Shown: in pieces, positions 1 to 39,224 of the stretch
How positions within the stretch are numbered: position 1 is the first letter of the stretch
How the letters are laid out: every line of letters begins with the position of its first letter
Origin: a virus
Virus record (IMG/VR): IMGVR_UViG_3300042905_004491
Location: 1-39,224 of that record
DNA: 39,224 nucleotides
Reading direction: 5' to 3' (one strand)
Program-made: the position numbers and the translations under genes
Notes under the pieces: generated by a model
Databases searched by the model: none
Seen by the model: only the letters and a program-made list of their open reading frames with translations
What the model was told of the DNA's origin: nothing

Positions 1-1
1 T

Positions 2-541
2 AAGTCAGGATATGCACCACGATCCCGTGAGGCTCGTTCGTGGCTAAGGTCCAAAGTTCCTTCACTCAGACCCACCAAAGGTGAGTTGATGCGTGATCGT
101 GAACGATTAAAAAATCAGTCTATCATCGGTCGTATGTACTTTTATTATTATGATCCAAAGACGAAAGATTCGTTGCCATACTACGACAGGTTCCCATTGG
201 TTATTCCAATAGAACGATATCCAGACGGCTTTCTAGGGTTGAATCTACATTACATTCACCCAAAGCGACGAATCATTCTTCTCGACAAACTGAGTACAAT
301 TTTGAATAACCGTGATTATGACGAAACCACAAGATTTAGAATTAGTTACGACTTTTTAAAAAGAGCATCAAAAATCTATGAAGCATCACCGTGTATCAAA
401 CGGTACTTGTCTGGACATGTTCAATCTAGATTTTTGGAAATATCTGCTGACGAATGGGACATCGCTGCTCTTCTCCCTGTGGAATCTTTTGCAAAAGCAA
501 CGGCTAGCAAAGTCTGGTCAGATTCAGAGGACAAATTTTAA
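2..541 (+). CDS. T4-type virion protein, probably DNA end protector (gp2-like), 5' partial
   Basis: The frame is open to the left edge, so the gene begins outside the window; the first in-window ATG (89) is internal. The conserved stretch is YYYDPKTKDSLPYYDRFPLVIPI-like, followed by a GFLGLNLHY segment, and the C-terminus contains EWDIAALLPVESFAKAT. This pattern is found in the protein usually annotated as DNA end protector or head-completion factor in T4-type marine phages, which caps genome ends in the filled head. The TAA overlaps the next ATG (TAATG), so the two genes are translationally coupled. The family resemblance is firm; the exact name (gp2 rather than gp4) is less certain. Confidence 0.55.
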   Translation, partial: KSGYAPRSREARSWLRSKVPSLRPTKGELMRDRERLKNQSIIGRMYFYYYDPKTKDSLPYYDRFPLVIPIERYPDGFLGLNLHYIHPKRRIILLDKLSTILNNRDYDETTRFRISYDFLKRASKIYEASPCIKRYLSGHVQSRFLEISADEWDIAALLPVESFAKATASKVWSDSEDKF

Positions 542-1269
542 TGGCATTTTCACCCAATCTGTTTTTATCAAATATTAAAGGCAAAGACGGCCTTGCTCGT
601 CCTTGTCGTTACGAAGTTATTATACCAATACCAGCATACATTGGACAGTCAATTGGAAATTCATTTTTAGAAAAAGTATTGAACTTTCCAAACTCAATTT
701 TCTCTGATGTGTCTGATGCTATTAATTCGTCATTAGGATTTCAGAATGAAGGTACCCGTTCATCTAATCCTTCTGTGTCAAGATACTTAGCACTACAATG
801 TGAATCGGCAGAATTGCCTGGCAGAACAATTGAAACAGCAGATGCTCGAATCTATGGTCCATCATTTAAAGTACCATATCGTATGCAATACACAGACACA
901 AGTTTAACTTTTCTGTGTACAAACGAATTCTATGAGAGAAAACTATTTGAGCGTTGGATGGATTCAATTATCCCATCAGATACGAACAATGCAAGATTTC
1001 CAAAAAGTAATGCCACAAGATACCTGACAAACATTCGTATTATTCAATATGACGATTTTGTTCGTCAAATATATGCCGTAGAATTAATGGACGCTTTTCC
1101 TGTGGGAATAGCACCGCAACCTTTGAGTTGGGCTGAAGAAGGTTTTCATCGTTTATCAGTTTCGTTTTCTTATCAAAAATATCGCACGATATTTGAAGGT
1201 CAGTATGATATTGGTCAAACACTCAGCACACTCGGAGGAACAGCGGCGTCCAGAATTTTTTCATTCTAA
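541..1269 (+). CDS. Tail-tube-like baseplate protein (gp19 fold; gp54/gp48-like)
   Basis: This 242-residue protein has signatures of the T4 tail-tube superfamily: CESAELPGRTIETADARIYGP near residue 90, FLCTNEFYERKLFERWMDSI near 125, and a C-terminal AFPVGIAPQPLSWAEEGFHRLSVSF-type stretch. Such proteins form the tube or the gp48/gp54 ring that nucleates it on the baseplate. It is longer than T4 gp19 (163 aa) and shorter than gp54 (320 aa). Its position directly before hub gene gp26 favours a baseplate tube-initiator role. It starts at the TAATG overlap with the preceding gene and ends 13 nt before the next start. Confidence 0.7.
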   Translation: MAFSPNLFLSNIKGKDGLARPCRYEVIIPIPAYIGQSIGNSFLEKVLNFPNSIFSDVSDAINSSLGFQNEGTRSSNPSVSRYLALQCESAELPGRTIETADARIYGPSFKVPYRMQYTDTSLTFLCTNEFYERKLFERWMDSIIPSDTNNARFPKSNATRYLTNIRIIQYDDFVRQIYAVELMDAFPVGIAPQPLSWAEEGFHRLSVSFSYQKYRTIFEGQYDIGQTLSTLGGTAASRIFSF

Positions 1270-1282
1270 TTGAGAGGAAATT

Positions 1283-2014
1283 ATGTTACCAAAACTTGAC
1301 GTACCAATTTATACGATTAAATTGATTTCAAATGGACAGAGTGTTCGAATTAGACCATTTCTGGTCAAAGAACAAAAATTGTTTTTAATGGCAGCAGAAT
1401 CAGAAGATACGAAAGATGTGATTGGAACAATTCGTAGAGTTCTAAAGAATTGTGTATTGGATGAAATTGATATTGATTCTTTACCAACATTTGATCTTGA
1501 ATATTTGTTTATGCACCTTCGTGCAAGATCGGTAGAAGAAGTTGTTGACTTGAAGTATAAGTGTAACAATGTTATTAAGAACGATAAAGGTGAAGATGCC
1601 ACTTGTAGTGGTTCAGTAGATTTCAAACTGAATCTGCTTGAAATTGAACCAACAGTTCATGCGAATCACAACAACAAGTTTATGTTAAATGATCAAATTG
1701 GCATTTGTCTAAAGTATCCCACTTTTGAGATGATTCAAAAGTACGAAAGCATGAATGAAAACGATATTCTGGTAAATGTGTTAATTGATTGTATTGAATA
1801 TCTGTACGATAAAGAACAAGTATATTATGCCAAAGATTCTTCACATGAAGAGTTGGTAGAATTCGTAGACTCAATGTCTCAAAAAGACTTAGAAAAGATT
1901 AAATTGTTTTTTGATACGATGCCAGAACTGAAGAAAGATGTTCACTTCAAATGTGGTAAATGTGGTTACGAAGAAGACATTGAGATTAAGGGCCTACAAA
2001 ATTTTTTCGCCTAA
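1283..2014 (+). CDS. gp26: Baseplate hub protein, gp26-like
   Basis: This 243-residue protein starts at ATG 1283 behind GAGAGG. It matches the gp26-type hub protein of T4-like phages: an N-terminal KLDVPIYTIKLISNGQSVRIRPF segment, a middle rich in acidic residues, and a C-terminal zinc-ribbon-like pair, one CX(n)C near residues 94-108 and CGKCGY near 227. It acts in assembly of the baseplate hub. The last codons (CAA AAT TTT TTC GCC TAA) contain an A-AAT-TTT slippery heptamer at 1999-2005, which would move ribosomes into the gp51-like frame, giving a fused product of about 306 residues alongside the 243-residue form. Confidence 0.75.
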   Translation: MLPKLDVPIYTIKLISNGQSVRIRPFLVKEQKLFLMAAESEDTKDVIGTIRRVLKNCVLDEIDIDSLPTFDLEYLFMHLRARSVEEVVDLKYKCNNVIKNDKGEDATCSGSVDFKLNLLEIEPTVHANHNNKFMLNDQIGICLKYPTFEMIQKYESMNENDILVNVLIDCIEYLYDKEQVYYAKDSSHEELVEFVDSMSQKDLEKIKLFFDTMPELKKDVHFKCGKCGYEEDIEIKGLQNFFA

Positions 2015-2202
2015 TTTTTCGTTATGACACACTGAGTAATTATTATCAGACAAACTTTGCATTGATTCAGCATCACAAGTATAGTTTGACTGAACTTGAA
2101 GAAATGTTACCTTGGGAAAGAACCATTTACTTGGGTCTTTTGATGCAGTATTTGGAAGAAGAAAAAGAACGTATCAACGCACAAAAACAGAGTAGAAGGT
2201 AA
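1999..2202 (+). CDS. gp51: gp51-like hub assembly segment, read by -1 frameshift from gp26
   Basis: This short frame encodes SNYYQTNFALIQHHKYSL followed by TELEEMLPWERTIYLGLL and a charged helix ending QKQSRR, the conserved core of gp51-like hub assembly proteins of T4-type phages. The frame opens after TAA at 1987-1989. It has no ATG or GTG before the conserved core; the first TTG is at 2062 and the first ATG at 2104, both inside the domain. The only good entry is the heptamer AAATTTT (1999-2005) at the end of gp26, which fits the X XXY YYZ rule for -1 slippage. The stop overlaps the next gene's ATG (TAATG at 2200-2204). Confidence 0.7.
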   Translation, partial: KFFRLIFRYDTLSNYYQTNFALIQHHKYSLTELEEMLPWERTIYLGLLMQYLEEEKERINAQKQSRR

Positions 2203-4112
2203 TGAACATACCAAAATTAGATTTGCCTAAAATGACTTCGAGTCAACTTGCCGCTTTATTAGAAAAAGTTAATTTATCTAAAAAAGGTGGCAAGATATCT
2301 GATGCGATTAAAAGAATTAAAGAATTTAAATTTAATAAAAAAGATTTTGAATTAGACTCAAAAAAGCCTAAATCAGAAGTAAGCTTTTTGCAAAAATGGA
2401 TTGCAAAAATGGCTGAGGAAAGAGAACTTGAGAAAAAAAGAAAAAAAACTAATGAACCATTAGTATTTCAAGATAGCAAAGAAAAAAAACAAACAAGTCC
2501 CACAAAAACTAAATCTAAAACTACAAAACCAACTAAACAAAAAAGAAGTTATTCAACGACTGACACATCTAAAAAAGAAACTTCGGATTCTGGTTCAGAA
2601 CAAAATGAATCGACAGTTGGTTCTAATGTGCTTCCTTTTCTTGATTTAATTGCTAAACAATCTCTTGCTTTTCCTGGCATAGCAAGAGATGTCAATGTGC
2701 TTCGTCAAAACATATCTAAACTCGTAAAGATCAAAGGTGAAACTGCTGCGACTAAAGCAGATAAGTTTTTTAAATCTGAAGATCAACGTGAAGCAGAACT
2801 AGAAGCAGCAAGAGCAAAAAGTAAAGCAGCAACACCAGCAACAGAGAGGGGTGGCAGAGAAGCAGCACCAAAAGAAGAAGGTGGCATTGGTGGTCTGTTG
2901 AGTATGCTTAATCCTGTGAAGTTAATTGGTGGTCTGATTACTGGTATTGTTGGTGGCTTTGCTTCATTGTTTAGTGGTGGCTCAATACTTGCGATACTGA
3001 GTAAAATATTTGTACCCGCTATGTTGATTGGTGGTCTGATCAACGGCATTCTTGATGGCATCAAAGTTTGGAAAGAAAGTGGCAGCATCGTAGACACACT
3101 CGTTGCTGCACTTGGTGGATTCTTAAAGTTCATCACATTTGGTTTGTTTGGTGAAAAAGAACTTCGTCAAGGCATGGACTCAGCATTAAAAATGATGATG
3201 CCACTGTTGCTTGGTATCACAGAGATGTTTGATAAAGTTGTTACATGGTTAAAAAACAATGTTGGAATACCAGCAATACCCTTCAGTAAATTTACTTCAT
3301 ACGATTTTACAATTGCTGGTGTGGGATATAAAGGTAGTGTATTGCAAGACACTAAACCTTATTACCCATTTAAAAAAGATTCGGGTAGTGCCACTCCCGA
3401 AGCATATACATCTTCTGCAACAACTTCACTCAAGGGAATGCAAACAAAACTTGATTCTGGTGAAGGTGTGTTTTATGACAAAGCAGCAAAAGAAAGATTA
3501 GAAGACAAGTCAAAAGAAAAACAAAAAGTATCACAGCAAGCACTTGCTGAAACGGTAAGCAAGTCACCTACTCCTGATCCATACAGTCCTCTTAATGCGG
3601 AAAAGAGTCAAGATGCTGCAAAAGGTTTTCTAAGTTCTAAGGTTGGCATCAACGTTGATCCATCTTCGTCAACTGGCTACACAGATCAAGCGACCGGCAA
3701 AGCGATAACGGAAGAAGAAGTTCGTCGTAAAGTTATTGCCGTTGGTGGTGAGCCCACCAAAATTTTACAGATGGCAAAAGGTGTGAAAGCATCGCCTGCA
3801 TCAGTTACACCGGCTATTGGTGGTACTAGTGTTGGTGATGCATCTGCGGCAACAGGTGGTACAATAAGTTCTGGTGCTGCAGCACCTTCATCACCCATGC
3901 CCACACCAGCAATGTCTGCACCTTCTGGTTCGGCATTATCAACTAATTCATCAATGGTCGCAGAAGGTCAAAGAATGGATGCTGCGGCTGATGCTGGAAC
4001 TATAGTCAATGCGCCAATGACAAACAATACTTCTGGTCAAAAAGCACCATCTACAGAAAGTGTTGCTGATCCATATAATTCAAGTTTTATGAAAAACTAT
4101 CTAACGACATAA
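2202..4112 (+). CDS. Large baseplate/tail structural protein, first of three tandem relatives
   Basis: The 636-residue product has a lysine-rich N-terminus (1-130), a short conserved block FPGIARDVNVLRQNISKLVKI near residue 155, and a long hydrophobic, glycine-rich region (about 228-350) with several possible membrane segments. Within it is FITFGLFGEKEL near 310, a block also found in the next two genes. The C-terminal third is low-complexity, rich in Ala, Ser, Thr and Pro. Unlike its neighbours it has no visible hydrolase domain. Context right after gp26/gp51 suggests a hub, tape-measure or injection role. I do not recognise a named family. ATG overlaps the preceding stop. Confidence 0.6.
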   Translation: MNIPKLDLPKMTSSQLAALLEKVNLSKKGGKISDAIKRIKEFKFNKKDFELDSKKPKSEVSFLQKWIAKMAEERELEKKRKKTNEPLVFQDSKEKKQTSPTKTKSKTTKPTKQKRSYSTTDTSKKETSDSGSEQNESTVGSNVLPFLDLIAKQSLAFPGIARDVNVLRQNISKLVKIKGETAATKADKFFKSEDQREAELEAARAKSKAATPATERGGREAAPKEEGGIGGLLSMLNPVKLIGGLITGIVGGFASLFSGGSILAILSKIFVPAMLIGGLINGILDGIKVWKESGSIVDTLVAALGGFLKFITFGLFGEKELRQGMDSALKMMMPLLLGITEMFDKVVTWLKNNVGIPAIPFSKFTSYDFTIAGVGYKGSVLQDTKPYYPFKKDSGSATPEAYTSSATTSLKGMQTKLDSGEGVFYDKAAKERLEDKSKEKQKVSQQALAETVSKSPTPDPYSPLNAEKSQDAAKGFLSSKVGINVDPSSSTGYTDQATGKAITEEEVRRKVIAVGGEPTKILQMAKGVKASPASVTPAIGGTSVGDASAATGGTISSGAAAPSSPMPTPAMSAPSGSALSTNSSMVAEGQRMDAAADAGTIVNAPMTNNTSGQKAPSTESVADPYNSSFMKNYLTT

Positions 4113-4113
4113 A

Positions 4114-6183
4114 ATGTTATCCGAAAAACTTGGGCTAACAATAAGTAAGAAAGTTTTAAATAAAACTTCTACTAAAAGAACTTCACCCACCGTCAAAAAA
4201 CTTTCAAAAGCTTCTTTGAATTTTATGGCAGTCTCACGAATTGCCAGAGATTTGAACATCATCCGTCAGAACATCATAAAACTTGTAGAGATTTATGGTG
4301 GCAAAGCATCAGAAAATCCAGACATGCATTTTCTCAAAGACGATGAACGTGAAAGAAAGTTCAAAGTTCTTCAAGACGAATTTGTAAAAAAGAATACGCC
4401 ATCTGAAGACGATGAGAATTCTTCTAGTGGCAAGTTGTTCAAAAAATTCAAAACGTTTGCCAAAGACCAAGTAAAAAAACTAAAAGAAAAACTTTTAAAA
4501 TTATTTGAAAAAATAAAGAAACTTGCCAAGCAACTTGTAGGCAAAGTTAAAGACTTTGCTAAAAATACTTTAAAGTATTTTGAAGAAGCCTTTGAGAAGT
4601 ATCTACGACCAATGGTAGACAAACTCAAAGGTAAACTCGAAAAGAAAATGGCTAAGATGGCTGAGAAGTCGGCTGTCAAAGTAGCATTTAGAGGCATTGC
4701 GGCAGCAGCAGGACCGATAGGTTGGATCGCACTAATCATTTTGACTTTATGGGATGGTCTGACCGACGCATGGGATACATGGCAGTCTACTGGCAGTCTG
4801 TATGAAACAATTAAAGCAGGTATTGCTGGAGTTGTTGATTCACTTACATTTGGTTTGTTTGACAAAGACACAGCCAAAAAAGTAATCGATGGTACTGTAA
4901 ACTTTGTAAAAAACTTTCCCGAAAAATTATCGAACTTTATCAATGATACTTCGGATTACATCTTCACGTTTGTAAATAATGCCATTGACAAAATGATGGA
5001 GATGAATCCACTCAAAGAAAAGCCTCTGAGTGAAAAAGAACTTGGCGCAATCATAGATCAACAGAAAGCAGCCGAAGAAGCGGCAAAAGCAGAAGCAGAG
5101 AGACAAAAACAAGTAGCAGAGAATCTAGCTAAAGCCCGTGAAATCATTCTAATGAAAACGGAAGAACGTGATCGGCTAATTGACGAAGTTGCCGTATTAG
5201 AAGAACAGTCAATGGGTAAGCCATCAGAGACAACAAAAAAACTTCAAGAGAAAAGAGAAGAGTTACGTACATCGGAAAAAGGGTTGGCTGATGCGATTCA
5301 ACGTGAGCAACAAGCCAAAAAAGAAGCACATGCTCCAAAGCCTTCTGCGCCAGGTAAAGTACCATCAGAAGCACCAACGAAGGTCTCAGGTCGTGATGAA
5401 CTAGTAAAAATTATCGTTAAAGAATTACAGAACGTTGGTATAACAAACAAGTTTGCGATCATTGCAACATTAGCCAACGTACAAAAAGAAACGGGCTTTA
5501 AGAATTTTGAAGAAAATATCTTAGCATATAAGAACACAAGCAACGATAGAATTCGTCAGGTGTTTACAACCAGAGTTAAAAATTTCTCTGACGCTGAATT
5601 ACATGAAATCAAAAAAGATCCATACAAGTTCGCTGAAGTCATATATGGAAGTAAAACTACAATCGGTAAAGGTATGGGCAATACCGCCGAAGGTGATGGT
5701 TTCAAATACATCGGTCGTGGTTTTATTCAACTAACAGGTAAAAACAACTATGCTTTGTATGGCAAGCTTGCTGGTGTAGACTTAGTAAGTAACCCAACAC
5801 AATTACTTGATCCTGTTGTAGCAGCAAAGGTAACAGCACAATTTATACTTAAAGCAGCGGGCAGCAAAGTCAATTCATTCACTTCTCAATCAGAAGCCAA
5901 TCGTGCTATCACACAAGCAATTGGTGGTAAGTCTCTCAACCTAGATAAAGGTATTGGTGCGGAGATTCTAGCAAAGGTTGACAAATACTCGTCCGACTTT
6001 AGTGGCGTCGAATTGTCAGCAACAAGCAAAGAGGTATCACAAGGCCAAAGAGAGCAACTAAAACCAAAAGATGTTGATGTGATTAATGTTTCACAAATAA
6101 ACAACACAAAAGGATATGATACCCGTACAATAGCACCAAGAAAGAGTGACTCTAACGAATTAGCAACAGCAAGAGTAGCATGA
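4114..6183 (+). CDS. Tail hub protein with C-terminal GH19-like peptidoglycan hydrolase domain
   Basis: The 689-residue product repeats the layout of the preceding gene: block SRIARDLNIIRQNIIKLVEIYG near residue 45, lysine-rich helices (100-190), a hydrophobic stretch GIAAAAGPIGWIALIILTLW (about 193-213), and SLTFGLFDKDTAKK near 243. Coiled coil follows (310-410). The C-terminus (427-627) looks like a GH19 chitinase-type lysozyme: QKETGF with E459, then YIGRGFIQLTG at 532-542. The likely role is local cell-wall cleavage during tail penetration, analogous in purpose to T4 gp5 lysozyme but with an unrelated catalytic fold. It starts 1 nt after the previous stop. Confidence 0.75.
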   Translation: MLSEKLGLTISKKVLNKTSTKRTSPTVKKLSKASLNFMAVSRIARDLNIIRQNIIKLVEIYGGKASENPDMHFLKDDERERKFKVLQDEFVKKNTPSEDDENSSSGKLFKKFKTFAKDQVKKLKEKLLKLFEKIKKLAKQLVGKVKDFAKNTLKYFEEAFEKYLRPMVDKLKGKLEKKMAKMAEKSAVKVAFRGIAAAAGPIGWIALIILTLWDGLTDAWDTWQSTGSLYETIKAGIAGVVDSLTFGLFDKDTAKKVIDGTVNFVKNFPEKLSNFINDTSDYIFTFVNNAIDKMMEMNPLKEKPLSEKELGAIIDQQKAAEEAAKAEAERQKQVAENLAKAREIILMKTEERDRLIDEVAVLEEQSMGKPSETTKKLQEKREELRTSEKGLADAIQREQQAKKEAHAPKPSAPGKVPSEAPTKVSGRDELVKIIVKELQNVGITNKFAIIATLANVQKETGFKNFEENILAYKNTSNDRIRQVFTTRVKNFSDAELHEIKKDPYKFAEVIYGSKTTIGKGMGNTAEGDGFKYIGRGFIQLTGKNNYALYGKLAGVDLVSNPTQLLDPVVAAKVTAQFILKAAGSKVNSFTSQSEANRAITQAIGGKSLNLDKGIGAEILAKVDKYSSDFSGVELSATSKEVSQGQREQLKPKDVDVINVSQINNTKGYDTRTIAPRKSDSNELATARVA

Positions 6184-7898
6184 TAAGAGAAATATTAGGT
6201 AAATCGATTTCAAACAAACTGTTTGGTTTATCAAAACAGGATAAAGAAAAAGAAGAGCAGAGAAAAAATACTTTGCTTGGTGTTGCTTCACTCAAAATAA
6301 TTGCTAAGAACATGTTGCTTCTTCCTAGAATGGGAAGAGACTTGAAGTTGGTAGCAAAAGGCTTTAGCAAATTTCTTACAAATGAGACTGGTGAAAAGCC
6401 AGCAAAAGAGAGCCTGTTGAGTAAACTTGCGCCACTGAAAGATCGTTTCACACAAGTAAAACTAAAAGAACCAAAAGAAAAAAGGCAAAAGAAAGAAAAG
6501 AAACGCAGATCATTGCTTGAGATAATCTTCAAGCCACTAATTACTGCGGCAACTCTTTTGTTTACAGTTTTCATCTTCAACAAAGATTTGGTACTTGATG
6601 TTTTAGAAATGTATGGTGGTGTTGAAGGTGTTATAGGTTCAGCATTAGAATCTCTCTATTCTTCAATCGCCGGATTTTTCTCATCGTTCAATTTTGCAGA
6701 AATCATAACAGATGAGATGTCTACATTCATTGAGTTTCTCTCTTTTGGACTCATTACAAAAGATGATGCTACCAAAGTTTTAGAACGTGTCGGTACTTTT
6801 ATTAAACCAGTAACGGAACGTATAGGTTACTTTATTGGTGGTGTTGCTGATTGGGTAAAAGAAAAACTCATGTCTTTTGGTCGTTCACTCGACAAAGGAC
6901 TTGGTGTAGAAACAAAAGGTGTCAAAGAAGAAAGAAGAAAAGCACTTGAAGAAGATCCTTATGCCAATGCTGTAGAAACAATCAAAGCACTTGATGAAGA
7001 TATTTCTTTGCTCAAGGGTAGAATCATTTCTCTTAAAGAATATCTTGAAAACAAGAAACAATATGAACAAGAAAAAGCAGAAGGTCGTGCGGTAAGAGAA
7101 GCACCTACTCCACCGCCAGCAATAACACCAACAAAAAGAGTATCTGATAAATCAATATTTGCACCAAAAGAAGCAGCACCTTCTGGCGCACCATTAGCAA
7201 CACCAATTAAAGGTAGCCCAAGTGATGTGCCTTCTGGACAACCACTAACTAAGCCAACGGGTAGTTTAGACAACATTACAAAGAAAGCAGATCCTGGCGT
7301 AGATACTTCAAAATTTAACCCTGAGTTTCAGCGCCGTATTGAATTGATGGCATCAGCATTTAAACAAGAAACTGGCAAAATGCTGACGATCACTTCTGGT
7401 TATCGTTCAAATGAAAAACAAAAACAATTATATGATGCTGACTTAGCGAAGAACAATGGTAAGCCTAGCGGTAAAGTAGCACAACCAATGGCGCCTTTAG
7501 GGCAAGGTGCTGGTAGTGTTCACATGAAAGGCTTGGGTATTGATATTAATAGTATAGGGTCAGCTGGTCTGAACGAACTTGCTGGGCCAAGAGACAAGTC
7601 AAAGGGTTGGTTAGAAAAGTTCGGTCTGATTCGTAATGTCAAAGGTGAAGATTGGCATGTCACTATAGCGGGCGCACCAGCAACGCCAGATGATGCAGAA
7701 GTTCCCGATAAATTAGGAAATGCAATTGACGTTGCAACAGGTAAAGTCGTTGAAGGTGCTAACATAGGAAAATCATCGAATGAAATTGCAATGGAACAGC
7801 GTCAACAATCAAAACCACAAAAGCCGAAAGTTATAAACGCAGGCATCACAAACAACACTACAATTATCTCTGAAGAAAAAATTCTTCACGCAACATAA
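6180..7898 (+). CDS. Tail hub protein with C-terminal M15-type peptidase domain
   Basis: The 572-residue product is the third relative: LLPRMGRDLKLVAKGFSKFL near residue 42, a basic segment, a hydrophobic stretch (about 118-140), and EFLSFGLITKDDATKV near 185. The C-terminus (385-500) matches D-Ala-D-Ala carboxypeptidase/endopeptidase family M15: SGYRS, then the zinc motif SxHxxGxxxD (S446, H448, D455) and E490-D-W-H493. It probably cleaves peptidoglycan cross-links as the tail enters. It overlaps the preceding stop by 4 nt. The stop (7896-7898) lies at the edge of a terminator hairpin that serves the convergent gp32 gene. Confidence 0.75.
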   Translation: MIREILGKSISNKLFGLSKQDKEKEEQRKNTLLGVASLKIIAKNMLLLPRMGRDLKLVAKGFSKFLTNETGEKPAKESLLSKLAPLKDRFTQVKLKEPKEKRQKKEKKRRSLLEIIFKPLITAATLLFTVFIFNKDLVLDVLEMYGGVEGVIGSALESLYSSIAGFFSSFNFAEIITDEMSTFIEFLSFGLITKDDATKVLERVGTFIKPVTERIGYFIGGVADWVKEKLMSFGRSLDKGLGVETKGVKEERRKALEEDPYANAVETIKALDEDISLLKGRIISLKEYLENKKQYEQEKAEGRAVREAPTPPPAITPTKRVSDKSIFAPKEAAPSGAPLATPIKGSPSDVPSGQPLTKPTGSLDNITKKADPGVDTSKFNPEFQRRIELMASAFKQETGKMLTITSGYRSNEKQKQLYDADLAKNNGKPSGKVAQPMAPLGQGAGSVHMKGLGIDINSIGSAGLNELAGPRDKSKGWLEKFGLIRNVKGEDWHVTIAGAPATPDDAEVPDKLGNAIDVATGKVVEGANIGKSSNEIAMEQRQQSKPQKPKVINAGITNNTTIISEEKILHAT

Positions 7899-7921
7899 AA
7901 AAACGGCACCCGAAGGTGCCG
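7897..7921 (-). terminator. Rho-independent terminator after gp32
   Basis: On the minus strand the stem CGGCACC closes a UUCG tetraloop, pairs with GGTGCCG, and is followed by seven T. It ends the gp32 transcript. On the plus strand the same hairpin has no U-tract, so it would not terminate the convergent tail genes well. Confidence 0.9.
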
Positions 7922-7942
7922 TCGCAGTCGATTAGTGGAGGA

Positions 7943-8800
7943 TTAATCTTCTGCTAGAGACTTGAAATAATCTAGTTCTTCATCTTCAATGTCTGGTGAA
8001 GAACGTGGTGTAAACTCTTCAGCCTTTGTCTTAGAAACTGGTGCAGTACCATCAAGACCAAGAACCTTATCAAGTTTTGCTTTCAACACATCATATGACT
8101 TAAAGTTTTTGGGATCAAGAAACTCTTTGAGTGAATATTCTTTTTTCCACAGTGCTTCAAGTTTAGCATCATCACCATCAAACAATGCTGAAGGAGATTC
8201 AAACTCAGACTTGTCATAGTTGCGATAACCTTCAACTTGACGAATCTTGATTTTGAAATTAGCACCATCCCAGAAGTCAAATGGATTAATTGCTTTCTCA
8301 TCTTCAAACTGAGGATTCATTGCTTCAGTCAGTTTGTCGAAAATTTTCTTACCAAACTTGTACAGTTTGATTTGACCTTCGTTCTCTGGATTCTTAGGAT
8401 CAGAAACGATCAGCACATTTGAAATGTATGTAAGACGGCGCTTCTGCTTACGTGCGATTTCTTTATTTGCTTCGATACCAGAGTTCCACAACACAGAGTT
8501 ATACTCTGATACTGGGTCTTTCTGATTCAAAGTAGTCAAAGAGTTTTCGATATACCAGCCACCCGGACCTTGAAAGCCGTGATTGAAAACACGAACCCAA
8601 GGAAGTGCATCATCACCATCTACTGCTGGTGCTGGCAGAAAACGAATCACTGCCATACCGTTGCCAGCTTTGTCTGTTTCTGGTTGCCAAAAACGATCAT
8701 CGTCTTTAGAACCTTCTGCTGGAGTGTTAATTGATTCAATCGCTTTGGTGAGTTTGTCGAACGAATTGCGATTGCGTTTAAGAGAAGAAAAATCTGCCAT
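7943..8800 (-). CDS. gp32: Single-stranded DNA-binding protein gp32
   Basis: The 285-residue protein matches T4-type gp32. The N-terminal basic segment SSLKRNRNSFDKL corresponds to the cooperativity (LAST-like) region, the OB-fold core includes AVIRFLPAP, VFNHGF and GGWYIENSLTTL, and the tail is acidic (EDEELDYFKSLAED), the protein-interaction tail. It coats ssDNA in replication, repair and recombination. It contains no cysteine, so the T4 zinc site (three Cys and one His) is absent; the equivalent place reads NQKDPVSEY. GAGG precedes the ATG. It lies downstream of gp33-gp59-HAD and upstream of a strong terminator. Confidence 0.95.
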   Translation of the reverse strand: MADFSSLKRNRNSFDKLTKAIESINTPAEGSKDDDRFWQPETDKAGNGMAVIRFLPAPAVDGDDALPWVRVFNHGFQGPGGWYIENSLTTLNQKDPVSEYNSVLWNSGIEANKEIARKQKRRLTYISNVLIVSDPKNPENEGQIKLYKFGKKIFDKLTEAMNPQFEDEKAINPFDFWDGANFKIKIRQVEGYRNYDKSEFESPSALFDGDDAKLEALWKKEYSLKEFLDPKNFKSYDVLKAKLDKVLGLDGTAPVSKTKAEEFTPRSSPDIEDEELDYFKSLAED

Positions 8801-8826
8801 ATTGTTACCTCGTATAAGTTAGTTTA

Positions 8827-9369
8827 TTAAAAAGTATGTGCGTCTTGTCCACGTGATTCATTATATACTGATATATATGTGTCGTCAAGAACAGATTGCA
8901 CGATTTTTATCGTTTTCGCCGTGTCTTTGTGAAGAATGCCTATGCCACCTGCCATATTAAAATCATCAATGACATCTTGGGTATCATCAATAATTACAAT
9001 GTCGGATTTGGCGTAGTCTGCTTTCAAATGACGACCAGGTACGATATTGGCTTTAAAATCAATGTTATAATTTTTCAACCAAACCTTTTTCTGCCGCTTT
9101 ACTTCTTCGTGATGCATACGACCACCAGAAGAAGAAAGTATCTCTACAGGTATATCCAGTGAGATAATGTACTTCATTAATTCTTTACCACCAGGATACC
9201 ATTCAAGTGTTTCAAAATTTTTGCCGTCTACAAAACGATTCCAATTATCATCATGTTTTTCACCACGTTCACGGCTGCTTGATGCTTTTTGTTGAAAAAG
9301 TTCTTTGTATCTTTTACCAAAATCAGAAAGAACACCATCCATATCAAGATATATTTTTTGTATTCGCAT
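8827..9369 (-). CDS. HAD-superfamily phosphatase, 5'(3')-nucleotidase-like
   Basis: The 180-residue product begins IYLDMDGVLSDF, the HAD motif I with nucleophile Asp in DxDGV. Motif II is ILSSSGG, and the C-terminal motif is DIVIIDDTQDVIDDF with paired Asp residues. The size and order resemble deoxyribonucleotidase-like or NagD-small HAD enzymes of phages, which could dephosphorylate nucleotides or other small phosphates; the substrate is not visible. It overlaps the end of gp59 by 26 nt and lies between gp59 and gp32, a place that has no such gene in T4. Confidence 0.8.
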   Translation of the reverse strand: MRIQKIYLDMDGVLSDFGKRYKELFQQKASSSRERGEKHDDNWNRFVDGKNFETLEWYPGGKELMKYIISLDIPVEILSSSGGRMHHEEVKRQKKVWLKNYNIDFKANIVPGRHLKADYAKSDIVIIDDTQDVIDDFNMAGGIGILHKDTAKTIKIVQSVLDDTYISVYNESRGQDAHTF

Positions 9370-9955
9370 CGTATTCCTTTTTGAGTATGAGTTTGTATTT
9401 TGTTGGTTCGAATGGTATGAATGGTGTGTATTTCTTTATTTTTTTACTGACGTTTGGATAATGAATCGTGTCACCAATCTTTCGATCCCACGATGGTAGA
9501 AACTCAAGCACTTTGTTCAGTATGCACACAGTCTCAAGTGAGATTTCCTCATGTAGCAACTTGATCAATAGTTCTGGATATTCACCATCGTGCGACATAA
9601 ACAAGTCATTTGGCTTGCCATGACTCATTAATGATTCAATCTCATTCGTAAAGGTATACGTCAAAGACTGAATAATCTTTTGTCGTTTGCGATACTCCTC
9701 ATCAGATTCATTGGTGAGAAGATGCCCTACCCAGACATCCTGGTTATGAACCAAATTAGCAACAAGAAAATCACGGCATATATCAACATTTGCGAATCTC
9801 CGACTTAGTTTGTAAAAGTGCCATTTATCTTTTCGATTCTCAAATGCTTCAATGCTTGTGCTTACTTTACCGTGATACTTAAAGTAATCGTAAGAATCTG
9901 AATTAAAGTGTAGTTTGAGAGAAGTGTATAAACAGAATGCTTCATAGCCCGTCAT
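9344..9955 (-). CDS. gp59: Replicative helicase loader gp59
   Basis: The 203-residue product resembles T4 gp59 along its length. The N-terminus has YEAFCLYTSLKLHFNSDSYDYFKY, then RKDKWHFYKLSRRF and the conserved FLVANLVHNQDVWVGHL (compare the SNLVANQDAWIGD stretch of T4). A second half with LLHEEISLETVCILNKVLEF follows. gp59 loads helicase gp41 on gp32-coated forks. Its ATG overlaps the stop of gp33, and gp32 is two genes downstream, preserving the T4 order 33-59-32. Confidence 0.9.
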   Translation of the reverse strand: MTGYEAFCLYTSLKLHFNSDSYDYFKYHGKVSTSIEAFENRKDKWHFYKLSRRFANVDICRDFLVANLVHNQDVWVGHLLTNESDEEYRKRQKIIQSLTYTFTNEIESLMSHGKPNDLFMSHDGEYPELLIKLLHEEISLETVCILNKVLEFLPSWDRKIGDTIHYPNVSKKIKKYTPFIPFEPTKYKLILKKEYDANTKNIS

Positions 9956-10176
9956 ATCGGTAAACGATTACCTTTCACTTTTAACATATTTAAACGTTCT
10001 GCTTGCTCATGAATCTTTGACTTTAGATTTGGTGTGATGAGTGAAGCAGCAACTTCCAATTCTAATCCAGTCTCTTTACAGTGTTCAGTGATGGCCTCAA
10101 GATATGTGTAATCTGTGTTGGCCACCAGTCTCTCTATCTGTAAAGAGAACTTGAGCATTTCATCTTTGGTTGGCAT
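9952..10176 (-). CDS. gp33: Late transcription accessory factor gp33-like
   Basis: This 74-residue protein aligns by eye with T4 gp33 in the segment YLEAITEHCKETGLELE and the following LITPNLKSKIHEQAERLN. gp33 binds the beta-flap of host RNA polymerase and links it to the sliding clamp for late transcription. It is shorter than T4 gp33 (112 aa) and lacks most of the N-terminal extension. Position immediately upstream of gp59, with overlapping start and stop, supports the identification. The presence of T4-type late boxes elsewhere fits its role. Confidence 0.75.
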   Translation of the reverse strand: MPTKDEMLKFSLQIERLVANTDYTYLEAITEHCKETGLELEVAASLITPNLKSKIHEQAERLNMLKVKGNRLPI

Positions 10177-10541
10177 CAGAAATTAACTTTTATTTTGCTA
10201 CCAGTGCTGCTTGGTAGTTCTGCCGACCACGATTGAAATTGTTGAGTAGTCTGATCTGGTATTGTATCATTCGTTGTGCCACTGAATAGCCAGTTGTTAT
10301 TTGGTATGTTACTGAAATCATATTCTGATTGTTCACCAAGAGTAACTGGACTCTCTTCTTTTTCGAATGGCACAACATCAATCATACCATCAATTTGATA
10401 ACCACAGCCTTGTAAAAAATCACGGAATCTATCAAAGATGTCACCAAGATACAAGGCATTGCAATTCATTTCTAAGTCTCTTTCACCTTCAGCAGAATGA
10501 AAGCGAAACATGAATGTGTGGTTGTCATTATCAAAATCCAT
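10176..10541 (-). CDS. Conserved phage protein of unknown function
   Basis: The 121-residue acidic protein has FMFRFHSAEGERDLEMN, then LGDIFDRFRDFLQGCGYQIDG and a low-complexity Ser/Thr/Gln tail. The middle block resembles hypothetical proteins common in T4-type marine phages, usually next to gp33. Its stop touches the gp33 start. No catalytic motif or membrane segment is visible. Confidence 0.7.
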   Translation of the reverse strand: MDFDNDNHTFMFRFHSAEGERDLEMNCNALYLGDIFDRFRDFLQGCGYQIDGMIDVVPFEKEESPVTLGEQSEYDFSNIPNNNWLFSGTTNDTIPDQTTQQFQSWSAELPSSTGSKIKVNF

Positions 10542-10555
10542 AATATAATCTCCGT

Positions 10556-10774
10556 TTATTTACGATTAGCAGCGTGTGCAATACAAACAATATCATCACT
10601 CTTGGCATATGAACACCGTACAGTCAATGGGTCAATACCTTTTGCAATAGCGTTTTCAATATTTGCTGCCATTAGTTTACGGTCATTCAAACCATAAAGA
10701 CATATCGCAGCAACGATTGAAAGTAGAACCAAAGTAACCGAAACTGTGGTTATACTACTCAATCCCTTCTCCAT
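10556..10774 (-). CDS. Small single-pass membrane protein
   Basis: I chose the ATG at 10774 because AAGGAG lies six bases upstream. An ATG at 10807, overlapping the upstream stop as ATGA, would add 11 residues that contain this ribosome-binding site. The product of about 72 residues has one membrane segment (VSVTLVLLSIVAAICLYGL) near residues 9-27, then a short tail with two Cys (RCSYAK, VCIAHAA). It lies directly downstream of an exported SleB-like hydrolase, so a lysis role (holin or spanin type) is possible but unproven. Confidence 0.6.
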   Translation of the reverse strand: MEKGLSSITTVSVTLVLLSIVAAICLYGLNDRKLMAANIENAIAKGIDPLTVRCSYAKSDDIVCIAHAANRK

Positions 10775-10803
10775 CATCTTCTCCTTTTTGCTTGATAAAA
10801 TAC

Positions 10804-11355
10804 TCATGAACTCTTCTTTGCCTTATTGTAGAATAAATGTCTGCCGATTTGAGCAGTGTACCTCATATTATTCCAACCAGGTTTTACATAGTCTGCATGA
10901 AAGAACAATGCACCTCTTGTTGGATCTTTGAACTTTTCAGTATAAAGATAGAACGCCAATGCTAGTTCAGTTACACTATTATACAACGAATTACTCTCTA
11001 ATGTCAAGAGTCCTTTTCTCATCATATCCTTAGGACGATTTTCACATACCCATGAGAATTGACAAACGGTGCCAACTTTTTGTTTGACTACACCACAATA
11101 TGTGTCAGGAAATACACCTGATTGCATTCGATTGTGTGTAACAAATGCTACGGCAATTTGCCCAAGTCTTGGTTCTAGTCCTGCTTCAAAATACATGTTC
11201 TGTGCAAGACATTCAACTTCCGATCTTGCTTGTGGTGATAAATCTTCCAGTTGAACTTTCGGCTGAACTGGTATACTGATTTGTGCTGCTGCATGACCAA
11301 CATATACAACAAATGCTGCAAAGATACTACAAAGTAATAGTGTGATGTAACGCAT
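10804..11355 (-). CDS. SleB/CwlJ-like cell wall hydrolase with signal peptide
   Basis: The 183-residue product starts with a hydrophobic signal (MRYITLLLCSIFAAFVVYVG) and likely cleavage after HAAA. The catalytic domain (about 43-180) has LAQNMYFEAGLEPRLGQIAVA, THNRMQSGVFPDTYCGVVKQ, CQFSW and ALFFHADYVKPGW, typical of the Hydrolase_2 (SleB/CwlJ) family, with the conserved Glu in YFEA. It probably cuts peptidoglycan from the periplasm at lysis. It is preceded by an AAAAGGAG site. The downstream membrane protein begins at its stop. Confidence 0.85.
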   Translation of the reverse strand: MRYITLLLCSIFAAFVVYVGHAAAQISIPVQPKVQLEDLSPQARSEVECLAQNMYFEAGLEPRLGQIAVAFVTHNRMQSGVFPDTYCGVVKQKVGTVCQFSWVCENRPKDMMRKGLLTLESNSLYNSVTELALAFYLYTEKFKDPTRGALFFHADYVKPGWNNMRYTAQIGRHLFYNKAKKSS

Positions 11356-11377
11356 ATTTCTCCTTTTTAGTTAGAGA

Positions 11378-11391
11378 TGTGCCGAAGCACA
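11378..11391 (-). other. UUCG-capped RNA hairpin in leader of wall hydrolase
   Basis: On the minus strand TGTGC-TTCG-GCACA lies just before the AAAAGGAG of the SleB-like gene. No U-tract follows, so it is more likely an mRNA-stabilising or attenuating hairpin than a terminator. Confidence 0.5.
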
Positions 11392-11401
11392 CCCGTTCCC
11401 G

Positions 11402-11674
11402 TCAGGCAGTTTTTTTGCTTTGTGTTTTTTCTGCTGAAATATTTGAAACGAATCCATTCAAGGCTTGTGCCTTGGCAATGATTTCGCTTTCTGAGGGATA
11501 TGGTGGAAGTGCTGGATGGTCAGGTATTGCTTGTCCGTTTAGTTTAGCGGACTCCACCTTTACTTGCCAGTCGTGGCTAAGTTGATCACGCTTACCATAA
11601 TACTCTTCGGTAAGCATATCTCTTGCCATTTTTAGAAGTTCAAGACGAATCTCGAACGGTGTAAGATTACTCAT
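11402..11674 (-). CDS. Conserved phage protein of unknown function
   Basis: The 90-residue protein has a helical N-terminus (LTPFEIRLELLKMARDMLTE), then YYGKRDQLSHDWQVKVE and LPPYPSESEIIAKAQALNGFV. The N-terminal block recurs in small proteins of many T4-type marine phages. An ATG behind a CAGGAG-type site is used. No motif points to a function. Confidence 0.7.
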   Translation of the reverse strand: MSNLTPFEIRLELLKMARDMLTEEYYGKRDQLSHDWQVKVESAKLNGQAIPDHPALPPYPSESEIIAKAQALNGFVSNISAEKTQSKKTA

Positions 11675-11698
11675 AATTACTCCTGTGTGTTGTGTGTT

Positions 11699-11726
11699 TA
11701 CTGGCGGGTTGTGTGTAATGCCAGTA
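11699..11726. repeat. Inverted repeat hairpin
   Basis: TACTGGC and GCCAGTA pair across a 14-base GT-rich loop in the leader upstream of the 11402-11674 gene. There is no U-tract on either strand; it may fold in the mRNA leader. Confidence 0.4.
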
Positions 11727-11742
11727 CACTTATTTAGTTATT

Positions 11743-12453
11743 TTAATCCCAAAGGCCACGGTAGTATTTGCCAAACAAACGAAAACCGTTATCCATGCGA
11801 TCATAAACTTTGTTCATACCATCATAGTCACATTCATATGTGTGATTGGGACCATTTACCATTTGTGACAATTTGGGATTATCTTCACATGGCACAAACT
11901 GCATATCGATATGACCAGAACGATATGCTTCTTCCCATGAGTCATCAAGCAGATGTTCAAAGGCAAAAATCATTTCATTCAACACCCATTCCCAACGACG
12001 ATGTGTGATATCCCAAGATTCTTTTTCATATTGTTCATCACCTTCAAACTTAAAACTGAATTGTGATGAATCATTTTCATAACCAACGATACGTAGTTCT
12101 TCTGGCACATCTTCAAGATCAACCATAGGTGAACCATGTTTTGTTGCTTGAAGTTGTTTGAGCATCGGCAAAATAATATTTGCTAATGTGTGATCCATTG
12201 ACCAAGTATCGTACTTGTCAATACGCACTTTGATTTTGCGTTCTTTGTGACTTTCTATCCACTGACAAAACTTAGTTAGCCAAGAATCATTACCATTCTT
12301 ATCTTCGGCCAACCATGTACCAAAGTCATGAACCCAATCAGGATGTCGTTTGAATCCATACTCATCAGGTACTTTTTTTACCCAAAAGCAAAGCAGTTCT
12401 GCTAATTGATAAGGACCAAACCAGTTTGTATAAGGACCAATGTAAACACGCAT
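11743..12453 (-). CDS. Conserved phage protein of unknown function (YIGPY family)
   Basis: The start is set at ATG 12453 (MRVYIGPYTNWFGPYQ); upstream codons lie in the tmRNA coding piece. The product of 236 residues is rich in Trp, Asp and Glu and includes DVPEELRIVGYENDSSQFSF and RWEWVLNEMIFAFEHLL. Such proteins with the GPYxxWxGPYQ opening are common hypothetical proteins in T4-type phages of marine bacteria. No catalytic motif is visible. Confidence 0.75.
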   Translation of the reverse strand: MRVYIGPYTNWFGPYQLAELLCFWVKKVPDEYGFKRHPDWVHDFGTWLAEDKNGNDSWLTKFCQWIESHKERKIKVRIDKYDTWSMDHTLANIILPMLKQLQATKHGSPMVDLEDVPEELRIVGYENDSSQFSFKFEGDEQYEKESWDITHRRWEWVLNEMIFAFEHLLDDSWEEAYRSGHIDMQFVPCEDNPKLSQMVNGPNHTYECDYDGMNKVYDRMDNGFRLFGKYYRGLWD

Positions 12454-12473
12454 AATGTATCTCTGAATTTGAT

Positions 12474-12505
12474 GTGGGTTGTTTTGGTAATAAGGTACAA
12501 CCCAC
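12474..12505 (-). other. Hairpin closing the tmRNA coding piece
   Basis: A nine-base-pair stem, GTGGGTTGT with ACAACCCAC, closes a 14-base loop shortly after the tag stop codon. It may be the 3' structure of the coding piece. The next gene starts 21 nt further on. Confidence 0.5.
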
Positions 12506-12525
12506 TTAAACCCCAGCAAGGCTAT

Positions 12526-12558
12526 TTAAGCAGCCATTGCGTAGTAATTATCGTTTGC
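12526..12558 (-). other. tmRNA tag reading frame ANDNYYAMAA
   Basis: The resume codon is GCA at 12558-12556, preceded by TTATCT, with U at -5 and A at -4 as in the E. coli tmRNA. Ten codons (GCA AAC GAT AAT TAC TAC GCA ATG GCT GCT) lead to TAA. The tag has the length of the E. coli tag and ends in Ala-Ala, as expected for a proteolysis signal. Confidence 0.9.
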
Positions 12559-12771
12559 AGATAATTTATTTGCTTGATTTACAGTCATCGCCTACTGTGT
12601 TGCCTTCTCCACTATCTCACCCTGTCGAAACCAGGTCTAGCCCATCAGAAATGTCCTGCTGTTCACAGGTCGGGAATTCCAATCCTCAGAGTCTTGTTAA
12701 ACTTTTACATATCACCCTAAACAACACTTCTGGTGGACTAGGGCGGAGTCGAACCGCCGTCCAGAATGCCT

Positions 12772-12951
12772 TCACTTTGAAGGAGTTACAACAATTCTTT
12801 CAACTGGCACACAACGTGCCACGATATAATCTCTGTGTCGCACAATCGTACTTGCCACTTCTTGGCACTGTTCAAAATTCTCAAATGTTTTCCATTGTGA
12901 TTCTGTAACTGAACCTGAAATGATGACCGTTACAATTAATGCGTAAAACAT
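12772..12951 (-). CDS. Small exported-looking protein, 59 aa
   Basis: ATG 12951 overlaps the previous stop (TAATG) and the frame runs 59 codons to TGA at 12772. The product opens with a short hydrophobic stretch (FYALIVTVIISGSV), followed by FENFEQCQEVAS and ARCVPVERI, with two Cys that could pair in the periplasm. Short proteins of this layout recur in marine phages. Its last codons form the CCTTC/GAAGG hairpin at the 5' edge of the tmRNA acceptor piece, so the mRNA and tmRNA precursor appear to be one transcript. Confidence 0.65.
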   Translation of the reverse strand: MFYALIVTVIISGSVTESQWKTFENFEQCQEVASTIVRHRDYIVARCVPVERIVVTPSK

Positions 12952-13118
12952 TAGTCTGATACTACAATGAATCCTTCTTGTTGCATTTGTTTATGAAATT
13001 CATTTTTCTTCATAGCATACCAACCCCAAGAACCAAAAAATGTTGTGCCTGGATTTGGTCCTTGTTCTCTCAAGTACGCATCAAGTTTTTTATCGTATTC
13101 TTTTTCAGTAATTTGCAT
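12951..13118 (-). CDS. Small conserved-looking protein, 55 aa
   Basis: ATG 13118 lies 1 nt after the stop of the upstream gene; 55 codons end in TAA at 12951. The product is ITEKEYDKKLDAYLREQ, then FFGSWGWYAMKKNEF and a short tail ending VVSD. It is soluble and helical. The tight packing on both sides and absence of stops support it as a real gene. The function is unknown. Confidence 0.65.
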   Translation of the reverse strand: MQITEKEYDKKLDAYLREQGPNPGTTFFGSWGWYAMKKNEFHKQMQQEGFIVVSD

Positions 13119-13119
13119 A

Positions 13120-13650
13120 TCACACCGTTGTAAATCTTGCTGAACCTTTGCTCGTTCTTCCTGGCTTCAACGGCTTATCAGACTTTGGTTTTGTTTCTGT
13201 TTGAAATGGTGCATGTGGCTTATTGAAAGCCATCTTGCCTACATTCTCTGTCTTGCCGTGACCTGGGAATCCTGTTTTGTTTGTTCCGTGTAAGGTCGCT
13301 GTTTTTCCATCATGATGTAAGATTGAGTCTTGATTATAATGTTCTCCATGTTTCTTGATATCATGGAGCAACTGTTTGCCGTGTTCATCTCCTTTTCCCT
13401 TTGCATGTACCAAAATAGACTTCTCTTTACCACCTTCCCAATGACCTTCAACATCTTTGTGAGTGTAGCCTTGTGCAGTCAGTTTCTTTTTCAGTTCTTC
13501 GTGATTCTTTTTGTTTTGTTCCGGCGACACTTCATCATGAGGTCGCTGTGATGAAAGAATCGCATAATGGCGACCTTCTTCCGCATGTTTAGCCAATCTT
13601 GCTAATGGATTGCCTTCATCTAATTGTGTATGTTGTTTGAATGATAGCAT
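13120..13650 (-). CDS. DUF3293-like conserved phage protein
   Basis: The 176-residue product has GRHYAILSSQRP, an EQNKKNHEELKKKLTAQGY helix, and GHWEGGKEKSILVHA. This order (AILSAxxP, xxENxxxxxxL, a short G-x-W motif, then ExSxxV) is that of the DUF3293 family; the assignment is by eye. The C-terminus is basic and rich in His, Gly and Lys. It has a GGAGG site and a T4-type late box 23 nt upstream. Confidence 0.6.
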   Translation of the reverse strand: MLSFKQHTQLDEGNPLARLAKHAEEGRHYAILSSQRPHDEVSPEQNKKNHEELKKKLTAQGYTHKDVEGHWEGGKEKSILVHAKGKGDEHGKQLLHDIKKHGEHYNQDSILHHDGKTATLHGTNKTGFPGHGKTENVGKMAFNKPHAPFQTETKPKSDKPLKPGRTSKGSARFTTV

Positions 13651-13665
13651 AGTGCCTCCGACATG

Positions 13666-14331
13666 TCAAGCATATTTATCAATCATTTCAATCAACGGTT
13701 GCCGGTAATCGTGAATCTGTTTTTCGAATACCTGCGCTGGTCCTTCTTCGGTAGCAATCAGTACCACAATGTCATCAATCCAAATACCAGTTCGTTCAGC
13801 AAACATCAGTGCATATGCTGTACACTGCATAAAGTAGTTCTGAATGTAATCTTCATCTTTCTGTTTTGTGGATGTCTTGAAATCAATGACTGACAACTTA
13901 CCATTCCATTCAGCAATCAAGTCTACACGACCAGCAATTCTAAGTTTATCGGAATACAGTGCTTGCTCTTGTGAATAAACTTTACCAACGTTCTCATCAA
14001 TGATTGGCTTGATTTTGAAAAACAATTCTTTCAGATCAGGCATCAACATCTGCATTCTGAAATCGTTTATTTCGTTGTTGATATAATCTTCACAAATCTT
14101 ATGTACCTTTGTACCACGGTTTGATGCCTTGCGTGATATCTCGTTTGCTCTCTCTTCACCTACAGCCTGTCGCCATTCAAAAAGGGCTTTCTTGCCGTAA
14201 TTGGAAAGTACCGTAGTGATAGACTTATACTTGTTGCCTTCAGGCGTAGTATAGAGTCTACCACTATCAGTAGTTTCTGCTTTTAGGTCAAATTGTAGTT
14301 GCGGTAACTTTACATGATCAAATGTTCGCAT
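13666..14331 (-). CDS. PD-(D/E)XK exonuclease, RecB/Cas4-like
   Basis: The 221-residue protein has the PD-(D/E)XK core: GRVDLIAEWNGKLSVIDFKTSTK at about 135-157, with Asp in GRVD, then DFKT carrying the Asp and Lys pair, followed by QCTAYALMF as the distal helix motif. An upstream RGTKVHKICEDY supplies the conserved His/Glu. It probably degrades or processes DNA ends. It starts 3 nt after the PhoH stop, so the two are co-transcribed. Confidence 0.8.
   Translation of the reverse strand: MRTFDHVKLPQLQFDLKAETTDSGRLYTTPEGNKYKSITTVLSNYGKKALFEWRQAVGEERANEISRKASNRGTKVHKICEDYINNEINDFRMQMLMPDLKELFFKIKPIIDENVGKVYSQEQALYSDKLRIAGRVDLIAEWNGKLSVIDFKTSTKQKDEDYIQNYFMQCTAYALMFAERTGIWIDDIVVLIATEEGPAQVFEKQIHDYRQPLIEMIDKYA
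13673..13680 (-). promoter_or_regulatory. Candidate T4-type late promoter box (GATAAATA)
   Basis: GATAAATA differs by one base from the T4 late consensus TATAAATA. It is followed by GGAGG and the ATG at 13650, so a short leader would result. It lies inside the end of the upstream nuclease gene. Confidence 0.45.
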
Positions 14332-14333
14332 TG

Positions 14334-15095
14334 TTATGTTTTTTCTGAAATATCCTCAAACTTCAATTTGGCCAAAATGTAATCCTTAACTAGGCTTGAA
14401 CGAACAATGTCATCTGGTGTAAATTCAATTCTTGTAAAAGCATCCATATGGTATGCAATATCAAAAAACTTCAATAAACCAGATACATCGTTTTTCTTTT
14501 TGTTCAAGTCAGTCTGTCTGTAATCACCACACCAAATAATCTTTGATCGATGACCCACACGTGTCATTACGGTATCTATTTCTTCAAACGTCATATTCTG
14601 CATTTCATCAACAATGATAATGGCATCATCAAATGACATACCACGAATGAATGATGTTGAAATGAATTCAATATGACCTTGCTCTTCGAGTCTATCCCAT
14701 GCATCTTTGCGACCAAAAAGTGTTTCGCATATTTGACGATATGGTTGTTGATAGATTTCCATCTTCTCATCTACACTTCCTGGTAGATGACCGATTTCTC
14801 TAGATTGTACTGCGGAACGAACAACAATAATTTTTTCAAAGGTGTTGCTCCTATCTAACACCTCTTCAATTGCTTTGTATAGTGCTGAAAAAGTTTTACC
14901 TGTTCCAGCAACACCATGTAACGCTATAAAGTAATCTTGCCTCTTATATGCATCAAAAAATATTTTTTGGTTTTCAGTTAAGGGTTGAAAGGTTTTCATA
15001 TCATCCAATCGTAACTTCAATCGATTGGATGGCTTTGAATAATCATTTACTTCTTCACTGCTGTAAACTTGCTTTAGTGCTGCTCTCCTTGCCAT
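14334..15095 (-). CDS. phoH: PhoH-like ATPase
   Basis: The 253-residue product has Walker A GVAGTGKT (about 60-67), Walker B IIIVDEMQNM, and WCGDYRQTDL, the conserved PhoH sensor region. PhoH-like proteins are common in marine T4-type phages; they are P-loop ATPases linked to RNA handling and, through the host Pho regulon name, to phosphate stress. The substrate here is not visible. The gene lies immediately upstream of the PD-(D/E)XK exonuclease. Confidence 0.92.
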   Translation of the reverse strand: MARRAALKQVYSSEEVNDYSKPSNRLKLRLDDMKTFQPLTENQKIFFDAYKRQDYFIALHGVAGTGKTFSALYKAIEEVLDRSNTFEKIIVVRSAVQSREIGHLPGSVDEKMEIYQQPYRQICETLFGRKDAWDRLEEQGHIEFISTSFIRGMSFDDAIIIVDEMQNMTFEEIDTVMTRVGHRSKIIWCGDYRQTDLNKKKNDVSGLLKFFDIAYHMDAFTRIEFTPDDIVRSSLVKDYILAKLKFEDISEKT

Positions 15096-15135
15096 AAGTG
15101 TTCCTTATATACGACTACAGGTTAGCATGATACAA

Positions 15136-15441
15136 TTACTGCCCAAATTTTCCTAGATGCTTATCTACAATTCTTTGTGTTTGTGATTCTCTGATGGATT
15201 TTTTACCGTGCTTATTGGCCACGGAAGATTGTTTATGATTCTCGGAAACTTTTGCTAAAACTTCTTTGAAACCGTCTGGTACTTTACCAGTAATTGATAC
15301 GCCACTGACAATTGACATGGCGCCAAGATGAACTTGTTGAATGTGTGGATTTTCTTTGAGATATTCGTCTTTGCCAGAAAGGCTTATGAATTTCTCAAAA
15401 GTTTCACCTGTTTCAGTATTTAAAAAATCGTATGTTGGCAT
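15136..15441 (-). CDS. FmdB-like small phage protein lacking zinc cysteines
   Basis: Start at ATG 15441 gives MPTYDFLNTETGETFEKF, the opening of FmdB-type zinc-ribbon proteins (MPTYDYxCxxCG), but the Cys residues are replaced, so metal binding is lost. The rest (about 100 residues) contains VPDGFKEVLAKVSENH and a basic C-terminus. This degenerate FmdB form is common in T4-type marine phages. It overlaps the upstream gene's end. Confidence 0.7.
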   Translation of the reverse strand: MPTYDFLNTETGETFEKFISLSGKDEYLKENPHIQQVHLGAMSIVSGVSITGKVPDGFKEVLAKVSENHKQSSVANKHGKKSIRESQTQRIVDKHLGKFGQ

Positions 15442-15446
15442 TAATC

Positions 15447-15989
15447 TTATATAGTCAAGTACCACTCTGGCTTAGGACGTTTTGTCCAACGTGCAAAGTG
15501 TGTTTTCTTCTCATTGTAATATTTATGATATGATGCAAGAGAATCATTCATTATTTTACAATCATCAGGCATAGCTGGTGTTGGTTCTGTTTCACACAGA
15601 CCAACAGGAATTTTTTCTGGCAACTTTGCCAAATCATCTCTCAATCTTGCACACGCATGAATTTTACCATAACGGTATGTGTATTCGTCAAGCAAATGAC
15701 ACCACATTTCATAAAGCCATTTGTAGTTCAAATGATTTGCTCTAGCCCAAACGTTCGATGGATGATTAACATGTGATGCTTTCATCAATCGTTGTTCACG
15801 ATCATCGGGCAAACGCCAGCGTTTAATCTTGCGATTATTCACGGTCAAATCATAATATTCTTGACCGTCACAGATCCGATGCGCCGTTGACAATAATTGT
15901 GCGTACTCAATAATCATCTTTACCACGTGCTTGTCGCAGTGGTATTCAGCGCATGTTTTCGGATCGTGATCAAGATAGAAGATATTCAT
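15447..15989 (-). CDS. Conserved phage protein (DKHVVKM family), unknown function
   Basis: The 180-residue product opens FYLDHDPKTCAEYHCDKHVV, continues IIEYAQLLSTAHRI and HPSNVWARANHLNYKWLYEMW, then YRYGKIH and a C-terminal RWTKRPKPEWY. This pattern of conserved His, Lys, Trp and Tyr residues is very common in T4-type phages, where it is usually left unnamed. It looks like an enzyme because polar residues are conserved, but I cannot name the reaction. Confidence 0.8.
   Translation of the reverse strand: MNIFYLDHDPKTCAEYHCDKHVVKMIIEYAQLLSTAHRICDGQEYYDLTVNNRKIKRWRLPDDREQRLMKASHVNHPSNVWARANHLNYKWLYEMWCHLLDEYTYRYGKIHACARLRDDLAKLPEKIPVGLCETEPTPAMPDDCKIMNDSLASYHKYYNEKKTHFARWTKRPKPEWYLTI
15520..15527 (-). 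promoter_or_regulatory. Candidate T4-type late box (CATAAATA)
   Basis: CATAAATA lies inside the end of the upstream gene, about 80 nt before the FmdB-like start. It is one base away from TATAAATA. Such boxes occur by chance in AT-rich DNA, so support is weak. Confidence 0.25.
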
Positions 15990-16261
15990 TAGAAGCAGAA
16001 AAATTTACAACTTACATGACCTTCAGCAGGACGATTACGTTGTTGTATTTGAACCTGTGTGAGTTCTTTGAGATGTTGATATTTCATCTCAGATTCACGC
16101 TTTTCCATTTCACGTTCTAATTGTTCAACACGAACAATTTTTTCACGCAACAATTCTTGATCGTTCAAGCTTCGTGGATTGACCACGGGATCACGAACGG
16201 TTGTGCCACAAGCCGTCAAAAGAAATAACGGCACCATAAAAATCAACTTACTTTTCATCAT
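15989..16261 (-). CDS. Small lipoprotein, possible outer spanin
   Basis: The 90-residue product has a lipoprotein signal with lipobox LTAC near residue 18, then a charged coiled coil (LLREKIVRVEQLEREMEKRE) and a C-terminal CKFFCF. It should be anchored in a membrane and face the periplasm. It overlaps the upstream single-pass membrane gene by 14 nt, an arrangement seen for spanin pairs, but neither length nor order proves that role. A structural or host-modifying role remains possible. Confidence 0.65.
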   Translation of the reverse strand: MMKSKLIFMVPLFLLTACGTTVRDPVVNPRSLNDQELLREKIVRVEQLEREMEKRESEMKYQHLKELTQVQIQQRNRPAEGHVSCKFFCF

Positions 16262-16487
16262 CTTTGTCCTCCGGTGTCATCTTACTCATGATATAAACCA
16301 AACCAATAAACTGAACAGCGCCGTAAGCCCCAGCCAAAGCCATAAGAGCCATGAAGAAGGCAACGATATAAAACTTTTGGCGTTCAGTGAAAAGATTACC
16401 ATAAAAATTTGCTGTAGTAATTGCTTCGACGGCCTGTTGCTCAAGTTGTAAATACTTGTCAACAAGCCATGCTTTGAACTTCGACAT
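16248..16487 (-). CDS. Small membrane protein, possible partner of the lipoprotein
   Basis: The start at ATG 16487 (MSKFKAWLVDKYL) is preceded by GAGGTGAAA. The product of 79 residues has an amphipathic N-terminus, then one or two membrane segments (FYIVAFFMALMALAGAYGAVQFIGLVYIM at about 40-68) and an acidic tail. It is directly upstream of and overlaps the lipoprotein gene. A holin- or inner-spanin-like role is possible. Confidence 0.6.
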   Translation of the reverse strand: MSKFKAWLVDKYLQLEQQAVEAITTANFYGNLFTERQKFYIVAFFMALMALAGAYGAVQFIGLVYIMSKMTPEDKDDEK

Positions 16488-16589
16488 TTTCACCTCATAA
16501 AAGAAGGGGCACGTGGATGTCATCCCGACATTCATTGTTGTTTAATGATAAGCCTATTACACCGCTGACGGCTACCACCCCGAAACTGA

Positions 16590-16988
16590 TTATTCGGTGA
16601 TTTCGGTTACTTCATCTTCAATCACAGGTACATCGACCTTAGCAGGATTTGCTGCTTTAGCCTTAGCAGGCTTTGCTTTCAGATCAGACAAAGCCTTAAC
16701 ATCATTTTCATCTGAAACAAGAGGCAAAGTATCAAAGCCAAGACTAGCCAACAGTTTTTTCATTTCATCGACATTGAGTAACTCATAGCCGACAACTGTA
16801 CGACCATCTTTGTGTGACTTCACAATCGCACCCATTTTTTTGAGTTTCCACAACTCAGTTGGAATGCGATACATTGCCTGATATTTCATTGTCAATTCAA
16901 TTTGACGTTTTGTAATCAAACCACCGTTCGTGAGAACCTGAAGAAGGCGCTCTTTACGAATTGGGTTACCAGATTTAATGCGAGCCAT
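16590..16988 (-). CDS. Conserved phage protein, putative winged-helix-like
   Basis: The start at ATG 16988 (MARIKSGNPIRKERLLQ) has GGAGGT upstream. The product of 132 residues has an N-terminal helical section (LLQVLTNGGLITKRQIELTM, then IPTELWKLKKMGAIVKSHKDGRTVVGYEL) resembling a winged-helix repressor fold, and an Ala/Lys/Pro-rich acidic tail. It has its own host-type promoter 35 nt upstream, consistent with early expression and a possible regulatory role. The fold call is inference. Confidence 0.6.
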   Translation of the reverse strand: MARIKSGNPIRKERLLQVLTNGGLITKRQIELTMKYQAMYRIPTELWKLKKMGAIVKSHKDGRTVVGYELLNVDEMKKLLASLGFDTLPLVSDENDVKALSDLKAKPAKAKAANPAKVDVPVIEDEVTEITE

Positions 16989-17022
16989 AATATAGACCTC
17001 CGTTTTCAACAGTAGAAATGAT

Positions 17023-17051
17023 AGTATAGCAAAGGTTGACTGAATTGTCAA
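17023..17051 (-). promoter_or_regulatory. Host sigma70-type promoter
   Basis: TTGACA (17051-17046), a 17-nt spacer and TATACT (17028-17023) precede the winged-helix-like gene. The leader would be about 28 nt and carries GGAGGT. Confidence 0.8.
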
Positions 17052-17054
17052 GCA

Positions 17055-17447
17055 TTACAATACCTCGTTTTTCCGACCTAGACCTGCCGGATTGATACCA
17101 GGAGTAACATAGACATAGTTACCCTTGTGCATCGGCGCCGTACAGGACGCAACATCTGCCACAATCTCACGGTCAGAAGATGAGAGTTTGTGGTAATCTT
17201 TCATAATGCCAGTCTTTGTCAAAGCACCTTTGTGAGTGTCTGGAAGACTTGGAATATGCTTTGTGCTACGCACCACACGACTCGGCATCAGTGGCTTGTC
17301 TTTTACTTTCTTGGGCGCAGCGGCAGGAAACCGACCACCAGAAGGCAGTGGAATCTTATTGATTGACGAAATGAAGTCTTGCTGTTCTTGCAATTGCTTC
17401 TTCGTCAACTTCTTTTTCTTCGAACTGGAATATATTCTGATCATCAT
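17055..17447 (-). CDS. Conserved phage protein of unknown function
   Basis: The 130-residue basic protein has a Lys-rich N-terminus (SSSKKKKLTKKQLQEQQDF), a segment ending HIPSLPDTHKGALTKTG, and the conserved C-terminus PMHKGNYVYVTPGINPAGLG. The last block recurs in many phage hypothetical proteins. Its ATG lies 9 nt downstream of a perfect host -10 box, so the transcript should start at or next to the start codon. No Shine-Dalgarno sequence fits. Confidence 0.65.
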   Translation of the reverse strand: MMIRIYSSSKKKKLTKKQLQEQQDFISSINKIPLPSGGRFPAAAPKKVKDKPLMPSRVVRSTKHIPSLPDTHKGALTKTGIMKDYHKLSSSDREIVADVASCTAPMHKGNYVYVTPGINPAGLGRKNEVL

Positions 17448-17456
17448 AACAATACC

Positions 17457-17485
17457 ATTATATCAAGGGTTGAGCCATCTGTCAA
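17457..17485 (-). promoter_or_regulatory. Perfect-consensus host sigma70 promoter
   Basis: TTGACA (17485-17480), 17-nt spacer, TATAAT (17462-17457). Only nine bases separate the -10 box from the ATG of the downstream gene, leaving little or no leader. Confidence 0.9.
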
Positions 17486-17838
17486 GGGATAATTTTCTCT
17501 TTTACCTTTGTGATATGTTTACATTTGTTGTGATATTTGTAACCAATGCAGGAGCAAGAAAAATGCTCATTTGACAATGTTACCAGATACTCGCCTTTTG
17601 AACCGGCGACTTTGAACTTGCGTATACTTGTTGTCGAACCGTTAAGTATTTTCAGATTGACAACACTTGCCAGATTGATAACAGATATTGGAAAGTCTTT
17701 GTTGCCAGTTTGTAAACAGAATTCGTTAGCATCTAGCCAACGATAGGGTTTGATAACGACACCTGTAAAAGTTGTCGATTTAGTAATGAACTGACAATCT
17801 ACGGTGACTGTCGAACCAACTGAAGGCAGAGTTTTCAT
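17482..17838 (-). CDS. SWIM zinc-finger-like protein
   Basis: The 118-residue product ends in a SWIM motif: FSCSCIGYKYHNKCKH, that is CxCx(n)CxH, a zinc-binding module of DNA- or protein-binding proteins. The N-terminal part (PSVGSTVTVDCQFITKST and VVIKPYRWLDANEFCLQT) resembles a small beta-barrel. It is transcribed from its own perfect host-type promoter, whose -10 box ends nine bases before the ATG. That is consistent with an early gene made from a leaderless or nearly leaderless mRNA. Confidence 0.7.
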   Translation of the reverse strand: MKTLPSVGSTVTVDCQFITKSTTFTGVVIKPYRWLDANEFCLQTGNKDFPISVINLASVVNLKILNGSTTSIRKFKVAGSKGEYLVTLSNEHFSCSCIGYKYHNKCKHITKVKEKIIP

Positions 17839-17847
17839 AGTACATAC

Positions 17848-17876
17848 ATTATACCAGAGACTCTACCCTCTGTCAA
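17848..17876 (-). promoter_or_regulatory. Perfect-consensus host sigma70 promoter
   Basis: TTGACA (17876-17871), 17-nt spacer, TATAAT (17853-17848), then nine bases to the ATG at 17838. Exact consensus at both boxes with ideal spacing is rare by chance. Confidence 0.92.
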
Positions 17877-17898
17877 GTGTGTTGTATTTTTACAACAC
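17877..17898 (-). repeat. Hairpin at end of upstream gene
   Basis: GTGTTGT and ACAACAC pair across a six-base A/T loop directly after the stop of the 17898-18140 gene and before the next promoter. It has no U-tract but could act as a transcript end or insulator. Confidence 0.4.
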
Positions 17899-18140
17899 TA
17901 ATTTGTTGCTTTTTCTGTAATAATGGCAGTTGAATTCTGTCGATCAATTGACAAATAACCATTACAGACAATATTCCAATCCTCGGAGTGTTCTTCTTTT
18001 TCACTTTGAACTGGAACGGTAATGTTTAGATGTTTGAACAAATATTCTTTCTCACCTTCGAATACACGCCACACATGATCTGAAGTACCACGACCGGGTT
18101 GACCTCTGCTTTTGTTGAAACGAATTCGGTATTTGTTCAT
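17898..18140 (-). CDS. Small phage protein of unknown function
   Basis: The 80-residue product has RIRFNKSRGQPGRGTSDHVW, then EYLFKHLNITVPVQ and a C-terminal DWNIVCNGYLSIDRQN. Its ATG overlaps the end of the upstream oxygenase gene by four bases. The opening block is shared with small phage hypothetical proteins. No functional motif is visible. Confidence 0.65.
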   Translation of the reverse strand: MNKYRIRFNKSRGQPGRGTSDHVWRVFEGEKEYLFKHLNITVPVQSEKEEHSEDWNIVCNGYLSIDRQNSTAIITEKATN

Positions 18141-18772
18141 ATGATATCGTCTGCTGGTTTCATTGCAAAATTTTGTTGTGCTTGCACAACCGTCAAATTG
18201 AAGTGTACAAACTTTATAGGTTGATTTGATGCATGTCGAGTAAATGAATGAGCAAGCCAGGAGTTTGTGAGAATCAAAAGACCGGGCTTGGGTTCAAAGT
18301 TTATCATCTGACTTGCAATGGTAGCCATTGATGTATCTTTTTCGTAAAGATCAAGTTGAACTTTACCAGGTCTTGGATCATGAAATACTACTCTTGAAGA
18401 TTTGTCTGGAACTTTTAGAAAATAAAAGCCAACGATTTGAGAGCCATATCCATGTACGTGTTGTTCCATCAATGAATGTTTATAGTGTTCTTGTGTCCAC
18501 ATTTCATTAAACATAACATCAAGATTTTGCATGTTGTAACCTTGATTGTCTAATATGTCCCAAGATGTTCGACCGACAAACTGTACAAAATCTTTAATTC
18601 TTGGATCTTCATAATAATTACCTGTCATCATCACAGGATATATGTCATCGACTTTTTTTTCTTTGTGTACTTTTGCCAGTTCTTCTTCGGAAACTTGTAT
18701 CACCGATTTCAAAAACTCTGGATGATCGGCATAATAAATTGGACAAGCAAAATGATAAGCGGCGTTAAGCAT
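18137..18772 (-). CDS. 2-oxoglutarate/Fe(II)-dependent oxygenase
   Basis: The 211-residue protein matches the 2OG-Fe(II) oxygenase family common in marine T4-type phages. Key parts are EQHVHGYGSQIVGFYFLKVP (first iron ligand), VVFHDPRPGK, and GLLILTNSWLAHSFTRHASN followed by KFVHFNLT, with the distal His of the facial triad in AHSF. Such enzymes hydroxylate proteins, nucleotides or small molecules; the substrate here is unknown. The N-terminus (NAAYHFACPIYYAD) resembles the family start. Confidence 0.8.
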   Translation of the reverse strand: MLNAAYHFACPIYYADHPEFLKSVIQVSEEELAKVHKEKKVDDIYPVMMTGNYYEDPRIKDFVQFVGRTSWDILDNQGYNMQNLDVMFNEMWTQEHYKHSLMEQHVHGYGSQIVGFYFLKVPDKSSRVVFHDPRPGKVQLDLYEKDTSMATIASQMINFEPKPGLLILTNSWLAHSFTRHASNQPIKFVHFNLTVVQAQQNFAMKPADDII

Positions 18773-18823
18773 AATGTATTGTATCTTTCTTTGTGTAAGA
18801 AGTCAAATGTGTTTTTTAAAATA

Positions 18824-20977
18824 TTAGGTAAAACTTCCACCATCAACAATGGTGCCTGTTTTGCTGTAATTACCACCAAAACCTAAATTTGTGCCTTGTG
18901 AATCGGGATCAAATCGCATATACACAGCAGGTTTGCTACCCGTTGGATTAGAACCATCGGAACCCAGATCGACTGGATTACCAAAAGCATCACGAAACTT
19001 TAGACGATTAGATTCTTGACTGAGGTCAGTGTATCCCTCAGCAAAATAATATTCACCAATTCTTCCTCTCATCAAGTGTGAGCCATTACCTATCAAAGAT
19101 GAGCCATAGAGCATATTGATGACGCCACTTGAATATTGTGTAAAAGTATTGGAAACTGGATTTCCATTTACGTAAACGTGTCGTTTAGAAGGAGATGTGT
19201 TATCAATGCTTATCAGTATGTGATGATTTGTGTTTGCGGTAACATCACCACTAGCAACCAAACAATAAAACCTTCCTCCCTGATCAAAAATCTCTAATCC
19301 ATTAGATGTGTCACGGCGAATACACACAGGACCTTCTGTAAGAACTCTATAAGCACTATTATCAACGACTCTGGTCCATATAGATGCAGTAAACCCAGTT
19401 GTATTTGCTACACCAGACAATGCACCTCTGGAAAGGTAACCGGTAGCACCATCAAAATTAGCCCAACTACCAAAAAATTCGTTGGGTCCCCTTGCGCCAG
19501 TATAAGGTCCACTATTAACAGAAAAATCTCCACCAGAACCATAATTTTTTCCAGGATTTCTACCAAACATTGGAAAATATACCAAAGGTTGCACACCAAA
19601 TGGCAAAGAACCATCAGCACCAGGATCGGCTGGTTTTGCATTTATTCCTGTACCAGTAACGAACTTGGCAAGATTAGACGGTACTGACAAATCAACATAA
19701 CTTGTATGAAAAAGTAATGATCCAAAACGTCCATTGATTAGATAACTACCAGCAATACTAGCAACTGACACATATGATGAACTGAACTGTATATTTTCAT
19801 TAGTGTAAGTGCTAAAAGTAAATAAGGAAGTTTTATCTTCACCATTGATGTAAATTTTTCTCAAGGATGTTGAGGACATATCCATTGATGCAGTAACAAT
19901 CAAATTTTTACCAGTTATAGTCAACGCACCGGCGGAAGAAGAGGCATTTAATATGTAACCTGAAGGTGAACCAGAGGAATTGAATGCGTGAATTTGAATT
20001 ATGTTTCCAGCATTTTCGTTGAAAAACACATAGAATCTATATTCTGATGCTGGACCACCTGCTGTTCCTATATAAAAAGGTGAAGCATACGTATATCCCA
20101 CATCAAGGTTTATACAAAAAGAAATCGTAAATTGTTTACCATTGGAGGCGCCGGTAAGACCACTACCAGTATTCAGGTATTGAGTAGAGCCATCCAAATC
20201 CACATAAGGTGAATTATATTGATTAGGTCCTCTGCCTGATCTTGCCACAGTTCCCGTCAAAGTAAAGTCACCACCTGTGCCTGAATTTTTTCCTGGATTT
20301 GTTGTATCGTTCAGTTTCAGATACATTATCGGATTGAGTGATTCTTGACCAGTCGCTGTTTTCAAATCCGCCGTGATAAACAAACGTCGATTAGCAGAAA
20401 CACTTAAATCACGATAAGTGTAATCAAGATAAACATGAGCAAGACGGCCATTTACCTTTTTAGTCGAATCGGTATCTGACGCAACAGTATGAACTGACTG
20501 AGTAAAATCAATTGGAGTACCATTATAAGTCGACCAAGTTACGCTTGATGTTCTATTGATATCATTGACAAACAAATAACGCTGTGCAGAGTTGTCTAGA
20601 TTTACAGAATATATTATATGATTCCAAGTTTTGTCAACCAAAACGCCAATAGCACTTGATTGCAATACCCAGTTACCAGAAGAATCCTGTGCTTGAAGGT
20701 AAATGTCTGATCCAGAATAGTTTACGTAAAATTTGTTGTTGTTAACGCTATATATCTCATACGGTCCACTACCAGCGGTTGAAACATTAATCCAAACCCA
20801 TGCACTGAACGTAAATGTTTTACCATCAGCATTACCGGTAAAGTCAGATGCTCTAGACAGATAATCATTTGTACCGTCAAAATCAATACCATCTGCAATT
20901 ATTGGAACGGCGGCAACTTGTCTAAACAATCTATATGCACCGATTGATCCAGCACCTAATGACGCTAATATTGGCAT
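18824..20977 (-). CDS. LamG-repeat tail fibre/adhesin
   Basis: The 717-residue protein has three concanavalin-A/LamG-like domains, at about 30-225, 245-465 and 485-705. Each carries the start DGTNDYLSRAS, DGSTQYLNTGS or DGATGYLSRGA and internal WVWI-, HVYVNG- and GRLAHVYLDYTY-like strands. LamG domains bind glycans, so a receptor-binding role is likely. Its first residues MPILASLGAGSIGAYRLFR resemble the start of the next fibre gene and may be a shared virion anchor. No signal peptide is present. Confidence 0.75.
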   Translation of the reverse strand: MPILASLGAGSIGAYRLFRQVAAVPIIADGIDFDGTNDYLSRASDFTGNADGKTFTFSAWVWINVSTAGSGPYEIYSVNNNKFYVNYSGSDIYLQAQDSSGNWVLQSSAIGVLVDKTWNHIIYSVNLDNSAQRYLFVNDINRTSSVTWSTYNGTPIDFTQSVHTVASDTDSTKKVNGRLAHVYLDYTYRDLSVSANRRLFITADLKTATGQESLNPIMYLKLNDTTNPGKNSGTGGDFTLTGTVARSGRGPNQYNSPYVDLDGSTQYLNTGSGLTGASNGKQFTISFCINLDVGYTYASPFYIGTAGGPASEYRFYVFFNENAGNIIQIHAFNSSGSPSGYILNASSSAGALTITGKNLIVTASMDMSSTSLRKIYINGEDKTSLFTFSTYTNENIQFSSSYVSVASIAGSYLINGRFGSLLFHTSYVDLSVPSNLAKFVTGTGINAKPADPGADGSLPFGVQPLVYFPMFGRNPGKNYGSGGDFSVNSGPYTGARGPNEFFGSWANFDGATGYLSRGALSGVANTTGFTASIWTRVVDNSAYRVLTEGPVCIRRDTSNGLEIFDQGGRFYCLVASGDVTANTNHHILISIDNTSPSKRHVYVNGNPVSNTFTQYSSGVINMLYGSSLIGNGSHLMRGRIGEYYFAEGYTDLSQESNRLKFRDAFGNPVDLGSDGSNPTGSKPAVYMRFDPDSQGTNLGFGGNYSKTGTIVDGGSFT

Positions 20978-21050
20978 TTTTTTCTTCCTAATTCTGTGAT
21001 ATTGCTCATATACTTATAATACTTGCGTTACTAAATTTTTTTATTGTATT

Positions 21051-24023
21051 TTAAAACGTAATTGAACCAGAACCAGTCCATCTATAGATTCTAAATCCAT
21101 CCGCTGTTGTCGCTTCTGGAGAACCGGTTGTTGATGCTGCTGCTGCAAAACTGTCTGCATAACGAATAACGACCACACCAGAACCACCAGCAGCACCAAG
21201 AGCAGCAGGATTACCCGGAACATTTCTTGCGCCACCACCACCACCGCCACCTAAATTAGTCGTGCCAGCAGTTGCATTGCCCCCTGGTGTTGTATATACA
21301 CCATTATTTCCCGCACCAGTTCCACCTCCACCAGTTCCACCAGTGCCGCCTCTACCATTATAACCACCATCACCAAGTCCACCGGCACCACCACCACCAG
21401 CATAGGTCACAGGTGTTCCAGTTATTGATGATGCTAGACCATTACCACCATTACCACCAGTGTAGCATGTGGGAGAATTTGAACCATTTCCACCAACAGC
21501 ACCGGCACCCCCACCACCACCAGAGCCCTGTTCACCAGGTCCCGCAAAACCTCCAGTGTTGCCCTGACCGGTTGCTGCCGCACCACCAACTGTGAAACGA
21601 TAGCCTGAACCACCACCCGAACCTCCAGCACCACCGCCACCGCCGCCAGAGGGGTCATACGCTATACCGGCTCCATTACTACCTCTACCTCCGCCTCTAG
21701 AAGAAACTGTTCCGAAAACTGAGTTAGTGCCATTCGAACCAACTGAAGCGGTACCACCAGCAGAGCCTCCAGCACCAACAGTTACATTATAGGATATACC
21801 AGAAACTATATCGATATAACCCATTCTCATTCCACCAGCACCACCACCGCCACCGCCAGTATAACCACCTATGCTGCTTCCACCACCACCGCCAGCGCCT
21901 CCGGCAACAACAAGATATTCGACAAAAGATGGCACTGTGCTGCTGACAGCACCAGAAGTGGGAAGTGCGGCAGTTGGTGGTGTAAAGTTAGCTGTGTAAC
22001 GTGCTACACCTTTGGTGATGCGTAGGTCATCGATGTAGCCGTTTAACAACCCGCCACCACCATTCAAATAACCATTAGCAGCAATTATTGGTCTTTGAGT
22101 GGCGTTTATATATACGTTTGAATCGGTGTACGTTGACCCTTCTTGTGTTCCGTTTAAAAACATTTTTGTACTAGTTCCACTTCTCGTCACAGCAACGTGA
22201 TACCAAGTAGAAGTAGATATTGTTGTGCTTCCAGTTATTTTGTCTGCCGAGTCTGTCAAGTAACGAAGTGTTTTTGCTGTTCCATCTACATATATTGTTG
22301 GATATAAACCGTTTACACCGTTTGGCCTAAAATCAATTAAATTATCAAAGTCACCACTTGATGGAAGCGCAACAAAATAAACCCACATTTCAATGGTGAA
22401 ATCACCCCTACCAAATGCGTATAAATCCGTCGTTGCCATATTCGACAACACGTAATCACCCGTACCATCAAACGCCATCGAACTACCACCGAATTTGCTG
22501 ACGCTAGTGCTAATTTTAGCATCACCCACAGTCTCCAAATCGTTCATCATTGCACTGTCAGCAATGCCAGCATTGGTGAAATTATAGAGCAAAGATGTAT
22601 TGTTTATATTAGTAAGTGGTGCAGTTGGCGGAGTAAAATTTGAGGTATATACTGCTGTTCCATTGACGTATCTAAAATCGCAAATATATCCTGGAAAATT
22701 ATAACCAGCACCGCCAGCATAACGACCAATATCGAATGTTCCATTGATACCATATGCTGCTGAATTGGTGCCGGTTTGAACAGACACACCATTAACATAA
22801 ACAGCGGTACTTGAACCATTTCTAACAAAAGCTAAATGAATCCATGAATTAATTGGCAAATTTAAATTACTTGGAGTTGATGTAAGATATCCAAATGCTG
22901 GAGAATACCAATATATGTAACCACCCGTTGCGCTAAAATTTATAGCAATCGCCGCCGCATTACCACTTCCCTGATCATGTAAATACCAATAACCCGCCGA
23001 GGTGCAGTATACCCAAGCCTCAATTGTAAGGTTTGTAGAGCCATTATTCACATAAGCGGTACTTGCTGGAGTTTGTAAATAATCTCCAGTTCCATCCATA
23101 TACACACTACCACCAATCGTATTTGCACTATACGCTGTATTAGATGTAAATTGTGAGAATTTTACCACACTTACATTACCATTTCTAGTCACCGCAAAGT
23201 TGTTTGTGCTACTATCTTTAAGGTAAGGTAAGTGACAAGTAAGAAGTGAAGTACCAGAAACAGCAGTCAATGGAGAAGAAGATGGTGTAAAACTTGCGGT
23301 GTATAATGCGGTTCCTTTTACAACACGAACATTTGAAATATATCCTGTAAACCTACAATCTGAACCATCGTTGTCTGCACCAATTGTTACAGGTACACTT
23401 GGGTCAGTAAGATTTAAGCTATTAGAAGTCGAGCCAACTAGAAAGCCATTTACAAAACCCCTCATTGTTGTGCCACTTCTAGTCATAGCAAGATGTGTCC
23501 AAGTGTTCAGTGGAATAGCCGCCACATCTATTCTAGATACCGATCCTGTTCCTGGAATTTGAGTATAAAAGATTGTCGAACCTTCATAAACAATTATGAT
23601 CCACTGTGCAGTAACACCATTATTGTGCATACCAATAATTTGGCCACCCGTTCCTCCGGGTGTGGCGGTCATATACACCCATGCTTCGACAGTAAAATCG
23701 CCGGTACCAAAAACAAATGCTGAATTAGTTGGTACTGAAAGATAAGTTGCACTACCGTCAAAGTAATTTGACCAATTGTTACCGTATGGTGAGAATGTGC
23801 CTTGAGTGGGATTGCCGTTACGAGTTACTGTAAAATTATTATTTGACGAATCTCGAAACACATTGTTATTGTCATTATTTGTGCCATTACCAGATAAAAG
23901 CAAAGTAACATATTTGAAGCTTGCGTCACCTGTAGCACCGGCAGCAGCCTCACCAAAAACAACTCTTCTAAATTGTCCTAAGCCTCTTGTCGAACCGGCA
24001 GCAAATGATGTAATTATAGGCAC
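21051..24023 (-). CDS. Large LamG-repeat fibre with glycine-rich tip domain
   Basis: The 990-residue protein has an N-terminal anchor (MPIITSFAAGSTRGLGQFRR), three LamG-like domains (about 35-255, 280-475, 500-700; each with FDGSATYLSV-, MDGTGDYLQT- or FDGTGDYVLS-type starts and TWTHLAMTRSG-like strands), and a Gly-rich C-terminal region (710-955) with many runs of Gly and GVVVIRYADSF near the end. The last residues are FRIYRWTGSGSITF. Glycine-rich tip domains occur on host-range-determining phage adhesins. It is the likely main receptor-binding fibre. Confidence 0.75.
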   Translation of the reverse strand: MPIITSFAAGSTRGLGQFRRVVFGEAAAGATGDASFKYVTLLLSGNGTNNDNNNVFRDSSNNNFTVTRNGNPTQGTFSPYGNNWSNYFDGSATYLSVPTNSAFVFGTGDFTVEAWVYMTATPGGTGGQIIGMHNNGVTAQWIIIVYEGSTIFYTQIPGTGSVSRIDVAAIPLNTWTHLAMTRSGTTMRGFVNGFLVGSTSNSLNLTDPSVPVTIGADNDGSDCRFTGYISNVRVVKGTALYTASFTPSSSPLTAVSGTSLLTCHLPYLKDSSTNNFAVTRNGNVSVVKFSQFTSNTAYSANTIGGSVYMDGTGDYLQTPASTAYVNNGSTNLTIEAWVYCTSAGYWYLHDQGSGNAAAIAINFSATGGYIYWYSPAFGYLTSTPSNLNLPINSWIHLAFVRNGSSTAVYVNGVSVQTGTNSAAYGINGTFDIGRYAGGAGYNFPGYICDFRYVNGTAVYTSNFTPPTAPLTNINNTSLLYNFTNAGIADSAMMNDLETVGDAKISTSVSKFGGSSMAFDGTGDYVLSNMATTDLYAFGRGDFTIEMWVYFVALPSSGDFDNLIDFRPNGVNGLYPTIYVDGTAKTLRYLTDSADKITGSTTISTSTWYHVAVTRSGTSTKMFLNGTQEGSTYTDSNVYINATQRPIIAANGYLNGGGGLLNGYIDDLRITKGVARYTANFTPPTAALPTSGAVSSTVPSFVEYLVVAGGAGGGGGSSIGGYTGGGGGGAGGMRMGYIDIVSGISYNVTVGAGGSAGGTASVGSNGTNSVFGTVSSRGGGRGSNGAGIAYDPSGGGGGGAGGSGGGSGYRFTVGGAAATGQGNTGGFAGPGEQGSGGGGGAGAVGGNGSNSPTCYTGGNGGNGLASSITGTPVTYAGGGGAGGLGDGGYNGRGGTGGTGGGGTGAGNNGVYTTPGGNATAGTTNLGGGGGGGARNVPGNPAALGAAGGSGVVVIRYADSFAAAASTTGSPEATTADGFRIYRWTGSGSITF

Positions 24024-24029
24024 AAAATT

Positions 24030-24572
24030 TTATCCCAAACCAAATACAGTATTTGCAGAAATTACAGTGTATGTGTTTGCTGCGGTCTTGAATACTGAGT
24101 AACTAAACAAATTAATTTCAGCACTTGAAATTGACACATTTGCTGGTCGTGTATTTCCAGCATAATATAATGTTTGTCTAACACCATCAATCGAAAGATT
24201 TGCTTCATGACGCACAGTGCCGTGCTTGACAGCAATTGCTACCGAAGTGGTTTCACCTATTGTTGTCACTGAATCAAAAGTGTTCTGTGTATTCGCACGA
24301 AGATTAAATGTCACATTTGCAGTTGTGTTCGCATTGAAGAAAAACACGGTGCTATTGACAACATCAATGTTGACATTACCCCCAACCGAAATTGAATTAA
24401 TGTTTGCTTCTTCCAAAACTCTAGTAAGAGAGATGTTTAAGTTTGAAGCCAGTTTTGGGGAAGTGACGGACTGATCACCAAGGTCTACCGTTACGATAGT
24501 GCCGTTGGCTATTCCAATGTTTGTGATAGCATTTGCACCAATGCTATCAACAGTAATTTTGTCTAAAGGCAT
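24030..24572 (-). CDS. Phage structural/fibre-associated protein
   Basis: The 180-residue product opens PLDKITVDSIGANAITNIGI and has Asn/Thr/Val-rich beta strands (VNIDVVNSTVFFFNANTTAN, HEANLSIDGVRQTLYYA). The opening is that of short tail-fibre or head-decoration proteins that share a beta-repeat N-terminus in marine phages. It ends six bases before the adjacent fibre start, consistent with co-assembly. A perfect T4 late box lies just upstream. Confidence 0.65.
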   Translation of the reverse strand: MPLDKITVDSIGANAITNIGIANGTIVTVDLGDQSVTSPKLASNLNISLTRVLEEANINSISVGGNVNIDVVNSTVFFFNANTTANVTFNLRANTQNTFDSVTTIGETTSVAIAVKHGTVRHEANLSIDGVRQTLYYAGNTRPANVSISSAEINLFSYSVFKTAANTYTVISANTVFGLG

Positions 24573-24590
24573 AGTAGTCTCCTATTCGCT

Positions 24591-24598
24591 TATTTATA
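24591..24598 (-). promoter_or_regulatory. T4-type late promoter TATAAATA
   Basis: An exact TATAAATA (minus strand) lies 18 nt before the ATG of the 24030-24572 gene, with AGGAG between. This is the -10 box recognised by the gp55/gp33/clamp late system of T4-type phages and would drive the fibre operon 24572 to 18824. Confidence 0.8.
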
Positions 24599-24615
24599 CG
24601 AACAGAAGACTTGAC

Positions 24616-24789
24616 TTATCCTTTGAGTAGTTGCTGTCCTTCAGTACGCAGGTCTTCTTCAAATTCCTGCATATTCAGTCGTGCTAGTTCTGAACGCAGA
24701 CTTTCCAATTGAACTTTGTCAACATTGGTTTCAGCAATCTTATCTTCAAGTTCACGTATGCGTTTTCTGATTTGTTCTTTATAAGACAT
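24616..24789 (-). CDS. Small coiled-coil protein, 57 aa
   Basis: The start at ATG 24789 (MSYKEQIRKRIRELEDKIAE) is preferred; it has AGGA upstream and overlaps the previous stop. An in-frame ATG 14 codons upstream lies inside the neighbouring gene. The product is almost wholly helical with heptad-like Leu/Ile spacing. Function unknown. Confidence 0.6.
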   Translation of the reverse strand: MSYKEQIRKRIRELEDKIAETNVDKVQLESLRSELARLNMQEFEEDLRTEGQQLLKG

Positions 24790-24931
24790 AATCTTTTTCC
24801 TGCTTGAGTAAGCGGTACAGAGACTTGTCATGATGCTTTTGATTCTTCAATTGTTGACTCTCATACTGCTCACGATTTTTGTGGAATTTAGTCTTCTTTG
24901 GCTTTTGAAATTTCTTACCGCCAGACAACAT
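24779..24931 (-). CDS. Small basic protein, 50 aa
   Basis: ATG 24931 follows AGGAG and eight bases; 50 codons end in TAA at 24779, overlapping the next start. The product is lysine-rich (SGGKKFQKPKKTKFHKNREQ) with no hydrophobic core, suggesting nucleic-acid or protein binding. Tight coupling to both neighbours supports it as a real gene. Confidence 0.6.
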   Translation of the reverse strand: MLSGGKKFQKPKKTKFHKNREQYESQQLKNQKHHDKSLYRLLKQEKDYVL

Positions 24932-24942
24932 ATTTATTGCTC

Positions 24943-25476
24943 CTAAAAGATAATATCTGCTATACCATATTCTACCAAATCTTCTGCTGTCAACCAGACA
25001 TCAGTTGGTCGTAGAAACTTTGATTTCACATCTTTGACCGACAGTTTTGAACAGTCGGAAAGAATCTTTGCCATCTTGTGATGATACCTGTCACACTCTT
25101 TGGCATAAGCCCGCATATCATGATACTTGCCACCCATTTCATCATTGAATTGGTGAATCATGATCGTAGTGTTTTTACCTACGGCACGATAACCTTTTTC
25201 ACCAGCAGCAAATATCACAAACGCAGCACTCATCAAATTACCGTATGCTAGTGTACGAACAGGCACACCCACACCCAACATTAGATCAGCCAGACCTATC
25301 GCATCACCCAGATTACCACCTTCTGAGTTGATGTGTAGTGTCAGTGGCTTTTCAATCTTGTTGAACTTGGCATAAAGTAACCAACGTGATGCCGCTTCAA
25401 TGTTTGTTGGCTCAATGCTGCCAGACAAAAAGTGGGCATACTGTTCAAATTGCACTTCATTTTCTTTGTCGCTCAT
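24943..25476 (-). CDS. ClpP-like serine protease
   Basis: The 177-residue product is a ClpP-family protease. It has HINSEGGNLGDAIGLAD (oxyanion loop), GNLMSAAFVIFAAG with nucleophile S83, IMIHQF with H108, and RPTDVWLTAEDLVEYGIADII with D159, giving the S-H-D triad at family spacing. Phage ClpP-like enzymes may act as head-maturation proteases or alter host proteolysis. It starts inside the end of galE, on the same operon as the fibre-associated genes. Confidence 0.85.
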   Translation of the reverse strand: MSDKENEVQFEQYAHFLSGSIEPTNIEAASRWLLYAKFNKIEKPLTLHINSEGGNLGDAIGLADLMLGVGVPVRTLAYGNLMSAAFVIFAAGEKGYRAVGKNTTIMIHQFNDEMGGKYHDMRAYAKECDRYHHKMAKILSDCSKLSVKDVKSKFLRPTDVWLTAEDLVEYGIADIIF

Positions 25477-26428
25477 ACCAATTATATGCCGTTCTCAAAA
25501 TAGATTTTAGGTCGTGCTTGGGTTTGAAATTAAGATGTTCTTTGGCGGCATCGGAGTTGGCGACTAGCCTTCGTGGGTCACCTTCTCTTCGTTTACCGAT
25601 TGTGTATTGAATCGGAACGTTTAGTTCCTGTTTAGCAGCATCAATCACTTGTAGTACAGTATAACCTTTACCAGTTCCTAGATTGAATAGACTAGGTTGA
25701 TTGTTTCCTTTTTTCTGTAAGTATTCGTCAGCCAGCAAATGTGCTTCAGCAACATCACACACGTGTACATAATCACGTATGCAAGTACCATCTACTGTTT
25801 GATAATCGTTTCCATATACAATGAACTCTTCGTTATTTAGACTTTTGAACATTAGTGGAATCAAATGCGTTTCTGGTTCATGGTCTTCACCCATCTCACC
25901 ATCAGGATCAGCACCCGCCAAATTGAAGAAACGAAAAATAATTGAATTCACTTTTGCATCACGAATCGCACACTCAGCCGCATACTTGCTATTGGCATAC
26001 GGATTGTTGTTATCTATTTCTGCTTTCTCAGATAGGCTGGTAAACTGAGAACGATAAACGCCGGCAGTAGAAGAATAAACAATATTCTTAACATCAAATT
26101 CTCTCATTATTTGTAATAGATTAGTAGTACCGCCAACATTTACTTGCCAATACTTTTCTGGTTTGTGAACAGATTCACCAACTTCAATCAAACCAGCAAG
26201 GTGAAACACTACATCAAATTGTTTTTCATGAACTCTTTGAAAATATTCAAATGTTTCATACAAGTCGTTCAAATTTCTGACATCACCGATTGTGTGATTG
26301 TCCCAATACTTTTTATTTTCTGGAAGCATCAAATCAAAACAGAAAGTATAATACCCTGCTTTTTTGAGTGCTTTCGCTAAATGTGAACCAAGATAACCTG
26401 CGCCACCAGTTACTAATGCTGTTCTCAT
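25457..26428 (-). CDS. galE: UDP-glucose 4-epimerase
   Basis: The 323-residue product has the NAD-binding opening TGGAGYLGSHLAKAL, FHLAGLIEVGESVHKPEKYW, catalytic YANSK (Tyr-x3-Lys), FRFFNLAGADPDGEMGE, and DGTCIRDYVHVCDVAEAH. All are standard for GalE (short-chain dehydrogenase, extended type). It interconverts UDP-glucose and UDP-galactose. Together with the following RmlC-like, GT2 and cytidylyltransferase genes it forms a sugar-modification cassette. Its ATG overlaps the previous stop region. Confidence 0.92.
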   Translation of the reverse strand: MRTALVTGGAGYLGSHLAKALKKAGYYTFCFDLMLPENKKYWDNHTIGDVRNLNDLYETFEYFQRVHEKQFDVVFHLAGLIEVGESVHKPEKYWQVNVGGTTNLLQIMREFDVKNIVYSSTAGVYRSQFTSLSEKAEIDNNNPYANSKYAAECAIRDAKVNSIIFRFFNLAGADPDGEMGEDHEPETHLIPLMFKSLNNEEFIVYGNDYQTVDGTCIRDYVHVCDVAEAHLLADEYLQKKGNNQPSLFNLGTGKGYTVLQVIDAAKQELNVPIQYTIGKRREGDPRRLVANSDAAKEHLNFKPKHDLKSILRTAYNWYERQRK

Positions 26429-26916
26429 CTATCTCTTTCTGAAAGAATAGGATTTTTGATTGGCCAGAAGATATTGAATCGCTCGTCATTCCACTTCACT
26501 GTGTATTGTGAAGCACGATCATAGTATTGATCTAGTTTGTAACTGAATACACATTGTTCAGACATCACCAAATGTGCATTGCCATGTTTTGGCGGCAGCA
26601 GCACTTGATACCCATTACGGTCGGATAGTGTAAACTCTTGCCACTGACCATATTGATCGGAATCTTCATCAAGATTAATTACAATCTGATAGATTGTGCC
26701 GTGTAAACAAGAAACAAGTTTTGTAGTTCTATCATCACCATGAATACCACGTAAGGTATGACGGCGTGAAGTTGAAACACTATCAAGAATAAAATTTATA
26801 CCCAATGAAGCATAATTATCTTTATGCCACACTTCAACATTTGTGCCACGATAATCTTCATGCACTGTTGGCTTGATAAGTTTTACACCTTTAAGATTTG
26901 TATCTTCTATTATCAT
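26425..26916 (-). CDS. RmlC-like sugar 3,5-epimerase
   Basis: The start at ATG 26916 overlaps the GT2 stop (TAATG). The product of about 163 residues is of the dTDP-4-dehydrorhamnose 3,5-epimerase family: DYRGTNVEVWHKDNYASL, STSRRHTLRGIHGDD with the conserved His, KLVSCLHGTIYQIVINL, and LPPKHGNAHLVMSEQ. It would epimerise an NDP-keto-sugar. The missing partners (glucose-1-P thymidylyltransferase, RmlB, RmlD) are not in this window, so substrates may come from the host. Confidence 0.85.
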   Translation of the reverse strand: MIIEDTNLKGVKLIKPTVHEDYRGTNVEVWHKDNYASLGINFILDSVSTSRRHTLRGIHGDDRTTKLVSCLHGTIYQIVINLDEDSDQYGQWQEFTLSDRNGYQVLLPPKHGNAHLVMSEQCVFSYKLDQYYDRASQYTVKWNDERFNIFWPIKNPILSERDR

Positions 26917-27668
26917 TATCCACTCACAATTGTTATGCCAGGTCCAACAATATACTCTTCTTTGAATTGTTTCTTCCAAGGAAAGCCATCAGGATATTGT
27001 TTTTCGTTTTCAGCATTGCCTTTTTCAAAGAACTCAGCATTCACAGAATTGGGATTACCATCTAGACGATAACACAATGAATATTCTCTTGAGCATGAAA
27101 AGTTTGGAAAGTATTGTTTGAGTGCATTGAAGAATTGGCGATCTGCACCCCATTGACCATACCATGCTGCACCAAGTTTTCGTGCGATGTCAATCTTCAC
27201 CATGTATGATGAGGTGTCAATATGAAACGCATCTTTGTTGAAATAGATTGGCCATTGACCTAGCGATTCGCAATTATCTTCAGCAACAAAGTTGCCTTCT
27301 TTATCAACAATCTTTCTTAGTGAGTATGCCCAATCAACACCCTTTTTGATTCTCTCCACAAGTTTCTCAACATGATTAGGCTCAATCCAATTGTCTTCGT
27401 CAAGATAACAGACAACATCAGCATTGACAAGAAAACCACATGCAGCATATACACGATGACCATACCAACCTTTGCCGACATTTTCTTCAAGGCTGATTGT
27501 TCTGACTTTTGTTGCACCTTCAAGTTGTTGCTGTACTTTGTCTTCATATTCTTTTCCATCAATAAAAACATAATGTGTCAAATTTTCATATGTTTGTTCA
27601 TCAACAGATTGAACACACTGTCTAAGTGTTTTTGCTCCGATTGTTGGTGTTACGACTGCTACTTTCAT
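26916..27668 (-). CDS. GT2-family glycosyltransferase
   Basis: The 250-residue product opens VAVVTPTIGAKTLRQCVQSV and has the nucleotide-sugar/metal motif CYLDEDNWIEP (DxD type), then YGQWGADRQFF further on. This is a GT-A fold family 2 transferase. It probably decorates virion proteins, DNA or host surface with sugars supplied by the adjacent epimerases. The ATG has GGTGAAAA upstream and lies in the 3' part of a small overlapping gene. Confidence 0.85.
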   Translation of the reverse strand: MKVAVVTPTIGAKTLRQCVQSVDEQTYENLTHYVFIDGKEYEDKVQQQLEGATKVRTISLEENVGKGWYGHRVYAACGFLVNADVVCYLDEDNWIEPNHVEKLVERIKKGVDWAYSLRKIVDKEGNFVAEDNCESLGQWPIYFNKDAFHIDTSSYMVKIDIARKLGAAWYGQWGADRQFFNALKQYFPNFSCSREYSLCYRLDGNPNSVNAEFFEKGNAENEKQYPDGFPWKKQFKEEYIVGPGITIVSG

Positions 27669-27768
27669 TTTTCACCTTTTTACCAAAAATTTTATCCCAG
27701 TTATCATTAAATTTTTCACGTGGTACTTCAATTGGTCTAGGCTTGGAACCTTTTCCACCGTCACTCAT
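27622..27768 (-). CDS. Small conserved phage protein, 48 aa
   Basis: ATG 27768 overlaps the cytidylyltransferase stop and is preceded by AGGGAGATGG. The frame runs to TAG at 27622, overlapping the GT2 gene by 47 nt. The product opens SDGGKGSKPRPIEVPREKF and has NDNWDKIFGKK. Proteins of this form, SGGKGxxRRP followed by xNWDxIFxKK, are widely found tiny genes in T4-type phages; the function is not known. Confidence 0.7.
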   Translation of the reverse strand: MSDGGKGSKPRPIEVPREKFNDNWDKIFGKKVKNESSSRNTNNRSKNT

Positions 27769-28201
27769 TCCATCTCCCTAGTAACCAAGATGAGGAGTTC
27801 TTTTTATCGCTACCACCTACACCATATACAAAGTTAATGCCAGGAACTTCTGCTTCTGCATTGTTTGTTTCGTTACGGTCGCCACCATTGGCAAACCATA
27901 TTTGATAGTTTGAAAGTGTATGTAAAACATTACAATAGTGATCTCTCACACGTTCAAGCAAATCACATGCAGTGCCATCAGAATCATCAAACTCCCACAC
28001 TTCATCAACCCAACGAATTGATTCAAGTATAGCTTTGCGTTCACGAATGTCCATGAATGGCTTACCCTTTTTACGTGTGAGCCACGCATCAGAGTTTACA
28101 CCTACGATAAGTTTGTCACCTAGACCAGATGCTTCACGCAATAAGGCAAGATGACCCGAATGGATGGGGTCAAAGCCACCAGAGACAACGACTATTTTCA
28201 T
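27761..28201 (-). CDS. Cytidylyltransferase-like nucleotidyltransferase
   Basis: The 146-residue product has the HxGH class I nucleotidyltransferase motif GGFDPIHSGHLALLREA, then VGVNSDAWLTRKKGKPF, IRERKAILESIRWVDEV, and C-terminal NSSSWLL (ISSTxLL-like). It resembles glycerol-3-phosphate cytidylyltransferase or the ADP-heptose synthase C-terminal domain. It would activate a sugar phosphate for the neighbouring transferase. The substrate is not visible. Confidence 0.85.
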   Translation of the reverse strand: MKIVVVSGGFDPIHSGHLALLREASGLGDKLIVGVNSDAWLTRKKGKPFMDIRERKAILESIRWVDEVWEFDDSDGTACDLLERVRDHYCNVLHTLSNYQIWFANGGDRNETNNAEAEVPGINFVYGVGGSDKKNSSSWLLGRWNE

Positions 28202-28629
28202 ATTGCTAAATCAGGAAATGCTTCTCTAACTAAATTGGCAGTAAGTTGTTTTACTTTGAATCTTTTTTGTAGAACATCAAGAATGATAGCAGCCTCATCT
28301 TTATGTAATGATTCTACCATAACTAGAATTTGTTGTGTAGTCTTTTCTGCGGTAAAACCTGGTGGACGCATAGGATGATTCTTGATAAACCGATACATCT
28401 TCGGCATCTGTGTGTCAAGATAAGCATAGTTCAAACCAGCAGGTTCTTTTGCCGGTCTGTACCGATCTGGCAGCACAATATCAAACTCTATGGCAGGATT
28501 GAATACTAATTGAAGAAAGAAACGAAAACGCTCATCACCTTCACGGCGCAAGAGTTCAATTCGTTCTTGTTTGGTTGTTAGTTTTTCGAACTCTTCAAAT
28601 ATTTCAGAGTATAGTTTTTCAGAACTCAT
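28198..28629 (-). CDS. DUF6433-like conserved phage protein
   Basis: The start at ATG 28629 follows GAGGT. The product (143 residues) has LYSEIFEEFEKLTTKQERIE, FRFFLQLVFNPAIEFDIVLP, RPAKEPAGLNYAYLD and VMVESLHKDEAAIILDVLQ. This is a family of hypothetical proteins common in T4-type phages (DUF6433-type, from memory). It overlaps the RNase H stop and the next gene's start, so it is in the same operon. Confidence 0.75.
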   Translation of the reverse strand: MSSEKLYSEIFEEFEKLTTKQERIELLRREGDERFRFFLQLVFNPAIEFDIVLPDRYRPAKEPAGLNYAYLDTQMPKMYRFIKNHPMRPPGFTAEKTTQQILVMVESLHKDEAAIILDVLQKRFKVKQLTANLVREAFPDLAI

Positions 28630-29467
28630 CAATTACCTCAATTAGATTTTTAAGTTTGTTTGCAATCATATAATTCATAAAATGCTGTTTGGTATGACCA
28701 GCAGCACTTTCATATGTATCTATAATACTTTTCTGAAGTGGTTCTGGCACTTTGGTCAAATCGATCATCATTTCATTGCGCTTGTAATTACGCAGCATTT
28801 CACCTTCACAAAATTCATCTGGCGATTGATTTAACCAGTTGATAATCTTGGCTTCTGTAATCGGTCTTTGGCGTACACCATTCACGATACTATCATCAGC
28901 AGAAAGAATGTTAGGTATACCATCACCCTTATCACCACGAATGATCATCTGCTTTAGTTGCACTGCCGGTAGAGGTTCTTTGATGAACTTCTTCAGTATA
29001 GGTGAATACTGTTCAACATTGTCAAACTTTTGCAACTGTGCAAAGTCTTTATCAGACGATAGAATCATTACGTTTTGATGCGCCGAATAGCGTATCGTCA
29101 GCGTAGCAATAATGTCATCAGCCTCAGCGGTGTCAACATCAACGACTTTGTAAGGTGAGTGTTCTTTTAGTTCTTCTTTGATTTTATGTAAGCATTCAAA
29201 GATAGAATTCCAATCATGACCAGATGCATCACGACTTTTCTTGCGTGATGCTTTATATTGTGGAAAGATTTCACGGCGCCAGTAATTGCGATTGTCACAA
29301 GCAATTACAACTTCAGGCCCATGTGTAGCCTTGAATTTTTTGACATAAGTGCGAATCACATTCAATATCATGTGTCGCACCAATGCCTCTTCAACCGGCT
29401 TTTTAGATGAGCCGATTTGTTCCATCAATGAAGAGATGGCTACCTGATTGTAGTCAAAGATTATCAT
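28619..29467 (-). CDS. rnh: RNase H/5'-3' exonuclease (T4 rnh-like, FEN family)
   Basis: The 282-residue product matches T4 RNase H: FDYNQVA near the start, ACDNRNYWRREIFPQYKASR, DTAEADDIIATL, ILSSDKDFAQL and RGDKGDGIPNILS, giving the acidic residues that bind metals in flap endonucleases. The enzyme removes RNA primers and 5' flaps during lagging-strand synthesis. In T4 it lies near gp33/gp59; here it is about 18 kb away. It is preceded by a 33-codon gene with four-base overlaps on both sides. Confidence 0.9.
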   Translation of the reverse strand: MIIFDYNQVAISSLMEQIGSSKKPVEEALVRHMILNVIRTYVKKFKATHGPEVVIACDNRNYWRREIFPQYKASRKKSRDASGHDWNSIFECLHKIKEELKEHSPYKVVDVDTAEADDIIATLTIRYSAHQNVMILSSDKDFAQLQKFDNVEQYSPILKKFIKEPLPAVQLKQMIIRGDKGDGIPNILSADDSIVNGVRQRPITEAKIINWLNQSPDEFCEGEMLRNYKRNEMMIDLTKVPEPLQKSIIDTYESAAGHTKQHFMNYMIANKLKNLIEVIDEF

Positions 29468-29565
29468 TTTACATATTGTCCTAAAATTGCCCCTTTGTAC
29501 AAAAACAAAAAAGCAATCCGTAAGTGAAATTTAAACTCACGGAAGTAATAGCCACGAATTGTCAT
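29464..29565 (-). CDS. Tiny membrane-like peptide, 33 aa
   Basis: ATG 29565 overlaps the stop of the upstream gene (ATGA) and the TGA at 29464 overlaps the ATG of the RNase H gene (ATGA). The product is TIRGYYFREFKFHLRIA followed by FLFLYKGAILGQYVK, basic at the start with a short hydrophobic centre. The double ATGA coupling suggests that it is translated. The function is unknown. Confidence 0.5.
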   Translation of the reverse strand: MTIRGYYFREFKFHLRIAFLFLYKGAILGQYVK

Positions 29566-30629
29566 TTTACAGTTCTCAGTAATATTGTATCAGCATTAAT
29601 TCGTCCTGTCAATGCACTTTCGACGGCACGAATATCATTTAACACATTACGCAATGCAACTTTGCCACCTTTCAATACTTCGGGTATCGTTACATTTGGC
29701 TTGCGTAACTTTTTACTTACCGATTTGCTCTCGGCAAAGTTTTGTATCGTAGAGCCCTTGATGTTTAGACCAGCAGCATCGGCAGCCTGATATACGCCAA
29801 GTTTTCGAGTTTTGGTATTGTATATCCACAACGACGATGCACCAATGATTGTCTTAGGATCAATCGATACAAGTTTTAATTCAGCAAAGTCTTTTGCATA
29901 GTTCAATTTGGCAATCAACTGATCTGCCGATTTTGTTTTACGCTTGCGTGGCTTGCGTGTTTTCACCGCTTCACCAGCCAGTTTCATACCGTCAACAATT
30001 ACCTGATCACAGTATGCTACCAACTTTTTAAGTTGCACTTTTGTAAAGTTAGAATATGCCTCTTTGACATCAGAATCGGTTGTTGTCAAAGCCGTATCAT
30101 ATTCAACACGGCGTGTTTTAAAATGATCAATTACAAATTTTGTATGTGCATTTTTGACATCCATACCAGTCATTGTTGCATAAGGTGAAACATTTGCTTT
30201 AAAGTCAGATGTTATCAATTCGTCAATCTGACCCTCTAGTTCACCGATGCATTCACTTGCTTTTCTTTTAATATGATCTTGAATTGAAACTACGGTAGCC
30301 GTTGCTTTTTTGACAACAGGTGTTTCTTCTTGTAGTTTCTGGACTGTCTCATTGAACCAAGTAGCGTTAGAATCGTTCAGAACGCCGCCTAAGCTTACGA
30401 TTCGACAAATGAACCCAAATGTACTGACCTGGGATTTTAACGCTTCTGGAGCCGGGGTTTTGAGTTTCTTTTTGAAGTATTCGGTAGCGTATTTTGTTGC
30501 ATCTTTGTTATCACGATTCTGAGCATACCAACTCAGGGCTTGAGTTAGTTGCGTTTGTGATAACTCACCCGAAAACTTGGGTTCTTTATTATTTGATAAG
30601 ATTGCTTTAATGTCAATAGACTTATTCAT
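29562..30629 (-). CDS. Conserved T4-type phage protein of unknown function
   Basis: The 355-residue product is basic and helical: TQLTQALSWYAQNRDNKDA, YFKKKLKTPAPEALKSQ, KTRKPRKRKTKSADQLIAKL, and C-terminal IPEVLKGGKVALRNVLNDI. A long protein with the KPRKRKTKSADQ hinge is often seen in T4-type marine phages, unnamed. Candidates are a DNA-binding or virion-associated role. GAGGAC precedes the ATG. It has a host-type promoter and a possible late box upstream. Confidence 0.75.
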   Translation of the reverse strand: MNKSIDIKAILSNNKEPKFSGELSQTQLTQALSWYAQNRDNKDATKYATEYFKKKLKTPAPEALKSQVSTFGFICRIVSLGGVLNDSNATWFNETVQKLQEETPVVKKATATVVSIQDHIKRKASECIGELEGQIDELITSDFKANVSPYATMTGMDVKNAHTKFVIDHFKTRRVEYDTALTTTDSDVKEAYSNFTKVQLKKLVAYCDQVIVDGMKLAGEAVKTRKPRKRKTKSADQLIAKLNYAKDFAELKLVSIDPKTIIGASSLWIYNTKTRKLGVYQAADAAGLNIKGSTIQNFAESKSVSKKLRKPNVTIPEVLKGGKVALRNVLNDIRAVESALTGRINADTILLRTVK

Positions 30630-30644
30630 AATGTCCTCAGACCG

Positions 30645-30652
30645 TATTTATT
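30645..30652 (-). promoter_or_regulatory. Candidate late box (AATAAATA) upstream of 355-aa gene
   Basis: AATAAATA (minus strand) lies 15 nt before the ATG, with GAGG in between. It differs from TATAAATA by one base and would give a very short leader. Confidence 0.4.
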
Positions 30653-30663
30653 CGACAAACTAC

Positions 30664-30693
30664 AGTATAGCATAAATACTGGGTGACTGTCAA
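30664..30693 (-). promoter_or_regulatory. Host sigma70-type promoter upstream of 355-aa gene
   Basis: TTGACA (30693-30688), an 18-nt spacer and TATACT (30669-30664), with a leader of about 28 nt and GAGG. It overlaps the CATAAATA on the other strand. Confidence 0.75.
30671..30678 (+). promoter_or_regulatory. Candidate late box (CATAAATA), plus strand
   Basis: CATAAATA points toward the 30752 gene and lies 73 nt before its ATG. The overlapping minus-strand -35 to -10 region makes this region a divergent control segment. It may be chance in AT-rich DNA. Confidence 0.35.
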
Positions 30694-30751
30694 GATTGTC
30701 TTTTTTGAATCAAAATAATGTTTCTTCTAAGAAAGGTTACGAAAAAGACAA

Positions 30752-31546
30752 ATGGATCCGTTTACACTTTTTGCTTTGGCAAATGGTGCAGTTCAAGCGG
30801 TAAAAAAAGGTTGTGAGTTATACAAAGAAATTGCTAGTGCCGCTGGTGATGTAAAAGGTGTTTTATCCGATTTAGAAGAGCAATTCAATTCTCGTCATAA
30901 AGACAAGCCTCCTACTATTGCTGAGAAAAATCAGTACATAGAAGAAAAAAATCGCATACTTGAGTTAAGTAAGAAACAACCCAACGATATCTACACACAG
31001 ATAGGTGAAGAGTTGGGCGTTTACTTTGAAAACTATGCCAAGTGTTCGGCTATCTTTGAAGAAGAAGAAAAACATTCCCAAGAAGTTTATACCGGCGAAA
31101 CAAGTCTAGGTAAAAGAGCATTACAAAGAGTTCTCATGCAAAGTCGCTTAACTGCAATGGAAGCAGAACTTCGTGAACTCATGGTTTACAATTGTCCTCC
31201 AGAATTAGGTGACCTGTACACCCGTGTATACGCCATGATGGAGAAAATGAAAAAAGAGCAGTCAGTTGCATGGGCAAAGAAAAGAGAAGCCGACAGAATT
31301 GCTGCAATCAAAAGAGCAAACAGACTCAAGAAAATAAGATGTGAGGCTTGGAAGTACGGTATCGCAACAGTTCTCATCTTATACCTGTGTACACTAGTAT
31401 GGGCAGTGTTACAAGTAAGAATCATGGAGAAGCCACATCTTGGCGATTGTCTCATACCAAAAGGCACATGGCCATATGAACACTACAATAATTTAAAATG
31501 GGTTGATTGTGAAGTTCGTGAGGATGAAGTCAATGCTGAAAATTGA
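30752..31546 (+). CDS. Phage protein with C-terminal membrane anchor
   Basis: The 264-residue product has a helical N-terminus (FALANGAVQAVKKGCELYK), a long charged coiled coil through residue 200 (RLTAMEAELRELMVYNCPPE, READRIAAIKRANRLKKI), one membrane segment (YGIATVLILYLCTLVWAVL, about 211-229), and a short outside tail with two Cys (GDCLIP, VDCEV). The layout resembles phage membrane-anchored proteins of unknown role. Its stop is 14 nt after the next gene's chosen start. Confidence 0.7.
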   Translation: MDPFTLFALANGAVQAVKKGCELYKEIASAAGDVKGVLSDLEEQFNSRHKDKPPTIAEKNQYIEEKNRILELSKKQPNDIYTQIGEELGVYFENYAKCSAIFEEEEKHSQEVYTGETSLGKRALQRVLMQSRLTAMEAELRELMVYNCPPELGDLYTRVYAMMEKMKKEQSVAWAKKREADRIAAIKRANRLKKIRCEAWKYGIATVLILYLCTLVWAVLQVRIMEKPHLGDCLIPKGTWPYEHYNNLKWVDCEVREDEVNAEN

Positions 31547-31721
31547 GTTCATTGATAATGAACTTTTTTACTATGTTTTCACAAACGTAGGTAATAATCT
31601 AATTCTTGTTACACGTGACGGTAAGTTAGCTACACAGATAAATGCTGCATTGAAAAACAAAAGAGATGATTCTTCTTTTAGATTGGCGCTGATGAACAAA
31701 AGAGGAAAGGCGGCTTGGTAG
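31533..31721 (+). CDS. Small phage protein, about 62 aa
   Basis: The start at ATG 31533 (MLKIEFIDNELFYYVF) has GAGG nine bases upstream. The product has a short beta-rich N-terminus and a basic C-terminus (NKRDDSSFRLALMNKRGKAAW). The stop codon sits within the terminator stem. Function unknown. Confidence 0.65.
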   Translation: MLKIEFIDNELFYYVFTNVGNNLILVTRDGKLATQINAALKNKRDDSSFRLALMNKRGKAAW

Positions 31722-31731
31722 CCGCCCTTTT
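31707..31731 (+). terminator. Rho-independent terminator
   Basis: GGCGGCT-TGGT-AGCCGCC followed by CTTTT, beginning before the stop codon of the small 31533 gene, ends the two-gene plus-strand operon. Confidence 0.9.
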
Positions 31732-31736
31732 ACTGA

Positions 31737-31811
31737 TTAACGATTTGCGATGTACATTGTAATTTCGAAACCAAAACGCATATCATTCGCTGTAGGTGTA
31801 GTCCATGCCAT
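31737..31811 (-). CDS. pqqA: PqqA-like peptide (pyrroloquinoline quinone precursor)
   Basis: ATG 31811, with AGGAG seven bases upstream, opens a 24-codon frame ending TAA at 31737. The peptide contains RFGFEITMYIANR. In PqqA the conserved Glu and Tyr, cross-linked by PqqE, lie in an E-x3-Y motif; here Glu16 and Tyr20 occupy exactly those positions, and the MW/T...FGFEVTMYxANR form is close to PqqA of some proteobacteria. PqqA is the ribosomal substrate from which the redox cofactor PQQ is built. No pqqB-E genes are visible in this window; host enzymes would be needed. Confidence 0.85.
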   Translation of the reverse strand: MAWTTPTANDMRFGFEITMYIANR

Positions 31812-31825
31812 GTTACTTCTCCTTA

Positions 31826-32254
31826 TTATTCTGAAAGATGTTTTTCTAATGCTTTTGCATAACGATTGGCATGTGAACGTTCTGCTTTCGCAAGTGTTTC
31901 AAACCAATCTGCTACCTCATCAAAACCCTCTTCACGTGCGGTCTTTGCCATACCTGGATACATGTCAGAGTATTCGTGTGTTTCACCAGCGATAGCGGCC
32001 TCTAACATTTGTCGTGCAGTCTTTGCTGGCATGTTTGTGCCAGGTTCACCTGCGCCACCTTCAATCAAATATTCCATGTGACCGTGGGCGTGTCCTGTTT
32101 CACCTTCTGCTGTAGAACGGAACAATGCTGCTAGATCATTTTCACCAGCAATGTCACACTGGTTTGCGAAATAAAGATAACGGCGGTTTGCCATCGATTC
32201 ACCAGCAAAAGCCTCTTTTAAGCACTCTGCGGTTTTTGTACCTTTCAAACTCAT
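31826..32254 (-). CDS. Rubrerythrin-type diiron protein (ferritin-like domain only)
   Basis: The 142-residue product has the ferritin-like four-helix diiron pattern: [48 protein letters not shown], and [16 protein letters not shown], supplying Glu and His ligands in the ExxH order. It lacks the C-terminal rubredoxin domain of full rubrerythrin. A separate rubredoxin-like gene lies at 34577-34717, so the pair may work together. Rubrerythrin reduces hydrogen peroxide. It has a GGGAG site before the ATG. Confidence 0.88.
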
Positions 32255-32298
32255 AACGACTCCCTATAAAATAACTACGATTTATTTAAACAATACCA

Positions 32299-32490
32299 CT
32301 ACTCTGAAGACTCAGTATTTTCTTGATTCTTGTCTAGTTTTTTTAATGACCACGAACCATTACCATTATCAATCCACTTTAGTGTGTCTCCTTCTACCCA
32401 ACCAACTTCAGCTAGGACTTCATCGGGAAACTCAATAAAGCAATCACCATCTTCGTGTTGTTTTACTTCTAAGGTCCAAGATTTAGTCAT
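32299..32490 (-). CDS. AbrB/SpoVT-like small DNA-binding protein
   Basis: The start at ATG 32490 (MTKSWTLEVKQHEDG) follows AAAGGT; upstream codons lie in tRNA-Gly. The product of 63 residues has FIEFPDEVLAEVGWVEGDTLKW, the swapped-hairpin AbrB-type pattern (xxxPxxxxxxxGxxxGDxLxW), then an acidic tail. AbrB-like proteins act as transition-state or toxin-antitoxin regulators. The role in the phage is unknown. Confidence 0.65.
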   Translation of the reverse strand: MTKSWTLEVKQHEDGDCFIEFPDEVLAEVGWVEGDTLKWIDNGNGSWSLKKLDKNQENTESSE

Positions 32491-32500
32491 AATATACCTT

Positions 32501-32574
32501 TGGAGCGGGATATCAGAATCGAACTGATAACAGGAGCTTGGAAGGCTCACGTTTTACCATTAAACTAATCCCGC
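32501..32574 (-). tRNA. tRNA-Gly(TCC)
   Basis: Acceptor GCGGGAT/ATCCCGC, anticodon loop CTTCCAA, T-loop TTCGATT and encoded CCA. It sits apart from the main array, just upstream of the AbrB-like gene. Confidence 0.95.
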
Positions 32575-32580
32575 ATTAAA

Positions 32581-32871
32581 CTATTTGATGAGAATCTCTT
32601 TTCGTTCTACATCTTCACCATTTGGGTGATGATATGCGACATACCCATCTTTATCTTTATATGTTACACCATTCCAATAGTATTGCTTGTTTTTGAAATA
32701 AGCAATACGCTCATCACTATATTCATTTATGTCAATCTTCAAATTGCCAAGCCATTCTTGCCAATTGTCATCGGCATATTCAGAAATCTTTACTGCTTCT
32801 TCTTCGGTGTCTGCTTCAATCACGTAAACGTTACGAAAAACAGACATTTGCTCAACGATATACTTAGGCAT
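32581..32871 (-). CDS. Small phage protein of unknown function
   Basis: ATG 32871 with GGAGAG upstream overlaps the previous stop. The product is about 96 residues: PKYIVEQMSVFRNVYVIEAD, TEEEAVKISEYADDNWQEW and a basic-aromatic C-terminus (YYWNGVTYKDKDGYVAYHHP). Compact, acidic, no membrane segment. Function unknown. Confidence 0.6.
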   Translation of the reverse strand: MPKYIVEQMSVFRNVYVIEADTEEEAVKISEYADDNWQEWLGNLKIDINEYSDERIAYFKNKQYYWNGVTYKDKDGYVAYHHPNGEDVERKEILIK

Positions 32872-33157
32872 TTTCACTCTCCAACGAAAAATGAATTTCT
32901 TTGATTGAATCCCAACGAAATGAACGCCAGCCTTCTTTTTCTAAATCATAAACAGCAAGAACTTCATCACTTTTTGTTTTTTCTGAGCCGACTGTTTCTG
33001 GAAGATAGTCTTCCATCAATGTACATTTCATTGTACGCTCAGTTCCGTCTTTTTTCGTAAAAACAATTTCGACAGGTCGTTCTTCAAGCAAACCAATCAA
33101 CCATTTACGACCTTTTTTTGCATCTTTACTATCACCAGCAAAAACATTTTTTTCCAT
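32864..33157 (-). CDS. WYL_2/DUF2693-like small protein
   Basis: The 97-residue product matches the DUF2693 pattern: GLLEERPVEIVFTKKDGTER, TMKCTLMEDYLP, then EVLAVYDLEKEGWRSFRWD, a WYL-like beta-barrel. Such proteins in T4-type phages are thought to bind nucleic acid or nucleotides. It lies between a DUF-like upstream gene and the 32581 gene in a tight series. Confidence 0.75.
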   Translation of the reverse strand: MEKNVFAGDSKDAKKGRKWLIGLLEERPVEIVFTKKDGTERTMKCTLMEDYLPETVGSEKTKSDEVLAVYDLEKEGWRSFRWDSIKEIHFSLESENA

Positions 33158-33162
33158 AATTT

Positions 33163-33597
33163 TTACTCCGCTAAAGATTTGAGTGCTTCATTCACTTTTT
33201 GCTTAAACTTACCATTTGTAATAAAATCAAGATACTCAACCCACCAATTTTCTGATGTTTCTGTTTTTTTCACAATACAACCTGACAAACCGGAGCCGAC
33301 CAGATTTTTTATGTACACAATTGGATCGGCAAGTATAGCTTCAAATGCATCATCGAACTGCGGCATGCCATCTTCGTCTTCTTTGAAGAATGCCATGTGA
33401 TATTTGTAGCCCATATTTGACTTTTCTATGGGTTTCGCCATTGTCCACTCTTCTTTGAAGTTGAAAAATGCTAATTTATAGTTGCCTTCATAGTCATCAT
33501 AGTCAGGAACAAAGTAAAAACCGTCAAATTTACTCATTTCATCGCCGGAAATTGCTTCGGCTTCAATTTTTTGCATTTTTTCATCAGAAGATGGCAT
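33163..33597 (-). CDS. Phage protein of unknown function
   Basis: ATG 33597 (MPSSDEKMQKIEAEA) has TAGGAAAATTT upstream. The product of 144 residues has DGFYFVPDYDDYEGNYKLAF and VGSGLSGCIVKKTETSENWW. The protein is acidic and soluble. No family is recognised. Confidence 0.6.
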   Translation of the reverse strand: MPSSDEKMQKIEAEAISGDEMSKFDGFYFVPDYDDYEGNYKLAFFNFKEEWTMAKPIEKSNMGYKYHMAFFKEDEDGMPQFDDAFEAILADPIVYIKNLVGSGLSGCIVKKTETSENWWVEYLDFITNGKFKQKVNEALKSLAE

Positions 33598-33742
33598 AAA
33601 TTTTCCTAAAATTTTGTTTTTCAACTGCTCGGTTATGAATTTTTGTCGCCGAATGCTCAACTTTCATGCGAAACTTCGGCGTGAACAAGTCTTTAGCAAC
33701 AAAATTTCGTGGTTTTTGCAACTTTTGTGATTTTTTATTCAT
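33584..33742 (-). CDS. Small basic protein, 52 aa
   Basis: The chosen ATG (33742) gives NKKSQKLQKPRNFVAKDLFT and a basic tail ending RKIYAIF. It lies 7 bases after a -10 box (TATACT), so the message would be nearly leaderless. The frame overlaps the next gene start by 14 nt. Lysine- and arginine-rich; a nucleic-acid-binding role is plausible but unproven. Confidence 0.5.
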   Translation of the reverse strand: MNKKSQKLQKPRNFVAKDLFTPKFRMKVEHSATKIHNRAVEKQNFRKIYAIF

Positions 33743-33749
33743 AGAGAAC

Positions 33750-33778
33750 AGTATACAACAGAAAAATTTGCTTGTCAA
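33750..33778 (-). promoter_or_regulatory. Host sigma70-type promoter
   Basis: TTGACA (33778-33773), 17-nt spacer, TATACT (33755-33750). It begins directly after the CCA end of tRNA-Ser(GCT) and drives the genes downstream of the tRNA array. Confidence 0.85.
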
Positions 33779-33779
33779 G

Positions 33780-33867
33780 TGGCGGAGAGTATAGGATTCG
33801 AACCTATGCGTCACTTTCGCAACGACGGTTTAGCAAACCGCTGCCTTAACCACTCGGCCAACTCTCC
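33780..33867 (-). tRNA. tRNA-Ser(GCT)
   Basis: Acceptor GGAGAGT/ACTCTCC, loop TTTGCTAAA with anticodon GCT, long variable arm, T-loop TTCGAAT, encoded CCA. The 3' part of the 33811-33972 frame overlaps it. Confidence 0.95.
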
Positions 33868-33972
33868 CAAAATTACCGCTAAACCATAAAAAAGTGCCAT
33901 CATGAGTGCGACACTAACACCCATAAGCACCCAGTAACAAATAATTGTTAGAATAATTTTTAATGTTACCAT
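33811..33972 (-). CDS. Possible small membrane protein running into tRNA-Ser
   Basis: ATG 33972 opens a 53-codon frame with LKIILTIICYWVLMGVSVAL followed by MMALFYGLAVILG, two short membrane segments, and a basic tail encoded by the tRNA-Ser(GCT) sequence. The frame is free of stops for its whole length, and the hydrophobic part lies between a tRNA-like element and tRNA-Ser. No strong ribosome-binding site is visible. The call is tentative. Confidence 0.4.
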   Translation of the reverse strand: MVTLKIILTIICYWVLMGVSVALMMALFYGLAVILGELAEWLRQRFAKPSLRK

Positions 33973-33986
33973 ATTTTCTTTTATTT

Positions 33987-34058
33987 TGGTGTCTCAGTTT
34001 GGATTCGAACCTTGTCCTAGTGTTGTCCATCTGTACGTCCCACCGTACTGACCGAGAC
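33987..34058 (-). tRNA. Degenerate tRNA-like element
   Basis: It has a full acceptor stem (GTCTCGG/CTGAGAC), discriminator A, encoded CCA and a TTCGAAT T-loop, but the T-stem pairs poorly, no seven-base anticodon loop with U33 can be drawn, and GGACAA is directly repeated in the middle. A D-arm-like GTACG/CGTAC hairpin remains. It looks like a decaying tRNA; it could also be an unusual functional RNA. The amino acid cannot be assigned. Confidence 0.5.
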
Positions 34059-34061
34059 ATT

Positions 34062-34151
<90 letters not shown>

Positions 34152-34156
34152 TAAAC

Positions 34157-34234
34157 TGGAGCAACGGGTCAGATTCGAACTGACGGCTTTAGGGATTTGC
34201 AGTCCCTTGCATTGGACCACTCTGCCACCGTTGC
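34157..34234 (-). tRNA. tRNA-Cys(GCA)
   Basis: Acceptor GCAACGG/CCGTTGC, anticodon loop CTGCAAA, T-loop TTCGAAT, discriminator T, encoded CCA. Confidence 0.95.
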
Positions 34235-34239
34235 ATTGT

Positions 34240-34314
34240 TGGTGCATCGTGATGGATTCGAACCACCGACAACCTGCTTGTAAGGCAGGGATTCTACCAC
34301 TGAACTAACGATGC
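34240..34314 (-). tRNA. tRNA-Val(TAC)
   Basis: Acceptor GCATCGT/ACGATGC, anticodon loop CTTACAA, T-loop TTCGAAT, encoded CCA. Confidence 0.95.
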
Positions 34315-34340
34315 ACATCGCCTCACACGCTTACTTATAT

Positions 34341-34415
34341 TGGTAGTAGTGGTAAGATTCGAACTTACACCTGACACCGTATGAAGGTGGCGCACTACCA
34401 TTATGCTACACTACC
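34341..34415 (-). tRNA. tRNA-Met or Ile2 (CAT)
   Basis: Acceptor GGTAGTG/CACTACT with a G-U first pair, anticodon loop TTCATAC with CAT, T-loop TTCGAAT, encoded CCA. It lacks initiator features, so it is an elongator Met or a lysidine-type Ile (AUA) tRNA; sequence alone cannot decide. Confidence 0.9.
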
Positions 34416-34417
34416 AC

Positions 34418-34491
34418 TGGTTGTCCCGACAAGAATTGAACTTGTAATGGTCGATTATCAATCGACAGTTATACCATTTAACTACAGGACA
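34418..34491 (-). tRNA. tRNA-Ile(GAT)
   Basis: Acceptor TGTCCTG/CGGGACA, anticodon loop TTGATAA, T-loop TTCAATT, encoded CCA. Starts with U1. Confidence 0.92.
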
Positions 34492-34492
34492 A

Positions 34493-34568
34493 TGGTGGTG
34501 CCTGTTGGAATCGAACCAACTTCCGAGGCTCTTCAGGCCACTGCTATGACCACATCAGCTAAAGCACC
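34493..34568 (-). tRNA. tRNA-Phe(GAA)
   Basis: Acceptor GGTGCTT/AGGCACC, anticodon loop CTGAAGA, T-loop TTCGATT, encoded CCA. The anticodon stem has one U-U mismatch. Confidence 0.92.
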
Positions 34569-34576
34569 AATCTTTA

Positions 34577-34717
34577 TTACCACTGCGCTTCTTTATATAC
34601 TTCTCTTGCGTCACTACCACATTCCGGACAATTTGCAAATGCTGGCAAATCTTCCAGTTTACCTTCTACTGATTCATCGTGCGTATGACCACACACTTCG
34701 CAAACGTACACTTTCAT
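34577..34717 (-). CDS. Rubredoxin-like protein, 46 aa
   Basis: ATG 34717 behind GGAG opens a 46-codon frame ending TAA 34577 within the tRNA array. The product has two Cys pairs in rubredoxin form: YVCEVCGHTHDESVEG with CxxC, and FANCPECGSDAREVYK with CPxCG. The iron would be held by four Cys, as in electron-transfer rubredoxin or the C-terminal domain of rubrerythrin. It may deliver electrons to the separate diiron protein at 31826-32254. The gene is short and overlooked by length filters. Confidence 0.88.
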   Translation of the reverse strand: MKVYVCEVCGHTHDESVEGKLEDLPAFANCPECGSDAREVYKEAQW

Positions 34718-34738
34718 AACTTCTCCTATTAAAAAATT

Positions 34739-34813
34739 TGGGGTGTCTAACGAGTACCGACCTCGTACCTACTCTTTCACAGAGAGTAATGCTACCACTA
34801 CACCATAGACACC
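34739..34813 (-). tRNA. tRNA-His(GTG)
   Basis: Anticodon loop CTGTGAA, acceptor GTGTCTA/TAGACAC, with G-1 facing discriminator C as in histidine tRNAs, encoded CCA. The T-loop reads GTCGGTA instead of the usual TTCRAxx form. Confidence 0.9.
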
Positions 34814-34815
34814 AT

Positions 34816-34889
34816 TGGCCTCGGTGGAGAGAATCGAACTCCCACTAACGGTTTTGGAGACCGCTGCGCTGCCATTACGCCACACCGAG
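34816..34889 (-). tRNA. tRNA-Trp(CCA)
   Basis: Acceptor CTCGGTG/CACCGAG, discriminator G, anticodon loop CTCCAAA, T-loop TTCGATT, encoded CCA end. Confidence 0.95.
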
Positions 34890-34893
34890 ATAT

Positions 34894-34968
34894 TGGAGCG
34901 GGTAGTCAGATTCGAACTGACGACATTTTCCTTGGCAAGGAAACATTCTACCCCTGAATTATACCCGC
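34894..34968 (-). tRNA. tRNA-Gly(GCC)
   Basis: Acceptor GCGGGTA/TACCCGC, anticodon loop TTGCCAA, T-loop TTCGAAT, discriminator T, encoded CCA. Its 5' base is the last base of the YkuK-like stop codon. Confidence 0.95.
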
Positions 34969-35435
34969 TACGCTACTAAACTTTTGAAACGATCTGCCGC
35001 ATAACTTGCAGCAAATGCTTTTGGCTTTATCAATGGTATCACATTACATGTACCACGTATATAACCAATCGCTTCATTTACCACACATGAACTACCATGC
35101 ATTTCACTTGGGTTGATATCCAAATGAATTTGTATGTCATGCGGTATAACTTCATACAATTTCAAATACAAATCAGCCACTTTGTATACTTCATTCATCA
35201 AACGAAAACGTGGTCGACTTTTCTTTTGTTCGAAATCACGTTCACGTTGTACAGCACCAAATATTTTACAACCGTGACGACCATCGATATGAACGACAAC
35301 AGCCAAAATGTAGTCAGCGTACCATTCACCCTCAATCTGAAATCGTTCAGAATCGGCGCCAACATACACTTTTGTATCAGGACCACATGTATCAAGAAAT
35401 GCGGCAACTTCGTTCACATCAATTTCTTTTTTCAC
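34968..35435 (-). CDS. YkuK/DUF458-like RNase H-fold protein
   Basis: The 155-residue product starts with GTG 35435, preceded by AGGTGAAAT. It has VYVGADSERFQIEGEWYADY, an RNase H-like first strand with Asp, then IQIHLDINPSEMHGSSCVVN, AIGYIRGTCNVIPLIKPKAF and AASYAADRFKSL. This is the DUF458 (YkuK) RNase H-like family. It lies within the tRNA array and its stop runs into tRNA-Gly. A role in RNA or DNA processing is possible. Confidence 0.75.
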   Translation of the reverse strand: MKKEIDVNEVAAFLDTCGPDTKVYVGADSERFQIEGEWYADYILAVVVHIDGRHGCKIFGAVQRERDFEQKKSRPRFRLMNEVYKVADLYLKLYEVIPHDIQIHLDINPSEMHGSSCVVNEAIGYIRGTCNVIPLIKPKAFAASYAADRFKSLVA

Positions 35436-35448
35436 ATTTCACCTATAA

Positions 35449-35524
35449 TGGTTGCAGAGGCAGGATTCGAACCTGCGATTCCCGGCTTATGAGACCGGAC
35501 GGATGACCTCTTCCATACTCTGCG
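35449..35524 (-). tRNA. Initiator tRNA-fMet(CAT)
   Basis: Acceptor CGCAGAG/CTCTGCA leaves C1 opposite A72, the mismatch that marks bacterial initiator tRNAs. Anticodon loop CTCATAA carries CAT. The three GC pairs of the classic initiator anticodon stem are only partly kept (CCGGT/GCCGG). Confidence 0.85.
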
Positions 35525-35530
35525 ATAGTC

Positions 35531-35604
35531 TGGTGCCCGTTGACAGAATCGAACTGCCAATCCATGATTACAAATCAAGTGTTATACCATTTAACTAAAC
35601 GGGC
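35531..35604 (-). tRNA. tRNA-Thr(TGT)
   Basis: Acceptor GCCCGTT/AACGGGC, anticodon loop TTTGTAA, T-loop TTCGATT, encoded CCA. One mismatch in the anticodon stem. Confidence 0.92.
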
Positions 35605-35611
35605 AATACTC

Positions 35612-35686
35612 TGGTGGAGAATAGCAGATTCGAACTGCTTATTCATGCTTGCAAAGCACGTGTTTTCCCAATTAAACTAATTCCCC
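35612..35686 (-). tRNA. tRNA-Ala(TGC)
   Basis: Acceptor GGGGAAT/ATTCTCC has the G3-U70 pair that identifies alanine tRNAs. Anticodon loop TTTGCAA, T-loop TTCGAAT, encoded CCA. Confidence 0.95.
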
Positions 35687-35779
35687 ATATTGAAACATAC
35701 TGCCTTTGCGACACCTCTTCAAAGAAGACTCCAGCAATGCAGAACGACTCAGCGGTCTTTGCAATATGTTTCAATATGG
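35685..35779 (-). repeat. Long-stem hairpin A between tRNA-Arg and tRNA-Ala
   Basis: The 90-nt spacer forms a 15-base-pair perfect terminal stem (CCATATTGAAACATA with TATGTTTCAATATGG). The arms begin at the CCA of tRNA-Arg and end at the first G of tRNA-Ala, so it would bring the two tRNA ends together. The inner part (about 65 nt) has no coding frame or tRNA. Confidence 0.85.
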
Positions 35780-35852
35780 TGCGTCCTAAAGAATTCGAAT
35801 CCTTAACTTGAGGTCCGTAGCCTCATGTGATATCCAGTTTCACCAAAGACGC
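35777..35852 (-). tRNA. tRNA-Arg(ACG)
   Basis: Acceptor GCGTCTT/AGGACGC, anticodon loop CTACGGA, T-loop TTCGAAT, encoded CCA. Its A34 would need deamination to inosine to read CGU/CGC/CGA. Confidence 0.95.
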
Positions 35853-35860
35853 ATTCAACT

Positions 35861-35942
35861 TGGTGGGTTGAGTAGGGATCGAACCTACTTGCCGAAGCCA
35901 CGGGTTTACAGCCCGCTGCCCTACCATTAGAGCATTCAACCC
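35861..35942 (-). tRNA. tRNA-Tyr(GTA)
   Basis: Acceptor GGGTTGA/TCAACCC, anticodon loop CTGTAAA, long variable arm, T-loop TTCGATC, encoded CCA. Confidence 0.95.
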
Positions 35943-35949
35943 ATATTAC

Positions 35950-36025
35950 TGGCAGGGAGTATAGGACTCGAACCTATGCATGTCGGAATCAAAATCCGAT
36001 GCCTTACCAACTTGGCGAACTCCCA
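35950..36025 (-). tRNA. tRNA-Gln(TTG)
   Basis: Anticodon loop TTTTGAT, T-loop TTCGAGT, discriminator G, encoded CCA. U1 faces U72, matching the weak first pair required by glutaminyl-tRNA synthetase. Confidence 0.92.
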
Positions 36026-36028
36026 ACA

Positions 36029-36152
36029 ATATTAGAATTGCAGTCTGCACTATTTGCTATGCTCAACGGAATGACCGGCCGGCTTTACCGTTTGTGTACA
36101 TAGTTACGCAGGCATGATCAAGCCCATGGCTTACAGACTGCAAATCTAATAT
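36029..36152 (-). repeat. Long-stem hairpin B between tRNA-Asn and tRNA-Gln
   Basis: The 126-nt spacer begins with ATATTAGATTTGCAGTCTG after tRNA-Asn and ends with its complement, an 18-of-19 match. The inner 86 nt holds several small GC-rich hairpins (for example AAGCC-ATG-GGCTT). No coding frame or tRNA is visible in it. It is the largest of three such spacers. Confidence 0.8.
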
Positions 36153-36230
36153 GGCTCCGCATTTGAGGATCGAACTCAACTAACCAGTGGTTAACAGCCA
36201 CGCCCATGCACCAAGCTCGGGTTCTGCGGA
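36152..36230 (-). tRNA. tRNA-Asn(GTT)
   Basis: Anticodon loop CTGTTAA, acceptor TCCGCAG/ATGCGGA (last pair mismatched), discriminator G, T-loop TTCGATC, encoded CCA. Confidence 0.92.
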
Positions 36231-36237
36231 ACAATTC

Positions 36238-36315
36238 TGGCGACATGTACGGGATTCGAACCCGTGGTCTCCGCCGTGACAGGGCGGCGCATTAGGCCAA
36301 CTATGCTAACATGCC
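36238..36315 (-). tRNA. tRNA-Asp(GTC)
   Basis: Acceptor GGCATGT/ACATGTC, discriminator G, anticodon loop CTGTCAC, T-loop TTCGAAT, encoded CCA. Confidence 0.95.
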
Positions 36316-36392
36316 ATATTGAAGCACATTGGGACTCCATTGGAGTTAATTATCTTTGGAACAACCCTCAGAACCAATGTGCTTCAATATGG
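36314..36392 (-). repeat. Long-stem hairpin C between tRNA-Lys and tRNA-Asp
   Basis: The spacer forms a perfect 19-base-pair stem (CCATATTGAAGCACATTGG and its complement at 36374-36392), closing a 41-nt inner part with an ACTCCAATGGAGT hairpin. Its arms again reach the CCA of one tRNA and the first base of the next. Confidence 0.9.
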
Positions 36393-36466
36393 TAGGTGCG
36401 GTGGGATTCGAACCCACGACTCTCAGATTAAAAGTCTGATACTCTAACCAGCTGAGTTACACACCC
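36390..36466 (-). tRNA. tRNA-Lys(TTT)
   Basis: Acceptor GGGTGTG/CGCACCT, anticodon loop CTTTTAA, T-loop TTCGAAT, encoded CCA. Confidence 0.95.
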
Positions 36467-36476
36467 ATAATATAAT

Positions 36477-36551
36477 TGGTACACCCAACCGGATTCGAAC
36501 CGGTGTTACTGCCGTGAAAGGGCAATGTCCTGACCACTAGACGATGGGTGC
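36477..36551 (-). tRNA. tRNA-Glu(TTC)
   Basis: Acceptor GCACCCA/TGGGTGT, anticodon loop CTTTCAC, T-loop TTCGAAT, encoded CCA. It is the first tRNA downstream of the promoter at 36593-36621. Confidence 0.95.
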
Positions 36552-36592
36552 ATCTCACAAACTTTTTAAAGAACAATCAATCGACAAACATC

Positions 36593-36621
36593 ATTATAAT
36601 CAAACTTCAAAACTCTGTCAA
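36593..36621 (-). promoter_or_regulatory. Perfect-consensus host sigma70 promoter for the tRNA array
   Basis: TTGACA (36621-36616), 17-nt spacer, TATAAT (36598-36593), upstream of tRNA-Glu. It would transcribe the array toward lower coordinates. tRNA-Pro lies upstream of it. Confidence 0.9.
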
Positions 36622-36629
36622 CTACTTTT

Positions 36630-36706
36630 TGGTCTGAGTGGAGAGGATCGAACTCCCGACCTCCTGCTCCCAAAGCAGGCATTCTACCAGGCTGAACTAC
36701 ACTCAG
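36630..36706 (-). tRNA. tRNA-Pro(TGG)
   Basis: Acceptor CTGAGTG/CACTCAG, anticodon loop TTTGGGA, T-loop TTCGATC, discriminator A, encoded CCA. It sits between a terminator and the array promoter, so expression depends on read-through. Confidence 0.95.
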
Positions 36707-36712
36707 ATATAA

Positions 36713-36749
36713 AACAAAAAACCCCGAAACTTTTTGGGCTTCGGGGTTT
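36713..36749 (-). terminator. Rho-independent terminator before tRNA-Pro
   Basis: AACCCCGAA and TTCGGGGTT form a nine-base-pair stem, followed on the minus strand by TTTTTTG. It ends the operon of small proteins (37952 to 36776). The tRNA array starts seven bases later. Confidence 0.85.
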
Positions 36750-36775
36750 GTATACAGTTTGAACACAACTACAAT

Positions 36776-36871
36776 CTATACACAAACCTCCGATACAGGC
36801 GCCCATGATCCATTATCGCTAAATGTGCGATACTCTGGGCACTGCTTGGTAATGTGTATTAGTTTGTTCAT
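36776..36871 (-). CDS. Possible small protein, 31 aa
   Basis: ATG 36871 opens 31 codons ending TAG at 36776, just before the terminator. The peptide is NKLIHITKQCPEYRTFS followed by DNGSWAPVSEVCV, with two Cys. It starts 4 nt after the previous stop. The evidence is only position and an open frame. Confidence 0.35.
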   Translation of the reverse strand: MNKLIHITKQCPEYRTFSDNGSWAPVSEVCV

Positions 36872-36875
36872 AATA

Positions 36876-37274
36876 CTATATATGCTTCTCAACGCCTCTA
36901 AAGGTCAATTCATTAATAAAAAGTTTTCGTATGCGTTCACTAATGTGAATTTGAGTTTCAAGTATAGCCTCTATGTGTTCTGTTGTCAAGTCTTTGAGTG
37001 GTACAAAAGTCAAAGGCTGACGACCACCTTTACCACGTGTGCCCCACTTGAATACTTCCCGAATTAGAGCATACGGCGCATCATCATACACCGACAGTTC
37101 CTCATACGGTGCATCATCATGTACATTTCGGCGCAGATACTCTAGACCACCATCGACCATGTATTCTTTGCCATTCTTATCGACGTAGGTTACATAGTCA
37201 TGGCGGTGCCTAGATTCAAGAATCGTACCGTCAGGAGTACGTATTCGATTCGATATGATTCTTGCTTCACTCAT
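36876..37274 (-). CDS. Conserved phage protein of unknown function
   Basis: Start at ATG 37274 (MSEARIISNRIRTPDG) overlaps the previous stop as TAATG. The 132-residue product has ILESRHRHDYVTYVDKNGKEY, MVDGGLEYLRRN and an acidic middle. The RHRHDY block recurs in phage hypothetical proteins. It may bind a nucleotide or DNA but nothing proves it. Confidence 0.65.
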   Translation of the reverse strand: MSEARIISNRIRTPDGTILESRHRHDYVTYVDKNGKEYMVDGGLEYLRRNVHDDAPYEELSVYDDAPYALIREVFKWGTRGKGGRQPLTFVPLKDLTTEHIEAILETQIHISERIRKLFINELTFRGVEKHI

Positions 37275-37663
37275 TACGACTCCAGAGCATAAGGTTTGTT
37301 CCACTTACCGATATTCACATCAATGTACCAACCGACATTAAAGTAATCGGTTTGAATATCAGACTTATCCCAGTTACCAGAATTCATTGCTGGAATCACT
37401 TCAGACAGAAAGAAATACGCATCACCGTTAAAGTGATTTTTGTAGTGATAGGGATTCACCTGAATACCGAACTTCTCAGCATCGGCACGTGTTTCAGGAC
37501 TGTCACCGTAGTCACCGATAAAATCAATTTTACCAGCCTTCACATTCAGCACCAAGGTCGAATGATTGCGAACCGCAAGGCTAGCCTTCACGCCATGCTT
37601 TTTGCAAATCGCTTTGATCTTAGGTGCCAACTTAGACTTCAATTCTTGAGATACGTAAGCCAT
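37274..37663 (-). CDS. LPD29-like conserved phage protein
   Basis: The start at ATG 37663 (MAYVSQELKSKLAPKI) follows GGAGG. The product (129 residues) has KKHGVKASLAVRNHSTLVL, KIDFIGDYGDSPE, and DYFNVGWYIDVNIGKWNKPY. This domain is widespread in phages and plasmids (LPD29-type) and of unknown role. It has its own host-type promoter upstream. Confidence 0.75.
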   Translation of the reverse strand: MAYVSQELKSKLAPKIKAICKKHGVKASLAVRNHSTLVLNVKAGKIDFIGDYGDSPETRADAEKFGIQVNPYHYKNHFNGDAYFFLSEVIPAMNSGNWDKSDIQTDYFNVGWYIDVNIGKWNKPYALES

Positions 37664-37696
37664 CACAAACCTCCATGTAATCAATCAACATGTATA

Positions 37697-37725
37697 ATTA
37701 TAGATGAGGTGCGGTACTTTGTCAA
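37697..37725 (-). promoter_or_regulatory. Perfect-consensus host sigma70 promoter
   Basis: TTGACA (37725-37720), 17-nt spacer, TATAAT (37702-37697), leader of about 27 nt with GGAGG before ATG 37663. Confidence 0.9.
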
Positions 37726-37952
37726 CTGTTTCTTTTTGACAACTTTTCTATCTCATTGTTGTCAAGTTGGAAATGCTGTACAATGTCATCCCAGAAGTCT
37801 ATTGCATATCCGTCAAATTGCTGTTTTGAAAACACTTGATATATTTCTGACAACAATTGGAGTGCATATCTTTCTTGGTGTGATCGAAAAACATCTACGA
37901 AAAATGAACCGCCAGTTTGCTTGGCGATTTCAGTCAGCAGTTCTTTGTTCAT
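37722..37952 (-). CDS. Small phage protein, 76 aa
   Basis: The 76-residue acidic protein is helical: NKELLTEIAKQTGGSFFVDV, HQERYALQLLSEIYQ and DFWDDIVQHFQLDNNEIEKL. It overlaps the upstream phosphatase gene by 23 nt. Function unknown. Confidence 0.6.
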   Translation of the reverse strand: MNKELLTEIAKQTGGSFFVDVFRSHQERYALQLLSEIYQVFSKQQFDGYAIDFWDDIVQHFQLDNNEIEKLSKRNS

Positions 37953-38307
37953 AACGCTCCTTGATTAGTTCAATCAATTCTGGATTACGATACTCATAAT
38001 TATCTGGAATCTGCAAATCAATGATAGGCTTATCAACCATCCACGTTATCATCTTGTTGCGTATCCATAGTGCATGTTCAGTGTCAGCACAAACGACCTC
38101 ATCACACCACATCAGCAATTCTTCGGTAACAGGAATCAAAGCATACAATGCAGTGCCAGCCGACCGTGTATTGAAGTTATATGGATCAGCAGACAACACG
38201 TGCGCCATCGTAGGCGACCGCAACATATTGGCAGAACAGACTGTCAATACTTTTTTGTAGTCGCCTTGAAAGCGATTCGAATGTATGCCGTAGTTACTCA
38301 TCCTCAT
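37930..38307 (-). CDS. Low-molecular-weight phosphatase-like protein
   Basis: ATG 38307 with GGAAG six bases upstream is chosen; ATG 38301 is also possible. The product (about 125 residues) has VLTVCSANMLRSPTMAHVL, a C-x5-R-S loop of the low-molecular-weight tyrosine-phosphatase type, and a distal DEVVCAD pair. Such proteins are common in T4-type phages and may act on phosphoproteins or be inactive. Confidence 0.7.
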   Translation of the reverse strand: MRMSNYGIHSNRFQGDYKKVLTVCSANMLRSPTMAHVLSADPYNFNTRSAGTALYALIPVTEELLMWCDEVVCADTEHALWIRNKMITWMVDKPIIDLQIPDNYEYRNPELIELIKERYEQRTAD

Positions 38308-38791
38308 TTTCTTCTTCCCACTCACGTTTATAATCTGAGATACCATACATCTCATTTAGTTCGTGTGGTAATTCTTCCTCAATTTCATCGGCAGACAAAT
38401 CCGAATACTCATAGCATTCATCAGCACCGTTATCATAGATACCGGCAAAGCACATACCTGGTTCATTGTAGAATGCTTCGACACCCCAACCTTGTTCAGT
38501 CAGATAATCATACAGAGCAATTGGCGGACCCCAGGCGGTTTCGAAAAAGACAGTCAGATTTTCATCATCATGTCTTTCCCAATCAATGATACTTGCATCC
38601 CACTTGGTGCCCCAATTATTCAATGACCAATCATATTCCCATTCGCCCGATGGGTTTGGCCGAAAGTGTTCGAACAAAGCGGCCATATATCGACCCTCTT
38701 CGTTTTTCTTCGATAACTCAGCCTCAACCCCATCTAACTTAGCCTTGTCTTCATTTGAAAGGCGTAATGAATTGTCGCACCAATTGGGCAT
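38294..38791 (-). CDS. DUF1281/YubB-like phage protein
   Basis: The 165-residue product opens PNWCDNSLRLSNEDKAKL, the signature start of the DUF1281/YubB-like ferredoxin-fold family (MPNWCxNxLxxxG), and has WGTKWDASIIDWERHDDENL and FETAWGPPIALYDYLTEQGW. Such proteins are found in many phages and plasmids; their role is not known. It has AAGGAGG before the ATG. Confidence 0.8.
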   Translation of the reverse strand: MPNWCDNSLRLSNEDKAKLDGVEAELSKKNEEGRYMAALFEHFRPNPSGEWEYDWSLNNWGTKWDASIIDWERHDDENLTVFFETAWGPPIALYDYLTEQGWGVEAFYNEPGMCFAGIYDNGADECYEYSDLSADEIEEELPHELNEMYGISDYKREWEEENEDE

Positions 38792-38800
38792 AGTACCTCC

Positions 38801-38962
38801 TTATAGTTTACACATTACCTGAACTTCAACTGGCGAATACCTTTGTTCCATGGCCAGTTGACGACACTCTTGGCGCAGTGTCGCCTCATAGATCGAGGTG
38901 AAACATAATGCGCCAATAAAAAACACCATAAAAACAACAAACAAAACAGTTTCTTTCACCAT
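38801..38962 (-). CDS. Small single-pass membrane protein, 53 aa
   Basis: ATG 38962, with GAGGAGAGG upstream, gives 53 codons ending TAA 38801. The N-terminus is a membrane helix (TVLFVVFMVFFIGALCFTSI), followed by a charged tail with two Cys (RQECRQLAM, VQVMCKL). A strong ribosome-binding site and close packing with the DUF1281 gene support it. The role is unknown. Confidence 0.7.
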   Translation of the reverse strand: MVKETVLFVVFMVFFIGALCFTSIYEATLRQECRQLAMEQRYSPVEVQVMCKL

Positions 38963-38974
38963 GATACCTCTCCT

Positions 38975-38999
38975 CAAAAAATCCCGGCCGAAGCCGGGA
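38975..38999 (-). terminator. Rho-independent terminator
   Basis: TCCCGGC-TTCG-GCCGGGA followed by six T on the minus strand, just after the HNH gene. Another hairpin with a UUCG loop, like the gp32 terminator. Confidence 0.92.
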
Positions 39000-39007
39000 C
39001 AAAAACA

Positions 39008-39224
39008 TTAGCGATTAGCCATTCTCCACGCTGTTTTGTACATTTCAAGATTCTGTGACCCCATTTGTGCATTGATTTTTTTATCAACAATCACAATGTT
39101 GGTAATATCAGTTTTGCCACCCATTTCGTGTGGAATAATATGTGCAGCCACAGCATCCTCAAAAGGCAACGCAGCTTCAGTTACATAGCATTTCTTACCT
39201 TGCTTCAACCATAAAGTTTCACGC
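39008..39224 (-). CDS. HNH endonuclease-like protein, 5' partial
   Basis: The frame is open to the right edge (RETLWLKQGKKCYVTEA before the possible TTG at 39208), so only the C-terminus is seen. It has AAHIIPHEMGGKTDITNIVI with HxxPH and a conserved Asn, then INAQMGSQNLEMY, typical of an HNH domain as found in homing or phage nucleases. Terminated by the hairpin at 38975-38999. Confidence 0.7.
   Translation of the reverse strand, partial: RETLWLKQGKKCYVTEAALPFEDAVAAHIIPHEMGGKTDITNIVIVDKKINAQMGSQNLEMYKTAWRMANR

Follow-up and report, generated by a model that had tools for sequence, protein, structure and literature searches.

A permuted, two-piece tmRNA gene of the betaproteobacterial type is encoded on the minus strand of the window, by which we mean the whole stretch of viral DNA that was analysed: a linear IMG/VR record of 39,224 bases that is a fragment without complete ends. 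The gene is real, complete and under selection, and it is probably functional. We consider it likely, with a probability of about 0.85, that its product is a working phage-encoded tmRNA that would use the SmpB, AlaRS, RNase P and ClpXP-kind proteases of the host. Phage-encoded two-piece tmRNAs are already known and common. One was described in the OM43 phage Melnitz in 2022, and the same study reported 402 phages with a tmRNA and 133 unique structures in public phage genomes, with 53 suggested to be two-piece (PMC9004378). The window adds an example of the beta type from a T4-like phage, in which covariation shows selection on the RNA. The parts that are worth following are the spacer helix with its RNase P-type leader, the place of the gene upstream of gp33, and a group of isolated Samunavirus phages that are ready for the laboratory.

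Architecture of the tmRNA gene and its tag

The initial annotation had proposed a circularly permuted two-piece tmRNA without assigning a strand, and the covariance models and ARAGORN bear this out. ARAGORN called a permuted tmRNA at 12435-12823 on the minus strand with the tag ANDNYYAMAA. An Rfam scan of the window gave minus-strand matches above the cut-off to RF01850 (beta_tmRNA) at 12842-12464 (157.4 bits, E 8.6e-49, cut-off 84) and to RF04321 (tmRNA_permuted) at 12793-12526 (138.8 bits, cut-off 47). The model scores, together with covariation in 20 phage relatives, exclude a chance match. A standard one-piece tmRNA (RF00023) was ruled out, as the two halves stand in reversed order: the acceptor half (12793-12731) is followed by an 87-nt spacer (12730-12644) and then by the coding half (12643-12464). 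The acceptor end CTAGTCC-ACCA at 12731, the GGGCTAG at 12643 and the length of the spacer had all been placed correctly, and the P1, P2, T-arm and G3-U70 elements are as originally described once the gene is read on the minus strand.

The acceptor half contains a 5' helix strand, a P2 strand, the T-arm, the P1 3' strand and an encoded ACCA. The P1 3' strand CUAGUCC (12735-12741) forms all seven pairs with the P1 5' strand GGGCUAG (12643-12637), and its U70 pairs with G3. Together with A73 and CCA this gives an alanine-type acceptor, GGGCUAG/CUAGUCC-ACCA. The T-arm (12742-12758) has a 5-bp stem and a UUCGACU loop, and the P2 5' strand CAUUCUG (12762-12768) pairs with CAGGGTG (12624-12618) in the coding half. 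In addition to the P1 and P2 strands, the coding half holds the tag reading frame (12526-12558), which encodes ANDNYYAMAA followed by UAA, and a 3' hairpin, GUGGGUUGU...ACAACCCAC (12474-12505).

The tag frame runs from GCA to UAA with the resume codon, the stop codon and a hydrophobic C-terminus all present. With the charged alanine the added peptide is AANDNYYAMAA. This is close to the E. coli tag AANDENYALAA and retains the Asn and Tyr that are used by SspB as well as the Ala-Ala end that is used by ClpX. To judge by its residues, ANDNYYAMAA looks like an ordinary degradation tag with the usual C-terminal Ala-Ala. A search with a degenerate tag pattern identified 11 other viral contigs (the siblings), which were used for alignment, and the tag is identical in all 12 records. 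Among the matches listed, the C-terminal Ala-Ala occurs in 76 of the 86 distinct phage tags, and all 41 ten-residue phage tags begin with Ala-Asn. The ending -MAA, as opposed to -LAA, was considered as a mark of phage tags and rejected, as it is found in eight of the 86 distinct phage tags listed and also in one Burkholderiales gene (ANDENFAMAA). Some viral permuted tmRNAs, including L014, L015, L024, L038, L040 and L069, have unusually long tags of 27-31 residues (e.g. ATADTFDFSAMSFTGNSVSGKSKVALAA).

Conserved pairing, the spacer helix and predicted processing

Pairing was counted in the 20 phage relatives with the named structure taken from the window. The pairs were kept in 95.5% of cells, compared with 81.0% in shuffles and 41-55% when the structure was slid along the alignment, a control that is biased towards the named structure because the relatives share kinship and the structure is window-derived. 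Double-sided changes, which do not depend on this bias in P1, P2 and the T-arm, numbered 119 against 43 in the shuffles and affected 17 of the 40 pairs, including two in the T-arm stem and two in P2. Covariation is seen in the 5' helix too. All 20 relatives keep this helix, P1, P2 and the T-arm paired, so the loss of P1 or P2 complementarity that had been named as evidence against the gene does not occur. The fold of the RNA has a z score of -3.2. Among the siblings, P1 is rewritten from GGGCUAG/CUAGUCC to GGGGGUG/CACCUCC or GGGCGAG/CUCGUCC with all seven pairs and G3-U70 retained. Positions 4-6 of the stem covary, and the G3-U70 acceptor stem is kept in every sibling that covers the region. 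The counts of G3-U70 across all viral matches were discarded as evidence, as these bases were fixed by the search pattern. Parallel compensation occurs across the siblings in the T-arm and in the 3' hairpin, with GUGAGUUGU/ACAACUCAC and GUGGGCUGU/ACAGUCCAC as compensatory variants of the hairpin. From the conserved structure it is clear that selection acts on the RNA; it does not follow that trans-translation is what is being selected.

Among the 11 siblings L130 alone looks altered, and L127 is cut by the end of its contig. The L130 gene (3758-4067) has seven intact P1 pairs, a T-loop of GGCAGTA instead of TTCGACT, and AGTTTCGAC instead of GGTTTCGAC, and it appears to be a damaged or divergent copy. 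The 87-nt spacers of the window, L126, L011 and L066 are near-identical despite differing P1 stems and tags, which suggests recombination inside the tmRNA gene.

The spacer itself (12644-12730), which is predicted to be excised, had been regarded as a loop. Judged by its pairing, it is no free loop: it is closed by a covarying helix of 12723-12730 with 12648-12655. Among the 129 distinct phage spacers listed, the register of this helix is fixed, usually from the first base after CCA to four bases before GGG, and its length is mostly 8-13 bp versus 2-5 bp in shuffled spacers. The pairs are exchanged freely across distinct phage spacers while the register is unchanged. The four bases just 5' of the coding half, UGAU in the window (12644-12647), lie opposite ACCA and are a predicted RNase P leader. 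Among the matches listed, 98 of 130 distinct phage genes have TGAT here; A(-2) is present in 123 of the 130 and U(-1) in 122. With this leader facing ACCA, P1 continues into the spacer helix as an almost unbroken hairpin, interrupted by a single mismatch, C74-A(-2). In five bacterial genes with an acceptor end of ACCC or ACCT, the first linker base is G or A to match. E. coli RNase P works best with the combination A(-2)U(-1) and is slowed when the leader pairs with RCCA (PMC9433436). From these two properties we infer that the UGAU leader has been selected to allow RNase P to cut within the long hairpin. The covarying helix that closes the spacer and its usual UGAU end are reported here as additions, and the helix may already figure in the 2004 paper on betaproteobacterial two-piece tmRNA. 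The conserved helix and leader suggest how permuted tmRNA precursors get cut in bacteria and phages alike.

The course of events that we infer, from transcription and processing through charging, SmpB use and tag degradation to a benefit for the phage, is as follows. The gene would be transcribed as one precursor, probably within the same-strand gene series that runs towards gp33-gp59-gp32. One long hairpin would be built in the precursor from P1, the ACCA/UGAU segment and the spacer helix. Host RNase P would cleave it at the start of the coding half, between U(-1) and G(+1), and trimming after CCA would fall to other host RNases. P1, P2 and the 5' helix would keep the two resulting pieces joined. 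The tmRNA would then be charged by host AlaRS via G3-U70 and delivered by host SmpB to ribosomes that have stalled on mRNA that is cut or lacks a stop codon. The ANDNYYAMAA tag would direct the peptide to host proteases of the ClpXP kind. The phage would most likely benefit because ribosomes are kept free while infection destroys mRNA. The reliance on host SmpB is suggested by a search of 36 records (the 39-kb window fragment, the 11 siblings and 24 further tmRNA-carrying phage records, with two annotated complete Samunavirus genomes, SM1 and PA_L9, in the set), in which no SmpB gene was found; host SmpB would therefore be needed, unless the fragments miss the gene.

The same result would fit an RNA that acts as a decoy or inhibitor, competing with host tmRNA for host SmpB and occupying SmpB, AlaRS or stalled ribosomes so that host trans-translation is blocked. 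There is a precedent in the mycobacteriophage DS6A, which like the window carries a tmRNA-like RNA; this RNA has no tag frame, inhibits host tmRNA, and in its CDS-less form inhibited the endogenous tmRNA when expressed in E. coli (PMC11915505). A tag would be superfluous in a decoy, whereas the gene of the window has a complete one, and the tag frame, the stop codon and the Ala-Ala end are kept in nearly all phage genes listed and in all siblings. A working tag argues against a pure decoy, and we regard this explanation as improbable.

Phage context and origin of the gene

The tmRNA gene was proposed to belong to a T4-type phage, and its neighbours support this. Downstream on the same strand lie, in one module, the late-transcription coactivator gp33, a T4-type landmark (9952-10176; PF16805, E 9.5e-19), the helicase loader gp59 (9344-9955; phrog_269, E 2.6e-55) and the single-strand DNA binding protein gp32 (7943-8800; phrog_224, E 9e-114), all on the minus strand. 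The gp32 of the window is closest to those of Kyanoviridae phages, to which it is 57-64% identical. Immediately downstream, a minus-strand gene matching phrog_11543 (11743-12453, function unknown) starts ~10 nt past the RNA. Upstream on the minus strand, a 59-aa open reading frame (12772-12951) whose last codons encode ...IVVTPSK followed by a stop overlaps the acceptor half by 22 nt, and a PD-(D/E)XK exonuclease (phrog_298, PF12705) is encoded at 13666-14331.

L123 and L126 lack the 12772-12951 frame; there, the next upstream gene (12951-13118) has a homologue that supplies the same C-terminal codons. The difference is a gene swap with its junction at the 5' end of the tmRNA. A promoter of its own was rejected for the tmRNA gene: no convincing sigma-70 or T4 late promoter was found directly before it, of the sigma-70-like sites the best is ~0.85 kb upstream (13669-13641), and such sites are no more numerous than in shuffles. 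The window also encodes a protein resembling the phage S-adenosylmethionine lyase family at 13120-13650 (PF23780, E 5e-13); the S-adenosylmethionine lyase of phage T3 blocks host restriction. A cluster of 21 tRNA genes is located at 32501-36706 on the minus strand.

Of the records checked, 12 have both a permuted tmRNA and gp33. In each of them the tmRNA has the same orientation as gp33 and lies 0.6 to 11 kb upstream of it. These records are the window and five siblings, which together amount to about one event, as well as five larger IMG/VR contigs and the isolated Pelagibacter phage HTVC008M. The order is the same in Melnitz (PMC9004378). HTVC008M and Melnitz carry alpha-type tmRNAs and the window a beta-type one, so the place upstream of gp33 is kept despite the differing tmRNA type. 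This fixed place in T4-like phages with alpha- and beta-type tmRNAs is reported here as an addition. No gp33 was found on seven other contigs with a permuted tmRNA, and permuted tmRNAs are thus not confined to T4-like phages.

These observations bear on whether the gene is passive cargo, that is, a host ssrA captured by recombination that is functionless in the phage. tmRNA genes often serve as integration sites, and the Melnitz gene was proposed to have arisen by capture (PMC9004378). Cargo of this kind is hard to reconcile with the compensatory changes in the 20 phage relatives or with a location upstream of gp33 that is common to phages with either type of tmRNA. The tag pattern has no match in the genome_contigs collection, and in a conserved-core tree of 140 genes the window groups with phage genes (7-row set, support 99) and has no close bacterial neighbour. 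Taken together, this makes passive carriage very improbable. That the tmRNA is bacterial and the contig a misassembly or a piece of bacterial DNA has a negligible probability: although the record is an uncultured IMG/VR fragment with incomplete ends, T4 genes flank the tmRNA on the same strand, siblings from other metagenomes have the same arrangement, and isolated phages carry the same kind of gene.

The bacterial counterparts of the gene, the betaproteobacterial permuted tmRNAs of Cupriavidus and others (RF01850), share with it the covariance model, P1, P2, the T-arm and the style of the tag, and the Cupriavidus tmRNA also has the spacer helix and the TGAT leader. Their spacers are about 24-45 nt compared with 87 nt in the window, and their tags differ. 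A permuted tmRNA above 100 bits was found in 17 of 399 sampled Burkholderiales genomes (about 4%). In a first tree, Cupriavidus and two further bacterial genes had fallen within the phage genes. The idea that bacterial permuted tmRNAs are phage-derived was dropped, as a single clade of the 15 bacterial genes was not rejected (AU p 0.78), and no direction of transfer is therefore claimed. A host assignment was also dropped: blastn with the tmRNA and megablast with 20 kb of the window gave no match in the phage collection, and a close tmRNA was not found in bacteria either. In Cupriavidus pinatubonensis HN-2, chromosome 1, chromosome 2 and plasmid p2 all carry permuted tmRNA genes (L187, L188 and L190).

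Permuted tmRNAs in other phages

Two gap-limited patterns run against IMG/VR matched at least 120 and 53 stretches, and with the sibling set included at least about 170 permuted tmRNAs were accepted by ARAGORN and pairing. When 20 listed viral tmRNAs were subtyped, most were above the beta_tmRNA cut-off, and all that matched also match tmRNA_permuted. Like Melnitz and the pelagimyophages, the T4-like HTVC008M has a permuted tmRNA with gp33 downstream on the same strand. Its tmRNA (KC465899.1, 145161-145370; L238/L244) lies between an exonuclease and gp33, as in the window, where an exonuclease is likewise upstream, and it is missing from the annotation of the record. Unlike that of the window it is of the alpha type (RF01849, 83.8 bits) with the tag ANFNEYALAA. 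The Melnitz tmRNA also has another tag and is alphaproteobacterial by the tree of that paper, and Melnitz has a glutamine riboswitch (PMC9004378), whereas no riboswitch was found by the Rfam scan of the window.

Four isolated Samunavirus phages, SM1, PA_L9, FBPa45 and UF_RH6, carry a permuted tmRNA with the tag ANDTSFDVRLAA that is unannotated in their records (ON857939.1, PP869205.1, NC_041877.1 and OQ383211.1; loci L225, L226, L227 and L228), near 2460-2846 in each. PaMx31 was a fifth phage match. The Samunavirus tmRNAs resemble that of the window in matching the beta-type model (101-111 bits; tmRNA_permuted, 116-119 bits) and in having the UGAU leader and spacer helix, an arrangement that is also found in HTVC008M, and in SM1 and PA_L9, as in the window, no SmpB was found. 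They differ in their tag and in belonging to 93-95 kb phages of another genus. These and the HTVC008M tmRNA may be listed in the supplementary table of the Melnitz paper.

The recorded hosts of the Samunavirus phages are P. aeruginosa or Pseudomonas sp., and the tmRNA of P. aeruginosa itself is one-piece. Isolated members and a tractable host with a one-piece tmRNA make it testable what a phage gains from a tmRNA of its own. One tentative idea, which we hold to be possible rather than probable, is that T4-like and some other phages maintain the permuted tmRNA as a part of host takeover. It would be kept upstream of gp33 whichever its type, be processed from a hairpin with an RNase P-optimal UGAU leader, and provide hosts that have a one-piece tmRNA, such as those of the P. 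aeruginosa phages, with a foreign two-piece tmRNA whose tag is chosen by the phage. If this is true, the proteins rescued during infection would receive a phage tag. In two of the Samunavirus loci, L225 and L227, a tRNA-Arg gene lies just upstream of the tmRNA.
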